From Campylobacterales bacterium (GTDB lineage Bacteria; Campylobacterota; Campylobacteria; Campylobacterales; QNZT01), in contig JALVVN010000041.1 of NCBI GenBank assembly GCA_027023405.1, positions 8,483 to 66,303 on the forward strand: a stretch of DNA of 57,821 bases, written 5' to 3'. How positions within the stretch are numbered: position 1 is the first letter of the stretch; every line of letters begins with the position of its first letter. The notes beneath the pieces are model-generated. The model searched no databases and was not told the origin of the DNA. It was given only the letters and a program-made list of their open reading frames with translations. Position numbers and translations under genes: made by a program. Below are positions 1-57,821 of this stretch, piece by piece.

Positions 1-102
1 CTCACACTAAAGCGCACCAAAGAGCGTGGCAAACCCAAATGCAACTGTAAACACTTAAATCACCGAAAAACCGGTATCGCTCCTCCGCAACTCTCCTATT
101 AA
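1..102 (+). CDS. possible 3' end of an unidentified CDS
   Basis: Reading frame 1 is open from the window edge through 33 codons to a TAA at 100-102. The translated tail is basic with a Cys-x-Cys and His/Lys-rich stretch (KCNCKHLNH). I do not recognise a family. The stop codon lies at the very edge of the palindromic repeat arm, as would be expected if the repeat sits just behind a gene. 33 open codons is weak evidence by itself, so this may be a chance frame. Confidence 0.2.
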   Translation, partial: LTLKRTKERGKPKCNCKHLNHRKTGIAPPQLSY

Positions 103-269
103 CCCAAAATTTGCATTAGCCTGCACATCATCTGCATTAATCATCGGCGACATGGGCGATTGAAGTAAAGCCTCGACGAACCCTACGGGTGCGCCTGCGT
201 TTTACTTCAACACCCCTGCACACCGAGCATCAACGCATCTGATGTACCTTCTAATGCAAAATTTGGGTT
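101..269. repeat. long palindromic intergenic element (MITE-like)
   Basis: The outer arms 101-119 and 251-269 are perfect 19-bp inverted repeats (AACCCAAAATTTGCATTAG and its complement). Further in, 160-169 and 201-210 form a second perfect 10-bp inverted pair, with GGGCGA/CACCCC next to them. A small ACCC-TAC-GGGT hairpin sits at the centre (180-190). Between outer and inner arms, CACATCATCTGCATT and CATCTGATGTACC also pair imperfectly. Almost the whole ~170 nt can therefore fold into one long interrupted hairpin. It has no coding capacity. A 24-nt near-copy of the right arm recurs at 33155-33178. It looks like a dispersed palindromic repeat or a non-autonomous mobile element; no clear target-site duplication is visible. 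Confidence 0.7.
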
Positions 270-329
270 TAACCTACAGCTAACCGTACACTACATTACA
301 AACACTATACAGATACAAAAGGATGATAC

Positions 330-2594
330 ATGTCAAAAAATTATGTGATCGGCTTTCCGAGAATCGGAGAGAAGAGAGAGTTGAAGTTTGCCCTAGAGGA
401 TTTTTGGGCTAAGAGAAGTGATTTTAGTGAAGTTGAAAAAGTCGCCAAAATGTTAAAAAAGCGCCATTGGGAGTATCAGAGAGAAGCGGGAATCGATCAT
501 ATCAGTTCCAACGACTTCTCCTACTATGACAATATGCTCGATACGGCGGTGATGCTAGGGGCGATTCCTACACGCTTTCAAGATATCGAAGATCCGACTG
601 CACAATATTTTGCAATGGCTCGCGGAGATGAGAAGCGAACGGCGATGAGTATGACCAAGTGGCTCAATACCAACTACCACTATATCGTGCCGGAACTAAG
701 TCTAAGCGATAACTATGGGCTTAACCTGACCAAGATCACCGATGAGTACAATGAAGCAAAAGCACAGGGGCTCAAAACCAAGATCAACTTGATTGGACCT
801 ATCACCTTTTTGGCACTCTCTCGACGCGTCGATAGCGGTGATACCTTTGAGCTATTTGATAAAATCCTTCCACTCTACAAGGAGGCACTGGAGAAGATCG
901 CCTCACTTGATAGTGATATCATCGTACAATTCGATGAGCCGATCTTTGTGAAAGATGTCAGCACAAAAGAGCTCTCACTACTCAAAAGAGCTTACGATCA
1001 ACTTGGAAGTGTAGAGGGTATAAAGATCGCCGTTGTGACCTATTTTAATAGTGCCAATGAGGCGACCAAAGTGCTGGCAAATACATCTGTTTGGGCGATC
1101 GGTCTTGATCTGATTTACGGGGAGTTGGATGAGGGAGCAACGCAGGCAGTTGCACAGAGTGGAAAAGTCTTAATCGCGGGAATTGTAGATGGGCGCAATA
1201 TCTGGATCAATGATATCGATGAGAGCCTCAAAAAACTCCATAGCTTGGGATTGCCAAAAGAGCAGATCATCGTCTCTAGCTCCTGCTCACTTCTGCATCT
1301 CCCTTTCACACTCAAATATGAGGAGAAGCTCTCGACGGAAATCAAATCGTGGCTCAGTTTCGCGCTTGAAAAGCTTGATGAACTCTCCTTGATCTCTACG
1401 CTCTTTTTTGAGACAGAAGCGGAACTGGATCAGCAAAAACAGACGCAACTCACACAAAATCGCCAAGCGATCTCAACACGAAAGAACTCAACCCTCATTC
1501 ACAAAGAGGAGATCAAGCAGAGAGTCGCCAATCTTACAGAGAGTGCATTGGGAAGATCGACCCCCTTTGAGGAGCGTATCAAAAAGCAAAAAGCCACACT
1601 CAAACTGCCGACACTACCGACAACAACAATCGGTTCATTTCCCCAAACCACAGAGCTTCGATCGGCTCGAAAAGCGTTCAAGCAGGGCGAGATCGACACA
1701 AACGCCTATGAGCAGGTGATGAAAAACTACATCGATGAGTGTGTCGCCTTTCAAGAAGAGATCGATCTCGATGTATTGGTACACGGTGAGCCGGAGCGAA
1801 ACGATATGGTGGAGTATTTTGGAGAGATGCTGGAGGGGTTTGCCTTTACCCAAAACGGATGGGTACAGAGCTATGGAAGCCGATGCGTCAAACCGCCACT
1901 CATCTATGCCGATGTCTCACGCCCCAAACCGATGACGCTCGATTGGATCACCTATGCGCAGAGCAAAACTGATCGCATTATGAAGGGTATGCTCACCGGT
2001 CCCGTCACAATTCTCAACTGGTCTTTTGTGCGCGACGATCAACCCCGAAGCCTCACGGCAAAGCAGATTGCCCTTGCTATCGCCGATGAGATCGACGATC
2101 TCCAAAAAGCGGGCATCAAGATCATCCAAGTCGATGAAGCGGCGTTCAAAGAGGGGTATCCACTCAAAAAGGATCAGGCGAGTGAGTATGAGCAGTGGGC
2201 GGTAGAGAGCTTCAAGATTGCCACGGCAGTCGCCGATGATGAGACGCAGATCCATACCCATATGTGCTACAGCGATTTCAACGACATCATCCGAACGATC
2301 GAGGCGATGGATGCCGATGTGATCTCTATCGAAACGGCACGAAGCGGAAACCGACTGCTGAAAATCTTCAAAGATCACGGCTACAAGCAAGAGGTAGGCC
2401 CCGGCGTGTATGACATCCACTCTCCAAGAGTACCAAGCCAAGAGGAGATCGAAAAGCAGATAGCCCTTCTCCTTGAGGTACTCCCCAAAGAGCAGCTCTG
2501 GATCAACCCCGACTGCGGACTCAAAACCCGAAAATGGGAAGAGGTCAAACCAAGCCTTGAACATATGGTCAAAGCGACGAAGAAGTTTCGCTAA
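330..2594 (+). CDS. metE: cobalamin-independent methionine synthase MetE
   Basis: MetE (5-methyltetrahydropteroyltriglutamate-homocysteine methyltransferase) makes the last step of methionine synthesis in the cytoplasm without B12. The 754 aa length is the usual full size: two fused TIM-barrel halves with the N-terminal YVIGFPRIG motif and the C-terminal half starting near IGSFPQT (about residue 430). The catalytic zinc ligands can be placed at His644 and Cys646 (HMC), Glu668 (SIETARSG) and Cys729 (NPDCGL). The ATG start has an AAAAGGA ribosome site upstream. It is a single-gene unit: a palindromic repeat lies upstream and a hairpin terminator follows. I see no recognisable methionine or SAM riboswitch in the leader. 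Confidence 0.98.
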   Translation: MSKNYVIGFPRIGEKRELKFALEDFWAKRSDFSEVEKVAKMLKKRHWEYQREAGIDHISSNDFSYYDNMLDTAVMLGAIPTRFQDIEDPTAQYFAMARGDEKRTAMSMTKWLNTNYHYIVPELSLSDNYGLNLTKITDEYNEAKAQGLKTKINLIGPITFLALSRRVDSGDTFELFDKILPLYKEALEKIASLDSDIIVQFDEPIFVKDVSTKELSLLKRAYDQLGSVEGIKIAVVTYFNSANEATKVLANTSVWAIGLDLIYGELDEGATQAVAQSGKVLIAGIVDGRNIWINDIDESLKKLHSLGLPKEQIIVSSSCSLLHLPFTLKYEEKLSTEIKSWLSFALEKLDELSLISTLFFETEAELDQQKQTQLTQNRQAISTRKNSTLIHKEEIKQRVANLTESALGRSTPFEERIKKQKATLKLPTLPTTTIGSFPQTTELRSARKAFKQGEIDTNAYEQVMKNYIDECVAFQEEIDLDVLVHGEPERNDMVEYFGEMLEGFAFTQNGWVQSYGSRCVKPPLIYADVSRPKPMTLDWITYAQSKTDRIMKGMLTGPVTILNWSFVRDDQPRSLTAKQIALAIADEIDDLQKAGIKIIQVDEAAFKEGYPLKKDQASEYEQWAVESFKIATAVADDETQIHTHMCYSDFNDIIRTIEAMDADVISIETARSGNRLLKIFKDHGYKQEVGPGVYDIHSPRVPSQEEIEKQIALLLEVLPKEQLWINPDCGLKTRKWEEVKPSLEHMVKATKKFR

Positions 2595-2598
2595 ACGG

Positions 2599-2631
2599 CA
2601 AAGGTAGGGAGATCCTGCCTTTGTTGTTCTA
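2599..2631 (+). terminator. rho-independent terminator after metE
   Basis: CAAAGGTAGG (2599-2608) pairs with CCTGCCTTTG (2614-2623) around a GAGAT loop, with one T-G wobble. A T-rich tract (TTGTTCTATTT) follows. It starts 5 nt after the metE stop and separates metE from the rnpB promoter. Confidence 0.75.
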
Positions 2632-2657
2632 TTTAGAAACTCTCTACAAACCTATGC

Positions 2658-2663
2658 TATAAT
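2658..2663 (+). promoter_or_regulatory. sigma-70 -10 box of rnpB
   Basis: A perfect TATAAT lies 7 nt before the first paired base of the RNase P RNA (2670), the right distance for a start at the mature 5' end. As in other Campylobacterota the -35 region is not strongly conserved; a T/A-rich stretch lies upstream. Confidence 0.75.
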
Positions 2664-2669
2664 ATCTCC

Positions 2670-3000
2670 GGCATAGCGGGTGATTGCTACATGTGTAGAG
2701 GAAAGTCCGGGCTGCAATAAGAGAGGATTCCATCTAACGGATGGCCGGGGAGGCTTGTTGAGCTTCTCTGAGGGCTAGTGCAACAGAGAGTAGGTAGCTA
2801 TCTTCGGATAGTGATAGTGAAAGGGTGAGGTAAGAGCTCACCGGCTCTTTGAGTAATCTTAGAGGCCAGGTAAACCCAATCCGCAGCAAGAGGCGTATGG
2901 TAAAACTCTTATATTTTTGCGTCTCGCTTGAGAGCTATTGTAAAATAGCTCCTAGATAAATAGTCACCCACGACAGAACCCGGCTTACAGCTATGCCACC
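2670..3000 (+). ncRNA. rnpB: RNase P RNA (catalytic subunit)
   Basis: The sequence carries the conserved core of bacterial type A RNase P RNA: GAGGAAAGTCCGGGCT near the 5' end (CR-I), AGAGGCCAGGTAAACCC in the middle, and ACAGAACCCGGCTTACAGC near the 3' end (CR-V). The termini pair as helix P1: GGCATAGC at 2670-2677 with GCTATGCC at 2990-2997. RNase P removes 5' leaders from tRNA precursors. The gene has its own TATAAT and is followed directly by the rpiB promoter, so there is almost no spacer. The exact 3' end may differ by a few bases. Confidence 0.97.
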
Positions 3001-3015
3001 CTAAGTTATTTCAGT

Positions 3016-3021
3016 TATAAT
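3016..3021 (+). promoter_or_regulatory. -10 box of the rpiB-ychF operon
   Basis: A perfect TATAAT at 3016-3021 lies 16 nt beyond the end of rnpB and 33 nt before the rpiB start. It is the only clear promoter in front of the eight-gene run that ends with ychF. Confidence 0.65.
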
Positions 3022-3054
3022 ATAGAAATACAAATTAAACAATTTAGGTAAAAG

Positions 3055-3489
3055 ATGAAATTTTATATAGCAACCGATCATGCCGCCTATCGTATCAAGA
3101 GTAGTGTCATTGAGATGCTTCAAGATTTAGGGTGTGAAGTGGTGGATCTCGGTCCACAAAACAGTGATAGAGTCGATTATCCTGATTATGCGCATAAACT
3201 CTGCAAGGAGGTATTGAGAGATGTGGGGAGCTTTGGCATCTTGATCTGCGGTACGGGGATCGGTATGAGCTTGGCAGCAAACAAGCATGAGGGGATCCGC
3301 GCAGCACTCTGCCACGATGCCTATACCGCACAAATGGCACGAGAGCATAACGATGCCAATGTGCTCTGTTTTGGAGAAAGAGTCGTAGGGCTTGGCGTCA
3401 TCGAATCGATAATCGACACCTTTGTTAAAAGTGATTTTGAGGGTGGCAGACACACACAACGGGTGCAAAAGATCGAGGAGATCGACTGA
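3055..3489 (+). CDS. rpiB: ribose-5-phosphate isomerase B
   Basis: RpiB interconverts ribose 5-phosphate and ribulose 5-phosphate in the pentose phosphate pathway. The 144 aa protein has the whole RpiB/LacAB fold: N-terminal IATDHAA with Asp8-His9, the catalytic Cys65 in the phosphate/anion-hole loop CGTGIGMS, and the later ALCHDAYTAQMAREHNDAN segment. The ATG follows TAGGTAAAAG. It opens the operon; its TGA overlaps the next ATG (ATGA-type overlap at 3489). Making the ribose unit of PRPP fits well with apt downstream. Confidence 0.96.
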   Translation: MKFYIATDHAAYRIKSSVIEMLQDLGCEVVDLGPQNSDRVDYPDYAHKLCKEVLRDVGSFGILICGTGIGMSLAANKHEGIRAALCHDAYTAQMAREHNDANVLCFGERVVGLGVIESIIDTFVKSDFEGGRHTQRVQKIEEID

Positions 3490-3821
3490 TGTTTTTTTCA
3501 TGGATCGGCTATACGCTACTTATTTTTGCGATTATCTATCTGCTGATCCGTCTCAACTACATTCAAGCGCTCTATCAAAAGGAGCAGAAACTCAATGCCA
3601 AACAGAAAGAGGCGCTCAAAGAGGAACAGTTGCTCATACGAAAATACAAAACACAACTTCAAAGGGCAATCGGAAATATCGATATTTTAACGGATGAACT
3701 CAATAAAGTTCGAAACGATATTAAGTCACTGCGTGCTAAAAACTCGCAAGCAAAATTAGAAAAAGATCAACTACAAAAGCGCATCAAAGAGCTTGAAGAT
3801 CGTATTGATGCACTAATTTAA
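3489..3821 (+). CDS. membrane-anchored coiled-coil protein (unknown function)
   Basis: This 110 aa protein has one N-terminal transmembrane segment (about residues 4-21, WIGYTLLIFAIIYLLI). A long, charged Lys/Glu/Gln-rich helix then runs to the C-terminus with coiled-coil heptads (for example KDQLQKRIKELEDRIDAL). No catalytic motif is visible. It starts on an ATG overlapping the rpiB stop, so translation is probably coupled. The topology suggests a bitopic protein with a cytoplasmic coiled coil, such as a scaffold or division/envelope accessory, but this is inference. I do not recognise a named family. Confidence 0.8.
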   Translation: MFFSWIGYTLLIFAIIYLLIRLNYIQALYQKEQKLNAKQKEALKEEQLLIRKYKTQLQRAIGNIDILTDELNKVRNDIKSLRAKNSQAKLEKDQLQKRIKELEDRIDALI

Positions 3822-3830
3822 GGAGAAGTT

Positions 3831-3917
3831 ATGGATATTCAAACGGTAGGTTATATCGCTTTAGGGCTCACTATTTTGCTCTTTGGAGCAATTAAATTTT
3901 TTATGTTTAGAGATTAG
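3831..3917 (+). CDS. 28-aa membrane micro-protein
   Basis: A short ORF of 28 codons starts at ATG 3831, has a strong AAGGAGAAGTT ribosome site, and fills the gap between the coiled-coil gene (ends 3821) and apt (starts 3930). Its product is almost entirely one hydrophobic helix (VGYIALGLTILLFGAIKFF) with a short polar tail (MFRD), so it is predicted to be a single-pass membrane peptide. Position, SD quality and composition all support a real gene. Its function is unknown. It might partner the adjacent single-pass coiled-coil protein. Confidence 0.65.
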   Translation: MDIQTVGYIALGLTILLFGAIKFFMFRD

Positions 3918-3929
3918 GAGAAAAGAGGG

Positions 3930-4493
3930 TTGGAACATTTGGATCAAGCGGACAAAGAGTATCTACTCGAACATATTCGAGATATCAAGGATTTTCCAAA
4001 ATCGGGGATCGTTTTTAAAGATATTACCACACTGCTCAATGATGCAAGGGCATTTGGGCTTCTCATCGATCATCTCACCGCCCGTTATGAGAAGCAGGAT
4101 CTCGACTTTATCGCGGGGATCGAGAGTCGCGGTTTTATCTTTGGTGCGGCGCTTGCGGCAAGGTTGGATAAGGGATTTGTACCCATTCGAAAAGCGGGAA
4201 AACTCCCCTATACCACTATCGGCGAAAAGTATGCCCTAGAGTATGGCTTTGATGAAGTGGAAGTACATATCGATGCATTTGAGAGTGATAATGTCAAGGA
4301 TAAAAAGCAACCTCGCGTGCTACTTATCGATGATCTCATCGCTACAGGCGGTACAGCGGTCGCAGCGACAAATCTCATCAACAAAGCGGGTGCACACTGT
4401 ATCGAAGCGTGCATGATTCTCAATCTTACCTTTTTAGAGGGGCGATCGAAACTTGAAAAGATTACCTCCGTTTACAGCGTATTGGATATTTGA
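3930..4493 (+). CDS. apt: adenine phosphoribosyltransferase
   Basis: Apt converts adenine and PRPP to AMP (purine salvage, cytoplasm). The 187 aa protein has the type I PRTase signature [14 protein letters not shown] (about residues 130-143) for PRPP binding, plus the Apt-specific [17 protein letters not shown] start and [13 protein letters not shown]. No ATG is available at the N-terminus; TTG at 3930 after GGAGAAAAGAGGG is the best start, and a second TTG lies three codons later. The stop TGA overlaps the trpB ATG. Confidence 0.95.
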
Positions 4494-5701
4494 TGTTTTA
4501 TATACCGACACCCTCCCCTTACGATCCGGATGAATTAGGTCACTTTGGCATCTTCGGCGGTCGCTATGTGCCTGAGACACTGATGCCTGCTCTCTTAGAG
4601 CTAAATGAAAATTATCAAAAGTATCGTTTTGATAAAACCTTTTGGAAAGAGGTCAATGACTACTACCAACACTATGTCGGGCGCCCCTCACCACTCTATT
4701 TTGCATCCAATATCTCAAAGGAGTTGGGTGCAAAGATTTATCTCAAACGAGAGGATCTCAACCACACAGGAGCACACAAGATCAACCACACAGTCGCCCA
4801 AGCACTACTAGCCAAACGACTCGGAAAAAAGAAGGTGATCGCCGAAACCGGTGCGGGTCAGCACGGCGTTGCTACGGCAACTGTCGCGGCGCTTTTTAAC
4901 CTCGAGTGTGAAATCTTTATGGGTGAAAAAGATGTGGAGCGCCAAGAGCTCAATGTCTTTCGGATGAAACTATTGGGTGCAAAAGTACATCCTGTCAAGA
5001 GCGGAAGTCGTACACTCAAAGATGCGATGAACGATGCCATCCGCCACTGGGTCACACATGCGCGCGATACCTTCTATATCATCGGTACGGTCGCAGGTCC
5101 TCACCCCTACCCGATGATGATACGAGATATGCAATCGATCATCTCGTGGGAAGCCAAACAGCAGATATTGGAAGCTGAAGATCGCCTACCTGATCTCGTC
5201 ATCGCCTGTATCGGCGGGGGAAGTAATGCGATGGGGATCTTTAACCACTTTTTACAAGAAGAATCGGTCGAATGTATCGGAATTGAAGCGGGCGGTCTAG
5301 GGCTTGATAGCAAACACGGAGCATCTCTGGCAAAGGGGAGTCCCGGCGTGCTACACGGACAGATGAGCTATCTGCTTCAAGATGATGACGGACAAATTCT
5401 CGAAGCACACTCTATCTCAGCAGGCTTAGACTATCCCGGGATCGGGCCAGAACATGCCTATCTCAAAGAGCTAGGCGTGGCAAACTATGAGTCGATCACC
5501 GATCAGGAGGCGCTGGATGCCTTTGTGTGGCTGAGTCAAGCGGAGGGAATTATTCCTGCTTTTGAGAGTTCACATGCAGTTGCTCACCTCAAAAAGATAC
5601 CCAAAGAGAAGATCAAAGATAAGCTCATCATCGTCAACCTCTCCGGACGCGGAGACAAGGATATGATCCAAGCCAAAACTCTTCTAAAGTTTGAAAGCTG
5701 A
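4493..5701 (+). CDS. trpB: tryptophan synthase beta chain
   Basis: TrpB joins indole and serine to tryptophan using PLP. The 402 aa protein is of the TrpB1 type: [14 protein letters not shown] at the N-terminus, the PLP lysine at about Lys96 in [19 protein letters not shown], the phosphate-binding loop GGGSNAMG, and LSGRGDKD near the end. I chose the ATG at 4493, which overlaps the apt stop (TGATG), over a TTG one codon earlier. There is no trpA or other trp gene nearby, so it sits apart from a trp operon, in a purine/peptidase string. Confidence 0.96.
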
Positions 5702-5703
5702 TC

Positions 5704-6285
5704 GTGGAGGCGTATCTACTTAATCTCCTCAAGGAGTATGGCTATATCGTGCTCTTTTTTTGGAGTATTTTAGAAGGGGAGCTGGGGCTCATTATGGCGG
5801 GCATGTTGAGCTTTGCGGGTCATATGAATTTGGGGCTGGCGATCTTTGTCGCGGGACTAGGCGGTTTTACGGGTGATCAGATCTACTTTTACATCGGTCG
5901 TTACTCCAAAAAGTATATTCACAAAAAGTTTAAAAAGTATCGCCGAAAATTTGCCATCGCACATCTGTTGTTGCAAAAGTACGGTTGGCCACTTATCTTT
6001 GCACAGCGCTACCTTTATGGGCTTCGTACCGTAATACCGATGTCGATCGGCTTGACACGATATAGCGCTAAAAAATTTGCCTTTATCAACCTTATCAGCG
6101 CTTGGGTGTGGGCAGCGATCACTATTTCGCTCGCCTACATCTACGGTGAAGAGTTGATTGGGGTACTGCACTGGATGAAACGCCACTGGTATGTCGCCCT
6201 GCCCTTTGCGGGTGCGATGCTCTTTGGGGCGCATCGAATGGTTGCAAAAATGGAAGAAAATTTAGTTAAAAAAAGGGGAAGATAA
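5704..6285 (+). CDS. DedA-family membrane protein
   Basis: This is a 193 aa polytopic inner-membrane protein of the DedA/SNARE-associated (VTT) family; recent work links some DedA members to lipid-carrier (undecaprenyl phosphate or phosphatidylethanolamine) flipping. Family marks are the acidic EGELGLIMAG near residue 22, GGFTGDQIYFYIGR (about 52-66), and FAQRYLYGLRTVIP (about 99-112), the last matching the F-x-R-x(3)-G-x-R motif with its functional arginines. It starts on GTG two nt after trpB, and its stop is directly followed by pepA. The substrate is not inferable from sequence. Confidence 0.9.
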   Translation: MEAYLLNLLKEYGYIVLFFWSILEGELGLIMAGMLSFAGHMNLGLAIFVAGLGGFTGDQIYFYIGRYSKKYIHKKFKKYRRKFAIAHLLLQKYGWPLIFAQRYLYGLRTVIPMSIGLTRYSAKKFAFINLISAWVWAAITISLAYIYGEELIGVLHWMKRHWYVALPFAGAMLFGAHRMVAKMEENLVKKRGR

Positions 6286-7773
6286 ATGTTAGAGATACAA
6301 ATCAGTGAAAAAAAGCTGGATGAAATCGCAAGCGATTGTGAAATCATTTTGGTGCTGGAGAAAAATTTTGATCATCGGTGGGTCAAAGATAAAACTTTGC
6401 TAGAGAAGCTCCACTTTAAAGGAGAGGGTTTTGAGAGTGCATTTTTGGTCGAAAAAGATCGTATCTATGTTAGTATAGAGAAATTTGAACGAGACGCAAT
6501 CCGTCGCGGCGTAGCATCGGCGCTAAAGCGCATCAAAAAGAGCAACTACAAACACGCTAAGATCGGAAGCTATGTCAAAGATTGTCCGCCGATCTATACC
6601 AAAGCGATCGTTGAAGGAGCGCTTTTAGGTAGCTACTCCTTTAATCGCTATAAAAGTAAGGTAACGCCCTCCTCTTTACAAAAGCTCACCATTAGTTTAG
6701 AGGAGTATCACGAAAAAACACTCAACCCCGAAAGTGCTCAAAAGGCAGTTGAGGAGGCGAAGATCATCGCCCAAGCGACCAACTTTGCCAAAGATATCGT
6801 CAATAGCACACCTGACGATATGACACCGACGCAACTTGCACAAGAGGCGGAAAAACTTGCTAAAGATCTGGAGGGCGTAGAGTGTTTTGTCGGAGATGAA
6901 AAGTTTTTGCAAGAGCAAAAGATGGGAGCTTTTTTGGCAGTCAGTCGTGCAAGCGCTCATCCCCCTCGCTTTATTCACCTTACTTACAAACCGCAAAATG
7001 CTGTCGCAAAATATGTCTTTGTCGGCAAGGGGCTTACCTATGATAGCGGTGGCTTGAGCCTGAAGCCAAGCGAGCACATGGTGACTATGAAAGCAGATAA
7101 GAGCGGAAGCGCTTCAGCATTGGCGATCTTAAAAGGTGCGGCAGAACTTAAGCTCCCCTTTGAGGTACACGCGGTCATTGGTGCATGTGAAAATATGATC
7201 GGAGGCAACGCCTACAAGCCAGATGATGTTTTGGTTGCAAAGAACGGTGTCACGATTGAAGTGCGAAATACCGATGCGGAGGGGAGATTGGTCTTGGCGG
7301 ACTGTCTCTGCTACGCAAGCGAACTCAAACCTGACTATCTTGTCGATCTCGCGACATTGACGGGTGCGTGTGTCGTAGCGTTGGGTGAGTATAGTAGCGG
7401 TGTGATGGGACACAGTAGCGAACTCAAACATCAGATGCTTCAAGCAGCACAAAAGAGCGGTGAACTTGCCGGCACACTCCCCTTTAACGACTATCTCAAA
7501 AATCTACTCAAGAGCCAAATTGCTGATATCTCCAATATCTCCTCTTCGAGATATGGCGGGGCGATCACGGCAGGGCTCTTTTTGGATCGTTTTGTAAGTG
7601 ATGAGCTCAAAGAGAAATGGTTGCATCTCGATATCGCCGGTCCCGCTTATGTCGAAAAGGCGTGGGGATATAATCAAGCTGGTGCAAGCGGTGCAGGCGT
7701 GCGAATGGCACTCTATTGGCTCAAAGATCACTACTATCAGCACAATAGTTACCACAAAAAGGAGAAAAAATAA
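6286..7773 (+). CDS. pepA: leucyl aminopeptidase (M17 family)
   Basis: This is a cytosolic di-zinc aminopeptidase releasing N-terminal residues, usually hexameric. At 495 aa it has the poorly conserved N-terminal macro-like domain followed by the M17 catalytic domain. Visible catalytic segments are GKGLTYDSGGLSLKP (about residues 246-260), MKADKSGSAS (about 266-275) and the family signature NTDAEGRLVLAD (about 328-339), which supply the metal-binding Lys, Asp and Glu residues and the catalytic Arg. It starts immediately after dedA; its TAA overlaps the ychF ATG (TAATG). Some PepA proteins also bind DNA; nothing here tests that. Confidence 0.95.
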   Translation: MLEIQISEKKLDEIASDCEIILVLEKNFDHRWVKDKTLLEKLHFKGEGFESAFLVEKDRIYVSIEKFERDAIRRGVASALKRIKKSNYKHAKIGSYVKDCPPIYTKAIVEGALLGSYSFNRYKSKVTPSSLQKLTISLEEYHEKTLNPESAQKAVEEAKIIAQATNFAKDIVNSTPDDMTPTQLAQEAEKLAKDLEGVECFVGDEKFLQEQKMGAFLAVSRASAHPPRFIHLTYKPQNAVAKYVFVGKGLTYDSGGLSLKPSEHMVTMKADKSGSASALAILKGAAELKLPFEVHAVIGACENMIGGNAYKPDDVLVAKNGVTIEVRNTDAEGRLVLADCLCYASELKPDYLVDLATLTGACVVALGEYSSGVMGHSSELKHQMLQAAQKSGELAGTLPFNDYLKNLLKSQIADISNISSSRYGGAITAGLFLDRFVSDELKEKWLHLDIAGPAYVEKAWGYNQAGASGAGVRMALYWLKDHYYQHNSYHKKEKK

Positions 7774-8870
7774 TGGGACTTAGTGTCGGAATCGTCGGTT
7801 TGCCCAATGTCGGTAAATCCACTACTTTTAACGCACTCACCAAAGCGCAAAATGCCGAATCGGCAAACTACCCCTTTTGCACGATCGAACCCAATAAGGC
7901 GGTGGTACCTGTGCCCGATGAGAGGCTAGGTGAACTCGCCAAGATCGTCAATCCGGAACGGATTCAATACTCTGTCATCGATTTTGTCGATATTGCAGGA
8001 TTGGTTAAGGGAGCAAGTAAGGGCGAGGGGCTTGGCAATAAGTTTCTCTCCAATATTCGCGAAGTTGAAGTGATCTTGCATATGGTGCGATGCTTTGACG
8101 ATGGAAATATTACCCATGTGGAGGGGGAGATCGATCCGATTCGAGACATTGAGATTATCGAAGGAGAGCTGATCTTGGCAGACTTAGAGCAGTTGGAGAA
8201 AAAGATTGAAAAACTCACCCGAGAGGCAAAGAGCCAAAAAGATGCACGCGCAAAGCTAGAAATTGCGCAAGCACTCAAAGCGCATTTGGATGATCTTCAA
8301 CCGGTCTCTACTTTTGAAAATCGCAATGAAGATTTTGAAGAGCTCAACAAAGAGCTTCGATTTCTCTCAAACAAAGAGGTTATCTATGGTGCAAATACCG
8401 ATGAGGATGGATTGCTTGAGGATAATGAATATGTCCGGTCGCTCAAAGAGTATGCCCAAAAGCAAAATCGAGAAGTGATTAAACTCTGTGCAAAAGTGGA
8501 AGAGGAGCTTGTCGCACTCGATGAAGAGGAAGCTAAAGAGTTCTTGGAGTCATTGGGTGTCAATGAAAGCGGATTAGAAAAGATCATCAAAACCGCTTTT
8601 GCAAAACTCAATCTCATCTCTTATTTTACAGCCGGTGTCAAAGAGGTTCGCTCATGGACCATTACCAAAGGTTGGCTTGCGCCCAAAGCGGCAAGTGTGA
8701 TACATAACGATTTTGAAAAGGGATTTATTCGAGCGGAGGTGATTGCCTATGATGATTTTATACAATATAAAGGTGAAAATGGCGCTAAAGAAGCGGGGAA
8801 AATGAGATTAGAAGGAAAAGATTACGAAGTACAAGATGGAGATGTCATGCACTTTCGATTTAATGTGTAA
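7773..8870 (+). CDS. ychF: ribosome-binding ATPase YchF
   Basis: YchF is a universally conserved P-loop protein (Obg/HflX class) that prefers ATP to GTP and associates with ribosomes. Its 365 aa hold Walker [10 protein letters not shown] (about 9-17), the G2/switch region [12 protein letters not shown]3 [14 protein letters not shown], a central coiled-coil insertion ([18 protein letters not shown]) and a C-terminal TGS domain ending [13 protein letters not shown]. It is the last gene of the operon, translationally coupled to pepA, and a hairpin follows its stop. Confidence 0.97.
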
Positions 8871-8872
8871 AC

Positions 8873-8898
8873 ATTGCGATCTTCAAAGAGATCGCAAT
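8873..8898. terminator. 10-bp hairpin between convergent genes
   Basis: ATTGCGATCT (8873-8882) and AGATCGCAAT (8889-8898) are perfectly complementary around a 6-nt loop. The hairpin starts two nt after the ychF stop and ends 14 nt before the lipoprotein stop on the other strand, so it could end transcription from both sides. Neither side has a proper T-run, so termination efficiency is uncertain. Confidence 0.6.
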
Positions 8899-8912
8899 CA
8901 AGCAAAGTGCTA

Positions 8913-9755
8913 TTAAGCACCTGCTCCTGTCGCACCGGAACCACCTGTAGCACCAGACCATACATCGTGAGGATCTGGAATGTTTGTCTTCATATCAATA
9001 TAGAAGTGAACCTCACCTACATCACTTAAGCCATGACCGTTAAGAGGTACCCCCTCACCATCTTCAAATGACACATAAGCGTGATGCTTTGCATCATCAT
9101 GATATTTCAACTTAGCTATTTTATGAGCAATAGCGACACCATCTTTATCTGTAACAATAACCATCACATTTGACCCCTCAGGAGCTGTATCGCTATTTAC
9201 ATAAACACCTCTACCATCTTTTCCTAAGACACAGTCAAAATCAACTGCAATATAAAGATTGCAACTATCAATATCATCTTTAGTCACATTTGCAAGTGAA
9301 CCGCCATATCTCCACTCATTGCTGTCATGATAGACACTATCCTCTACTTGTGTAAGTACCGAGAAACCACCTTGAGGATTTTTTCTTCCATCAACTGTCT
9401 CATTCTCACACTTTGCCTGCACAACTACTTCACATGGATCATTAACTTTTGCTGCTTCTTCACAACTTTTTCCTGCGCCTACACCGTTACCATTTTTATT
9501 TCCTGTAACATTTTTAAGTGTAAAAGTAATAGGGTTTTTATCATGACCATCTTTTTTGATCGCTACTTGAATCTTTTCGCTTTCACCAGCATCACTAATT
9601 TTTATTGACTTTTGCTCAGAATCCTGAATATTACTTTTTTTAAAAGTATTAGGATTACTATTATCTGTTCCACTATTTCCACCACATCCACTCAACGACA
9701 ACACACTAACTACTGCAAAAGCAGCAACAGAACTTACTAAAATACTTTTTTTCAT
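8913..9755 (-). CDS. secreted lipoprotein, unknown function
   Basis: This 280 aa protein has a signal peptide (MKKSILVSSVAAFAVVSVLS) and a lipobox LSGC, with the lipidated Cys at about 24, followed by a polar Asn/Ser/Gly linker. The body is Asp/Lys/Asn-rich with several Cys residues (CEEA, DPCEV, KCEN, DSCN, DCVLG) that could form disulfides outside the cytoplasm. Its C-terminus is a Gly-Ala-Thr low-complexity tail (GATGGSGATGAGA). I recognise no domain. It is a lone gene with a good AAGGAG site and its own promoter region. An imperfect inverted repeat (9780-9794 with 9811-9826) lies just upstream of its start and could be an operator or mRNA structure. Confidence 0.8.
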   Translation of the reverse strand: MKKSILVSSVAAFAVVSVLSLSGCGGNSGTDNSNPNTFKKSNIQDSEQKSIKISDAGESEKIQVAIKKDGHDKNPITFTLKNVTGNKNGNGVGAGKSCEEAAKVNDPCEVVVQAKCENETVDGRKNPQGGFSVLTQVEDSVYHDSNEWRYGGSLANVTKDDIDSCNLYIAVDFDCVLGKDGRGVYVNSDTAPEGSNVMVIVTDKDGVAIAHKIAKLKYHDDAKHHAYVSFEDGEGVPLNGHGLSDVGEVHFYIDMKTNIPDPHDVWSGATGGSGATGAGA

Positions 9756-10144
9756 AACTATACTCCTTGGGTTTTACTTAAATTAACTAAGCTTCAGTGT
9801 GATGATAACAAAGCTAAGTTTAATTTAATATAAAACTATATCGGCATCTTAGGCTTAATATTTAATAGTTGGCTAGAATATCGTAATTATAGTATCGCAA
9901 ATCATATCAAAAATTAAATTATTTGAATTTTTATTCAATATTATAATAAATTTTTAAATTTTATTTTTTTTAAATTTTTTCATCTTTTTTTGATTTGTAT
10001 CTACTTATAACTTAAAATAGTTTCCTATTTCTATTTCTTTCTACACCTCTTATCCCTTTTTGCCTACAATCAACTTAATAATTGCATCGTTTTATCAAAA
10101 AAGACCGCAGTTTGAATCACAATGCAAATAAAGGATTTGTTTAC
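9756..10144. other. AT-rich divergent intergenic region
   Basis: These ~390 nt separate the lipoprotein gene (-) from the polysaccharide export genes (+). The centre (9890-10000) is almost pure A/T with runs such as TTTTTTT and repeated AAATTTTT, suggesting curved or nucleoid-protein-bound DNA. On the + side TACAAT at 10065-10070 is the best -10 candidate for the export operon. On the - side A/T-rich -10-like sequence lies around 9826-9831. The inverted pair 9780-9794/9811-9826 (AAATTAACTAAGCTT-like) is within the lipoprotein leader. An upstream in-frame TTG at 10082 is not needed as a start. No small gene is evident. Confidence 0.6.
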
Positions 10145-12934
10145 ATGAAAAAAAGTTTATTGTTGCTATTTTTTATCGCTGTGCTACATGTTTTTGCTTA
10201 CACACAAGGTGAATTGGCTACAATGGCTGCTGAACATCCTGAGCTTTTACAAACACCTCAGGCACAGGAGTATCTAAAGAAGAATCATAATGTGGGATCA
10301 TCTAAAGATTCTCAAGCCAAAATAGTTCAACCCACAATTCAAAATAATATTGAGGAAGTGCCATCATTCGATGATACACCTTCCGCACCGAAACAAACAG
10401 CAGAAGTTTTGACTGAAGACAAAAAACTTACGCAAAAGGTCAAATCGGAAACCATACTGCATGATGGTTCATTGAGGTTGTCACCTCTCAAATACAAAAG
10501 CACCAATGCCCAACTCAAGGCAATTAAATCTGCACAAATGCATCCACAAGGCGGTATCAAACTTGAACGCTACTCCAAAGAGTTTTTCCGCAATAAAAAC
10601 AAAATCCAACAAAACACTATTTCAGTACCTCAAAACTACACCCTTAACCGTGGCGATATTATTCGTTTTTGGATTTATGGAAAAACCGAAAAGCATTTTG
10701 AGCTTACTGTTAATAACGAGGGAAATATCGATATTCCCCAAGTAGGACCGGTCAGGGTAGCGGGAGAGAAATATGCGGAAGTAAAAAAGCTTCTTACCAA
10801 TTATCTCAGCTCCTCCTACAAAAACTCCAGAGTTGTTGTTTCACTCAATGCCTTCTCCAATGCACAAGTCACCGTTACCGGTTTTGTTAACGCACCGGGA
10901 ATTTACAACACAACCTCCGTCTCCAGTCTCAAAGATATTCTCATTCAAGCGGGGGGTGTGAGTGATGTTGGAAGTGTGAGAAATATTGAGATTCGCAGAG
11001 ATGGTAATGTTGTCAAAGTGGTAGATTTTTATGATCTCATCACAAACGGTATTGATGAGGGTGATTTCGTGCTCAAGCCTAACGATGTGATCCATGTACC
11101 GCGTGCACAAGGTCTTGTGTCGATTATGGGTTCAGTCTATAAACAGGCAATTTATGAGATTAAAGAGGGTGAATCAATCTATGATATCCTCTCTTTTGCC
11201 GGCGGTCTTCGTCCCGATGCGGATGGTGTCAGCATCAGTCTCAAGCGCTATATCCGCAATGCTCAAATTCAAAACATGACCTTGAGTGTTTCACAAGCGA
11301 TGCGGATGCAAGCTAGAGACGGGGATGAGCTCTATATCTATGGACTCAACACGACACAGGATAATTATGTCATGATTACCGGTAATGTGGTACGAGAAGG
11401 GAAACGATCCATTCGTGGCAGTCGCATGAGCCTTCGTGCACTCCTCAAAAGAGAAATCCATGGGGATCTCAACTCCTTCTTTTTAGAAAATACACGATTT
11501 GACTATGCGATGATTAAACGCATTGGAAAAGATACCAAACCAAGAGTTTTTAAAGTAAATCTTAAAGCGATCCTTGACGGAAGAAGTGACTTTATGCTAC
11601 ACAATCACGATGAACTTTATGTCTTTAATGAACTCGATACGGGAGCCTCACCGTATGTAACGATAGAGGGAACACCGCTAATTAAGCCGGGAAAATATAT
11701 CTATCATCGTGGAATGACACTGATGGATCTCATTAACCAAGCCGGTGTAAAAGAGGAGTATGACAAAAGTAAAGTGCGTATCGTCTCTAAACAGGATCAA
11801 AACGGAAAAAGCAAAGTACGCGTCGTCAATCTGAATCAAGTAAGAAACCTTCCTCTCCATGAACGAGACAGCGTGATGCTCTTTGCACTCAAAGAGACCC
11901 ATCCTATGCCGAAGGCAACTATTAGCGGTGAAGTAATTAAACCCGGTAGTTATCCTGTCTCTGATGGAATGACACTTGCCGATTTCATTAAACTAAGTGG
12001 CGGTCTTAATGAAAAAGCCTATCCTTATGATTGTGAAATTATTCGTTATCGTATCGAAAACGGAGAGAGGAAAAAACAGATTATCAATCTTCCTCTCAAA
12101 GAGGCACATACATTTCTCATCAAAAAACATGATGAGATTAATATCCGTCGTATCCCTGACTGGAACAAAAGAAGAACCGTTACCATTCAAGGTGAAGTGC
12201 GTTTTCCCGGTACTTATGTAATTCATTCGGGTGAAAAGCTCTCTTCAGTCATTGAAAGAGCCGGCGGTTTTACCGATAGAGCCTTTTTATATGGTGCTAT
12301 TTTTACACGAAAGAGTGTACGAGAGCTCCAAAGAAAAGCCTTGCAGGAACAACTCTCAAGATTAAAAGAGCAAGTTATCTTAGTCCATGTAAGAAACAGC
12401 TCTGTACCAAACCGTACTCCATCAAATCTTACCAGTATTGTCCAAGCAGTTGATTCGCTCATCGCTGAATCAAAGCGATTTCAACCTCAAGGTCGAATTA
12501 CGATCGACCTCGATCGCGATTTAGCACTCTTTGAAGATTCACCAAGTAATCTCACACTAGAAGATGGCGATGTTTTAAGAATACCATCCTATAATGACAC
12601 CGTAGTTGTCAATGGAGAGGTAATGATGCCAACCACCCTTACTTATCAAGGTGGAGATATCAAAAGCTATCTCGATAAAAGTGGCGGTTTAACCCACTTA
12701 GCTGACAATGAACATATCTATGTCATCCATGCCAACGGCGAAGCAGAGCGCGCCAATATCGGCTCTTGGCTCTTCTCTTCTAATGATGTAGAGATACGAA
12801 AAGGAGATGTCATTACCGTACCGAAGAAGTTCTACTATGATACACGGAATATTGAGCTAACCAAAGATATTGCGGATATTCTCTATAAAATAGCACTCAC
12901 TGTTGCCTCAGCGCATACAGTTGGTGCACTATAG
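10145..12934 (+). CDS. multi-SLBB polysaccharide export protein (Wza-like)
   Basis: This is a large (929 aa) periplasmic/outer-membrane polysaccharide export protein. The start was set at ATG 10145 because it follows AAAGGA and begins a signal peptide (MKKSLLLLFFIAVLHVFAY). After a low-complexity linker comes a Poly_export domain (NYTLNRGDIIRFWIYG, about residue 180), then several repeated SLBB/beta-grasp units. Each is recognisable by V.G.V..PG.Y followed by a L...I..AGG motif (QVTVTGFVNAPGIY, VSIMGSVYKQAIY, YVTIEGTPLIKPGKY, ATISGEVIKPGSY, TVTIQGEVRFPGTY, VVVNGEVMMPTTL). It is followed by a Wzz-type gene, so both likely act in capsule or exopolysaccharide secretion. No lipobox is evident, unlike classical Wza. 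Confidence 0.9.
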   Translation: MKKSLLLLFFIAVLHVFAYTQGELATMAAEHPELLQTPQAQEYLKKNHNVGSSKDSQAKIVQPTIQNNIEEVPSFDDTPSAPKQTAEVLTEDKKLTQKVKSETILHDGSLRLSPLKYKSTNAQLKAIKSAQMHPQGGIKLERYSKEFFRNKNKIQQNTISVPQNYTLNRGDIIRFWIYGKTEKHFELTVNNEGNIDIPQVGPVRVAGEKYAEVKKLLTNYLSSSYKNSRVVVSLNAFSNAQVTVTGFVNAPGIYNTTSVSSLKDILIQAGGVSDVGSVRNIEIRRDGNVVKVVDFYDLITNGIDEGDFVLKPNDVIHVPRAQGLVSIMGSVYKQAIYEIKEGESIYDILSFAGGLRPDADGVSISLKRYIRNAQIQNMTLSVSQAMRMQARDGDELYIYGLNTTQDNYVMITGNVVREGKRSIRGSRMSLRALLKREIHGDLNSFFLENTRFDYAMIKRIGKDTKPRVFKVNLKAILDGRSDFMLHNHDELYVFNELDTGASPYVTIEGTPLIKPGKYIYHRGMTLMDLINQAGVKEEYDKSKVRIVSKQDQNGKSKVRVVNLNQVRNLPLHERDSVMLFALKETHPMPKATISGEVIKPGSYPVSDGMTLADFIKLSGGLNEKAYPYDCEIIRYRIENGERKKQIINLPLKEAHTFLIKKHDEINIRRIPDWNKRRTVTIQGEVRFPGTYVIHSGEKLSSVIERAGGFTDRAFLYGAIFTRKSVRELQRKALQEQLSRLKEQVILVHVRNSSVPNRTPSNLTSIVQAVDSLIAESKRFQPQGRITIDLDRDLALFEDSPSNLTLEDGDVLRIPSYNDTVVVNGEVMMPTTLTYQGGDIKSYLDKSGGLTHLADNEHIYVIHANGEAERANIGSWLFSSNDVEIRKGDVITVPKKFYYDTRNIELTKDIADILYKIALTVASAHTVGAL

Positions 12935-12942
12935 GAGTAATG

Positions 12943-13968
12943 ATGCAAAATCAAAACTGCTATCCCCCACAAGGTTTCTACCCACCTTCCACCTATGTGG
13001 AAGAGGATGAAATAGATTTAAGAGAACTGTTTCACACGATCAAAGCAAATAAATGGAAACTCTTTTTTACAACACTTTTCATTACATCACTTGCAGTTGT
13101 TTATACAATCATTACACCAAATAGCTATCAATCCAAAACCATTCTTGTGATGAAAGAGCAACAAAAGCCTTCTATTGGAGGGAGTGCCGCAGCACTTGCA
13201 TCTTTGGCTGGTGTTAATCTCGGAAGTACCGGGGGAGGTATAGATGTAGCAAGTATGTTTAAAAACTTACTGAATGATTTCTCTTTTAATCAAACCATTA
13301 TCAAACGCTACCATTTGGTACAGCGACTCTCACCTGAGACGATGAGTCAAAATATGGTTTATGTGCTCAACGGTCAACAGATGGCACATGACATCAAAAA
13401 CTTTTTTAGCCAAAAAAAGAAAAAGCAGAAGAGTGAAGAGGAGAAAATTTTTGACACCTATAAAAAATTAAAGAAAATTCTCTCTATCAACAGCGATAAA
13501 GAATCCGGTGCCATCACTCTCGCAGCAACACTTGAGGATCGCTTCTTAGCCAAAGATCTAGTCAATATCTACCTCAAAGAGATGAGTGAGTATATGCGCA
13601 GACTTGATATGAAAGAGTTAGCTGAACAGGAGGCGTACTACAATGAAGCGATTCAACATGCAGAGAGTATCGAAATCAAAAAAAATCTTGCAGAACTTCT
13701 CTCAGCACTGACAAAAAAGAAAGTGCTTAGTCAAGCCGGTGAATATTATATGGTCAAACAACTTACCAAGCCTGAAGTTGCCTTTATAAAGGACAAAGTC
13801 AAACCCAAAAGGGGACTCATCGTCATTGTTGCCTTTATCACCTCCATTATCTTAGGTATCTTTATGATATTCTTTAGCGAATTTTTAAAAAATAGAGATG
13901 AGGAGCATGAATTGGCAGAAGATACAAAGGAGCTTGAAAGCGATCGTGAAAGTCATATCTCATTTTGA
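12943..13968 (+). CDS. Wzz/chain-length determinant protein
   Basis: This 341 aa inner-membrane polysaccharide co-polymerase belongs to the Wzz/GumC superfamily and controls glycan chain length or coordinates export with the Wza-like protein encoded just upstream. It has a short Pro/Tyr-rich cytoplasmic N-terminus, the EIDLRELFHTIKANKWKLF entry motif, a first TM at about 38-58, a periplasmic domain with a glycine-rich stretch (SLAGVNLGSTGGGIDV) and helical coiled-coil regions, and a second TM near 285-305 preceded by the family's Pro-Lys-Arg motif (KPKRGL). There is no C-terminal tyrosine-kinase domain. Two ATGs lie together; the second (12943) has the better spacing from GGAG. Confidence 0.88.
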   Translation: MQNQNCYPPQGFYPPSTYVEEDEIDLRELFHTIKANKWKLFFTTLFITSLAVVYTIITPNSYQSKTILVMKEQQKPSIGGSAAALASLAGVNLGSTGGGIDVASMFKNLLNDFSFNQTIIKRYHLVQRLSPETMSQNMVYVLNGQQMAHDIKNFFSQKKKKQKSEEEKIFDTYKKLKKILSINSDKESGAITLAATLEDRFLAKDLVNIYLKEMSEYMRRLDMKELAEQEAYYNEAIQHAESIEIKKNLAELLSALTKKKVLSQAGEYYMVKQLTKPEVAFIKDKVKPKRGLIVIVAFITSIILGIFMIFFSEFLKNRDEEHELAEDTKELESDRESHISF

Positions 13969-13987
13969 GATTTTAGAGCAATTGCAA

Positions 13988-14021
13988 TATAATATGCCTA
14001 CTTCGATTTTTAAGGCATATT
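13988..14021 (+). promoter_or_regulatory. -10 box and hairpin in front of the barrel gene
   Basis: TATAAT at 13988-13993 is followed by a 9-bp inverted repeat: AATATGCCT (13991-13999) and AGGCATATT (14013-14021). The second arm ends on the base before the ATG and contains the likely SD (AAGG). The first arm overlaps the -10 box. It may be an operator over the promoter; if transcription starts further upstream, it may be an RNA hairpin hiding the ribosome site. Confidence 0.5.
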
Positions 14022-15050
14022 ATGAAATTTTTTAAAAATATCTCGTTACTTTTTCTTACAACACTTACGCTCATGGCTGAGGATGTGACTCCTTTTCAAG
14101 AATCCGTTAGTGCTTTTGCACTACCACAAAATCTTTTTAGTATCAATGCAAACTTACACTACCTAGATAAAGATTTTGATCTCTTCCATACCATCTCCTC
14201 ACCCAGCGAGACAAGCTTTGGCAACCTTGGAAAACAGACAGCACTCGATTTGACACTCAGTTATGGATTGCAACGCCATATCTCACTCTACTACAGACTC
14301 CAAACAACGAAGATGGATTATGATACGAGTGATCTTACCAATATCCAAAATAGAATCTTAGCTCGTATTAATTTCTACGATGTTCCTAGCTATATTTTTG
14401 ATGATTTCAGTTTAGATATCGGGCTCATACGAAACAGTAGTGATGATATTGATATTAAAAAGACCCCCTATATCCAAGCCACTAATGAATTAACCGGTTC
14501 AACCATTCATCCCAAAGTACATCTCTCCGATCTGAGTGATAACTCACTCTTTTTTCGCTTTATTTGGGGAAATCGATTCTCTGGAGCACTATTAAACCTC
14601 TATAGTGGTTTTAAATATAGTAGTGTGAATGGAGAGATGAAACTCCAGCCCAACAATCAACAACTACCGAACTACGATCACTATGTCGCCACAAAAGATT
14701 TTAGCAGGGATGAAAAAAATCTCTTTGCCGGTTTCAACTTTGCCATAGAGACGGAGAATTTTATCTACAACACCAACTATCAGTATCTTCGCATATATGG
14801 TCGTCCAAGTAACCTAAAAGGGAAAAAGGATAATAGTATTTTCGATCTCAGTATCGCATACAAAGCACAAAAAGATCTACTCTTCTATATCGGCGGTCGT
14901 TTGATGCTTCATAGCTACAATGGACTTATCCCCTATCTCTATAACAACTATGCCGACAATAGTCTCAAACATCGATACGGCTATGCTACTATCGGTGTTG
15001 TCTATAATTTTACCACAACAAGCAATCTCCTCAATCGCTTAGAAGAGTAA
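14022..15050 (+). CDS. outer-membrane beta-barrel candidate, unknown family
   Basis: This 342 aa protein has a clear signal peptide (MKFFKNISLLFLTTLTLMA). The mature part has alternating amphipathic strands typical of an outer-membrane barrel (ALDLTLSYGLQRHISLYYRLQTTKMDY, FDLSIAYKAQKDLLFYIGGRL) and a last strand ending in an aromatic (YGYATIGVVYNF). The final Phe is not terminal: a ten-residue tail follows. It lies 53 nt after the Wzz-type gene with its own -10 box and may belong to the same export system. I cannot name the family. The last 12 nt overlap the convergent PBP1A gene. Confidence 0.75.
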   Translation: MKFFKNISLLFLTTLTLMAEDVTPFQESVSAFALPQNLFSINANLHYLDKDFDLFHTISSPSETSFGNLGKQTALDLTLSYGLQRHISLYYRLQTTKMDYDTSDLTNIQNRILARINFYDVPSYIFDDFSLDIGLIRNSSDDIDIKKTPYIQATNELTGSTIHPKVHLSDLSDNSLFFRFIWGNRFSGALLNLYSGFKYSSVNGEMKLQPNNQQLPNYDHYVATKDFSRDEKNLFAGFNFAIETENFIYNTNYQYLRIYGRPSNLKGKKDNSIFDLSIAYKAQKDLLFYIGGRLMLHSYNGLIPYLYNNYADNSLKHRYGYATIGVVYNFTTTSNLLNRLEE

Positions 15051-17006
15051 TTCATCATCCATCTCATCCACACTCTCCTTTGCATCACTCGGGGGGGAGG
15101 AGAGATCGGTAAAATACTCTTTTACCCCTTTTGCAAGTTCTACTTCTCGTACACCCTCAGGCTTATCAAACTCCCGCTTGGTTTCAGGATGAATCTTTAA
15201 GTATCCCTCAAAAAATTTTGCAAATGCAGGAGCTGATGCCTTTCCTCCGGTCTCCTTATGCATCGGCTTACCGGAGTCTCTACCAAACCAAACTGTTGCC
15301 GTTATCTCAGGAGAATAGCCACAAAACCACGCATCTTTGTACTGATTTGTCGTACCCGTCTTACCGGCCAACGCAATTCCGTCCACTCTGGCTCTTCGAC
15401 CGGTTCCTCTTTTGACGACATCCTCCAAAATCGTTGTCATCAAAAAGGCTTGTTCCGGTGAGGTTACCGGATGTGCGATCGTTTCAAACTGCTTTACACC
15501 GCCGTCAAGCCCCACCACTTTAGAGACCAATTTTGGCTCAACACGCGTGCCTTGATTAGAAAAGATAGTATAAAAACCTGCAAATTTAAAAGGAGAGATA
15601 CTAAAAGTCCCTAAAGAGATCGAGAGATCTTTTGGAATATCTTTAAACCCCATCTTAGTCACTTCATCGTGAATATAATCCAATCCCAACTCATTGACTA
15701 AGTTAATCGTCGCAAGATTTCGAGAGTGCACCAACGCTTCACGCAGTGTAATGAGTCCCTTAAAGTTTTTCTCATAGTTGCTCGGTTTCCACTCCTTATC
15801 CTCATCCCGATCTTTATAGCTAAAGGTGCGTGAAATATCGGTCAGTTTACTTTGTGTCGAGTAACCTGCATTGAGAGCACTGAGATAGATAAAGGGTTTG
15901 AAACTTGAGCCCGGTTGTCTGCGACTCTGTACTGCTCTATTAAATGCGCTCTTCTTATAATCCACACCCCCTACCATCGCCAACACATCACCACTTTTAC
16001 TCTCCAGCACCACCATTGCACCGTTGAGATCGCTATAATCTATCTTTTCTCCACTCTTTTTCTCATACGCCTTTCCTCTCTCTAAGATGCCTTGATAGGC
16101 ACTTTTTAGCGCCTCTTGCGCGATGCGTTGAGTCTCTAGATCAATCGTCGTATAGATCTTATACCCACCGGTCATCAGGTCGGGATAGATCTTCTCTAAC
16201 TCTCGCACCACCTCATTTGCGATATAGGGTGCGCGATTTTGTTTGAGGGTTGAGTTGTAGATCTTCGGGCGAAGTGCCTGATACTTCTCAAACTCCTCCT
16301 TGGATATCCAGCCCAAAATATACATTCGCCTTAATACAAGATTGGCACGCGAAAGAGAGTTATCATAGTGTCGCGTCGGATCATAGGCACTGGGTCGTTG
16401 CGGGATACCCGCCAAAATTGCTATCTCTTTGAGATTAAGCTCATCCAAACTCTTATGAAAATAGCCCTTTGCCGCCGTCTTCACACCATAGTAGCCGTGC
16501 CCGTAAAAGACCTCATTAAGATAGCGCTCCATAATCTGCTCTTTACTCAGTGTCCGCTCCACCTTCATTGCAAGTAGCGCTTCGTTAATCTTTCTTTTGA
16601 GCCGTTTTTCGCGACTAAGCAAGGTAAGTTTAACTAACTGTTGCGTGAGTGTACTCGCCCCCTCTTTGAGCTTCATATGACGAATATCTTTGATGAGCGC
16701 CCGCAAGATCGCTTCGGGGTTGATGCCGTTGTGCTCAAAAAAGGTGGTGTCTTCAATCGCCACAACCGCCTCCACCAAACGAGAGGGGATCTCGTCAAAC
16801 TTGGCATACTCACGATTGACATTGCCAAAAATATTGGAGATCAATTCCCCGTTTCGATCATAAATTTTGGTCGTAATTTTAGGATTGTAATTGACGAGTT
16901 TTTGGATATCGAGCTTGAGATCTTTGGAGAGATAGAGATATCCCCCGATCAATCCCAATACCCCTACGATAAAAAGTGCCACTATCAGTTTTAATAAAAA
17001 TTTCAC
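15039..17006 (-). CDS. pbpA: class A penicillin-binding protein (PBP1A type)
   Basis: This is a bifunctional peptidoglycan glycosyltransferase/DD-transpeptidase, anchored by one N-terminal TM (about residues 5-26) and acting in the periplasm. The GT51 domain shows the catalytic Glu85 in EDTTFFEHNG, GASTLTQQL, and MERYLNEVFYG. The transpeptidase domain has SSFK (about 365-368), SRN in the LVHSRNLATI segment, and KTGT (about 547-550). 655 aa is the normal length for Campylobacterota PBP1A. The start is GTG at 17006, overlapping the stop of the upstream ABC ATPase gene (GTGA). It is the last gene of the alaS-led operon. The symbol varies between genomes (pbpA/mrcA). Confidence 0.95.
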   Translation of the reverse strand: MKFLLKLIVALFIVGVLGLIGGYLYLSKDLKLDIQKLVNYNPKITTKIYDRNGELISNIFGNVNREYAKFDEIPSRLVEAVVAIEDTTFFEHNGINPEAILRALIKDIRHMKLKEGASTLTQQLVKLTLLSREKRLKRKINEALLAMKVERTLSKEQIMERYLNEVFYGHGYYGVKTAAKGYFHKSLDELNLKEIAILAGIPQRPSAYDPTRHYDNSLSRANLVLRRMYILGWISKEEFEKYQALRPKIYNSTLKQNRAPYIANEVVRELEKIYPDLMTGGYKIYTTIDLETQRIAQEALKSAYQGILERGKAYEKKSGEKIDYSDLNGAMVVLESKSGDVLAMVGGVDYKKSAFNRAVQSRRQPGSSFKPFIYLSALNAGYSTQSKLTDISRTFSYKDRDEDKEWKPSNYEKNFKGLITLREALVHSRNLATINLVNELGLDYIHDEVTKMGFKDIPKDLSISLGTFSISPFKFAGFYTIFSNQGTRVEPKLVSKVVGLDGGVKQFETIAHPVTSPEQAFLMTTILEDVVKRGTGRRARVDGIALAGKTGTTNQYKDAWFCGYSPEITATVWFGRDSGKPMHKETGGKASAPAFAKFFEGYLKIHPETKREFDKPEGVREVELAKGVKEYFTDLSSPPSDAKESVDEMDDELLF

Positions 17007-17701
17007 GCGCGCTTACCTCGATGTTTAAAATTTGAACCTATCAAAAGCTTTGTATATGCTTCTTGGGGATTCATTAAAATCGTTTCCGTCTCACCCCACT
17101 CTACAACTCTACCCTCTTTGAGTACCACCATCGTGTCACAAAACCACCGGCTCAGAAAGATATCGTGTGTCACAAAAAGCGTCTTAAATCCCAACTCTTT
17201 TTGCAACCTGGCGATCAACGCCATCACCAAATCACGACTCCTTCCATCCAGTGCCGTCGTCGGCTCATCCAAGAGCAAAAGCTTCGGCTTGAGCGCCAAT
17301 GCAAACGCGAGTATCACCCGCTGTAACTGCCCGCCACTAAGTTCACTCGGATAGCGCCCGAGTAATCTATGATCTAATTCTACCATATCAAAGTAGCGCT
17401 TCGCTTCATCGGGACTAACAAAAAACTGTTTTTGGATTGTGGTAAGCGGTGAGAGTGCTGAAAAAGGGTTTTGTACCACCATCGCCACACTTTTCCCGCG
17501 CTCAAGTTCAAAAGGAGCTTTGACCTTAAGAGAGAGGTCAAGATTGGTCGGAAGCATTCCTAAAAGCGCCTTAAGCGTGAGTGATTTACCGCTTCCGCTC
17601 TGCCCCACCAGCGCCGTCGATCGATCAATCTCGAATGCGATATCCACCAGCCGTCGATCCCCCTCTCGAATGAGAAGTTGCTCTACAACAAACTTATCCA
17701 T
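17003..17701 (-). CDS. orphan ABC transporter ATPase, oligopeptide/nickel type
   Basis: This 232 aa ATPase contains Walker A VGQSGSGKS (32-40), a Q-loop VVQNPFSALSP, signature LSGGQLQR (121-128), Walker B LLLLDEPTTALD (141-152) and the H-loop FVTHD. The VVQNP-x-SALSP form and the length resemble OppD/DppD/NikD-type ATPases of peptide and metal uptake, but the C-terminal OppD/F extension is short. No permease or binding-protein gene lies nearby: it sits between a BioF-like enzyme and PBP1A with overlaps on both sides. The transport partner must be encoded elsewhere, or it works with a non-standard membrane component. Confidence 0.88.
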   Translation of the reverse strand: MDKFVVEQLLIREGDRRLVDIAFEIDRSTALVGQSGSGKSLTLKALLGMLPTNLDLSLKVKAPFELERGKSVAMVVQNPFSALSPLTTIQKQFFVSPDEAKRYFDMVELDHRLLGRYPSELSGGQLQRVILAFALALKPKLLLLDEPTTALDGRSRDLVMALIARLQKELGFKTLFVTHDIFLSRWFCDTMVVLKEGRVVEWGETETILMNPQEAYTKLLIGSNFKHRGKRA

Positions 17702-18788
17702 CTGTCACCTCTTTGACTCGCCACAACGCCCCCTCTAAAACCTCCACATCAAGATGCAGACGCAAAATCAACCGAATGATTGCCTTCTTTACCGTCGGCG
17801 GTCGGATCGCACCGACAAGAATCCCCCATTCCAAAAGTATATCTCGCATCGCTATTACCCTTTGACTTTCACCAATTTCAATCTTGACAATCGCAGATTG
17901 TGGTTTGATCCCTAAAACCCTCTCACACAATGTAAAGTTCTCCTGCCGTTGTGTACGATACCTCTTTTGGTGTTCCTGCAAATACTTCATTCCCTCATAA
18001 GCCAACGCAATATCAAAAATAGAGGGTGCCGTCGCATAGATAATCGCTTTGGCACGGTTTTGTAAAAAGGTAACAATCTCCTCCGTCGCTAAAATATAGG
18101 CACCGTAACTCCCAAAAGCTTTGCCGAGTGTACCCATCTTGATATGGTTGGCTTTGGGGATAATACCGTAGTGCTCAAAGATACCCAAAAACTCCTCCCC
18201 CAAGACACCGGCACTATGCGCCTCATCCACGACCAAAAGTGCACCAAATTGTTCAGCAACCTCAAAGATCTCCCGCTCACAAAGGTCTCCTTCCATCGAA
18301 TAGACACCCTCAACCGCTACAATCGCACGATGATAGTGCTCACTCTCCAAAATACGCGCCAAATCCTTTGGGTCATTATGTTCAAAATAACAGACTTTCG
18401 CACCGCAAAGTCGTGATCCCACAATACCAGAAGCGTGATACTCACGATCAAGGATCAGTAGATCACCTTTTCGTGGCAGCGCTTCTAATAGTGAGAGATT
18501 TGCCAAAAAACCGCTCCCCACAACAATTCCCGCTTCAAAACCGTTTCGCTCACACAGATAAGCTTCAAATTCACGATGAATCGGATGATAACCGTTGACA
18601 AGTTGCGAAGCTTTGGGTGCGTGAGCTGCACTTCGTTGAACTTGTTGATAGGCACGATCTAACAGTTTTGGCATATGGGCAAAGCCAAGATAGTCGTTGG
18701 AGGCAAGATCAAGTAGATTCTCATCATAGATCATCCTCTCTCGCAGACGCGAAGATTTACGCAGTGCCTCCAACTCCTTTTGATACAT
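17694..18788 (-). CDS. bioF: 8-amino-7-oxononanoate synthase-like PLP enzyme (BioF family)
   Basis: This alpha-oxoamine synthase condenses an amino acid with an acyl thioester; for BioF the substrates are alanine and pimeloyl-ACP/CoA (biotin pathway). The 364 aa protein has the fold-type I core: DLASNDYLGF near residue 28, NGYHPIHREFE, the PLP-ring Asp in VVDEAHSAGVLG, and the Schiff-base Lys223 in MGTLGKAFGSYGAY. I set the start at ATG 18788, which overlaps the maf stop (ATGA) and has GGAG 6 nt upstream, rather than an upstream in-frame start that would run into maf. It is close to KBL and HemA relatives; no other bio gene is adjacent, so biotin function is likely but not proven. Confidence 0.85.
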   Translation of the reverse strand: MYQKELEALRKSSRLRERMIYDENLLDLASNDYLGFAHMPKLLDRAYQQVQRSAAHAPKASQLVNGYHPIHREFEAYLCERNGFEAGIVVGSGFLANLSLLEALPRKGDLLILDREYHASGIVGSRLCGAKVCYFEHNDPKDLARILESEHYHRAIVAVEGVYSMEGDLCEREIFEVAEQFGALLVVDEAHSAGVLGEEFLGIFEHYGIIPKANHIKMGTLGKAFGSYGAYILATEEIVTFLQNRAKAIIYATAPSIFDIALAYEGMKYLQEHQKRYRTQRQENFTLCERVLGIKPQSAIVKIEIGESQRVIAMRDILLEWGILVGAIRPPTVKKAIIRLILRLHLDVEVLEGALWRVKEVTDG

Positions 18789-19327
18789 CACTGCTCCAAA
18801 AAGGGCAAGAGTTTCTCCATACACAGCCCCATCGCCGTACTCTCATACCCTACAACCTCGCGGATATACTTTTTGCAAAAGCCCTCAACCATACAGGCAC
18901 CCGCTTTCCCCATCCAGATACCCGAATCCAGATAGCACTCCAAATCCGCCTCATCAAAAGGAGCAAATCGATAGTGGGTTGCAGAGATATCCATCAGCTC
19001 CAAACAACGATCTTTGTAGATCATACAGGTGATGATAGAGAGACGATTTCCGCTCTGCTTCATCAAGATTCTTCGGGCATCCTCGATATCTTTTGCTTTT
19101 CTGACAAGCTCACCATCGACCTCAAGCACCGTATCGGCAACCAAAATAGGCTGATCGGTTTTGGGGCACGCCTCAAACTTTCCCTTTGTCGCTTCATAGA
19201 CAAAGGATTTAGGCGTTTTCGTCTTGATCTTCTCCTCATCAAAATCTACCCCTTGTTGCACAAACAAAATACCGTAGTTTTGTAGAAGTTGCGCTCTTGT
19301 CTGTGAATTAGAAGCTAAGATCAGCAT
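18788..19327 (-). CDS. maf: Maf-family nucleotide pyrophosphatase
   Basis: Maf proteins hydrolyse non-canonical or excess nucleoside triphosphates (dTTP/UTP or modified pyrimidines) in the cytoplasm and are linked to septum control in some bacteria. The 179 aa protein begins LILASNSQTRAQLL, the usual Maf start (SxSxxR), and holds VADTVLEVDGE with the catalytic Asp, KAKDIEDARRIL, and MGKAGACMVEG. The start at ATG 19327 matches the family N-terminus and overlaps the stop of the upstream gene. Its own stop overlaps bioF. Confidence 0.9.
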   Translation of the reverse strand: MLILASNSQTRAQLLQNYGILFVQQGVDFDEEKIKTKTPKSFVYEATKGKFEACPKTDQPILVADTVLEVDGELVRKAKDIEDARRILMKQSGNRLSIITCMIYKDRCLELMDISATHYRFAPFDEADLECYLDSGIWMGKAGACMVEGFCKKYIREVVGYESTAMGLCMEKLLPFLEQ

Positions 19328-19815
19328 CACTGCCTCTGCAAAATCAAACCAAAATAGATAGCGCACAACCCCAAAAAGATATTAATCCCAAAGAGATAGT
19401 GTGCGATCAGGCGAAGATTATCTCCCGCCAACTCTCGCTCATCCGCCATACACTTCTTTTTCGTATCACCGAGTTTGTAGTAAACAAAAAGGAGATTGAG
19501 AAACATCAAAACCCATATCGCCTCCTTCGCCCCGACGATTGCACCGAGCGTCGGTGATTTATCCTCATAATGCGCTCCAAGCTCCATCACTACGCCACTA
19601 AGCGCTAAGAGGATCGTTGAGGGAAAAAGAAAGCCAAAGAATCGCGTGAGGATACGATAGGCGGTGCGAATCATCATCTTTTGGTTGGGTATCTGTTTGA
19701 GTGAGGGATAGACACTAAAGAGAAAGAGGATCATCCCACCGATCCAAATCATCGCCGTAATGAGATGGAGTGGCACGATAAACGCGCCAAAATGGGTATA
19801 GAGATACTCAAACAC
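19327..19815 (-). CDS. four-helix membrane protein, CopD-like
   Basis: This 162 aa polytopic membrane protein starts on GTG 19815, one base into the alaS stop (TAGTG). The N-terminal helix carries His plus a W-I-G-G motif (LHLITAMIWIGGMILF). Three more TM helices follow, with a late His near LRLIAHYLF. This pattern is shared with CopD-like and DUF-type four-helix proteins thought to bind haem or copper, and with two other genes in this window (55853-56299 and 56617-57039). The function is unknown; the conserved His residues suggest a metal or haem site. Confidence 0.75.
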   Translation of the reverse strand: MFEYLYTHFGAFIVPLHLITAMIWIGGMILFLFSVYPSLKQIPNQKMMIRTAYRILTRFFGFLFPSTILLALSGVVMELGAHYEDKSPTLGAIVGAKEAIWVLMFLNLLFVYYKLGDTKKKCMADERELAGDNLRLIAHYLFGINIFLGLCAIYFGLILQRQ

Positions 19816-22355
19816 TAGGCACCTAACTCTTTTTTGATCCACAAAAGCGCTTGAGATTTTGCCTTTTCAATCTGTGACACATCTTTACCACCCGCCTGTG
19901 CAAAATCATCCCGACCGCCACCGCCGCCGCCGACAATCGGTGCGATCTCCTTGATCCACGCACCCGCCTTTGCCGGTGCATTTTTTACTCCAGCCACTAT
20001 CAAGACCTTCTCCCCTTTGGGCTGTAGAAGCATCACCGCGACACGATCTTTTTGATTTTTCAGATCATCGATCATCAATTTGATATCACCGCTCTCGACG
20101 ATCTCCACCGCCACATCGACACCGCCGATAGACTCAAATGTAAGACTCTTTTTGGATTGGGAGTTGAGAGATTGGATCTCACTTTTGAGAGAGCTAATCT
20201 CTTTTTTGAGGCGATTGACACCAAGGATCGGATCGCTATTTTTAACCTCTTGTGAGATCTGTGCCAACTTTTGGCGCATCTCTTTGGCATACGCCACCGC
20301 GGAGAGTGAACAGACCGCTTCGATTCGTCTCACACCGGCACTCACACCACTCTCTTTGGTGATAAAAAATGCGCCGATTTCACTTGCATCCTCTACATGG
20401 GTACCCCCGCACAGCTCTTTACTCTCTCCGATAGTGACTACACGCACGCTGTCACCGTACTTTTCGCCAAAGAGCGCCATCGCCCCACTCTCTTTTGCCT
20501 CATCGATACTCATCACATCGGTTTGTGCTCTACCGCCTCGCGCGATACGCTCCTGCACCCAAGCTTCCACTTGCTCAAGCTCATCGGCACTCAAAGGCTT
20601 TGGATGGGTGAAGTCAAATCGCAACCGTTTATCATCATTGAGACTTCCAGCCTGACTGATATGATCTCCCAATATCTCTCGAAGCGCTTTGTGTAAGAGA
20701 TGTGTCGCGGAGTGGTGTCGGCGAATCTCCAAACGGCTCATATCCACCTCTACCTCCACCTCATCACCGATCTTCAACGGCTTCTCGCTTTTCACTTTAG
20801 AGAGATTGAGTCCGAAAAATTTCTTTGTATCGAGCACTTCGGCACTGCCGATGCGACCGCGATCCCCCACTTGTCCACCGCTCTCCGCATAGAGAGGAGT
20901 CTTGTCGAGCATCACCCAGCCTTCACCCTCAAGCGTCTCGACCTCTTTGAAACTACTGTCGAGCAACGCCAAGATCTTAGAAGTTCGTTTAGTCTCATCA
21001 TAACCGGTAAAGAGATTTTCTCCATACTTTTCCAAGAGCGCCTTGAAGTCACCGCTAACCACTTCATCACCGCTCCCTTTCCAGGCCGCTTTGGCTTTGG
21101 CTCTCTGCTCCTGCATCAGCGTATCAAATCGCTCAAGATCGACCTCTAAGCCACGATCTTTGAGCATATCCTGCGTGAGATCGAGCGGAAAACCATGCGT
21201 GTCATAAAGTTTAAAAGCAACATCTCCACTAAAGAGATCGGTGCTCTTTTGGAGCTCTTGGTTAAAGATTTCGATCCCTTCGCTAAGTGTCCTTAGAAAT
21301 CGCTCCTCTTCAAGTCGGATCGCCTCCTTGGTTTGGGGTGCTTTTTCGATGATATAGGGGTAGTGATCACCCATCATCTCACCCAAAGTATCGACAAGCT
21401 TGTACATAAACGGCTCTTTGATGCCTAGCAGATAGCCGTGTCGGATCGCGCGTCTAAGGATTCTTCTGAGCACATATCCCCTGCCCTCATTGGAAAAATT
21501 CACTCCCTGAGAGAGTAAAAATGTGACACTTCGAATATGATCGGCGATCACCCGAAAACTCGCTCCCTCCGCATAGATATAGGTTTTACCGCTGAGCTTC
21601 GCCACCTCATTGATAAGCGGCATAAAGAGTGAACTGTCGTAGTTTGAGCTTTTCCCCTCCAAAAGCGCTGTCACTCGCTCAAGCCCCATTCCCGTATCGA
21701 TAGAGGGTTTGGGGAGTGGTGTCAATGTACCGCTAGCATCTCGTTCATACTGCATAAAGACCAAATTCCATATCTCTAGGAAGCGATCCCCGTCTCCGCC
21801 CATCACATCCTCTTCTGAGTTGAAGTGCTCCGCTCCCTGATCGTAAAAAATCTCACTACACGGACCGCACGGACCGGTATCTCCCATCTGCCAAAAGTTA
21901 TCTTTGTCGCCAAATCGCATGATGCGATCGGGTGAGACAAATCTCTTCCAAATCGCCTCCGCCTCATCATCACTCTCGTGTACCGTCACCCATAGCTTCT
22001 CTTTGGGAAACTTTAAAACCTCCGTCACAAACTCCCACGCATAAGCGATTGCAACCTCTTTGAAGTAGTCACCAAAAGAGAAGTTACCCAACATCTCAAA
22101 AAAGGTGTGATGGCGATTGGTGTAGCCGACATTTTCTAGATCGTTGTGCTTACCGCCCGCTCTGATACAAGTTTGCGAAGAGGTTGCTCTTGGAGGTGTG
22201 GGTGCAGGCACTTCGCCCGTAAAGATATTTTTAAACTGCACCATACCGGCATTGGTAAAGAGAAGTGTCGCATCATCGGGGACAAGGGGTGAGCTAGGCA
22301 CCACTTTATGCCCTCTCTTCTCAAAAAACTCTAAATACGCTTTTCTTACATCCAT
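19815..22355 (-). CDS. alaS: alanyl-tRNA synthetase
   Basis: AlaRS charges tRNA-Ala. The 846 aa protein has the class II catalytic core at the N-terminus ([41 protein letters not shown]), the editing domain with zinc-type motifs HHSATHLLH and CGGTHV, and the C-terminal glycine-rich C-Ala domain ([17 protein letters not shown]). I took ATG 22355, which matches the family N-terminus and has AGGAT upstream, rather than a TTG two codons earlier. It leads a - strand operon of six genes that overlap or nearly touch and end with PBP1A. Confidence 0.98.
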
Positions 22356-22415
22356 AAACAAATCCTATTCAACAAAATTGGGATATTTTAGCGAAAATCT
22401 GATAAAAAGAAGTGA

Positions 22416-22961
22416 CTATCGAAACCGCTTAAAAATTTGGTGAAAATCTATACTCACCTCACACGGCAGATCACTAAATGAATATTTCTCATTAGTCATA
22501 TCACCCTCTTTGTCATAGTGTGAGCCTTTGAGTTTGTAGAGTTTTGCGACCAAATCATCCGGATAGACGATGATATAGTAAGCGACCTTCTCCCTCTCAT
22601 ACAACTCAAACTTCACCTTCTCATCTCTTCGTGCTGTTGCCTTGGAGATGATCTCGACAATGATCTTCGGCGCTTTGGTCAAATGATACTCATTCTCCTC
22701 CCCGAAAGTGAGCACTATATCGGGACGCACAATCGTATCATCACTGATCTTATAGTCCATCTTGCTTAAGACTTCACACTCTTCGCACTCCTCCTGATCT
22801 TCAAGTGCTTTCTTTAAGGCAAATAGAAATTCAGCAGAAAGGTTTTGATGTATTCGCATCGGAGATGGTGCCATCGCTAACGCAAAGCCGTCAATCAACT
22901 CCCAATCCCCCTCCCACTGTTTATACTCATCATAGGTATATTGTTCAACAACTACACTCAT
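22416..22961 (-). CDS. Uma2-family (DUF820) putative restriction endonuclease-like protein
   Basis: This 181 aa protein of the Uma2/DUF820 family has a PD-(D/E)XK nuclease-like fold. Visible motifs are YDEYKQWEGDWELIDG at the N-terminus, VRPDIVLTFGEEN (the Asp of the PD motif), KAPKIIVEIISKATARRDEKVKFELYE (the E-x-S/K region) and YYIIVYPDD. The start was set at ATG 22961 after a strong GAGGAGAA site; the frame extends further upstream without a ribosome site. Such genes are abundant in cyanobacteria and scattered elsewhere, often linked to mobile DNA; their biological role is unclear. Confidence 0.85.
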   Translation of the reverse strand: MSVVVEQYTYDEYKQWEGDWELIDGFALAMAPSPMRIHQNLSAEFLFALKKALEDQEECEECEVLSKMDYKISDDTIVRPDIVLTFGEENEYHLTKAPKIIVEIISKATARRDEKVKFELYEREKVAYYIIVYPDDLVAKLYKLKGSHYDKEGDMTNEKYSFSDLPCEVSIDFHQIFKRFR

Positions 22962-22988
22962 ATGATTCTCCTCAATGTCATTGCGACT

Positions 22989-22994
22989 ATTATA
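22989..22994 (-). promoter_or_regulatory. -10 box of the Uma2 gene
   Basis: ATTATA on the + strand reads TATAAT on the - strand, 27 nt before the ATG at 22961. It fits a leader of about 20 nt containing the GAGGAG ribosome site. Confidence 0.5.
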
Positions 22995-23034
22995 CCATAC
23001 ATCTACAAGCAAATTTTAGCTATCTTTTTCGGTA

Positions 23035-23553
23035 ATGAAAATAAACAAGATCAAAAAATGGTTTAAAGAGATAGCAGTGACGCTGATCATTGTCTTTGTC
23101 GTCGTCAATATCATCAGCTACTTTCGTCAACCCAAACCAATAAACCAAACTTTTCCCAATATCGGTGCGACTCTTACAAACGGTGCGCAATTTCACACAA
23201 AAGATCTCAAGAAAAAGCCCTTTATCCTACACTTTTGGGCAACTTGGTGTCCTACCTGCAAACTGGAAATCTCCAATTTTGAAAATCTATCCAAAGATTA
23301 TCAAGTGATCACCGTAGCGGTTAATTCGGGTAGTGCTAAAGAGGTAGAGCAGTTTTTAAAGGAGCGAAACCTCCACTTGAAGGTGATCAACGATCAAGAG
23401 GGCAAACTCGCTAGCTACTTTGGGGTCAAAGGTTTTCCCACCACTTTCATCTTTGATAAAGAGAAAAAGGTTCTCACGGCGGAGGTGGGTTACACTAGCA
23501 CTTTTAAACTCAAAGCGTGGCTTTGGTATTTAAGAGCACTCCAAAAACCCTAG
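23035..23553 (+). CDS. membrane-anchored thioredoxin-like protein (ScsD/TlpA type)
   Basis: This 172 aa protein has an N-terminal TM anchor (about residues 12-29, IAVTLIIVFVVVNIISYF) and a periplasmic thioredoxin fold with active site WATWCPTCK (Cys-Pro-Thr-Cys) and the cis-Pro loop GFPTTFIFD. Such proteins pass electrons to periplasmic disulfides, as in ScsD (copper-stress) or TlpA/ResA (cytochrome c maturation). It stands alone, with Uma2 divergent upstream and murG convergent downstream (24-nt overlap), so its partner cannot be read from context. Confidence 0.88.
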   Translation: MKINKIKKWFKEIAVTLIIVFVVVNIISYFRQPKPINQTFPNIGATLTNGAQFHTKDLKKKPFILHFWATWCPTCKLEISNFENLSKDYQVITVAVNSGSAKEVEQFLKERNLHLKVINDQEGKLASYFGVKGFPTTFIFDKEKKVLTAEVGYTSTFKLKAWLWYLRALQKP

Positions 23554-24570
23554 ACGCTCATAAACCGATAACATCTCATCCACAATCTGCTTTGCACCAT
23601 CGCGTTTAGCTAAGTGCTTCAATTTTTCACTGATCTCTTTTAAATCTAATGCCGTAATCTCCTCTATGAGACCCTCATCAAGCTCCTCTTCTCTTCGAAG
23701 AAGCGCTAATCCTTGATCTGCCAATGATTTCGCATTGTAGTATTGGTGATCTCCCGCTGCATAAGGATAGGGAACAAAGAGTGCAGGCAGACCGTTTGCC
23801 GTCAGCTCCCACAAGGTACTCGCCCCTGCCCGGCTAATTGCAAAATCGGCACGCTCCATGTAGGAGATGAGATCATCACTAAAAGGAAAGAGTTCCACCC
23901 CAATCCCGCTCTGCGCATAAAACTTCTTTAAATCCTCATAATCATTTTTACCACACTGATGCATGATCCTAATTCCCCTACTATCAAGTAACGGCGCAAT
24001 CTTTTGGGCAAAGCGGTTGATCGCGCTTGCACCCTGACTTCCACCCAAAAAGATAACCGTTTTAAGATCTTCTCTCACACGCGCTTTTTCAAAAAAGATC
24101 TCCCGAATCGGAAAACTAAAACGATCAGCCTCATAGGCACTAAAAACTTTTGTCGCAAAGGGTTGAAGCAGACGATTGAGCGATCCCATGACGGCATTTT
24201 GCTCTTGGATGTAGAGCTTAGTTTGCGGGGTGAGCAGTGCTGCAAAGGAGGCTGCGGCGGCGGAGTATCCACCTACACTCAAAACCGCTTTTATGCCCTC
24301 TTTTTTAAAATAGGATCGAAGCTTTACACTCTCTTTGAGAATATGCATCAGCGAAATCGCCTTAGAAATTCCCCGCTTATTGACTACACCACTTGTCTCC
24401 AAAAAGAGCTTCTCGATCCACCCATCATCCTCACCGAACCACTGCCGATCCTGCCCCCTGCTAGATCCGATAAAGATCGGCTTGATATCGCGTCGATTAA
24501 ACTCCTCTTTGATCGCTTTGGCGATCGCCAGATGCCCGCCTGTACCGCCACCGGTAATCACAATACTCAC
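23530..24570 (-). CDS. murG: UDP-GlcNAc:lipid I transferase MurG
   Basis: MurG adds GlcNAc to lipid I on the inner face of the membrane, completing lipid II. The 346 aa protein has GGGTGGHL at residues 7-14, the membrane-association/acceptor region SVGGYSAAAASF, EQNAVMGSLNRLL, the donor-binding GGSQGASAIN, and SRAGASTLWELTANGLPALFVPYPYA (GT28 C-terminal domain). It overlaps the ftsW stop by 4 nt (ATGA), forming a ftsW-murG pair for septal peptidoglycan precursor handling. Confidence 0.96.
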   Translation of the reverse strand: MSIVITGGGTGGHLAIAKAIKEEFNRRDIKPIFIGSSRGQDRQWFGEDDGWIEKLFLETSGVVNKRGISKAISLMHILKESVKLRSYFKKEGIKAVLSVGGYSAAAASFAALLTPQTKLYIQEQNAVMGSLNRLLQPFATKVFSAYEADRFSFPIREIFFEKARVREDLKTVIFLGGSQGASAINRFAQKIAPLLDSRGIRIMHQCGKNDYEDLKKFYAQSGIGVELFPFSDDLISYMERADFAISRAGASTLWELTANGLPALFVPYPYAAGDHQYYNAKSLADQGLALLRREEELDEGLIEEITALDLKEISEKLKHLAKRDGAKQIVDEMLSVYERLGFLECS

Positions 24571-25727
24571 TGCTCTACCTTTTTACTCAACATCACTACC
24601 ATACCGATAGCCAATGCATGTGCCAAAATACTACTCCCTCCATAACTTAAAAAGGGCACCGCAATTCCCTTGATTGGTGTAATACCCGTAATACCGAATG
24701 AATTGATAAAAAAGGCAAGCGAAAAGAGCAATCCCACACCCAACACAAAGAGCGACTCCATCTTATCTTCAAGACGATTGGCGATGCGAAAGATGCGATA
24801 GACCATAAAGAAGAAGAGCCCTACCACCATCAAAAGCCCGACAATCCCGATCTCCTCCGCCATCCCCGCCAAAACAAAGTCGGTATGCACTTCTGTTAAA
24901 AACCCTAACTTAATCGTACCGTTTCCCAGCCCCTGCCCCAAAAATCCACCATTTTTAATAGCATAAAAGGAGTTGGAGATTTGATAGGACTCGACCATAT
25001 GACTCACACGAAGCTTCTGTGCCAATGAATCGGGTAAAAAAGAGAGCACAAAATCCTGAATATTGCTCCACCATAATTTAATCCGCAAAATCCGGTGCTC
25101 ACTTGTGACAATCGCCACCACAAAGACTATAATCGCCCCCAGCGTCGAAATCATAAAAAATCGCGCACTCGTCCCCGCCATAAACGCCATAATCGCCAAA
25201 GTCATCCCAAGCACAATCACCTGCCCCAAGTCGTTTTGCATGATCGCTATCAGATAAACCACCACACCAAAGGCGAAAATATAGGGAACAAAAGTGACAA
25301 GCTCCTCTTTGAGACTTTGTGAATAGTCACAAATCTTACGCGAAAAACTCCACGCCAAAAAGAAGACAAACCCTACCTTGAAAAACTCCACCGGTGCGAT
25401 CGAAAAACCGGCAAGCTTGATCCAGCGCTTCGCACCACCCACCTCCGTCACCAGTGAAGCGGGTAAGAAGTGCATGATCGTCATCAAAAAGAGAAACACA
25501 AAAAAGATCAAAAACCCAAGTGGTTTAAATGCCTTGTCGGGGTTCATAATCGAGACAAACCACATCAAAAAGATCGCCAACATCACGGAGATAAACTGTT
25601 TTTTGAAAAAAAAGAATTGATTCACATCGTGCACAATCGTAACATAGGTTGTCAAAGAGTAGGAGAATACCAATCCAATCGTCATCAACAGTGCGGCAGT
25701 ATAAAAGAGTATCTTGTCGGCTTGCAA
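24567..25727 (-). CDS. ftsW: SEDS peptidoglycan polymerase FtsW
   Basis: FtsW is a polytopic SEDS glycosyltransferase that polymerises lipid II at the division septum with FtsI. The 386 aa protein has about ten TM helices and family motifs GGAKRWIKL, MQNDLGQVIV, LGNGTIKLGFLTEVHTDFVLAGMAEE, and the terminal PFLSYGGSS. A TTG at 25727 is the only sensible start; the upstream AGGAAAGG is rather distant. Pairing with murG and absence of rodA-type neighbours favour FtsW over RodA. Confidence 0.93.
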   Translation of the reverse strand: MQADKILFYTAALLMTIGLVFSYSLTTYVTIVHDVNQFFFFKKQFISVMLAIFLMWFVSIMNPDKAFKPLGFLIFFVFLFLMTIMHFLPASLVTEVGGAKRWIKLAGFSIAPVEFFKVGFVFFLAWSFSRKICDYSQSLKEELVTFVPYIFAFGVVVYLIAIMQNDLGQVIVLGMTLAIMAFMAGTSARFFMISTLGAIIVFVVAIVTSEHRILRIKLWWSNIQDFVLSFLPDSLAQKLRVSHMVESYQISNSFYAIKNGGFLGQGLGNGTIKLGFLTEVHTDFVLAGMAEEIGIVGLLMVVGLFFFMVYRIFRIANRLEDKMESLFVLGVGLLFSLAFFINSFGITGITPIKGIAVPFLSYGGSSILAHALAIGMVVMLSKKVEQ

Positions 25728-25768
25728 TATTCGAACAACCTTTCCTAAATTGATGAGTTGTGAGCTAG

Positions 25769-26017
25769 TTTAAAGATATTACATTAATTTTGATTAAGTG
25801 TAGCTCCAAAAGCTCTGTTCATACCACCCTCTTTTTCAAACCATATCAGGTTGCCACTGTCAAAGAGTGTAATAAAAAAGTCTATCTTAAAAAAGAGATT
25901 GAACCTACATTTTGGGGAAATGTAATCCTTGGAGGATTGCTCGGCTCTACAACGGACTTCGCATCCAACTCTATGTGGAAATATGAACCAAGCAATATTG
26001 ATGTAGAGTGTAAATAA
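25769..26017 (+). pseudogene. probable lipoprotein remnant lacking a normal start
   Basis: An open frame runs from a stop at 25766-25768 to TAA at 26015-26017. The C-terminal part (FWGNVILGGLLGSTTDFASNSMWKYEPSNIDVEC) matches the shape of small surface lipoproteins that end in a W-G-N-x-(I/L)LGG...D...(A/G)MWxYEP segment. The N-terminus reads ITLILIKCSSK, like a signal peptide and lipobox with its middle deleted. No ATG or GTG precedes it; only TTG at 25790 could start, and this would remove the signal helix. I read it as a decayed or truncated lipoprotein gene. An unusual ATT start is the alternative. Confidence 0.45.
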
Positions 26018-26028
26018 GTTCCACTCAG

Positions 26029-27858
26029 ATGTGTAAAAGAGTCCTATTTCTCACTCTTTTGCTCATCCTCTCCACACTACATGCAGGTCACATCAGCGAT
26101 CGATATCTCCAACGCGCACAACATAAACATGTAGCTGAATCTCATCGATGGCTCGGTCTCATCCACGCAACACATCACAAACACCCCTCGATTAATGATC
26201 CGACATTTTTGTTGAGCTACCCACACTTTACACCTCAAAGAGAGCTTCGATTGACACTCAAAGCGATTTTGGACACCAATCTGACCAAACGACAAAATGC
26301 TATCTGTAAATATCCGGCAAGAAGCTATTGGCTCATGCAGAAACTACACTTACCCGCTCAAACAATCTCCTTTCAAGAGTGTAAAGGTTTTGCAAAATAT
26401 CTCCAAAAAACTTCCGATGAGAATATCTCTCTGGTCTTTGCATCAGAAAATGTCGCTAACCCCTCCAGCATGATGGGGCATACCTTTTTTAAACTCTCCG
26501 GACACAATGCGTCAGGCAAAAAAGTCTCTCATGCTATCTCATTTTATACCGTCATCAATACCCTCAATATCCCTTGGCTTATTTTAAAAAGCACCCTCTT
26601 GGGCATGCCCGGATTTTTCTCCTTGCAACCCTATCAAGAGCAACTCTATCGAAACAATATCTTGGAAAATAGAAATGTATGGGAGTATCTATTGCGCTTG
26701 GATGAAGAGAGCAGACGACTACTTTACTACCATTTTTGGGAGCTCAAAGATACCCATCTCACCTATCTTTTTACCGGATACAACTGCGCCACCATCATCA
26801 ATGAGATGCTCTCTATCACTTCACTCGCACTCGTGGAATCACACGATTTGTGGATCACCCCGACAGATTTGGTCAAATCGGTCAATCGCCAAGAATGTGT
26901 CCAAAGTAGCAAGCTACTTCCCTCTGATATATGGTATCTCAAAATGCTTTTGCAAACGATCCCCACATCGCAAAAAGATGAGATCTATCACATTTTCCAT
27001 GCACACGCTTTTCAAAAACTCTCACACCTTACATTATCTCAAGATCCACTCCATAAAGTCGCAGAAGAGGCATTGATCATACACTATCAAAACTACCTCT
27101 ATCGACACCACAAGATCAACCATGCTACCTATCAAACAATTCGACACTACACCGCTCAGATAGCCAAGAGCCTTCATCACAAAACCATCGATCTCTCCCA
27201 CTATAAAAATCCGCTCAAAACTCCCGGTGATAGTCGCTTGACTCTCGGCTACCATTCAGGAGGAGAGATAGCGTTCAGCTTCCTCCCCGCCTCCCATACC
27301 CTCTCCTCAGACAATCGACAATACTTCAGCGAAACCGCATTAAAAATCGGTGAAATGCGTGCATCTCTTGCCAATCACTCCCTCCATATCGAACAAGTAA
27401 ACCTCTATAGTGTCACCTCGCTGACACCGTGGGATCCCTTCACACAACAAAAATCTTTTCACTTTGCATTGACCTATGAACCACACTATGATACAGATCT
27501 CACCCCTTACCATGCCTATAACCTCACTTTAGGAGCCGGTCTAACCAAACAGATTGGTAACGATCTCTTTCTCTTTTCACTCTTTAATGTCGGTGCAGCC
27601 TACGGTAAAAAGAGAGGATATTGGTATCTCTATCCTGATCTCGGCTTTATCCTCTACGAAGTGTGGAATATGAAAAGCCTCTTTCATTACAACTATGTCT
27701 ATCATCAACACAACAGCCACTCTGCCTATCATCATCTCACCCTTACACAATCACTCTTTTTGAGTCCAAAGCATAGTTTAGAGCTGAAAATGGATGCACG
27801 ACACAATAAACTCCATACACGAAAAGAGTATGCGTTTGAGTATGTTTATACATTTTAG
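26029..27858 (+). CDS. DUF4105 (Lnb N-terminal periplasmic domain) surface protein
   Basis: This 609 aa exported protein has a signal peptide (CKRVLFLTLLLILSTLHA). The DUF4105/Lnb-N domain is marked by FASENVANPSSMMGHTFFKLSG (about 138-157) and by YNCATIINEML near 250; the His and Cys of these two segments look like a NlpC/P60-like cysteine-hydrolase pair. The C-terminal ~220 residues are rich in alternating aromatic strands (FHFALTYEPHY, LFHYNYVYHQH, ending YAFEYVYTF) and look like an outer-membrane barrel with the classical terminal Phe. It may be an outer-membrane hydrolase. No clear SD precedes the ATG. The preceding lipoprotein remnant may be from the same unit. Confidence 0.8.
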   Translation: MCKRVLFLTLLLILSTLHAGHISDRYLQRAQHKHVAESHRWLGLIHATHHKHPSINDPTFLLSYPHFTPQRELRLTLKAILDTNLTKRQNAICKYPARSYWLMQKLHLPAQTISFQECKGFAKYLQKTSDENISLVFASENVANPSSMMGHTFFKLSGHNASGKKVSHAISFYTVINTLNIPWLILKSTLLGMPGFFSLQPYQEQLYRNNILENRNVWEYLLRLDEESRRLLYYHFWELKDTHLTYLFTGYNCATIINEMLSITSLALVESHDLWITPTDLVKSVNRQECVQSSKLLPSDIWYLKMLLQTIPTSQKDEIYHIFHAHAFQKLSHLTLSQDPLHKVAEEALIIHYQNYLYRHHKINHATYQTIRHYTAQIAKSLHHKTIDLSHYKNPLKTPGDSRLTLGYHSGGEIAFSFLPASHTLSSDNRQYFSETALKIGEMRASLANHSLHIEQVNLYSVTSLTPWDPFTQQKSFHFALTYEPHYDTDLTPYHAYNLTLGAGLTKQIGNDLFLFSLFNVGAAYGKKRGYWYLYPDLGFILYEVWNMKSLFHYNYVYHQHNSHSAYHHLTLTQSLFLSPKHSLELKMDARHNKLHTRKEYAFEYVYTF

Positions 27859-27875
27859 ACTTCAAGTAACTTATG

Positions 27876-27905
27876 GTAAAAAATTAAAATAATTTAATTT
27901 TTTAC
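27876..27905 (+). terminator. AT-only hairpin after the DUF4105 gene
   Basis: GTAAAAAATTAAA (27876-27888) and TTTAATTTTTTAC (27893-27905) form a perfect 13-bp stem with a 4-nt ATAA loop. The second arm itself contains the T-run, so it can end transcription from the left before the sigma-54 promoter that starts 6 nt further on. Confidence 0.6.
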
Positions 27906-27910
27906 ACAAT

Positions 27911-27928
27911 TTGGCATAGCTTTTGCTT
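27911..27928 (+). promoter_or_regulatory. sigma-54 promoter of flgB-flgC-fliE
   Basis: TTGGCATAGCTTTTGCTT has GG and GC elements exactly 12 nt apart, as in the RpoN consensus TGGCAC-N5-TTGCA. It lies about 36 nt before the flgB ATG. In Campylobacter and Helicobacter the rod/hook class (including flgB) is known to be RpoN-dependent through FlgSR, so both sequence and context agree. Confidence 0.85.
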
Positions 27929-27964
27929 CGCTTGCTTAAACAGAACTTGTCAAGGAGAGGTTTA

Positions 27965-28402
27965 ATGGGAATTTTGGATGTCGGTGCTTATGAAAAACTT
28001 GCGTCAAAGGCACTCCACTATCGACATATACGCTCTGATCTCATTTCGAGTAATATTGCCAATATCGATACACCTTTTTACAAGGCAAAAGATATCTCTT
28101 TTGAGCAGGCACTCGCGCTTGAGGCGCAGAAGCTTGAAGCGGTCAAAAGCCCTACACTCACACTAGCCAAAACCGATCCGGCACATCTTTCGCCCTTGCC
28201 GACGGACGAGAACGCTTTTGATCGCGCAACAATCTTTATGCGCCCTAATCATGCCCAGAGAAATGATGGAAATAGCGTCGATCTGGATATCGAAACGACA
28301 CAAATGAGCAAAAATGCCGTCATGATCAACGCCCTCAGCAATGCCCTCAAAAAGAGGATCTCATTAATGAAAACGGTCATCGATAGCACTTCGAGAGTCT
28401 AA
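27965..28402 (+). CDS. flgB: flagellar proximal rod protein FlgB
   Basis: FlgB forms part of the rod crossing the periplasm and is exported by the flagellar type III apparatus. The 145 aa protein shows the rod/hook N-terminal signature SDLISSNIANIDTPFYKAKDISFEQAL and the C-terminal helix motif NSVDLDIETTQMSKNAVMINALSNALKKRISLMKTVI. The start is ATG 27965 after AAGGAGAGG; an earlier in-frame start at 27923 would lie inside the promoter leader. First gene of flgBC-fliE. Confidence 0.95.
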   Translation: MGILDVGAYEKLASKALHYRHIRSDLISSNIANIDTPFYKAKDISFEQALALEAQKLEAVKSPTLTLAKTDPAHLSPLPTDENAFDRATIFMRPNHAQRNDGNSVDLDIETTQMSKNAVMINALSNALKKRISLMKTVIDSTSRV

Positions 28403-28417
28403 ATAAGGAGATAATAG

Positions 28418-28912
28418 ATGGGATTTTTGAGCAGTTTTGACATCAGTGGATATGGGCTCTCGGCAGAGCGAACCCGTATGAATATCATCTCCTCCAATAT
28501 CGCCAATGCCAACACCACACGAACTGCCGAAGGTGGTCCCTACCGACGCAGGGAGGTGATCTTCAAAGCAGTCAGCTTCGATGATACACTCAACCGCGCA
28601 CTAAGCAGAGAGCTTCATCTCAAAGAGGATGAAAATGCGCTGGATGATCCACTTCAACCTCGCTTTCCTACACCGCCTCTATCGACCGTTGTTGTAGATA
28701 AGATTGTGCGGGACGATTCACCGTTTAAGTTACGATTTGACCCAGAAAATCCCGATGCGGATGAAAATGGATACATTCAGCTCCCAAACATTAATCCGGT
28801 GATTGAAATGTCCGATCTCATAGAAGCGACGAGAGCTTACCAAGCCAATGTCAGTGCTTTTCAGAGCACCAAAAATATCGCCCAAAGTGCGATAGATATG
28901 TTAAAAGGATAG
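28418..28912 (+). CDS. flgC: flagellar proximal rod protein FlgC
   Basis: A rod subunit acting with FlgB, FlgF and FlgG. The 164 aa protein has the N-terminal DISGYGLSAERTRMNIISSNIANANTT motif and the C-terminal NPVIEMSDLIEATRAYQANVSAFQSTKNIAQSAIDML coiled-coil segment common to axial proteins. It follows flgB by 15 nt with a GGAGATAATAG ribosome site. Confidence 0.96.
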   Translation: MGFLSSFDISGYGLSAERTRMNIISSNIANANTTRTAEGGPYRRREVIFKAVSFDDTLNRALSRELHLKEDENALDDPLQPRFPTPPLSTVVVDKIVRDDSPFKLRFDPENPDADENGYIQLPNINPVIEMSDLIEATRAYQANVSAFQSTKNIAQSAIDMLKG

Positions 28913-28915
28913 TAG

Positions 28916-29215
28916 ATGAACCCGTTCGCGATACAGCCGACCACCTTTGATAACCTCACACACAGCAGTGCACCGGGCAAGGTGGAATCTTCCGGATCAG
29001 ACTTTATGTCGATCCTCAAGTCCACCATCGAAGATGTCAATCACAAACAGCAAGTCGCTGACAAAGCACTCGGCGAAATCGCCACAGGTGAGGTCAAAGA
29101 TCTCCACCAAGCCGCCATCGCCATCAACAAAGCGGAACTAAGCATGAAAGTGATGCTAGAAGTCCGCAACAAAGCCCTCAACGCCTACAAAGAGATCCTC
29201 AAAACACCGATGTAA
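28916..29215 (+). CDS. fliE: flagellar hook-basal body protein FliE
   Basis: FliE joins the MS ring to the rod and is needed for rod export. At 99 aa it has the FliE pattern: a variable N-terminus, then DFMSILKSTIEDVNHKQQVADKALGEIATGE, DLHQAAIAINKAELSMKVMLEVRNKALNAYKEILKTPM. It starts 3 nt after flgC. A short direct repeat of ATGTAATATT overlaps its stop (29210-29229). Confidence 0.95.
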   Translation: MNPFAIQPTTFDNLTHSSAPGKVESSGSDFMSILKSTIEDVNHKQQVADKALGEIATGEVKDLHQAAIAINKAELSMKVMLEVRNKALNAYKEILKTPM

Positions 29216-29260
29216 TATTGATGTAATATTTTTGTAGGGCACCTCTAATAATAGATTCAT

Positions 29261-29266
29261 TATAAT
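29261..29266 (+). promoter_or_regulatory. -10 box directly in front of ftsI
   Basis: TATAAT ends at 29266 and the ATG of ftsI begins at 29273, so initiation from this promoter would give a leaderless or nearly leaderless mRNA. There is no SD sequence before this ATG, which agrees with that. Read-through from the sigma-54 flagellar unit remains possible. Confidence 0.55.
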
Positions 29267-29272
29267 CAAGTA

Positions 29273-31045
29273 ATGAATCCGAATGAAAGCAAACGATTAA
29301 AAATCACCTTTATTTTTTTCCTGATCTTTGTCGCATTTTTAATCTTGGTCGGGGCGCTGATCCACATCGCCACCGACGATCGGAAACTCCCCAAGCTTGT
29401 CATCAGTGAGAGTGACAAGGCACTCAGAGGTTCGATTCTCTCTGCACAAGACTTCAAGATCGCCACGAGTAAAAAACTCTACAAAGCCGCCGTCGATACG
29501 CGCAATATCGATCCCGATAAAAAGGAGCTCTTCATCGAACTCTTCTCACTCTATAGCCATATGGACAAAGAGGAGGTACGCGAAAAAATCGACTCCAAAC
29601 AGGGCTATGTGATCCTCACCTACAAGCTCGACTCTCTCACCGCTCGCTATGTCAAACAGCTCGCCTCCAAACTCTTTGCACTCAAAGTCTTTCGCGAATA
29701 TACCGATCAAAAAGCGGGCATCAAATTTCTCCACGGTCTAAGTGTCATCGAGAGTGGAGAAAACCGCATCTACCCCCTCAAAGATACCCTCACACCCATC
29801 ATCGGCTATGTCAAGAAAAAAGAGGTTCACAACTACACCACTATTAGCGGTAAATATGGTTTGGAGAAGTATTATGACAGCGCGCTCGAAGGGCTTCAGA
29901 GTACCAAGATCAAGGGGCGAAGAGATGTGACGGGTCATATCATCCTCGATGATGAGAGTGTCGTCAAAAACCGTTACGACGGTTATGATGTGATCACCGC
30001 TATCTCTATCCCACTACAAAAGTCGATCGAGCAGATTTTGGATCGCTTCAAGGAGCAACTCCAAGCCAAAGAGATCATCGCCGCAGTGATGGACAGTGAA
30101 TCGGGCGATATCATCGCAGTTGCCAGCTCTAGGCGTTATGATATCACTCATGTCGAAAATGCCGATGCCCTGACCATCTCCGCCATCCGCTATATTTTTG
30201 AGCCCGGCTCCGTGATGAAGCCGATCATCTTCTCGCTCCTGCTCCAAAACCGACTCGTCACACTCGATGAGATCGTCCGCACCTACAACGGTTCCTTTCA
30301 ACTGGGGAACAAAATAATTACCGATGAGCATCGAAAAGCCTATATGAGTGCCCAAAATGTCATCGTCGAATCAAGTAATATCGGTATGGCACAACTCTCC
30401 CAACGCCTTGATGAACTGAGCTATTTTCAGGGATTGAGAGATTTTGGATTTGGGCAAAGGACGGGGATCGATCTCGCCTATGAACTACGAGGATCGATCC
30501 CCTCGATCCATCAGCTCAAAAACTCCGTCTTCAAAGCGACCGCCTCCTATGGATACGGTATCAAGGTCAATTTTTTTCAGCTACTCCAAGCCTACAATGT
30601 TTTTAACAACCGCGGTATCCTCCTCCAACCCAAGATCGCCCGCTACCTCCAATCCAAACTCAAAAAGCAGAAAATTGTCAGAAAAAAACCGATTCAAATC
30701 CTGAGCCAACGCGTCGTCGACGAGATGTACCGAACGCTTATCAAAACTGTCAATGAAGGTACCGGTCGCGCCACAAGAACAGAGGGGATCATCGTCGGAG
30801 GTAAAACAGGAACCGCACAAATCGCCGTGCACGGTATCTATGAAGATCTCTACAACAGCTCCTTTTTCGGCTTTGCCAACGGTCGAAACAACCGCTACAC
30901 CATCGGTGTCACCGTCATCGAACCCAATCCCGAAGGCAATGTCCACTTCGCCTCACACTCTGCCGTACCGGTCTTTAAGGCGATCATCGATCAGATGCTC
31001 TCGATGCACTACCTCACACCGCTACAAACTACTTCTGCTCCTTGA
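29273..31045 (+). CDS. ftsI: septal peptidoglycan transpeptidase FtsI (PBP3/PbpB)
   Basis: This is a class B penicillin-binding protein with one N-terminal TM (about 9-30), a PBP-dimerisation domain (RGSILSAQDF, ISGKYGLEKYYDSALEG) and a transpeptidase domain. The nucleophile Ser313 lies in PGSVMKP; SSN is in VIVESSNIGMA and KTGT starts at about 511 (GGKTGTAQ). The synteny flgB-flgC-fliE-ftsI is the same as in Campylobacter (flgB-flgC-fliE-pbpB), which supports FtsI rather than MrdA. No SD before the ATG. The last 17 nt overlap the convergent subtilase gene. Confidence 0.92.
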   Translation: MNPNESKRLKITFIFFLIFVAFLILVGALIHIATDDRKLPKLVISESDKALRGSILSAQDFKIATSKKLYKAAVDTRNIDPDKKELFIELFSLYSHMDKEEVREKIDSKQGYVILTYKLDSLTARYVKQLASKLFALKVFREYTDQKAGIKFLHGLSVIESGENRIYPLKDTLTPIIGYVKKKEVHNYTTISGKYGLEKYYDSALEGLQSTKIKGRRDVTGHIILDDESVVKNRYDGYDVITAISIPLQKSIEQILDRFKEQLQAKEIIAAVMDSESGDIIAVASSRRYDITHVENADALTISAIRYIFEPGSVMKPIIFSLLLQNRLVTLDEIVRTYNGSFQLGNKIITDEHRKAYMSAQNVIVESSNIGMAQLSQRLDELSYFQGLRDFGFGQRTGIDLAYELRGSIPSIHQLKNSVFKATASYGYGIKVNFFQLLQAYNVFNNRGILLQPKIARYLQSKLKKQKIVRKKPIQILSQRVVDEMYRTLIKTVNEGTGRATRTEGIIVGGKTGTAQIAVHGIYEDLYNSSFFGFANGRNNRYTIGVTVIEPNPEGNVHFASHSAVPVFKAIIDQMLSMHYLTPLQTTSAP

Positions 31046-33062
31046 TACTCTCATAAATATCATGCACTTGCAGATGCAACGGCACTGCTTTCATATTGCT
31101 CACACCTTCCCCTAACGGCATATTGCTCACGAGCGTGAAGTTGAGCCGATCGGGGATCTTCGTCCCTAAGATATGTAAGCGGTAGCGATGATCGGGATTG
31201 ATCTGAAACGCGATCTGCTCTTGGGGATCGAGATGGTTGGGTTTGGTCTGCTTGGCGTTGCGATCTGGGAAAAACTCATTTAGCGTATAGGGATAGATAT
31301 GCTTACCGCTATCCAAATCTTCCACATAGCTGTCAATATCATAGACCAACGCATCGCTGTCATAGACACTATCGACCCACGCAACTGTCACCCTCAAATC
31401 CCGATCATCGGATGATGGCACAAGATCGTAGGTGATATGCTCATTTTGGCGAATCTCTTCGAGCTTGACCAGATCACTCCCCTGCTCCATCGAATCGATC
31501 ACCTTTACCGCCTTGAGCGCATCCAACTCTCCAAAGCCACTCTTGAAATCGGGTCCCGGATTTTCGATATCTCGCGCTGTGTTGAAGATGATCGCTTTGA
31601 GTGTATCGACCCTTGGATTGGCGCCGTTGATCTCCTTGTAGCGCTGACTCAAGAGCGTGAGTGTTCCCGTGACTGCCGGTGCCGCCATCGATGTTCCGTA
31701 GAGTCTACCGTAGGAGTCATTATCCACTGCGTCGGGATTGACGATCGTCGAGAGGACATTGTAGCCATCTAGTGCGATATCGGGCTTGAGTCGTCCCCCT
31801 TTGATAGGGCCACGACTGCTAAAGTCGGCAACAGTATGGGTATTGTCATCCACTGCGGCGACGGTGATCACATTTTTGGCATTTGCGCCTCCTTTGATCA
31901 AGCCCCAGCGCGTAAAAGATCGATCATGGCGATACCTGCGCCCGTCATTGCCCGCCGCAATCACCGCAATGATATAGGGATTTTGAAAGATCAGCTTATC
32001 ACATGCTTCGGAGTCGCGATCATACTCGCCAATCCCCTCACTCCCCTCAAATCCGTAGGAGTGGTTGGAGATGAGTACATCATATTTGAGTAGCTCTTTA
32101 AGCGCATCAGCAAAATAGAGCTTGTGATAGTCCAGTGTATAGAGCTGTGCATCTACCGCAAAACCGTGCGACTCTTTGACCCTGATCCCACTCGATACCA
32201 GCGTACCGGCGGTGTGTGTTGCATGTTTGTTGAGCGGAGCATTTGAGAGATTGTGAATCTTTCCTGCCAACTCGATATGCGTATCCAAGACACGCCCTCC
32301 ATCTACAAGACCGATACGCATCCCTTCACCGTTGAGATAGTAAGGTGCACCCCACAACTTATCCACTTTCGCCTCTCTGGCACTCTGAAGATTTTCAACA
32401 TGAAAGAGCGTTCCTCGATCCACCGGAGCGATCTTCCGCCCCTTAAAATCCGGCAAATACTCGAGATCATTACTCTCTATATCCCCCTTGATATCCTCTA
32501 CCACCAACCCCTGATCTTTGGCATAATAGCCCACACTCTCAGGGCATGTGATCTCCAGAAGATCGCTATAATGATGATCCTCCCTCTTCAAAGTATCAAG
32601 ATGCTTTGTGACACGACACTCACCCTTTTGAAAGCTCACGGTTTCGTTGATATCGACATAGGCATTGAGTTCAAACCCCTTTTGGGTATCCCCCTTGTCA
32701 AGACTCACCTCAATGACGGGACGATCCCCCTCAAGCCCCAGACGATAATCCACCTTCCCCTCGATCTCTACATCCGACGCCAAACGCACCAATGCTCGAT
32801 CCCCTTGGATCTCATATTTGAGCGTTTCACTCTTTACCAAATGTCCGTTTTGATACTGATACGCAAAAATACTTCGACTCTCTTTTGGAGAGAGATAGTC
32901 CAGCAGGGCATAACCGTGGCGATACTTTTGACTCGTATCGGAAATCAACCCATGCCCTGAAGAGGAAGAAGGATTATCACCACTAGCCTCCCCTGCGGAA
33001 CCACCACCGCCACAACCTGCAAAAAGTATCGTCACCAAAACTATGCTTGTCAATTTATTCAT
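31029..33062 (-). CDS. subtilisin-like serine protease, lipoprotein (S8 family)
   Basis: This 677 aa exported protease has a lipobox LFAGC (Cys17) followed by a Gly/Ser linker, so it is probably anchored to a membrane surface. Residues 40-230 look like a propeptide/strand-rich domain with paired Cys (GECR, ITCPE). The S8 catalytic domain has Asp254 (GLVDGG), His283 (HATHTAGT), the oxyanion Asn372 (AAGNDG) and Ser458 (GTSMAAPA). A C-terminal jelly-roll-like domain with Asp-rich stretches follows. The catalytic triad is complete, so it should be active. It is a single gene at the edge of the accessory patch, with a clear strand switch on both sides. Confidence 0.9.
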   Translation of the reverse strand: MNKLTSIVLVTILFAGCGGGGSAGEASGDNPSSSSGHGLISDTSQKYRHGYALLDYLSPKESRSIFAYQYQNGHLVKSETLKYEIQGDRALVRLASDVEIEGKVDYRLGLEGDRPVIEVSLDKGDTQKGFELNAYVDINETVSFQKGECRVTKHLDTLKREDHHYSDLLEITCPESVGYYAKDQGLVVEDIKGDIESNDLEYLPDFKGRKIAPVDRGTLFHVENLQSAREAKVDKLWGAPYYLNGEGMRIGLVDGGRVLDTHIELAGKIHNLSNAPLNKHATHTAGTLVSSGIRVKESHGFAVDAQLYTLDYHKLYFADALKELLKYDVLISNHSYGFEGSEGIGEYDRDSEACDKLIFQNPYIIAVIAAGNDGRRYRHDRSFTRWGLIKGGANAKNVITVAAVDDNTHTVADFSSRGPIKGGRLKPDIALDGYNVLSTIVNPDAVDNDSYGRLYGTSMAAPAVTGTLTLLSQRYKEINGANPRVDTLKAIIFNTARDIENPGPDFKSGFGELDALKAVKVIDSMEQGSDLVKLEEIRQNEHITYDLVPSSDDRDLRVTVAWVDSVYDSDALVYDIDSYVEDLDSGKHIYPYTLNEFFPDRNAKQTKPNHLDPQEQIAFQINPDHRYRLHILGTKIPDRLNFTLVSNMPLGEGVSNMKAVPLHLQVHDIYESIKEQK

Positions 33063-33496
33063 ACCTTTATATCGGAAGAATGGAGGGTGACTTTAGGATA
33101 AGATTTGAGTATCTCTTTCTCTACAAAATTGTCAGAGACTTAGAAGGTACCTACTTAAACCCAAAATTTGCCTTAGAAATTAACAATCTTTAGCAAATCA
33201 TTTGGCTATGGGTATTTACAGGAAATTAAGGTTTAATTAACAAACACTTTGTTTGTTATTGCCAAATATGACAATTAACACACATTTTATGCGTCAATCA
33301 ACAAACTTCTGAGACAACAACTATTTTAAACTTGAAATTATTTTAATTCTCTACTGTAATAATTTAAATTTACAAATAGTTGCATCTTGGACATTATTAT
33401 TGTGCATTTTTTGTGTGTAATAATGATTGGTTTGGCGGGGTGTTTTAGATATAATGTGTATTAATAACTAGTTAAACTAAAATTTTAGGCAAGTCA
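33063..33496. other. AT-rich intergenic region at the edge of the accessory patch
   Basis: No credible gene is seen in 434 nt. It holds the repeat arm at 33155-33178, a perfect hairpin AACAAACA-CTT-TGTTTGTT (33239-33257), a 10-bp palindrome TAACTAGTTA (33465-33474), and a TATAAT at 33450-33455 that could serve the 107-aa ORF. Base composition is much lower in GC than the flanking subtilase and deaminase genes. The mixture of short palindromes and a repeat arm suggests past insertion and decay. Confidence 0.55.
33155..33178 (+). repeat. second copy of the palindromic-element arm
   Basis: The 24 nt starting TTAAACCCAAAATTTGC match the reverse complement of the right arm of the 101-269 element and its flank with one mismatch (A to C at position 18). 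Only one arm is present here. GAAGGTAC, which adjoins the arm in the first element, also occurs at 33143-33150 but on the other side, suggesting a rearranged or partial copy. Confidence 0.55.
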
Positions 33497-33820
33497 ATGA
33501 AACAAAAAATAGAGGTATGGTGTGAAGATAATTATGACTACATGAAAGATAAGAATTATCCTGCAAAAGTGGCAGAATTTTCAAGTAACAAAGAAGCATT
33601 AGATTATATTTATAATAAACTTGATGAGCAATTGTTGAAAATAGCTAAAAATTTTGAAAGTGTAGAAGACTTGATAAGAGCATATAAATTTGGTGGCACT
33701 AATTATTATATTCAAGATTCAACAAACGAACCAATAGGATTTTCTAGTTGGGATTATGTTGAAAAAAATGCAAAAAAATATTTAAAGATAGCAAAAAGTA
33801 GTGGATTGGCAGAAAAATAA
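33497..33820 (+). CDS. hypothetical protein, 107 aa, orphan
   Basis: This 107 aa soluble protein has no signal peptide or TM helix. It is rich in Lys, Tyr and Asn, with AT-rich codons unlike those of the core genes around it. Composition suggests a small alpha/beta protein (KIEVWCEDNYDYMKDK, EALDYIYNKLDEQLLKIA, DYVEKNAKKYLKIAKS). I recognise no motif. A TATAAT 41 nt upstream and a modest TAGG before the ATG support expression. It lies in the same low-GC patch as the toxin-antitoxin genes, so it was probably acquired with them. Confidence 0.6.
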   Translation: MKQKIEVWCEDNYDYMKDKNYPAKVAEFSSNKEALDYIYNKLDEQLLKIAKNFESVEDLIRAYKFGGTNYYIQDSTNEPIGFSSWDYVEKNAKKYLKIAKSSGLAEK

Positions 33821-33911
33821 GCTTTTGTTTAACAAATCCTTGGATGATGAAGAAGCTACCCTGTCGAGTTTTCTAACTTTACTTTGCTAAAACACTTTTA
33901 TGAATTAAAAA

Positions 33912-33944
33912 ACTTGATTAAGCAAAACCGCTTATTCATCAAGT
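33912..33944. other. imperfect hairpin in front of the toxin-antitoxin genes
   Basis: ACTTGATTAAGC (33912-33923) pairs with GCTTA-TTC-ATCAAGT (33930-33944) if three bases bulge out. A locally GC-richer tract (GTCGTCGTCTCGGACGCTTCGCTT) follows, which stands out in an AT-rich surrounding. It may be a terminator for the 107-aa ORF or the scar of an inserted element. Confidence 0.35.
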
Positions 33945-34071
33945 CAGTCGTCGTCTCGGACGCTTCGCTTACCGTTATAAAATCATTTCCAAAATAATTT
34001 TTCTTCAAATCTTGACAAAATGAATATTTTTGAATACAATATCAGTAATAATATCGCAAGGAGCTATTTTT

Positions 34072-34308
34072 ATGAAAACCGTAACAATGAGAGTTGATGA
34101 TTCTATCTATCAAATGATAAAAAGAGCTGCTGATGGAGAGCGAAGAAATATTTCTAACTTTATCGAATATGCAACGCTTCAATATCTAACTTCATCCCAA
34201 TATGTAAGTGATAACGAAATGAATGAGATACTAAATGATAAAGAGTTAGTTAAAAATTTAGAAATTGGTTTGCAGGAAGCTAAAAACGGAGAGTATGATA
34301 TTGTATGA
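34072..34308 (+). CDS. RHH/CopG-type antitoxin
   Basis: This 78 aa protein has a ribbon-helix-helix DNA-binding start (KTVTMRVDDSIYQMIKRAADGERRNISNFIEYA): one strand with alternating residues and two helices, as in CopG/RelB-type antitoxins. The C-terminal part (NEMNEILNDKELVKNLEIGLQEAKNGEYDIV) is the toxin-binding tail. The start is ATG 34072 after AAGGAG; an earlier in-frame start lacks a ribosome site. It overlaps the toxin gene by 14 nt. Antitoxin-toxin order and overlap imply autoregulation of the pair by the RHH domain. Confidence 0.85.
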   Translation: MKTVTMRVDDSIYQMIKRAADGERRNISNFIEYATLQYLTSSQYVSDNEMNEILNDKELVKNLEIGLQEAKNGEYDIV

Positions 34309-34570
34309 TTTTAAAATAGCTGAAACAAAAAATTTTCAAAAAATTAAACAACGAATCGATCAAAAACTTTATGATAAAATTGTAAATATTGTATATCCTC
34401 AATTAAGATTAAATCCATATTTTGGAACAAATATAAAGAAACTTAAAGGAAAACTTGAAGGATACTATAGATATAAGATTGGTAATTATAGGCTTTTTTA
34501 TCTTATTGAAGATGAAAAGGTATTGATTGTCGTAACAGATTTTAGACATAGACAAAATGTATATGGCTAA
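34295..34570 (+). CDS. RelE/ParE-family toxin
   Basis: A 91 aa basic protein starting at ATG 34295 inside the antitoxin gene, with GGAG just upstream. The C-terminal half carries the RelE/ParE fold signature IKKLKGKLEGYYRYKIGNYRLFYLIEDE followed by VVTDFRHRQNVYG, with the strand-Arg-strand pattern and terminal H-R-x-x-x-Y used by RelE-like mRNA interferases. Whether it is a ribosome-dependent RNase (RelE) or a gyrase poison (ParE) cannot be decided from sequence alone. No truncation is visible. Confidence 0.87.
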   Translation: MILYDFKIAETKNFQKIKQRIDQKLYDKIVNIVYPQLRLNPYFGTNIKKLKGKLEGYYRYKIGNYRLFYLIEDEKVLIVVTDFRHRQNVYG

Positions 34571-34627
34571 GATTTATCACAAATCATTGGAGAGAAATAT
34601 TTATATAGAAGAATATAGGGTCAGGGC

Positions 34628-34881
34628 ATGAAATTTAACTAATCCATACTAAAGTGTTGAAAATGGCGAATGGGAAAGTCGTGGAAATATCGATAATAGA
34701 ATAAAAGAGTTACAATCATATATAAAAAACCAAAAGAAAAAAGCTATATCTATCCAGAGTTGGAGAAAATGATATATATGAGCTTAAAAAAAAAGCTTTG
34801 GAAAATGGGGTACCCTATCAAAATATTATTCAGATACTGATCCATCAGTTTGTATCAAATAAAATTAAGCTAAGCCTGTAA
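34628..34881 (+). pseudogene. decayed CopG/BrnA-type antitoxin gene
   Basis: Three reading frames have to be joined to give one antitoxin-like product. One frame gives SVENGEWESRGNIDNRIKE and then LQSYIKNQKKKAISI, ending near 34754. After one extra base the next frame continues RVGENDIYELKKKALENG, then VPYQNIIQILIHQF and VSNKIKLSL to TAA at 34879-34881. KxISIR(V/L)SexDlxxLKxKAxxxGxPYQxxIxxxxHxY is typical of antitoxins paired with BrnT/RelE-like toxins. Upstream, ATG AAA TTT AAC at 34628 runs into TAA at once and a second frame change follows, so the gene is broken at least three times. Confidence 0.7.
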
Positions 34882-34898
34882 CTCCGGATATAAGTGCA

Positions 34899-36110
34899 CT
34901 AAATCCTCTCCCCTCCAACATAAACCCCCTCAACCTTTTGCGTATGCAAGATCAGCGATATCGCCACCATCGACTCCTCCGTCTCTGCCGGAATAGGTAC
35001 GACAATCAAGTCGCTCTCATACCCCTCTTTGATCACCCCTTTTTGGAGTCCTAGCGCACGCCCAGCTTCTCTTGTGCTCCCTAGCAACAATCGTTTCGCA
35101 AGTTCAGCAAGATCAAGATCGCTATGCATCATCAATGCCCCTCGCATCTCATCCCACAGTGAGAGAGAATCATTGGAGCTCAAGCCGTCGGTCGCCAGAT
35201 GAAATGCGGGAAGTTTCTCGATCGCCAAACGAGAAGATCCGAGGTAGCGATTTGATCGCGGACAGTGGGTGATCGCCTGATCTTGTGCGAGTATCGCTTT
35301 GATCTCCGCTTCATTTGCTTCGGCGCAATGCGTGTAGATCGTCGATACGCCCTTAAAAAGTCCAATATACTCCAAAGGTTTGATGAGTGGCTTGGGATCG
35401 GGAACAAAGGCTTTGAAAAACTCGGCAAACTTCCCCTCCCCCCGATCGAGCCACGCCCGCTCATCTTTAGACTCCATAAAGTGTGTCGATACGACGAGAT
35501 TCTCCGCTTTTACCGTCTCCAATACTTTACGGATCAAGATCGGATGCGTCGAATAGGGAGCGTGCACCGAGATGGCGGGTAGAAAACTTTTTGAAGCAAA
35601 TGCCCTGCTCTGCTCATAGCGCTCTAAGAACTCCCCATACATCGTATCGACGACCGCCGGATTGCTTCCGAGTATCTCATTAAAGTAGATCACATTGATC
35701 GGACTTTTAGCACAAGACTCCATATCAAGACCGAAGCTACTGATCGCACCAATCGTCGTCGTACCACTTTCTAAAATCGTATCAAGCGCGCGATCGATAC
35801 ACTGCTTAGCTTCACACTGCGCTAGCAACCCCTCTCGCTTCTCGATCACACTCTCTAGCCAACCGACAAACGATCCCAAACGCAACTGCGATCGGTTTGC
35901 CGAAAACTCCAAATGGGTATGGGCATTGATCAGCCCGGGCATAATCACCGCATCGCCGAAATCCTCAAATTCCGCCTGCGGATAGCGTGACTTTAGCTGA
36001 TCTGCGCCATCTACCGCAATGATCCGCTCATCAAAACAGATCGCCCCATCCTCTACGATACCAAACGCTTCATCCATCAAGAGTATCCATTTTGCTGCTA
36101 TGATCTTCAC
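34899..36110 (-). CDS. mqnF: aminofutalosine deaminase (futalosine menaquinone pathway)
   Basis: This 403 aa amidohydrolase has metal ligands in the N-terminal HxH (INAHTHLEF, His64 and His66), a later His in VVSTHFMESKDE, and the catalytic Asp in LATDGLSSNDSLSLWDEMR. In Campylobacterota an amidohydrolase of this kind (characterised in Nitratiruptor, Nis_0429) deaminates 6-amino-6-deoxyfutalosine to futalosine in menaquinone synthesis. The match in length and N-terminus supports that function, although other cytosine/SAH-deaminase-like roles are possible. GTG at 36110 follows AAAGGATAAGC. It is divergent from aroQ. Confidence 0.82.
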   Translation of the reverse strand: MKIIAAKWILLMDEAFGIVEDGAICFDERIIAVDGADQLKSRYPQAEFEDFGDAVIMPGLINAHTHLEFSANRSQLRLGSFVGWLESVIEKREGLLAQCEAKQCIDRALDTILESGTTTIGAISSFGLDMESCAKSPINVIYFNEILGSNPAVVDTMYGEFLERYEQSRAFASKSFLPAISVHAPYSTHPILIRKVLETVKAENLVVSTHFMESKDERAWLDRGEGKFAEFFKAFVPDPKPLIKPLEYIGLFKGVSTIYTHCAEANEAEIKAILAQDQAITHCPRSNRYLGSSRLAIEKLPAFHLATDGLSSNDSLSLWDEMRGALMMHSDLDLAELAKRLLLGSTREAGRALGLQKGVIKEGYESDLIVVPIPAETEESMVAISLILHTQKVEGVYVGGERI

Positions 36111-36134
36111 GCTTATCCTTTAGTTTTGAAGTGC

Positions 36135-36140
36135 TATAAT
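36135..36140 (+). promoter_or_regulatory. -10 box of the aroQ-fliY run
   Basis: TGCTATAAT is an extended -10 element (TGN-TATAAT) ending 28 nt before the aroQ ATG. From here nine or ten + strand genes follow with few gaps, so it may drive much of the aroQ-pepQ-folK-flhF-flhG string. Confidence 0.65.
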
Positions 36141-36168
36141 GAGATTATTACACACAAAGGATAAAACG

Positions 36169-36648
36169 ATGAAAATACAAGTCATACAAGGCCCCAATCT
36201 CAACATGCTAGGTATCCGTGAGCAAAATATCTACGGTCCGATGAAGCTGGAGGATATCCACAAACAGATGAAAGCATTTGCCGATCAGAGCGGTGTAGAG
36301 ATTGAGTTTTTTCAATCCAATCTTGAGGGAGAGTTGGTCGATAAAATTCAAGAGTCATTAGGTGAAGCGGACGGTATCATTATCAACGCCGCCGCTTATA
36401 CGCATACATCTATCGCTATCGCCGATGCGATCAAGGCAGTCTCCCTCCCGACTATTGAGGTTCACATCTCCAATATCCACGCACGAGAGAGCTTCCGCAA
36501 AAAATCTCTCCTCGCCCCTGTATGTGCCGGACAGATCAGCGGTTTTGGTCCCTTCTCCTATCACTTGGCGATGGTCGCGATGATCCAAATCCTCAATGAG
36601 ATCAAAGCGATGCAAGAGCAACAAGCACAAAACACCCCATCTGCATGA
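36169..36648 (+). CDS. aroQ: type II 3-dehydroquinate dehydratase
   Basis: AroQ dehydrates 3-dehydroquinate in the shikimate pathway. The 159 aa protein shows [16 protein letters not shown] with the catalytic Arg/Tyr lid region, [16 protein letters not shown] and [14 protein letters not shown] with the catalytic His. ATG 36169 has AAAGGATAAAACG upstream; an earlier in-frame start would overlap the promoter. Its TGA overlaps the next ATG by 4 nt (ATGA). Confidence 0.95.
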
Positions 36649-37664
36649 ATTATCTCCTCAAGTCAGAGAGTAGCGTCTATTACGAATGTGGCTACTCTTG
36701 TGAGAGTGAAATCTTTATCGCACTCTCCGATGAGCGCTTCTTTATCACCGACGGTAGATACACCATCGAAGCCAAAGAGGGCGTCAAGGGTGCAGAGGTA
36801 ATTGAAACCAAAGAGAGCCTATTGGAGAGCGCAAAAGAGATCCTCAAAAAGAGTGCTATCAAAGAGATTATCTACGATCCCAAAGAGTGGAGCGTATTTG
36901 AGTTTGAAAAGTTAAAAGCCGATCTTTCCCTAAATTTCAAGGCGATCAAAAACTTTTCACAAAAGAGGCGCATCATCAAGAGAGATGAAGAGATCGAAAA
37001 GATCAAAAAGAGTGTGCAGATCGGTGCGGAGTGTTTTGACCGCTACGCAAGATATTTGCAAAATGCACTAGGCAAGGAGGAGTTTGAACTTCACTTTGAT
37101 GCGCTCGATATTTTCGGTGATCACGGTCGGCGTGCAATCAGTTTCGATCCCATCATTGCGCTCGATCACAACAGCGCCAAACCTCATGCACACCCTACCG
37201 CTACCCCGCTCCGCTCTGACTCCTTCATTCTTTTGGATGCCGGTGTCAAATATGAGCGCTACTGCTCCGATCGGACACGATGCAGTGCCTTTGCGTCCGA
37301 TCTCAACTTTGACAAAACGCAACACTTCAACAACCCCACGCACCAAAAAATCTACGATATCGTCCGCAAAGCCCAAGAAGCGGCGATCCAAGCGATCCGT
37401 CCCGGTGTCAAAGCCAAGGAGATCGACCACGCCGCCAGAGAGGTGATCGCCAAAGCGGGATATGAGAAAGCCTTTGTCCACTCAACCGGACACGGTGTGG
37501 GGCTTGACATCCATGAAGAGCCGTTCATCAACCGCAAAAGTGAAACTATCATCGAGGAGAATATGATCTTTACCGTTGAGCCGGGTATCTATCTCGAAGA
37601 TCAATTCGGTGTGCGCATCGAGGATATGATCCGTGTGACGGCTCAGGGAGCGGAGATTTTGTAG
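36645..37664 (+). CDS. pepQ: Xaa-Pro dipeptidase/aminopeptidase (M24B)
   Basis: A metallopeptidase with the pita-bread fold that cleaves X-Pro bonds. The 339 aa protein has an N-terminal creatinase-like domain and the catalytic domain with the five ligands in order: [17 protein letters not shown] (two Asp), [14 protein letters not shown] (His), [19 protein letters not shown] (two Glu). The aroQ-pepQ order is common in Campylobacterota. It is coupled to both neighbours by 4-nt and 1-nt overlaps. PepP versus PepQ substrate preference cannot be set from sequence. Confidence 0.92.
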
Positions 37665-38146
37665 TGGAGAAAAGGCTTCAACTCTTCTACGATCGCTACT
37701 ACCCACACACTCCGCGCACTCACTCTCGAAAAAAACACTGCGCGACAATCGGTGTCGGCGGAAATGTCGGAGATGTCAGAGCGCGGTTTCAGAAGCTCTA
37801 CTTTTACCTTCAGCAATCTTCACAGGTCGATATCGTCACCACTTCTCCAATCCTCAAAAATCCCCCTTTCGGCTACCTTAATCAACCCGATTTTTACAAC
37901 GCGATCATCCTTCTCAAAACCGATTTGAGTCCGCAAGATCTGCTTCGTTATCTCCTCTATGTGGAAAAAAGATTTAAACGAATTAGAAATTTCAAAGATA
38001 GTCCACGAACTTTAGACTTAGATATGATTTTTTATGATAGAATAGCAATAAGTACAAAATATTTAACCCTCCCCCACCCTCATTTCAGCGAGCGGGATTC
38101 GGTCTTGATACCGTTAGGGTTACTAGAGAGGCGGTGTAGCGTATGA
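37664..38146 (+). CDS. folK: 2-amino-4-hydroxy-6-hydroxymethyldihydropteridine pyrophosphokinase
   Basis: FolK pyrophosphorylates the pterin in folate synthesis. The 160 aa protein has IGVGGNVGD near residue 30, FGYLNQPDFYNAIILLKT, and the signature RNFKDSPRTLDLDMIFYD with the metal-binding D-L-D, then LPHPHFSERDSVLIPL. GTG 37664 overlaps the pepQ TAG by one base. There is an unusual 25-residue N-terminal lead (EKRLQLFYDRYYPHT...). FolK upstream of flhF is a known Campylobacterota arrangement. Confidence 0.93.
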   Translation: MEKRLQLFYDRYYPHTPRTHSRKKHCATIGVGGNVGDVRARFQKLYFYLQQSSQVDIVTTSPILKNPPFGYLNQPDFYNAIILLKTDLSPQDLLRYLLYVEKRFKRIRNFKDSPRTLDLDMIFYDRIAISTKYLTLPHPHFSERDSVLIPLGLLERRCSV

Positions 38147-39495
38147 AACTCTATACTTTTATGGGCAACTCACCGGCGGAAGCACTCCAAAAAGCGCAAA
38201 AGGTGTGCGGTAAGGATGCGCTTGTCGTCAGTACCAAACAACTCAAGAAGAAGAGCCTCTCCTCCCCTGCACTTCACGAAGTGGTCGTCGCACTCGAAAA
38301 TCGGGAAGAAGAGCCCAAAATTGACCTCCAAGATCTCGTCGGTACAAAACGGGTTATCGAACCAAAACAAAAAGAGAGTAGCGAACGCCTCTCGCGTACC
38401 CGCTCTAAGAGTGACAGCGTCATCCTCGAACTCTCTTCACAGGCCAAGACACTTTCAGATCGCGCATTCAAAAGAAGTGCTGAACAATCCTCTTCCATCA
38501 AAGCGAAAGAGAACCTGAAACCTCAACTCTCTAAGATGCAACACGCCTTAGAGCAGATGGAGCAAACACCCTCTGCCAAACCGGAAAATCTGAAACAGGA
38601 GATCGAGACACTTCACCAAAAGCTCGACACACTTACCTCTCTCATTTGGGAGGAGAAGCGCGATCACAAAGAGAACTTCATCGTGCCACCGGAATTTGCC
38701 CACATCTATCAAATCACCAAAAAGAGCGGTATCTCCCCCAAACACCTCGAGGAAATTATGCGCGCAACGATCCAAGAGATGCCCTCCTATATGAAAAATA
38801 GTCCCACTACCATCACTCGATATTTTCAGGTACTCTTGAAAAAGATGGTGCCTATCCGTCAAGAGCGACTTCTGCTCGATGCTCCCCAAACAATTATGAT
38901 GTTTGTCGGACCGACCGGTGTGGGCAAAACTACCTCTCTTGCCAAACTTGCCGCACGATACGCCTTTCTTTCTTACAGTTACAAAGTGGGCATCATCACA
39001 CTCGATAGCTACCGAATCGGCGCTGTCGAACAGCTCTATACCTATGCCAAAATGATGAAGCTCCCCATTGAAAGTGCGCTTGATAGCTATGATTTTAAGC
39101 GCTCACTCGATCGTTTGAGTGATTGCGATATTATCCTCGTCGATACGGTCGGTAGCTCCCCCTATGACCGTCAGAAGCTTGGAAAACTGGCACAAGTTGC
39201 ACAAGAGAGTGGCAAAAAGATCGATGCCTCCTTGGTGTTAAGCGCGACAACCAAACGAGACGACTTGGAGGAGATTTATGAAAACTTCTCTCTTTTACCG
39301 CTTGATAATGCCATTATTACCAAGTGTGACGAGAGCAAACGATTTGGCAATATCTTCTCCTTTGCACTCGAGACCAATCTACCACTCTCCTATATGGGTG
39401 TCGGTCAAGAGGTACCGGATGATTTGATGAGCGCATCGAGTGATTTTCTCGTCGATGCTATCTTTCACGGCTACCGCCACGAGGTACATGTATGA
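38143..39495 (+). CDS. flhF: flagellar biosynthesis SRP-like GTPase FlhF
   Basis: FlhF sets the polar site and number of flagella and in Campylobacter is needed for sigma-54 flagellar gene expression. The 450 aa protein has a basic, variable B domain (to about 190), the N domain, and the G domain with GPTGVGKTTS (256-265), LDSYRIGAVEQLYTYAK, DTVGSSPYD in place of the SRP-type DTAG, and TKCDES. It overlaps folK by 4 nt and flhG by 4 nt. Confidence 0.96.
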   Translation: MKLYTFMGNSPAEALQKAQKVCGKDALVVSTKQLKKKSLSSPALHEVVVALENREEEPKIDLQDLVGTKRVIEPKQKESSERLSRTRSKSDSVILELSSQAKTLSDRAFKRSAEQSSSIKAKENLKPQLSKMQHALEQMEQTPSAKPENLKQEIETLHQKLDTLTSLIWEEKRDHKENFIVPPEFAHIYQITKKSGISPKHLEEIMRATIQEMPSYMKNSPTTITRYFQVLLKKMVPIRQERLLLDAPQTIMMFVGPTGVGKTTSLAKLAARYAFLSYSYKVGIITLDSYRIGAVEQLYTYAKMMKLPIESALDSYDFKRSLDRLSDCDIILVDTVGSSPYDRQKLGKLAQVAQESGKKIDASLVLSATTKRDDLEEIYENFSLLPLDNAIITKCDESKRFGNIFSFALETNLPLSYMGVGQEVPDDLMSASSDFLVDAIFHGYRHEVHV

Positions 39496-40307
39496 ATGAA
39501 ACACCAAAAATCCTCTCACTTGTCAGTGCTAAAGGAGGTGTAGGAAAGAGTGTTCTGGGTGCCAATCTCGCACATCTACTCTCCAAAGAGGGTTACAAAA
39601 CGCTACTTATCGATCTCAATCTCGGGCTGGGCAATCAAGATATACTCTTGGGAGTGAATCCCAAATACAATCTACTCCACTACCTCAAAGATCAGGTTAA
39701 CTTTGAGCAGATTTCAATAGAGATCACCCCAACCTTGCAGCTTCTGCCTATCGATAACGGAGATGAGATCTTCACTTTTAGCCATGGGGAGATTATTTCG
39801 CGTATTTTAAATGAAGAGAAGGTAAAAGAGTTTGAATATATCATCTTGGATCTACCGTGCGATATCTCTCCCCAAATGTCGCATTTTTTCAAGATTTCCG
39901 ATCTCTTTTGGCTTGTGAGCGAACCGACACCGCCGGCTATCACCAATGCCTACACCTTTTTAAAATTGGCACAGCAGTTTCAAGCACCTATCGCCTTGAT
40001 TTTCAACAAAATCCGAAATGAGCAAGAGGCAAAAGTGCTCTTTGAAAAGATGGAAGCCCTCGCTCACAAACATCTCACACTCTCGTGCGATCTCTTTCTC
40101 GCAGGCTCTATCCCCTCTGATCCGCTCATTGAACGATCCACCAAAAATCGTTACCTCTTTACACAGAGGTCTCCCAACGCCTACTCAACCTTTCAACTTT
40201 ATAATATTTTATCTCACTCACTCTACAAATTGGAACACAAAGTGCTTCAAAAAGAGCGAAGGAAAAGTTTCGCCGTTTTGGTGCGCCAACTCATAGAAAA
40301 ATTGTAG
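39492..40307 (+). CDS. flhG: MinD-like ATPase FlhG (YlxH/FleN)
   Basis: FlhG is a ParA/MinD-type ATPase limiting flagellar number together with FlhF and, in Campylobacter, affecting division-site placement. The 271 aa protein contains the deviant Walker A SAKGGVGKS near residue 13, DLNLGLGNQDILLG, LDLPCDISPQ (Walker B region), and a basic C-terminal amphipathic tail (EHKVLQKERRKSFAVLVRQLI) consistent with membrane attachment. It directly follows flhF. Confidence 0.95.
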   Translation: MNETPKILSLVSAKGGVGKSVLGANLAHLLSKEGYKTLLIDLNLGLGNQDILLGVNPKYNLLHYLKDQVNFEQISIEITPTLQLLPIDNGDEIFTFSHGEIISRILNEEKVKEFEYIILDLPCDISPQMSHFFKISDLFWLVSEPTPPAITNAYTFLKLAQQFQAPIALIFNKIRNEQEAKVLFEKMEALAHKHLTLSCDLFLAGSIPSDPLIERSTKNRYLFTQRSPNAYSTFQLYNILSHSLYKLEHKVLQKERRKSFAVLVRQLIEKL

Positions 40308-40375
40308 GAGACCCTCATCTTAGAGGTACCCTAAGAACTTTCCATCTAAATCATTAAATTGAAGGAAACCCGCAA

Positions 40376-40687
40376 ATGAGAAGTGAGAATTTTGTTGCCT
40401 TTTTTACTGTTTGTGGATTTTTTATCGGTCTGATTTTTTCGATCGTGACTTATGATAATATGATGGATTTTATCTTTTATACCGCCACCATTACGCTCTT
40501 TTTTCATATATTTATTCACCTAGTACTGATCTTTTTTATCAAGGCAGATGAGAACTATCCAGTCGCCTTTGACAAAGAGGAGTACGAGGCGTCTATCAGT
40601 GAGCAGATCGAGATCCTCAAAACCAAAGAGGAGATGATCACCTCACTCTTTAAAAGTATCAACGAACCAAATACACAAGGAGCTTAA
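40376..40687 (+). CDS. two-TM membrane protein between flhG and fliA
   Basis: This 103 aa protein has two hydrophobic helices (about 7-24 and 35-56) and a charged C-terminal cytoplasmic tail with an acidic/basic helix (EEYEASISEQIEILKTKEEMITSLF). A GAAGGAAACCC ribosome site precedes it. Similar small membrane proteins stand at the same place in other Campylobacterota flagellar clusters, as I recall, but no function is assigned. Its stop lies 5 nt before the fliA ATG, so it is probably co-expressed with the flagellar sigma factor. Confidence 0.75.
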   Translation: MRSENFVAFFTVCGFFIGLIFSIVTYDNMMDFIFYTATITLFFHIFIHLVLIFFIKADENYPVAFDKEEYEASISEQIEILKTKEEMITSLFKSINEPNTQGA

Positions 40688-40692
40688 AGCAG

Positions 40693-41370
40693 ATGTCCGT
40701 CACACCAGAGAAGTACCAGCAACATAACGATGTTGTCATCCAATTTTTACCCGCCGTCCGTGCCATGAGTTTTCGACTCAAAGAGAGACTCCCCTCCTCT
40801 GTTGATGTCAATGATCTCATCTCTATCGGAATCGAAGAGATGGTCAAACTCTCCAGAAAATATGATGTAGAGCAAAATGACTCCTTTTGGGGATATGCCA
40901 AAAAACGCGTCTACGGTTCGATGCTCGATTATCTTAGAAGCTTAGATGTCGTCAGCCGAAACAACCGCCGTCTTATCAAGGCGATCGACACGGAGATCAG
41001 CAAACACCTCGCTGAAAACGGTACCGAACCAAACGATGCTATGTTGGCAAAACTACTCGGAGAGAGTGAAGAGAAGATTCGTGAGGCACGATGTGCTTCG
41101 GAAATCTCTACCTCGGTTCCCCTCAATGAGCAGATTATTCATAAAGGCGAAAGAAGCGTCGAAGAGCAGATTGAGCGCGATCAGATGATCGAAGCTGTCA
41201 AACGAATCTTAGGTGATCTCAATCAACGAGAGCAAACTATCATTCAACTCTACTACTTTGAAGAGCTCAATCTCAAAGAGATAAGTGAAATCTTGGATAT
41301 CTCCGAATCACGCATCTCTCAACTGCATAAAAAACTGATGCAACAAATTCGTGTCAGATTAGTAGGATAA
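40693..41370 (+). CDS. fliA: flagellar sigma factor sigma-28 (FliA)
   Basis: FliA directs late flagellar genes (flagellin and others). The 225 aa protein has region 2 (LPSSVDVNDLISIGIEEMVKLSRKYD...FWGYAKKRVYGSMLDYLRSLD), region 3 and region 4 with the helix-turn-helix EELNLKEISEILDISESRISQLHKKL. Length and the region 2 sequence are typical of FliA/WhiG. fliM follows two bases after its stop. Confidence 0.96.
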   Translation: MSVTPEKYQQHNDVVIQFLPAVRAMSFRLKERLPSSVDVNDLISIGIEEMVKLSRKYDVEQNDSFWGYAKKRVYGSMLDYLRSLDVVSRNNRRLIKAIDTEISKHLAENGTEPNDAMLAKLLGESEEKIREARCASEISTSVPLNEQIIHKGERSVEEQIERDQMIEAVKRILGDLNQREQTIIQLYYFEELNLKEISEILDISESRISQLHKKLMQQIRVRLVG

Positions 41371-41371
41371 A

Positions 41372-42454
41372 ATGGCAGATATTCTCTCCCAAGACGAGAT
41401 CGATGCGCTCTTAGATGTTGTCGATGATCCCAGTGATGAGGCGGTGGTTACCCCCACCCCTGTCACACAAGATCGACAAGTCACACTCTATGACTTCAAG
41501 CGTCCCAATCGCGTCTCAAAAGAGCAACTGCGTGCCATCCGATCCATCCACGATAAAGTCGCGCGAAATATCGCCTCTGAAATGTCCACCATGCTACGAT
41601 CGATTATCGAAATCCAGCTCCAATCGGTCGATCAAATGACATACGGTGAATTTCTCATGTCACTTCCTAGCCCCACCAGCTTCAATGTCTTCTCTATTAA
41701 ACCGCTTGACGGTAGCGCTATTTTGGAGATCAACCCCTCTATTCTCTTTCCGATGGTCGATCGACTTTTGGGTGGAAAGGGAGAGAGTTATCAGATCGAA
41801 CGGGAGCTGAGTGATATTGAGTTGGTACTGCTTGACAATGTCCTGAAGGTAATTATGCAAAAACTCAGAGAATCATGGGAGCCGATCGTTAAGATGCTTC
41901 CCGTCGTGGAATCCAAAGAGTCCAGCCCCAATATCATTCAAATCGTCGCACAAAATGAGATTGTGATTATGATCGTTTTGGAGATTACGATTGGAGAGAG
42001 TAGCGGGATGATCAATATCGCCTACCCTGTCATTCACCTAGAATCCATTCTCTCCAAACTCGCCACCAAAGATTTGGTACCCGGCGATCAAAATATCAAG
42101 AAGAGTCGTAACTTAGAGCTCAAAGAGCTTGTCAAACGGGCGGATATCACACTTGAAGCAATCTTGGGAGAGACCTCGATGAGCTTTGCTAAAATCCTCG
42201 ATCTCAAAGTAGGCGATACCATACAACTCAAACAGAGCGCCTCAAACAGAGCGACCGTGACCATCGACAACAAAAAGATGTTTCAAGCCGAAATGGGACT
42301 GCAAAACAGCACCAAAACGATTCGTATCCAAGAGAAGATCAACTCTTATGACGATCATATCAAACAGATTCTCAAACAAAAAGAGCAAGAAAGAGATGCT
42401 ATAATTCGTAAAAAACTACGAGAGAGTAGAAATAAAAAGGTATCCAATGGATAA
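41372..42454 (+). CDS. fliM: flagellar motor switch protein FliM
   Basis: FliM is the C-ring protein binding CheY-P and controlling rotation sense. The 360 aa protein starts with the CheY-binding peptide (LSQDEIDALLDVV), followed by the FliM middle domain (YDFKRPNRVSKEQLRAIRSIHDKVARNIA...LLGG) and a C-terminal SpoA/FliN-like domain (VTLEAILGETSMSFAKILDLKVGDTIQLKQ). The stop overlaps fliY by 8 nt. Confidence 0.97.
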   Translation: MADILSQDEIDALLDVVDDPSDEAVVTPTPVTQDRQVTLYDFKRPNRVSKEQLRAIRSIHDKVARNIASEMSTMLRSIIEIQLQSVDQMTYGEFLMSLPSPTSFNVFSIKPLDGSAILEINPSILFPMVDRLLGGKGESYQIERELSDIELVLLDNVLKVIMQKLRESWEPIVKMLPVVESKESSPNIIQIVAQNEIVIMIVLEITIGESSGMINIAYPVIHLESILSKLATKDLVPGDQNIKKSRNLELKELVKRADITLEAILGETSMSFAKILDLKVGDTIQLKQSASNRATVTIDNKKMFQAEMGLQNSTKTIRIQEKINSYDDHIKQILKQKEQERDAIIRKKLRESRNKKVSNG

Positions 42455-43271
42455 ATTTATCCAACTATTAGAGAGTGAAACGGTTTCGATTGTTGAGGGT
42501 TTGACCGGACAAGCCCCTACGGTCACATTTGAAAAAGAGCAAGATAACAGTAGTGAAATCTTGGCTCCTTTGGCGATGATCCGTATCGGTGTTGAAGGAG
42601 AAAACGGAGGTCAACTCGCTCTCGCACTTCCCGTTGCGCTTGCGACGGCACTCGGTGATCTGATGCTCGGAGGTGAGGGAACGGAGCTAGAGGAGATGAG
42701 TGATGATGATCTCGATGCGACCAAAGAGATCGTCTCCAATATCTTCGGCGGACTCACCACTGCCGTCTCTGCGCAACAGGAGCTTCCTAAACTGACCTTC
42801 AATGTCCAAGATATATCCTATGTTCAAGAGGGGAAGATGCCCCTTGAAGCGTTTGAAAAAATCTTTCTCTACGATATCAAGATCGCCTCAACTCAGGCAC
42901 AGATGATCCTCGCCGTAGATCACGCCTTTCTCTCCAACTTTCAAGCACAAGAGGAGAGTGCCCCAACACAGAAACCGACACACGCCGTCGCTTCCCTTAC
43001 GGAAGAGGAGATGAAAAATATCCACCTCCTCATGGATATCAAACTACCGGTACGCGTACGAGTCGGAACAAAGACGGTCCTGCTCAAAGATGTCCTCACT
43101 ATGGATATCGGATCAATCGTCGAACTCGATCAACTCGCCAATGAACCACTCGATATCTTGGTTGGCAATAAGGTCATTGCACGCGGAGAGGTTGTCATCG
43201 TCGATGGAAACTTCGGCGTCCAAATCACCCAGATTGGCACCCCAAAAGAGCGCATCAGCGAACTCTGCTAA
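42447..43271 (+). CDS. fliY: flagellar motor switch protein FliY
   Basis: FliY is the FliN-type switch protein with a CheC-like N-terminal domain. At 274 aa it has an N-terminal CheC/CheX-like region (EEMSDDDLDATKEIVSNIFGGLTTAVSA) and a C-terminal SpoA domain (LLMDIKLPVRVRVGTKTVLLKDVLTMDIGSIVELDQLANEPLDILVGNKVIARGEVVIVDGNFGVQITQI). In Bacillus FliY the CheC part dephosphorylates CheY-P; whether that activity remains here cannot be judged. Last gene of the flagellar run. Confidence 0.95.
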   Translation: MDKFIQLLESETVSIVEGLTGQAPTVTFEKEQDNSSEILAPLAMIRIGVEGENGGQLALALPVALATALGDLMLGGEGTELEEMSDDDLDATKEIVSNIFGGLTTAVSAQQELPKLTFNVQDISYVQEGKMPLEAFEKIFLYDIKIASTQAQMILAVDHAFLSNFQAQEESAPTQKPTHAVASLTEEEMKNIHLLMDIKLPVRVRVGTKTVLLKDVLTMDIGSIVELDQLANEPLDILVGNKVIARGEVVIVDGNFGVQITQIGTPKERISELC

Positions 43272-43324
43272 GCCTATTTTCTCAGCCAATCGATAAAAAA
43301 TTACGATAATATACCTTATAGAAA

Positions 43325-43351
43325 TTTTCAAGGAGCTTCGCTTCTTGAAAA
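43325..43351 (+). promoter_or_regulatory. 12-bp hairpin abutting the mnmA ribosome site
   Basis: TTTTCAAGGAGC (43325-43336) pairs with GCTTCTTGAAAA (43340-43351) around TTC, with one G-T wobble. The last two A of the stem are the first bases of the SD AAGGAG. No T-run follows, so it is a poor intrinsic terminator. It looks more like an mRNA structure limiting mnmA translation, or a processing site. Confidence 0.5.
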
Positions 43352-43363
43352 GGAGAGATAAAA

Positions 43364-44398
43364 ATGGGAAAAAGGGTATTGGTCGCCATGAGTGGCGGGG
43401 TCGATTCGACTGTTGTCGCCTATCTTCTGCAACAAGAGGGGTATGAGATCGAGGGGCTCTATATGAAGCTACATGACAACCCAAGCTATCACGAAAAAAA
43501 TATCCAAAATGTCCAAACCGTCGCCGACTATCTCCAAATTCCTTTTCAAGTACTTGATCTAGGGCAAGATTTTGATCGCTTCGTCTATCAACCCTTTATC
43601 CAAAGCTATATGGAGGGGCTCACCCCCAACCCCTGCGTCATCTGCAACCGTACGATTAAACTCGGTGCACTGATGGAGTATGCCAAAGAGAGAGGGTTTG
43701 ATGCCCTTGCCACGGGACACTACGCCCAAATCGAAGAGGGGTTTATCAAAGAGGCGCTCGATAAGAGCAAAGATCAGAGCTACTTTCTCTCCAATGTCAA
43801 ACCCGAAGCACTCGACTTTATGATCTTTCCGCTAGGAAACCGATACAAAACAGATATCAAAGCGATCGCCTCGCAAATCAAACCCTTAGCAAAAATCGTC
43901 ACCCAAAAAGAGAGTAGCGAAATCTGCTTTGTTGAAAAGAGTTATACCGATATTCTCAAAAAGTATCAAGATATTGATCGAGAGGGAGAAGTACTCAATA
44001 AAAAAGGTGAAGTGATCGGCACCCATCGGGGCTATATGCACTACACCGTCGGACAGCGAAGAGGCTTTCAACTCCGCGTCGCACACACACCCCACTATGT
44101 TCTCGAAACCGATGCGAAAAACAATACAATTACCGTCGGGGAACGACAGGAGTTGGCACAAGATCGCTTTCATTTGCGCGATCTCAATCTCTATATCGAT
44201 CAGCGTGAATTTGAAGCAAGCGTCAAAATTCGCTACCAAAGCCCGAAGATCCCCTGCCGTGTCACTATTCACGACGGAAAAGCCGAAGTGGTTGTTTCAG
44301 AGCCCCTATTTGGCATCGCACCGGGACAAGCGGCAGTCTTTTATGCGGATGATCGGGTGATCGGGGCGGGATGGATTACAAAAAAGGAGGAGAGATGA
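43364..44398 (+). CDS. mnmA: tRNA-specific 2-thiouridylase MnmA
   Basis: MnmA thiolates U34 of tRNA-Lys, -Glu and -Gln. The 344 aa protein has the PP-loop AMSGGVDST (8-16), catalytic Cys91 in NPCVICN and Cys188 in ESSEICFVE, GHYAQIEE, and the C-terminal beta-barrel with HYTVGQRRG and FGIAPGQAAVFY. It is preceded by a GGAGAGATAAAA site next to a strong hairpin, and its TGA overlaps the next gene (ATGA). Confidence 0.96.
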   Translation: MGKRVLVAMSGGVDSTVVAYLLQQEGYEIEGLYMKLHDNPSYHEKNIQNVQTVADYLQIPFQVLDLGQDFDRFVYQPFIQSYMEGLTPNPCVICNRTIKLGALMEYAKERGFDALATGHYAQIEEGFIKEALDKSKDQSYFLSNVKPEALDFMIFPLGNRYKTDIKAIASQIKPLAKIVTQKESSEICFVEKSYTDILKKYQDIDREGEVLNKKGEVIGTHRGYMHYTVGQRRGFQLRVAHTPHYVLETDAKNNTITVGERQELAQDRFHLRDLNLYIDQREFEASVKIRYQSPKIPCRVTIHDGKAEVVVSEPLFGIAPGQAAVFYADDRVIGAGWITKKEER

Positions 44399-46785
44399 AC
44401 TTAAGCCAAATCTATGAAAAACTAGGAATCTTCTATCTTGGAAGAGAGTTGGATATCAAAACACAAGAGGAGAGTGAAGATCTCTTTTTGATCAAAAACA
44501 ACACCCTCACCACACACGCCGCGATTATCGGTATGACCGGTAGCGGTAAGACGGGACTGGGTGTGGGGATAATCGAAGAGGCGGTACTCGATCAAATCCC
44601 CTCGATCATCATCGATCCCAAGGGGGATATGGGTGATCTGCTTCTTGCGTTTGAGGATTTTGATCCCAAAAAGTTTGAACCTTGGATCGATGCCACAGAG
44701 GCGCAAAAAGAGGGTAAAACCATCCAAGAGGTGGCTCAAGAGAAAGCAAATCTTTGGAAAAAGGGGCTTGAGAGTTGGGGAGAGGACGGCGATCGCATTG
44801 CACGATACAAATCGGGTGCCGATTTTACTATCTACACACCCGGTAGTACCAGCGGTATTCCCCTCTCGGTGCTCAGTAGCTTTGAGGCACCCTCGCAAGA
44901 GATTTTGGAGGATCCCGACAGCTTTGCCAATATCCTCGGATCAACGGTCGATTCTCTTTTGGCACTCATCGGCGTCAAAGCCGATCCGCTTACCAGTCCC
45001 GAATATCTACTCCTTAGCACCATCTTCCAATACTACTGGAAACGAGGCGAATTACTCAACCTAGAGGCGCTCATCGGCAATGTCACCAATCCACCCTTTG
45101 AGAAGATCGGCGTGCTTCCGCTTCAGAGCTTCTACCCCCAAAGCGATCGACTCAAACTGGCGATGCTTCTCAACTCCATCCTTGCCTCACCTACATTCAA
45201 TGCCTGGACTCTCGGTGAGAGTCTCGATATAGACGCCCTACTCTACACGCCTGATCTCAAACCGCGTGTCTCGATCCTCTCCATCGCCCATCTCAATGAC
45301 AAAGAGCGAATGTTTTTCGTCACCCTCTTTTTGAACAAATATCTCTCATGGATGCGTCGTCAAAGCGGATCAGGGAGTCTCAAAACCCTTCTCTATATGG
45401 ATGAGATTTACGGCTTCTTCCCCGCTACCTCCAACCCACCCTCCAAAAATCCGATGCTACTCCTGCTCAAACAGGCGCGTGCCTTTGGAATCGGTGTGGT
45501 ACTCAGCACCCAAAACCCCGTCGATCTTGACTACAAAGGGCTCTCCAATATCGGCTCGTGGTTTATCGGACGACTCCAAACCAAACAAGATGTGGAGCGG
45601 GTGATCGACGGTTTGAGCAAAAGTGGAGAGGGAGCGATGGAGAAGAAGCAGATCGCCTCCCTCATCTCCAACCTCAAAAAGCGGGTCTTTCTCTACAAAA
45701 GCGTGCATGCCGATCATCTCACCCTCTTTACGACACGCTGGGTGTTGAGTTATCTGAGCGGTCCCATTACCAAATCGGGAATCGCACGGTTGATGAAAAG
45801 CAAAAAAGAGCAGTTGGAGGATAAGCAAATTGATGAGCACTCGAGTACAAAACAGCATATAGCGACACCAAGCGTATCACAAGCACCCATTTTGAGCGAT
45901 GCGATCGACTGCTACTATCTCAACCCCGCACAAGCCGATGAGGAGTGCCATTACGACCCCTACCTTCTCGCCAATGCCACACTCAAATTTTATGACGCCA
46001 AGCGCTCCATCGATCAAGAGGAGAGTATCTATCTGCGCCTTTATCTCGATCCCGATCTCAAAGATATCGATTGGGATGAAGCGGAGCCTAATGATGACGA
46101 CTTTAATCTCTATGATACCGACCCAATCAGCGGTTGCGGTTACGCGCCACTCCCGGAGCTTATCCTCAAAAGCAAAAACTTCAAGGCGATTGAGAAGGAT
46201 TTTAAAGATTTTCTCTACCACAACAAACGACTCACCCTCTACCGCTACCCCAAACTCAAACTTGAATCAGAGGTGGATGAATCCCTGCAAGCCTTTCAAG
46301 TGCGTGCACTCAATATACTTAAAGATCGCAAAGAGGAGGAGATCGAAAAACTTCAAGAGCGCTTTGCCAAAAAGCGGGAGCGCTTTGAACAGAAACATCG
46401 TCGCGCCCTCGAACGACTTGAAAAAGAGGAGGAGGATGTCAGCCACAACACCACCAATGCCCTCCTCTCTTTCGGCATGACACTACTTGATGCCTTTTCG
46501 GGCAGGAAAACGGTCAAGCGAAGCACCACCTCTAAACTTGGTATGACCCTCAGAGGTGCAGGTCGTGTCTATCGCGAAAAGGGAGATGTCGAACGCGCCA
46601 AAGAGCGTGTCGAGGAGATTGAAGCCGATATGCAAAAACTCCAAGATGAGATGGAGGAGAGTATCGAAGCATTGGATGAGCAGTATCAATTGGAAAATTA
46701 TAAACTAGAGGAGTTCTATATCAAACCCCGCAGAAGTGATATCTACGATGTCGAAACAGGGCTTTTGTGGCGGTATGAGGGGTGA
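44395..46785 (+). CDS. HerA-like/DUF853-type P-loop ATPase
   Basis: This 796 aa protein belongs to the FtsK-HerA ATPase superfamily. The start is ATG 44395 after a perfect AAAGGAGG site, overlapping mnmA. Walker A is GMTGSGKT (46-53), Walker B is LLYMDEIYGF (about 332-341), and sensor-like STQNPVDLDYKGLSNIGSWFIGRLQTKQDVERVI follows. The C-terminal third is a long charged coiled coil (about 630-690), then a hydrophobic/basic patch and another coiled coil (AKERVEEIEADMQKLQDEMEES). HerA relatives translocate DNA; this architecture is typical of uncharacterised bacterial ATPases of unknown substrate. No NurA nuclease gene lies next to it. Confidence 0.85.
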   Translation: MNLSQIYEKLGIFYLGRELDIKTQEESEDLFLIKNNTLTTHAAIIGMTGSGKTGLGVGIIEEAVLDQIPSIIIDPKGDMGDLLLAFEDFDPKKFEPWIDATEAQKEGKTIQEVAQEKANLWKKGLESWGEDGDRIARYKSGADFTIYTPGSTSGIPLSVLSSFEAPSQEILEDPDSFANILGSTVDSLLALIGVKADPLTSPEYLLLSTIFQYYWKRGELLNLEALIGNVTNPPFEKIGVLPLQSFYPQSDRLKLAMLLNSILASPTFNAWTLGESLDIDALLYTPDLKPRVSILSIAHLNDKERMFFVTLFLNKYLSWMRRQSGSGSLKTLLYMDEIYGFFPATSNPPSKNPMLLLLKQARAFGIGVVLSTQNPVDLDYKGLSNIGSWFIGRLQTKQDVERVIDGLSKSGEGAMEKKQIASLISNLKKRVFLYKSVHADHLTLFTTRWVLSYLSGPITKSGIARLMKSKKEQLEDKQIDEHSSTKQHIATPSVSQAPILSDAIDCYYLNPAQADEECHYDPYLLANATLKFYDAKRSIDQEESIYLRLYLDPDLKDIDWDEAEPNDDDFNLYDTDPISGCGYAPLPELILKSKNFKAIEKDFKDFLYHNKRLTLYRYPKLKLESEVDESLQAFQVRALNILKDRKEEEIEKLQERFAKKRERFEQKHRRALERLEKEEEDVSHNTTNALLSFGMTLLDAFSGRKTVKRSTTSKLGMTLRGAGRVYREKGDVERAKERVEEIEADMQKLQDEMEESIEALDEQYQLENYKLEEFYIKPRRSDIYDVETGLLWRYEG

Positions 46786-46801
46786 GAGAGGAAGGGGAAG
46801 C

Positions 46802-47005
46802 TTACAAAAGCCCCGCCTCCTCCAAGATCGGCTTGATCTTTGTCGTAATTTTCATGAGCTCTTCCGCCAAGATCCCTAATCCCTTATCTTCGGCATACCA
46901 CTCTTTGATCTTTTCCACCGCCAGTGATTTTTCACTGGGATCAAGATCACTCTGTTTGACAGCATTTTCGATATGCTCTAAGTGCTTTAAATTTGATTGA
47001 CTCAT
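46802..47005 (-). CDS. small helical protein, 67 aa
   Basis: A 67 aa soluble, mostly helical protein (LKHLEHIENAVKQSDLDPSEKSLAVEKIKEWYAEDKGLGILAEELMKITTKIKPILEEAGLL) without Cys, signal or TM. An AAAGGAAAAAAG ribosome site precedes the ATG. It lies 10 nt downstream of the DJ-1 family gene and is probably co-transcribed with efp and that gene. I do not know a function. Confidence 0.7.
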   Translation of the reverse strand: MSQSNLKHLEHIENAVKQSDLDPSEKSLAVEKIKEWYAEDKGLGILAEELMKITTKIKPILEEAGLL

Positions 47006-47015
47006 CTTTTTTCCT

Positions 47016-47567
47016 TTAACAGTAGTCGGCTAATAAACCTTTTTTGAGGTTTTGATAGGTCTCTTCTCCAACCAACTCACGAACGATCTCCAGCCCAAAG
47101 CAGATCGCCGTACCGGGACCTCTTGAAGTGACCACATTGTGATCCACAACGACATTTTGGTTGTCTGTAAATTTATTTACGCCAATCTGCTCCTCATAAC
47201 TGGGGTAGCATGTATAACGATCTTTGATCACTCCCGCTTGATTAAGCGCAATCGGTGCGGCGCAGATCGCCCCGACCCGTTTTCCCTGTGAGTCGAACGA
47301 TTTGAGAATGCGTTGTACCCGCTCACTCTCTTTGAGATGCACGGCATTGTCATGTCCACCGGGGAGTACGATCATATCAAACTCATTCTCATCTACATAT
47401 TCCAGGCGGTTATTGGCAACGATCGTGATACCGTTGGCACCCGTGACCATCTCATCCTCAAGTGAAGCGATAGTCACTTGCACCCCACCCCGTCGCAACA
47501 CATCGACAATCGAAACCGTCTCAATCTCCTCAAACCCTTGTGAAATCGGAACCAATACTGATGCCAT
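47016..47567 (-). CDS. DJ-1/PfpI (YajL-like) family protein
   Basis: This 183 aa protein of the DJ-1 superfamily has Glu14 (GFEEIE) and the nucleophile-elbow Cys102 in GAICAAP, the pair typical of DJ-1/YajL proteins, plus SRGPGTAICFGLEIV near the C-terminus. DJ-1 relatives have been reported as oxidative-stress chaperones or glyoxalase/deglycases, functions still debated. It is 12 nt downstream of efp on the same strand. Confidence 0.92.
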   Translation of the reverse strand: MASVLVPISQGFEEIETVSIVDVLRRGGVQVTIASLEDEMVTGANGITIVANNRLEYVDENEFDMIVLPGGHDNAVHLKESERVQRILKSFDSQGKRVGAICAAPIALNQAGVIKDRYTCYPSYEEQIGVNKFTDNQNVVVDHNVVTSRGPGTAICFGLEIVRELVGEETYQNLKKGLLADYC

Positions 47568-47579
47568 TTTTGCCTCCTT

Positions 47580-48146
47580 TTAAGACTTAACCTTCTCTAA
47601 ATACTCGCCTTTTGCCGTATCGACCTTGATCTTCTCGCCCTCAAGTACATGAAACGGCACCTGTACCACCGCACCGCTATCGAGTGTCGCAGGCTTTTTA
47701 CCGCCTTGTGAATCTCCTTTGAAATTCGGTGGTGTCTCTACCACCTCATAGACTGCCGTTGCCGGTGCCTCGACATCGATCGCATTGCCGTTGTGAAAGA
47801 GGATTTCGACATTCATACCGTCCACAAGCCACTTGGCGGTATCTCCCACCATATCATGCGTGAGTCCGATCTGATCATAAGTCGCCGTATCCATAAACTG
47901 CAACATCTCACCGTCATCATAGAGATACTGCATCGTCTTTTGCTCCATATTGGGCTGTTCGCACTTATCACCTGCATGAAAAGTCTTCTCAATGACTTTG
48001 CCGTTGAGGTAGGACTTGATCTTACATCGCACAAACGCAGCACCTTTACCCGGCTTGACATGTTGATACTCTACAATCTTATACGGTTTTCCGTCAAGCT
48101 CAATCTTGAGCCCCTTTTTCAAATCACCCATCGAATAGGATGCCAT
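47580..48146 (-). CDS. efp: elongation factor P
   Basis: EF-P rescues ribosomes stalled at polyproline. The 188 aa protein has the KOW-like N-domain with the tip Lys34 in [11 protein letters not shown], the OB domains ([42 protein letters not shown]) and the C-terminal signature [33 protein letters not shown]. Lys at position 34 is the residue that is beta-lysylated in bacteria with EpmA; no modification gene is present in this window. An AAAGGAG site and TATAAT upstream support the start. Confidence 0.98.
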
Positions 48147-48182
48147 CTATTTCTCCTTTGTATAATGAATCTATATGTCTTT

Positions 48183-48188
48183 ATTATA
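48183..48188 (-). promoter_or_regulatory. -10 box of efp
   Basis: ATTATA on the + strand is TATAAT on the - strand, giving a leader of about 30 nt that contains AAAGGAG. It lies in the 83-nt gap shared with the divergent glycerophosphotransferase gene. Confidence 0.55.
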
Positions 48189-48216
48189 GCGAAGATTGTT
48201 TGAAACAAAATCGTGT

Positions 48217-48222
48217 TATTAT
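48217..48222 (+). promoter_or_regulatory. -10-like box immediately upstream of a start codon
   Basis: TATTAT ends 7 nt before ATG 48230, with no SD in between (the spacer is pyrimidine-rich, CTCCTCC). A transcript from here would be leaderless or nearly so, as also inferred at 29273 and 50587. Confidence 0.35.
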
Positions 48223-48229
48223 CTCCTCC

Positions 48230-49261
48230 ATGAAAAAAGCGATACTCTTTTGTAATCTCCCCTACGCATTTGCCATCCTAAAACCTCTCAGTGATGAACT
48301 CCAAAGAAGAGGCGTTGAAATACTTTGGTATCTTTCACCCAAATTGGAGAAACATTTTCCTTATCAGCTCCCCTACACAACACAAATCGCCGATCTCAAG
48401 CACTTTGAAAGTGATGCGATCTTTGTACCGGGAAATGATGTACCGTGGTATCTACGGGGCGTGAAGGTAGAAATCTTTCACGGTATGGCGGGTGAGAAGA
48501 AGGGGCATTTTCGTATAAGAGGGTATTTTGATCTCTATCTTACCCAAGGTCCCTACTTCACCGAGCGCTTCAAAACGCTTCAAGAAAAATATCAGAACTT
48601 TGAAGTAAAAGAGACCGGTTGGTCCAAACTGGATCCACTCTTTAGCCCGCCCACAGATCTTTTACAAACCAAAACAGCGATTCTTGCTAAGAGCGGAGCA
48701 AAAAAGCTACTTCTCTACGCCCCCACTTTTTCCCCTTCGCTAACCTCTGCTCCCGCACTTTTAGAGCAGTTTGAGAAACTAAAAGACAATCCACACTTTT
48801 ATACGATTGTCAAATTTCATGACAAAATCGATCCCTCAATTCTCAAATCGTATGAAGCGCTGCAAAGTGATCGTCTGATCATCGATAAGCGAGATGATAT
48901 CACACCCCTTTTACAGATGTGCGACCTGATGATCAGTGATACCTCATCGGTAGTCTATGAGTTTCTTCTACTCGATAAACCGGTCATCACACTCAATAGC
49001 CGATCGGAGCATATTCGCTGGAGAAATATAACTCACCCCGACCAACTCTGTAAAGAGCTTGATTCCTTTTTAGAGGGAAGCGATCCAATGCGAGAAAAAC
49101 GCCGTGAAATTATTGATCTTTATCACCCCTACCAAGACGCTCAATCCTCCAAACGAATGATCGAAGCGACCCAATCCTATATCAATAATTTTGGCATTCC
49201 CAAAAGACGCAAACTCTCTCTCTTGAGAAAATATAAAATATGGAAAAAGTACGGTTGTTAA
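48230..49261 (+). CDS. CDP-glycerol:poly(glycerophosphate) glycerophosphotransferase-like protein
   Basis: This 343 aa protein resembles the catalytic domain of TagB/TagF-type transferases that move glycerol phosphate from CDP-glycerol to a glycan. Marks are an N-terminal Rossmann half (KKAILFCNLPYAFAILKPL), the acceptor-site EIFHGMAGEKKGHF with the key His, WSKLDPLF, LLYAPTFSPS, VKFHDKID with a second His, and ISDTSSVVYEFLLLDKPVITL. There is no signal or TM; a basic C-terminal tail (KRRKLSLLRKYKIWKKYGC) could bind the membrane. ATG 48230 fits the family N-terminus; the frame continues upstream without a ribosome site. A TagD-like enzyme and a second paralogue lie within 5 kb. Confidence 0.85.
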   Translation: MKKAILFCNLPYAFAILKPLSDELQRRGVEILWYLSPKLEKHFPYQLPYTTQIADLKHFESDAIFVPGNDVPWYLRGVKVEIFHGMAGEKKGHFRIRGYFDLYLTQGPYFTERFKTLQEKYQNFEVKETGWSKLDPLFSPPTDLLQTKTAILAKSGAKKLLLYAPTFSPSLTSAPALLEQFEKLKDNPHFYTIVKFHDKIDPSILKSYEALQSDRLIIDKRDDITPLLQMCDLMISDTSSVVYEFLLLDKPVITLNSRSEHIRWRNITHPDQLCKELDSFLEGSDPMREKRREIIDLYHPYQDAQSSKRMIEATQSYINNFGIPKRRKLSLLRKYKIWKKYGC

Positions 49262-49281
49262 TTTTACGGCAAGAAATGTGC

Positions 49282-49287
49282 TATAAT
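49282..49287 (+). promoter_or_regulatory. -10 box of the DUF4395 gene
   Basis: TGCTATAAT is an extended -10 element, 33 nt ahead of the TTG start at 49320, with AAGGA in the leader. Confidence 0.6.
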
Positions 49288-49319
49288 TTTTTTACTGACA
49301 CTTTCTGAAGGATAATTTC

Positions 49320-50063
49320 TTGAATTTAAAACAATTTTTACTCAATTACGGTGAGAAAGTACCCGGTTATGAGGGTAGTGTTATCAATGAACGAGAAGCA
49401 AGAGCGGCGGCGGGTATTCTCTTTATGCTAGGAATGATTGTGATCTTTGTAGGGATTGGCTATAACCATATTATCGTAGCGCGTGTCTATCTCGCTTTTC
49501 TCTTTTTAGACTTTACGATTCGGCTTTTTACACCAAGATATGCCCCTTCACTCCTGCTTGGTCGCTTTTTTGTGCAAAATCAAGAGCCTGAATATGTCGG
49601 AGGGATTCAAAAGCGTTTTGCCTGGACAATCGGATGGTTTATCGCCATTCCAATGATGAATTGGTTTGTGTTGCACTGGGATATCACCTTTTATAAAGTG
49701 CTCATCTGTATTTTGTGTTTGAGTCTCATGTTTTTGGAGTCTGCTTTTTCGATCTGTGTCGGATGTATCCTCTATAAATGGATTTTTCAAAAAGATCCCA
49801 AACACTGTCCCGGCGGTGTCTGTGAAACTCGGATCAAAGAACCGATTTTACGCTACAATCCCATCCAAAAATCGATTGCTATCTTGACGGCAATTGCTCT
49901 GAGTATCGGAATCTACCTCTTCCTTGCCAAAACCGAATCCAAAACCTTTTTCGGTGAATTTTTGCATGAACTTGTGCTGACCAAACATCAACTTCAAGTT
50001 GAAAAAGACAAGGCTTTCGATCAAGCCTTTGAAGACTCAGATAATGAGGATGATGATTTTTAG
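49320..50063 (+). CDS. DUF4395-like polytopic membrane protein
   Basis: This 247 aa protein has about five TM helices and a Cys-rich juxtamembrane motif (ICVGCILYKW followed by KDPKHCPGGVCE) that looks able to bind a metal or form disulfides. The N-terminal GSVINEREARAAAGILFMLG and the LDFTIRLFTPRYAPS stretch match DUF4395-type proteins. The C-terminus is highly acidic (EDSDNEDDDF). No ATG fits; TTG 49320 after AAGGATAATTTC is the start. Function unknown; the His/Cys pattern and thiol motif suggest redox or metal handling. It interrupts the glycerophosphate genes. Confidence 0.8.
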   Translation: MNLKQFLLNYGEKVPGYEGSVINEREARAAAGILFMLGMIVIFVGIGYNHIIVARVYLAFLFLDFTIRLFTPRYAPSLLLGRFFVQNQEPEYVGGIQKRFAWTIGWFIAIPMMNWFVLHWDITFYKVLICILCLSLMFLESAFSICVGCILYKWIFQKDPKHCPGGVCETRIKEPILRYNPIQKSIAILTAIALSIGIYLFLAKTESKTFFGEFLHELVLTKHQLQVEKDKAFDQAFEDSDNEDDDF

Positions 50064-50070
50064 AGATACT

Positions 50071-50532
50071 CTACTCTAGGTTTTCCTTGATCCTAGAGAG
50101 AATCTCGATCGCATGATTGAGCTCATTGAGGTCAATCGCTGAAAGTGCTTTGAGCGTAGTTTTGAGTTCTGTGGAGCTAATACCTTTGGTTCGTGGTAGA
50201 TAGATCACTTCGCATAGATCACTTAATTCATCAAACTTACCTCGCCAATCATCACCCATCACAAAGTGCGTCACGCCATATCGCTTGATATCCTCTCGCT
50301 TCTGCTCCCAACTCTCCTCCGGTATCACCCTATCGACATACTTGATCGATGCGACGATCTCCGCTCTTTGGCTGTAAGGGATAATCGTTTTTTTGCCTTT
50401 GATGTGGTTAAATTCATCCGTAGAAACACCGACAATCACTCGATCTCCCATTGCCTTGATTCGTTTTAACAGCTCCAAATGACCGATATGAAACATATCA
50501 AATGTTCCGTAAGTTAGCATCACTTTTTTCAT
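50071..50532 (-). CDS. tagD: glycerol-3-phosphate cytidylyltransferase-like protein (TagD family)
   Basis: TagD makes CDP-glycerol from CTP and sn-glycerol 3-phosphate. The 153 aa protein has the nucleotidyltransferase motif GTFDMFHIGHLELL (9-22; two His of HxGH), GVSTDEFNHIKGKK, the RYGVTHFVMGDDWRGKF segment typical of the glycerol-3-phosphate enzymes, and TKGISSTELK in the ISSTxI motif. The extra ~25 residues at the C-terminus are a helix. ATG 50532 has no good neighbour gene; it is monocistronic between convergent and divergent genes. An inverted repeat CTCTAGG/CCTAGAG (50074-50098) spans its last codons and may end transcription. Confidence 0.88.
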   Translation of the reverse strand: MKKVMLTYGTFDMFHIGHLELLKRIKAMGDRVIVGVSTDEFNHIKGKKTIIPYSQRAEIVASIKYVDRVIPEESWEQKREDIKRYGVTHFVMGDDWRGKFDELSDLCEVIYLPRTKGISSTELKTTLKALSAIDLNELNHAIEILSRIKENLE

Positions 50533-50574
50533 AGACTTAGTCTAGCATAATTGTGCTTTTTATGCTTTTTGAGT

Positions 50575-50580
50575 TAAAAT
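50575..50580 (+). promoter_or_regulatory. -10-like box next to the O-antigen-ligase start
   Basis: TAAAAT ends 6 nt before ATG 50587; the spacer is AGAGGA, which could be a vestigial SD. The very short spacing would put the transcription start at or next to the ATG. Confidence 0.35.
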
Positions 50581-50586
50581 AGAGGA

Positions 50587-51813
50587 ATGCTACAACGAAA
50601 TCAACTTCACAACTATCTTATCGTTGCACTCTATTTTACTTTTACAATCAACACCTTTGCCTCTTTCGCCCTCACTTTTCTCATTACGCTCTTTTGGTTT
50701 ATCACCGGTGATTTGCACAAAAAGGTAGCTATCATATTGCACGATCCTCTCTCCCTTACTTTTTTAGCTCTTTTTGGTATGCATCTTATCGGGTTGATAT
50801 GGACCCAAGATATGCATGATGGACTCAAAATCCTCTCCAAACAAAAAACCTATATTTTGGCACCACTTATCCTCTCCTTTTTTCATCCAAAATTTACGAG
50901 AAGTGCTATCATCGCACTTCTTGCGGCGATTTTCATCTCAGAGTGCTACTCCCTCTACCTCTATCTACACAGTGTCCCCGATGCGAGAGGGCTACTCCCT
51001 AGTGCTTCCCCCTTTATGCACCATATGCACTTCTCTTTGATTCTTGCCTTTACTTTTGGATATCTCATCTACATGATCGATTTTCACGCACTCAAAAAAC
51101 CGAAAAATATTGCCCTACTCCTCTTTGCCCTCTTCACGATTGTGATCCTCTTTATCAACAAAGGGCGTATCGGTCAAGTTGCACTCTTTGCCGTTATTTT
51201 TCTGCTGGGTATCTATAAATTTCATTGGGGAGCGCTTAAAAGTACACTTCTGCTACTGGTGAGCATTCTTACCATTGGAACCCTCGCATACCGTTTTAGC
51301 TACCAATTTCAGAGCCGTGTCGCTGAAGCAGATTATGAGTATCACAAAGTCATAGGAAAAGGGAAGAGAGATAGTATCTCATGTCGTTTTGAAATGTGGA
51401 GTTATGCGAAAAAACTTGGTGACTCTGCACCGATCATCGGTGTTGGTACAGGTGATAGTATTCCAGAGATGGAACATCTCATCGGCAAAGAGAGTCTTGA
51501 TAAACTCTATGATGATTGCGGTTTGGGTATTCGCTATCAGCTCAACCCACATAATAACTTTATGCTCTACTATATGCAATTTGGCTGGTTGGGATTGATG
51601 ATACTTTTAGGTGTACTCTTTACACAACTCAAACTAGCTCAAAAGCTTCACTCACCGCCGATGATGATACTTATTATTGTTACGATAATTGGGATGTTTA
51701 GCGCTTCACCCATCTCAATGCATATCAAATATATCTTCTTTTATGCCCTTACCCTCACCCTGCTCTATCTGGATGCGAAGCAACACGCTCCATCAGATCG
51801 ACAATCCGAGTAG
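50587..51813 (+). CDS. O-antigen ligase-like membrane protein (WaaL family)
   Basis: This 408 aa integral membrane protein has about ten or more TM helices. The large periplasmic loop contains the family's functional pieces: an R-x-x-M-W type segment (SCRFEMWSYA), GVGTGDS and LNPHNNFMLYYMQFGWLGL, where the His of PHN is the likely catalytic residue of O-antigen ligases/Wzy-type polymerases. It could join an undecaprenyl-linked glycan to lipid A-core or polymerise repeats. Its last 59 nt overlap the convergent second glycerophosphotransferase gene, an unusually long 3' overlap. Confidence 0.85.
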   Translation: MLQRNQLHNYLIVALYFTFTINTFASFALTFLITLFWFITGDLHKKVAIILHDPLSLTFLALFGMHLIGLIWTQDMHDGLKILSKQKTYILAPLILSFFHPKFTRSAIIALLAAIFISECYSLYLYLHSVPDARGLLPSASPFMHHMHFSLILAFTFGYLIYMIDFHALKKPKNIALLLFALFTIVILFINKGRIGQVALFAVIFLLGIYKFHWGALKSTLLLLVSILTIGTLAYRFSYQFQSRVAEADYEYHKVIGKGKRDSISCRFEMWSYAKKLGDSAPIIGVGTGDSIPEMEHLIGKESLDKLYDDCGLGIRYQLNPHNNFMLYYMQFGWLGLMILLGVLFTQLKLAQKLHSPPMMILIIVTIIGMFSASPISMHIKYIFFYALTLTLLYLDAKQHAPSDRQSE

Positions 51814-52828
51814 AGGCTTTGCCGTCGATCTTACCGCACAACTCTGTAGCATATTTTCGGCGCAGATGTGAATTTTTAGTCGGATTTTCAAGCGCCTCTT
51901 CCACCAAAACACACATTTGAGTATAACTATCAGCATTTTCTAACATCTGACGATATTTATCCTTCTGCTGATCAATGCGTCGCTTGAGTTTCCACGGCAT
52001 CAGATAGTAGGAGAGTCGCAACTTATAAAAGCGATTGGAGATCACCGGTTTGTCGAGTGAGGCGAACTCAAACATTGCCGAACTCTCATCACTAATCATT
52101 ACATCACTAATTGCAAAGAGCGGTATCAAGTCATACGCTTCTATCCCCAAAACCGTACAATTTTCAAATTGACTCCAATATTCAAGTCTCTTTCGTTGTG
52201 CTCGATATCGTTCGATCGCATAACTAAAATAGTGAGGCTTGACCAAAATGTTATAACACGCAAAATCTTTGGGAAAATCACGATGCATCTTCTCAATCGA
52301 AGAAGGGAAAAAGGTCGGAGCATAGAGAATCGTCTTTTTGGCAGGATCCAAATTGTAGGCTTGGTAGAGCGATGCTTTATCGGCTTGACGGTTTACAATG
52401 GGATCAAACTTGCTATATCCCACTTGATGCAACTTCTCTTTGTGAGCCGGATAGAGTGAAGCAATTCGTTCATATTTGTAGCGACTCTCCACAAGATAGA
52501 GATCGATATACTCTACGACAGGGTAGAAACTGTTAGATTTAGTACCGATCCCGTGCTCTAAAAAGATCGTTTTACCGTGAAGCTCCGGTGCTCGCGCAAA
52601 TGGATTTGCAAAGAGAAAAAAAGCACTCTCTATCTCAAACAAATGCGACTCACCCACTAGATAGGGAAGTTCATGGGTGGAGGCGATTCTCTGCGGTAAA
52701 TCACACCCATTTTTATCAGATATAACAAAACAGACCTCATAGCCTCTTGCTTTGAGTACCTCATAGATAGGTAAAAAGTGGGGGTAGTAGTAAGCATGTT
52801 CAATATAGAATACGGCGAAATATTTCAA
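51755..52828 (-). CDS. second CDP-glycerol glycerophosphotransferase-like protein
   Basis: This 357 aa protein shares layout with the 48230-49261 product: N-terminal half with FYIEHAYYYPHFLPIYEVL, the acceptor motif IFLEHGIGTKSNSF with a central His, GYSKFDPIV, ILYAPTFFPS, LVKPHYFS with the second His, and ISDESSAMFEFASLDKPVIS. It has GIGTKS where the first has GMAGEKK, so the two probably act on different acceptors (primase and polymerase, or different sugars). The start ATG at 52828 overlaps the EptA-like gene stop by 4 nt (ATGA), so it is coupled to it. Confidence 0.83.
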   Translation of the reverse strand: MKYFAVFYIEHAYYYPHFLPIYEVLKARGYEVCFVISDKNGCDLPQRIASTHELPYLVGESHLFEIESAFFLFANPFARAPELHGKTIFLEHGIGTKSNSFYPVVEYIDLYLVESRYKYERIASLYPAHKEKLHQVGYSKFDPIVNRQADKASLYQAYNLDPAKKTILYAPTFFPSSIEKMHRDFPKDFACYNILVKPHYFSYAIERYRAQRKRLEYWSQFENCTVLGIEAYDLIPLFAISDVMISDESSAMFEFASLDKPVISNRFYKLRLSYYLMPWKLKRRIDQQKDKYRQMLENADSYTQMCVLVEEALENPTKNSHLRRKYATELCGKIDGKASTRIVDLMERVASHPDRAG

Positions 52829-54444
52829 AATGCTCTCTTCAAAATCTGTGTTATCGTACCATTTCTCTCCAAAGCAATTCCATACCCGCTAAACTCCTCC
52901 AAATCCGCATTGAGGATAGTGATATTACGATCGTCATTAAAATGGAGAGCTTCATCATATCCAAGCGCCCTTAATATCACACTCCCCATATCAAAATGGC
53001 ATTTGATATCGTGGATATGCTGCATCATCTCGCGCTGATGATTAAGGTGCAGATAACTCACAAACGGAACATGATACACTTCCGGCTCAAACTGACCATG
53101 CCCTCGCTTACCTCGCTCACCCAATAACTCACCGTGATCAGAGGCATAGAGAAAGATAAACTCCCCTTTCACCTCTTTTTTAAGCATTTGAATCAAATGA
53201 TAGAGCACACTATCACTCAATAAGACACTATTATCATAATCGCTGTTGGTCTTCGCAAAACTTTTTGGATAATCAGCATCATAGGGCTCATGTGATCCTC
53301 TCATCTGCAATACAACCAATGATTTGGGATGAAGCAGTTGTCGTTTTTGCACCATCTTTAGCAAATCATCATCATAACCGCCTGGCTGAATCTCTTTTGA
53401 AAAATCATCACGCGCATAATACTCATCAATATATTTGAGTCCCAAAAAATCTCTAATAATTTTCAGCTGATCTCGCGTCTGTGCCGAGATAAATGCCGTA
53501 TGATAACCTGCCTCTTTTGCCAACCCAAAGAGATTGATCTTTTGTGAAAAGATCTGTGGCATAGGATTGGGTGTATTGGTATGATTGATCAAAGTCGAAA
53601 CACTCACTTTCGTTATGGTACCGGCAGAGAGGATTGTATTGGCAAAAAAGTTGGGATCCTTTTGTAGCGTTTGTAGATTAGGCGTGAGAGGATTATCTGC
53701 AAGTGAAAACTTATCTGCCCGTAAACTCTCACCGATGACCAAAACAATTGTCGCATTCGTATCATGAACCAATTTAGGCACTTCTCTTACATCCTGCGTC
53801 TGATCTGCATGTAATATCTGCTTAGGCATCACCCCCCATAGATAGTAATTTAGCACTACAAAAAAGTTACGGCTACTGTGGCGATGATACACAGGATAGA
53901 GCAATTTACTCTCACTGTTGAGAACAGCGTGATGATGATCTTTGAGTTTCATATGCAACACATAGTTGATCTGTAAGATTAAAAAGAGAAAAAAACCACC
54001 CATCACCAGATACCATTTTGGATAATGAAAAAGTTTTGGAGCAAAGATTTTCTCGATACTCCAAAGCGCTACTCCTCCACCCAAAACGATCAATAACGGC
54101 ACAACCATCATCGCTTTCATGCTCTTCATCGCATCCAAAATTTCACCACCGTTACCCCCAATGAGACCAAACTCCATCGCGGTGATATTTTTACCAAAGT
54201 AGCTAAAGTGAATATACTCAAAGAGGCTTGCTAAAAGTATCAATGACAAAAAGAGAAAACGCCATCGCTGTTTGGGAATAAAGGAGATAAGAAGTGCAAT
54301 CGGTGCTAGCTTGTAACAGAATTCTTTAAAGGTCAAATTGAAGATAAAATAGTGATTACTCAAAGCATAACTCTTGTCCATCACCATCAAAATGCCTGCA
54401 ACCAAAAGTGCATAGATCAAATTGGGTAGCACTCTTTTTAACAA
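52825..54444 (-). CDS. EptA-like phosphoethanolamine/sulfatase-fold transferase
   Basis: This 539 aa inner-membrane enzyme has about five N-terminal TM helices (to about 160) and a periplasmic alkaline-phosphatase-superfamily domain. The metal/nucleophile segments are IGESLRADKFSL (Glu/Asp), the nucleophile region SAGTITKVSVSTLIN (Thr as in EptA), and the C-terminal metal site YASDHGELLGERG with HGQFEPEVYHVPF. It should transfer a phosphoalcohol head group (phosphoethanolamine or, in this context, perhaps glycerol phosphate) to lipid A, core or a surface glycan. TTG 54444 follows AGGAGAG and overlaps hldE by 7 nt. Confidence 0.85.
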   Translation of the reverse strand: MLKRVLPNLIYALLVAGILMVMDKSYALSNHYFIFNLTFKEFCYKLAPIALLISFIPKQRWRFLFLSLILLASLFEYIHFSYFGKNITAMEFGLIGGNGGEILDAMKSMKAMMVVPLLIVLGGGVALWSIEKIFAPKLFHYPKWYLVMGGFFLFLILQINYVLHMKLKDHHHAVLNSESKLLYPVYHRHSSRNFFVVLNYYLWGVMPKQILHADQTQDVREVPKLVHDTNATIVLVIGESLRADKFSLADNPLTPNLQTLQKDPNFFANTILSAGTITKVSVSTLINHTNTPNPMPQIFSQKINLFGLAKEAGYHTAFISAQTRDQLKIIRDFLGLKYIDEYYARDDFSKEIQPGGYDDDLLKMVQKRQLLHPKSLVVLQMRGSHEPYDADYPKSFAKTNSDYDNSVLLSDSVLYHLIQMLKKEVKGEFIFLYASDHGELLGERGKRGHGQFEPEVYHVPFVSYLHLNHQREMMQHIHDIKCHFDMGSVILRALGYDEALHFNDDRNITILNADLEEFSGYGIALERNGTITQILKRAF

Positions 54445-55856
54445 AGACGCTCTCTCCTTATTTTTTCTATCATACCCGTCGTACTCTTCCCCTCGACAAA
54501 ATCTATCAACCGCGTCTCTTTGGCGACATCACTTCCCACAATCTCTTTCCCCTCATAGTCGGCTCCTTTGACCAAGATATCGGGTTTAATAGCGGATATC
54601 AATGCATAGGGAGTATCCTCATCAAAGAGCACTACAAAATCGACCGCTTCCAACCCTGCCAAAACCGCCATGCGATCCTCTTGGGTGTTAATAGGTCGGC
54701 TCTCCCCCTTGAGACGCTTGACGGATGCGTCACTATTGATTCCAACGATCAAGATATCACCGAGTCGTTTCGCTTCAGCGAGATAGCGTACATGTCCCGC
54801 ATGTAATATATCAAAACATCCATTCGTAAATACGATTTTATCATTACGGTTCTTGAGTATCTCGATAAGCTCCTCTCTACTCATGAGTTTACTCTCTTCA
54901 GTTTTGCCGTAGATCGCTCTCTCATAGGCTAAAATCTCCTCCTTGGTCGCTGTCGCTGCTCCCACTTTACCGACTACAACGGCAGCAGCAGCATTGGCAA
55001 ACTTTGCCGCATCAAAAAGTGATTCACCCTTTGCCAAGCTATATCCCAATGCTGCCAACACGGTATCTCCTGCACCGGTAACATCATAGACCTCTCTGGC
55101 AACAGTCGGTATCTTTTGCATTGTTCCCTCTTCGAAGATCGCCATCCCCTCCTCAGAGAGCGTCACGATCAATGACTCCAGCCCAAGCTCACCAATCAAC
55201 TTCTCTCCCACTTGCCTAAGCGCCGAATCATCCGATATCTCGATACCGCTTGCTAAGATCGCCTCCTTTTTATTGGGCGTGAGTAGTGTCGCACCTCGAT
55301 ATTTACCAAAATCAGCCCCCTTAGGATCGATCAAGATCGGCTTTTGACGACTCTTAGAAATCTTGATGATCTCTTGTGTCAAATACTCTGTTAACACACC
55401 CTTATTGTAGTCCGAGAGCACCACAAGATCATACCCCGCTACGACCGCATTGACACGATCGATGATTTGCTGTTGCGCCTCCTCATCGATCGGTCGCTTC
55501 TCCTCCCGATCAATTCTCACAATCTGCTGATGCTGTGCCATAATACGACTCTTTTTGGTAGTGGGGCGATGCGAAGAGCGTATCAAAACTTCCTGCTTAA
55601 TCCCTCTCTCTTGCAACCTCTGTTTGATAAACTCTCCCGCTTGATCACTACCGATCACAGAACAGACCCCCACTTCCGATCCAAGTGAGAGAAGATTGTT
55701 GATCACATTCCCCGCACCGCCTAGAAGATTCTCCTCCTTGGCGACCTCCACCACCTGCACCGGTGCTTCGGGAGAGATACGCTCACTCTTACCCCAAATG
55801 TAGTGATCCACCATTAGATCACCAATCACTAAAATATGTGGTATCCCCTCTCTCAA
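54438..55856 (-). CDS. hldE: bifunctional heptose kinase/adenylyltransferase HldE
   Basis: HldE makes ADP-D-glycero-beta-D-manno-heptose precursors for LPS inner core. The 472 aa protein has both domains: a PfkB/ribokinase-type kinase (GDLMVDHYIWGKSERISPEAPVQVVEV, NLLGGAGNVINNLL, and DVTGAGDTVLAAL with the catalytic Asp) and a C-terminal nucleotidyltransferase (FTNGCFDILHAGHVRYLAEAKRLGD, GINSDASVKRLKGESRPI, VKGADYEGKEIVGSD). The start is TTG 55856, overlapping the upstream CopD-like stop (TTGA). Both domains look intact. It indicates a heptose-containing LPS core in this organism. Confidence 0.96.
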   Translation of the reverse strand: MREGIPHILVIGDLMVDHYIWGKSERISPEAPVQVVEVAKEENLLGGAGNVINNLLSLGSEVGVCSVIGSDQAGEFIKQRLQERGIKQEVLIRSSHRPTTKKSRIMAQHQQIVRIDREEKRPIDEEAQQQIIDRVNAVVAGYDLVVLSDYNKGVLTEYLTQEIIKISKSRQKPILIDPKGADFGKYRGATLLTPNKKEAILASGIEISDDSALRQVGEKLIGELGLESLIVTLSEEGMAIFEEGTMQKIPTVAREVYDVTGAGDTVLAALGYSLAKGESLFDAAKFANAAAAVVVGKVGAATATKEEILAYERAIYGKTEESKLMSREELIEILKNRNDKIVFTNGCFDILHAGHVRYLAEAKRLGDILIVGINSDASVKRLKGESRPINTQEDRMAVLAGLEAVDFVVLFDEDTPYALISAIKPDILVKGADYEGKEIVGSDVAKETRLIDFVEGKSTTGMIEKIRRERLC

Positions 55857-56299
55857 AGTAGATTCCTAATATTGAGCGCAAGATAGAGGATCACAAAGTT
55901 GAGTATAAAGATCAGCATCGAAGTCGATCGTGCCAAGATCTTCTCTTTGGTTGTCTTTTCTCGACCGTTTGCCTTCAGAGAGACCTTCATGTGGATAATC
56001 GTTGCTATTGAGATGATAAAGACCAAAATAATTTTCACATGCATCCAGTAGCCTAACTCATGCGAAAATTTATTGGGCATGTCGTGAAAACCGTTGACAT
56101 AGTACATATAGCTACCGGTAATCAGCAACACTGCCAGTACCACAGACTCAAAATAGCCGTACACCGGTCCGATATGATAGTAGATCACCCGCTGTGCCTC
56201 TTTATCGCGAATCGTAATTCCAAAGATAAAGAGCAGTACCGCACCACCGATCCATGTCGCCGCTGAAACCAGATGAAGATAGAGAACAAATTGGTACAT
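55853..56299 (-). CDS. four-helix membrane protein, CopD-like
   Basis: This 148 aa polytopic protein has His in the first helix next to a W-I-G-G motif (LHLVSAATWIGGAVLLF), further conserved-type His residues (YYHIGPVYGYFES, YWMHVKIILV, ATIIHMKVSL) and four TM helices. It belongs to the same group as the gene at 19327-19815. The histidines at helix ends suggest haem or copper binding. It is translationally coupled to hldE (TTGA overlap). Confidence 0.7.
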   Translation of the reverse strand: MYQFVLYLHLVSAATWIGGAVLLFIFGITIRDKEAQRVIYYHIGPVYGYFESVVLAVLLITGSYMYYVNGFHDMPNKFSHELGYWMHVKIILVFIISIATIIHMKVSLKANGREKTTKEKILARSTSMLIFILNFVILYLALNIRNLL

Positions 56300-56302
56300 C
56301 GA

Positions 56303-56605
56303 TCAGTTTTCCACTTCATAGAGCTCTTTGAAGAGAAAAGCTTCAATCACATCATCGATTTCCCGTTGCATCGGTGCTTCAAGTACTGGAATCGACTGCT
56401 CTTTGAAAGGCCACACATACTCTAACTTACTGGTCACAATGACACAATCAAAAAAGATATCAATCTCCTGCCAATCGTCAAAAAGATCAACCTTTTTTAC
56501 TTTTCCCTCTTGCAGATCAAACAGACCCCACTTTTTTGCCTCTTCTATCTTACAAAGCTTCGCCTGCTCCAAATCCTCACTATCTAACGGCATCAAAATC
56601 AGCAC
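56303..56605 (-). CDS. conserved-type small acidic protein, unknown function
   Basis: This 100 aa acidic soluble protein has no signal, TM or metal-cluster motif. Strand-helix alternation (MLILMPLDSEDLEQAKLCKIEEAKKWGLFDLQEGKVKKVDLFDDW...DIFFDCVIVTSKLEYVWPF) loosely recalls the NifX/NafY-like dinitrogenase-cofactor fold, but I would not assign it. It sits three nt upstream of the CopD-like gene and shares its operon. Confidence 0.65.
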   Translation of the reverse strand: MLILMPLDSEDLEQAKLCKIEEAKKWGLFDLQEGKVKKVDLFDDWQEIDIFFDCVIVTSKLEYVWPFKEQSIPVLEAPMQREIDDVIEAFLFKELYEVEN

Positions 56606-56616
56606 AACTCCCTCCT

Positions 56617-57039
56617 CTATGATACATAATGCATAACCTGCGATAAAAAGATGATAATAATCACCAAAAAAAACGGAAACTTATGGCTCTTGAAAACCAA
56701 CGGCTGAATCTTGAAAAAGACTTGAAGCACACCGCGCAGACCGAGCCATCCACCCAAAAAGGCTTTGAGTAACAAAACCTTTTGAAAGGCACTCAATCCA
56801 TCCTCGCCGATCTCCCCGAACACTTGCGTAAAGAGATAAATCCCACTCGCGACTGCGACGATCAGAGCCTTAGGCACTATCTTGCGCACATGCTCCATAA
56901 TCGCTTCACGACACTTTATACTCTCATCTTTATCTAAACTTCGCCCCATTTTCGCCATAAAAAGATTGTCGGTAAACAAAAATCCGCCGTAGATCATCAC
57001 GGCAAAGATATGAATCAAATGTACAATGAGATAGGTCAT
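56617..57039 (-). CDS. four-helix membrane protein, CopD/DUF-like
   Basis: This 140 aa membrane protein starts LIVHLIHIFAVMIYGGFLFTD, with two His and a Y-G-G in place of W-x-G-G, followed by three more TM helices and a late His (SQVMHYVS). It resembles the other two CopD-like proteins in topology though not closely in sequence. The ATG overlaps the hemerythrin stop, so it is coupled to it. A haem/metal role is inferred only from the His pattern and the di-iron protein next door. Confidence 0.68.
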   Translation of the reverse strand: MTYLIVHLIHIFAVMIYGGFLFTDNLFMAKMGRSLDKDESIKCREAIMEHVRKIVPKALIVAVASGIYLFTQVFGEIGEDGLSAFQKVLLLKAFLGGWLGLRGVLQVFFKIQPLVFKSHKFPFFLVIIIIFLSQVMHYVS

Positions 57040-57440
57040 TCACGCTCCTGTGTTTGAACTAATGATGCCATCGGAATATCCATTGAGCTAATATGCTGAG
57101 AAAGCCACGGCGTAAACTCATAGATCAGATAATCCTCCAAATCAAAGCGATCGTGAAATTGATGCCACTGCATCAAACGGTAGCGTGCATCACTGATCAC
57201 TTTATAGTGCTCCCCTTTGTGTAACTCCGCCATCATATAGCCGGTAAGACCCTGCATCAAATCCTCTTCGTATGAAAAATGGCTATCCATATGCGCAATA
57301 AAGGCTTCAAACGCTTCACCGATCTGCGTATCGCTCCCCGATTTGAGCTCTTCTAAGAGATTCCGCAAGCGTTCCACCTCTTCTTGATGAATCCTATCAA
57401 TCTCTGCTTCACCCGTCAGCGGTAGTTTTACATCACTCAC
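57036..57440 (-). CDS. bacteriohemerythrin-like di-iron protein
   Basis: This 134 aa four-helix protein has the hemerythrin ligand series in order: RIHQEEV (His), [11 protein letters not shown] (two His and a Glu), LHKGEHYKV (two His) and [10 protein letters not shown] (His and Asp). Such proteins bind O2 or sense redox state. The N-terminus lacks the usual hemerythrin Trp. Its start is GTG 57440, overlapping the kdsA stop (GTGA). Confidence 0.85.
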
Positions 57441-57821
57441 GATGAAAATCCCAGCGTATCTTGAATCTTTATAATATCTTCCACCACACGATCAAGTGTT
57501 TGCAGATCAAGCATATTCGCTCCATCGCTCAACGCCTGCGACGGATCAAAATGGGTCTCAAAAAAGAAACCGTCCACACCGACCGCCGCCGCTGCTCTAG
57601 CTAAAGGCGCGACAAATTCACGATTTCCGCTACTCTTGCCACCCGCACCACCGGGAAGCTGTACCGCATGGGTCGCATCAAAGATCACCGGTGCAAAGCC
57701 ACGCATAATTGCCAATGAGCGCATATCTACAACCAAGTTCCCATAACCAAAACTGCTCCCCCGCTCTGTCAGCCACACACCGTTTTGACGACTCTGCTCA
57801 TAAGATGCTTCATCAATACCA
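57437..57821 (-). CDS. kdsA: 3-deoxy-D-manno-octulosonate 8-phosphate synthase, 3' part
   Basis: The gene continues past the right edge; about 127 C-terminal residues are visible. KdsA condenses PEP and arabinose 5-phosphate to KDO-8-phosphate for LPS. The segments [50 protein letters not shown], and [20 protein letters not shown] are diagnostic; the His, Glu and Asp are the metal ligands in metal-dependent KdsA enzymes, but the deciding N-terminal Cys lies outside. With hldE nearby it marks an LPS core region. The truncation is only the window edge. Confidence 0.95.

Follow-up and report, generated by a model that had tools for sequence, protein, structure and literature searches.

A long hairpin in front of metE in a Campylobacterales genome raises the question of whether such a structure is a mobile element, an extragenic palindromic repeat or a local regulatory RNA. 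The window, that is, the whole stretch of 57,821 nucleotides that was analyzed, carries the hairpin between an upstream reading frame and metE (330–2594, plus strand), which encodes cobalamin-independent methionine synthase and lies outside the element. The original prediction gave the hairpin a span of 169 bp (101–269). It is indeed located there, and the element proper covers 165 bp (103–267); AA at 101–102 and TT at 268–269 are part of a flanking duplication and fall outside it. Based on the sequence and on the duplication statistics of 103 elements, the left copy of this 5-bp target duplication is ATTAA (98–102; consensus TTNAA) and the right copy is TTTAA (268–272). The upstream frame, as read from the sequence, ends with TAA at 100–102, so the left duplication contains its stop codon.

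The element consists of 17-bp terminal inverted repeats, an irregular stem and a triloop tip. The left terminal repeat (CCCAAAATTTGCATTAG, 103–119, plus strand) and the right one (CCCAAATTTTGCATTAG, 251–267, minus strand), both also recovered in end searches, pair at 16 of 17 positions. The outer arms had been described as perfect over 19 bp, and this does not hold: 101–119 (AACCCAAAATTTGCATTAG) and 251–269 (AACCCAAATTTTGCATTAG) match at 18 of 19 positions. At the apical part (160–210, minus strand, from sequence and fold), the inner arms (160–169 and 201–210) form a perfect 10-bp match and the central mini-hairpin ACCC-TAC-GGGT sits at 180–190, both as predicted. No listed open reading frame of at least 60 aa overlaps 103–267, again in agreement with the prediction. 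The 165-bp length, the missing coding capacity and the 17-bp repeats fall within the usual description of a miniature inverted-repeat element (MITE; 70–300 bp, no coding capacity, terminal inverted repeats of 15–30 bp).

Folding shows that the structure goes far beyond chance. As RNA, the minus strand reaches −91.5 kcal/mol, against a shuffle mean of −46.8 (sd 4.0, z −11.1), and none of 200 dinucleotide shuffles folds as well; the plus strand folded as DNA gives z −5.1. The well-folding strand of the 103–267 element is the minus strand, both by fold energy and by the score of R1, a model built from the window's own sequence type (182.3 bits on the minus strand vs 84.8 on the plus strand).

The window begins directly after an N run, and the contig stretch left of this run ends with the same letters as window 1–127, indicating that the assembly broke inside the metE hairpin and left the overlap unmerged (G000:C41 around 8383–8482, L005). 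An apparent second copy at G000:C41:8350 was rejected, as it lies left of the N run, repeats window 1–127 and represents the unresolved assembly overlap. Downstream of metE we notice a bacterial class A RNase P RNA (2668–3003, 233.5 bits), and at the gathering score RNase P gave the only Rfam matches over the window.

Is the hairpin mobile? The predicted recurrence of its arm within the window is found at 33158–33176 with one mismatch, where it forms the left end of a truncated relative of sequence type B (33160–33219, plus strand, from end search and sequence; left half only, its end approximate and set by eye). Across the genome itself, with three mismatches allowed, 16 occurrences of the 19-bp end are counted, compared with one for a reversed control. 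A 62-bp short element with perfect ends is also present there (G000:C2:56377–56438), and two of the genome's own elements have another repeat, TCTAGGGTTTTTAGAGGT, next to them (L007 ~1420, L009 ~1700). Flanking duplications, likewise anticipated, are seen at the family level: 60 of 103 non-redundant pairs of terminal repeats, every pair being counted, have an identical 5-mer on both sides, against a mean of 19.5 and a maximum of 32 for shuffled partners. TTNAA accounts for 54 of these 60. The middle base of the duplication agrees in 86 of the 103 pairs vs 38.0 expected, and bases further out agree in 21–31. The window copy itself agrees at four of five bases (ATTAA vs TTTAA).

Scanned for exact matches to the end, public genome contigs yielded at least 116 stretches. 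Among the matches listed, record titles name Campylobacterota, Elusimicrobia, Omnitrophica, Spartobacteria, Saprospiraceae, Calditrichota, Actinomycetota and others; these records are mostly metagenome-assembled genomes (MAGs), so single ones may be misbinned. The family is found in Elusimicrobiota, Omnitrophota and other phyla, and within its own phylum it is patchy, TTN plus the end (up to one mismatch) being present in 5 of 397 sampled genomes, all of high quality. Paired ends fall into a main length class of ~158–170 bp, a second class of ~243–252 bp and short forms. Long spans between terminal repeats in L142, L144 and L146 enclose ordinary genes and no transposase, and were set aside as chance pairings. 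In plasmid and phage collections 103–267 had no match; in IMG/VR the 17-mer end is present on 12 contigs (L258–L269).

The ends also lead to a transposase family. In a Bacteroidetes MAG (L122), an insertion sequence of 1.4 kb is delimited by the same ends and encodes a transposase of 444 aa, which scores 205.7 bits against the IS1380 model NF033539 (cut-off 180) and also matches PF13701. This insertion is flanked by TTTAA on both sides, and its in-silico removal together with one TTTAA restores an open frame of 492 aa. A second Bacteroidetes MAG (L178) has both ends, with three and one mismatches. A weaker case in Spartobacteria (L176) has ends with one and four mismatches, the four being at the right end, and G093, from the window's own order, carries a broken IS1380 with related ends. 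IS1380 exceeds the cut-off in 6 of 35 genomes that carry the end or are close kin of carriers. Among the other loci over the cut-off, L174 lacks matching ends, and L175 and L177 show no clean end pair.

A transposase with the same terminal repeats, which the prediction had proposed to look for, is found in other phyla and is missing from the genome itself. No IS1380 transposase was detected in the window's genome (G000), in G001 or in G002, nor, except for the broken copies in G093, in nine further relatives; a resident active transposase is not required of a MITE. Because of this absence, mobilization by IS1380 is something we infer for this genome from the likeness of the ends. We suggest that an IS1380-type transposase, now gone from the genome, would have bound the ends (CCCAAAWTTTGCATTAG) in trans and moved the element, leaving the TTNAA duplication. 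With many copies elsewhere, conserved ends, a target duplication and full IS1380 elements with matching ends, the first branch of the original prediction, a non-autonomous transposable element, is borne out, and the mobility of this MITE is well supported.

We then consider what lies between the ends. Elements of 150–175 bp sort into sequence types A (that of the window), B, C, E (Elusimicrobia) and others. Alignment A1 contains 26 of the 28 type-A sequences, aligned with MAFFT on sequence only, with L119 and L160 omitted for internal deletions. In type A, double changes that keep pairing occur in 27 of 61 pairs vs 14.5 in shuffled alignments, and none of 500 shuffles has as many, where double changes are counted per sequence rather than per event and the shuffle test does not model ancestry. 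Double-change cells number 104 vs 24.9 in shuffles, and 97.3 % of cells pair. When the structure is slid by one to three columns, at most seven double-change pairs remain. Type B shows double changes in 8 of 68 pairs (n = 14 sequences), and type E together with L096:4665–4826, which has other ends, in 20 of 59 (n = 9); in alignment A3, L153 was left out and L096:4665–4826 added. Although only type A went into the model R1, it detects types B, C and E as well, at full length, and the types keep compensatory changes and loops though sharing little interior sequence.

The unpaired columns of A1 are better conserved than the paired ones (mean entropy 0.35 vs 0.54, Mann-Whitney p 0.008, uncorrected for relatedness). 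Two internal loops stand out, both on the minus strand. The 5' half of a tandem GA/GA loop lies at 238–239 (G 26/26, A 25/26) and its 3' half at 131–132 (G 26/26, A 26/26). A GC/UG loop has its 5' half at 227–228 (G 26/26, C 25/26) and its 3' half at 142–143 (U 26/26, G 23/26). On visual inspection, type C again has the GA/GA loop, and the GC/UG loop is seen again in type B and in the G039 and G053 copies with different flanking helices. The elements match no Rfam family at E 0.1 (8 loci) or E 1 (9 loci); chance-type matches came from plant microRNA precursor models on other long hairpins of L096 and, at other positions of the loci, from tRNA, microRNA and sub-threshold HPnc0260 models. The comparisons give good support to the view that the interior would be an irregular hairpin of ~80 bp on one strand and under selection.

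Long palindromes undergo quasipalindrome correction, which offers the most serious alternative: a plain MITE with an unselected fold, whose complementarity is kept by template switching between the arms. Such correction would yield double changes, also after the insertion at metE. It should at the same time erase mismatches, but those of the GA/GA and GC/UG loops persist in nearly all 26 copies. Nor can it tell the strands apart, and yet one strand retains G-U in preference to A-C. In A1, the consensus pairs hold 225 G-U vs 17 A-C cells (pair columns with any, 31:17), and in A2 126 vs 8 (23:8). An arm-to-arm alignment without folding, read on the better-folding strand, gives G-T:A-C counts of 218:68 for type A (n = 27), 104:8 for type B (n = 14) and 27:3 for type C (n = 5); type E (n = 9), at 16:11, shows little wobble bias and is a weak case. 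Choosing the strand by energy inflates single cases, but the copies of any one type all align in the same direction. Divergent types moreover have the same structured strand, since for 12 of 12 tested non-A elements of 150–175 bp the strand that R1 picks is the one with the better energy, in L053 by a trivial margin. Neither blind decay nor arm-to-arm copying should favor one strand, so the bias counts against both, and we consider an unselected fold unlikely. The hairpin is, on present comparisons, probably an IS1380-group MITE that carries a strand-specific, RNA-like fold, a feature that the original prediction did not contain.

How might this strand act? We compared 71 distinct elements of 150–260 bp with their neighboring genes. 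The structured strand is sense in 14 cases and antisense in 14 between tandem genes; 15 elements lie between divergent and 11 between convergent genes, 10 lack a flank and 7 are inside a predicted frame. There is no preferred orientation to genes. The strand bias is thus not explained by effects on neighboring mRNAs and belongs to the element. Because copies lie in either orientation, the structured strand would act in the element's own spread, as RNA or, less likely, as single-stranded DNA. The fold may be transcribed and function as an RNA, as the paired changes on one strand suggest.

The DNA version holds that the structured strand, exposed for example in replication, is a folded single-stranded substrate that joins the ends for transposition. 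The strand-specific fold and the random orientation to genes speak for it, and tandem GA mismatches are stable in DNA too. Against it, the plus strand folded as DNA is still structured, the minus-strand figure having been obtained with RNA parameters, and G-T pairs are weaker in DNA. Moreover, use of double-stranded ends is expected of DDE transposases with 5-bp duplications, as established for such families. We regard a DNA substrate as decidedly unlikely, and RNA remains the preferred form of the fold.

The metE copy has a history of its own. In G001, a congener whose MetE is 70 % identical, a type-A element lies on the same strand ~60 bp before metE, and here too it immediately follows the TAA that ends the upstream gene. 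In G003–G006, which represent four other genera, metE is present together with what looks by eye like the same sort of upstream gene, and there is no hairpin, so that these genomes of the family provide empty sites. Since the element is common to the two congeners and absent from these four, the insertion predates the split of the two species. The metE copy is an old insertion, which entered the genus in its ancestor at the point where the upstream gene has its stop codon. The two hairpins are identical at 116 of 165 positions. Among 65 scored pairs, 43 are unchanged, 7 have one-sided changes that keep pairing, 13 have double changes that keep it and 2 are broken; 20 of 22 changed pairs still pair. 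The strand difference is retained (−87.4 vs −54.0), and among the G001 copies examined the metE copy alone has the ends TTCGTATTAG, changed in both arms. This pattern points either to use of the metE copy or to ongoing arm-to-arm correction, and the fixed loops favor use.

That two congeners share the element's place, distance and strand and have retained the fold would also suit a leader or attenuator of metE. The original prediction had named the lack of other copies, with presence at the same locus in all relatives, as the mark of such a local RNA, and the outcome is mixed: copies exist elsewhere, but the metE copy also occupies the same locus in the congener. Relative to metE and the upstream gene, the better-folding strand is the antisense one. 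Homologues occur next to many different, unrelated genes and in either orientation, four other genera have metE without the element, and no Rfam family matches. A local regulatory RNA is hence a quite improbable account of the hairpin; the inserted MITE may nevertheless also act locally, e.g. as an insulating or RNA-processing hairpin between two genes. The second branch of the original prediction, a REP/BIME repeat spread by RAYT, can be dismissed as extremely improbable: like the hairpin, these are extragenic palindromes in many copies, but they are described as 20–40 bp units tied to tyrosine (RAYT) transposases (PMC3733652), with a GTAG/CGTC tag and without terminal repeats of this kind, and, judged on its 165-bp unit and long ends, its 5-bp duplication and its DDE-transposase partner IS1380, the element differs from them.

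Several copies combine a known interior with differing ends: L206 (G045) has other ends around a type-A interior, L210, L212 and L218 (G053) have the ends CCCGGATTTTGCATTAG, L096:4665–4826 has CCCAAACAATTCAGTTGG around a type-E-like interior, and L207 (G039) also differs. These copies are the ground for a more far-reaching reading. We tentatively speculate, as a possibility rather than an expectation, that this is a selfish hairpin RNA in a DNA transposon, in which spread of the element by IS1380-type transposases would depend on its strand-specific RNA, the fixed loops would bind protein, and the fold would be the inherited core while the ends change with the transposase at hand.

Other forms were also noticed. 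Elements of ~245 bp (L256, L257, L071, L214) have an extra tip module, GGAGAAGCG..AGCTTCG, and further hairpins; in L214 the stem of this module is altered by matching changes and its insertion point is another one, so it may be a small nested mobile unit. In G001, L252, L253 and L254 are 63-bp forms with the ends and first helix only, as if the middle had been cleanly deleted, and such forms occur in several genomes. The Elusimicrobia MAG of L096 also has a ~170-bp hairpin with unrelated ends (TATATAGTTCATGCTG.., L096:3000–3172), possibly another long-hairpin element family.

Compared with known systems, the element has ends identical or nearly so to the IS1380 elements of L122 and L178; unlike IS1380, it has no transposase gene, and its interior is a hairpin of near-constant length. 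Its ends begin with CCC inside TTNAA, which resembles piggyBac, the eukaryotic relative of IS1380, where CCC lies inside TTAA. The literature places IS1380 as the outgroup of piggyBac and also gives TTAA (PMC10813416). The MITE bcr1 of the Bacillus cereus group, described as 147–167 bp long (PMC2267715) and transcribed within UTRs (PMC3446304), has a similar size and a conserved fold. By description, bcr1 differs in being confined to one Bacillus group, whereas the present family extends across phyla and can be paired with an IS family. For ERIC and YPAL of enterobacteria and NEMIS/Correia of Neisseria, the RNA is described as folding into a long hairpin that affects neighboring mRNAs (PMC3733652, PMC2267715). 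These are likewise short mobile repeats with terminal repeats; in contrast, the present family has covarying paired bases and fixed loops in several sequence types. The ends and target duplications of ERIC, YPAL and NEMIS/Correia differ from those of the metE element. As known MITEs, bcr1, ERIC and NEMIS belong to the same class as the metE element. No description of an IS1380 MITE with TTNAA was found in the literature searched, and, as far as we found there, the IS1380/TTNAA link and deep covariation with fixed loops across types have not been described.

Our findings tie an orphan repeat to the transposase family IS1380 and to a TTNAA target, with one copy long kept at a core metabolic gene, metE. 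MITEs are usually seen as decayed leftovers, with the hairpin as a by-product of their ends. The covariation, the fixed loops and the one-strand wobble across types and phyla point instead to a function of the fold itself, and raise the testable question of whether a gene-less DNA transposon needs its own RNA to spread.
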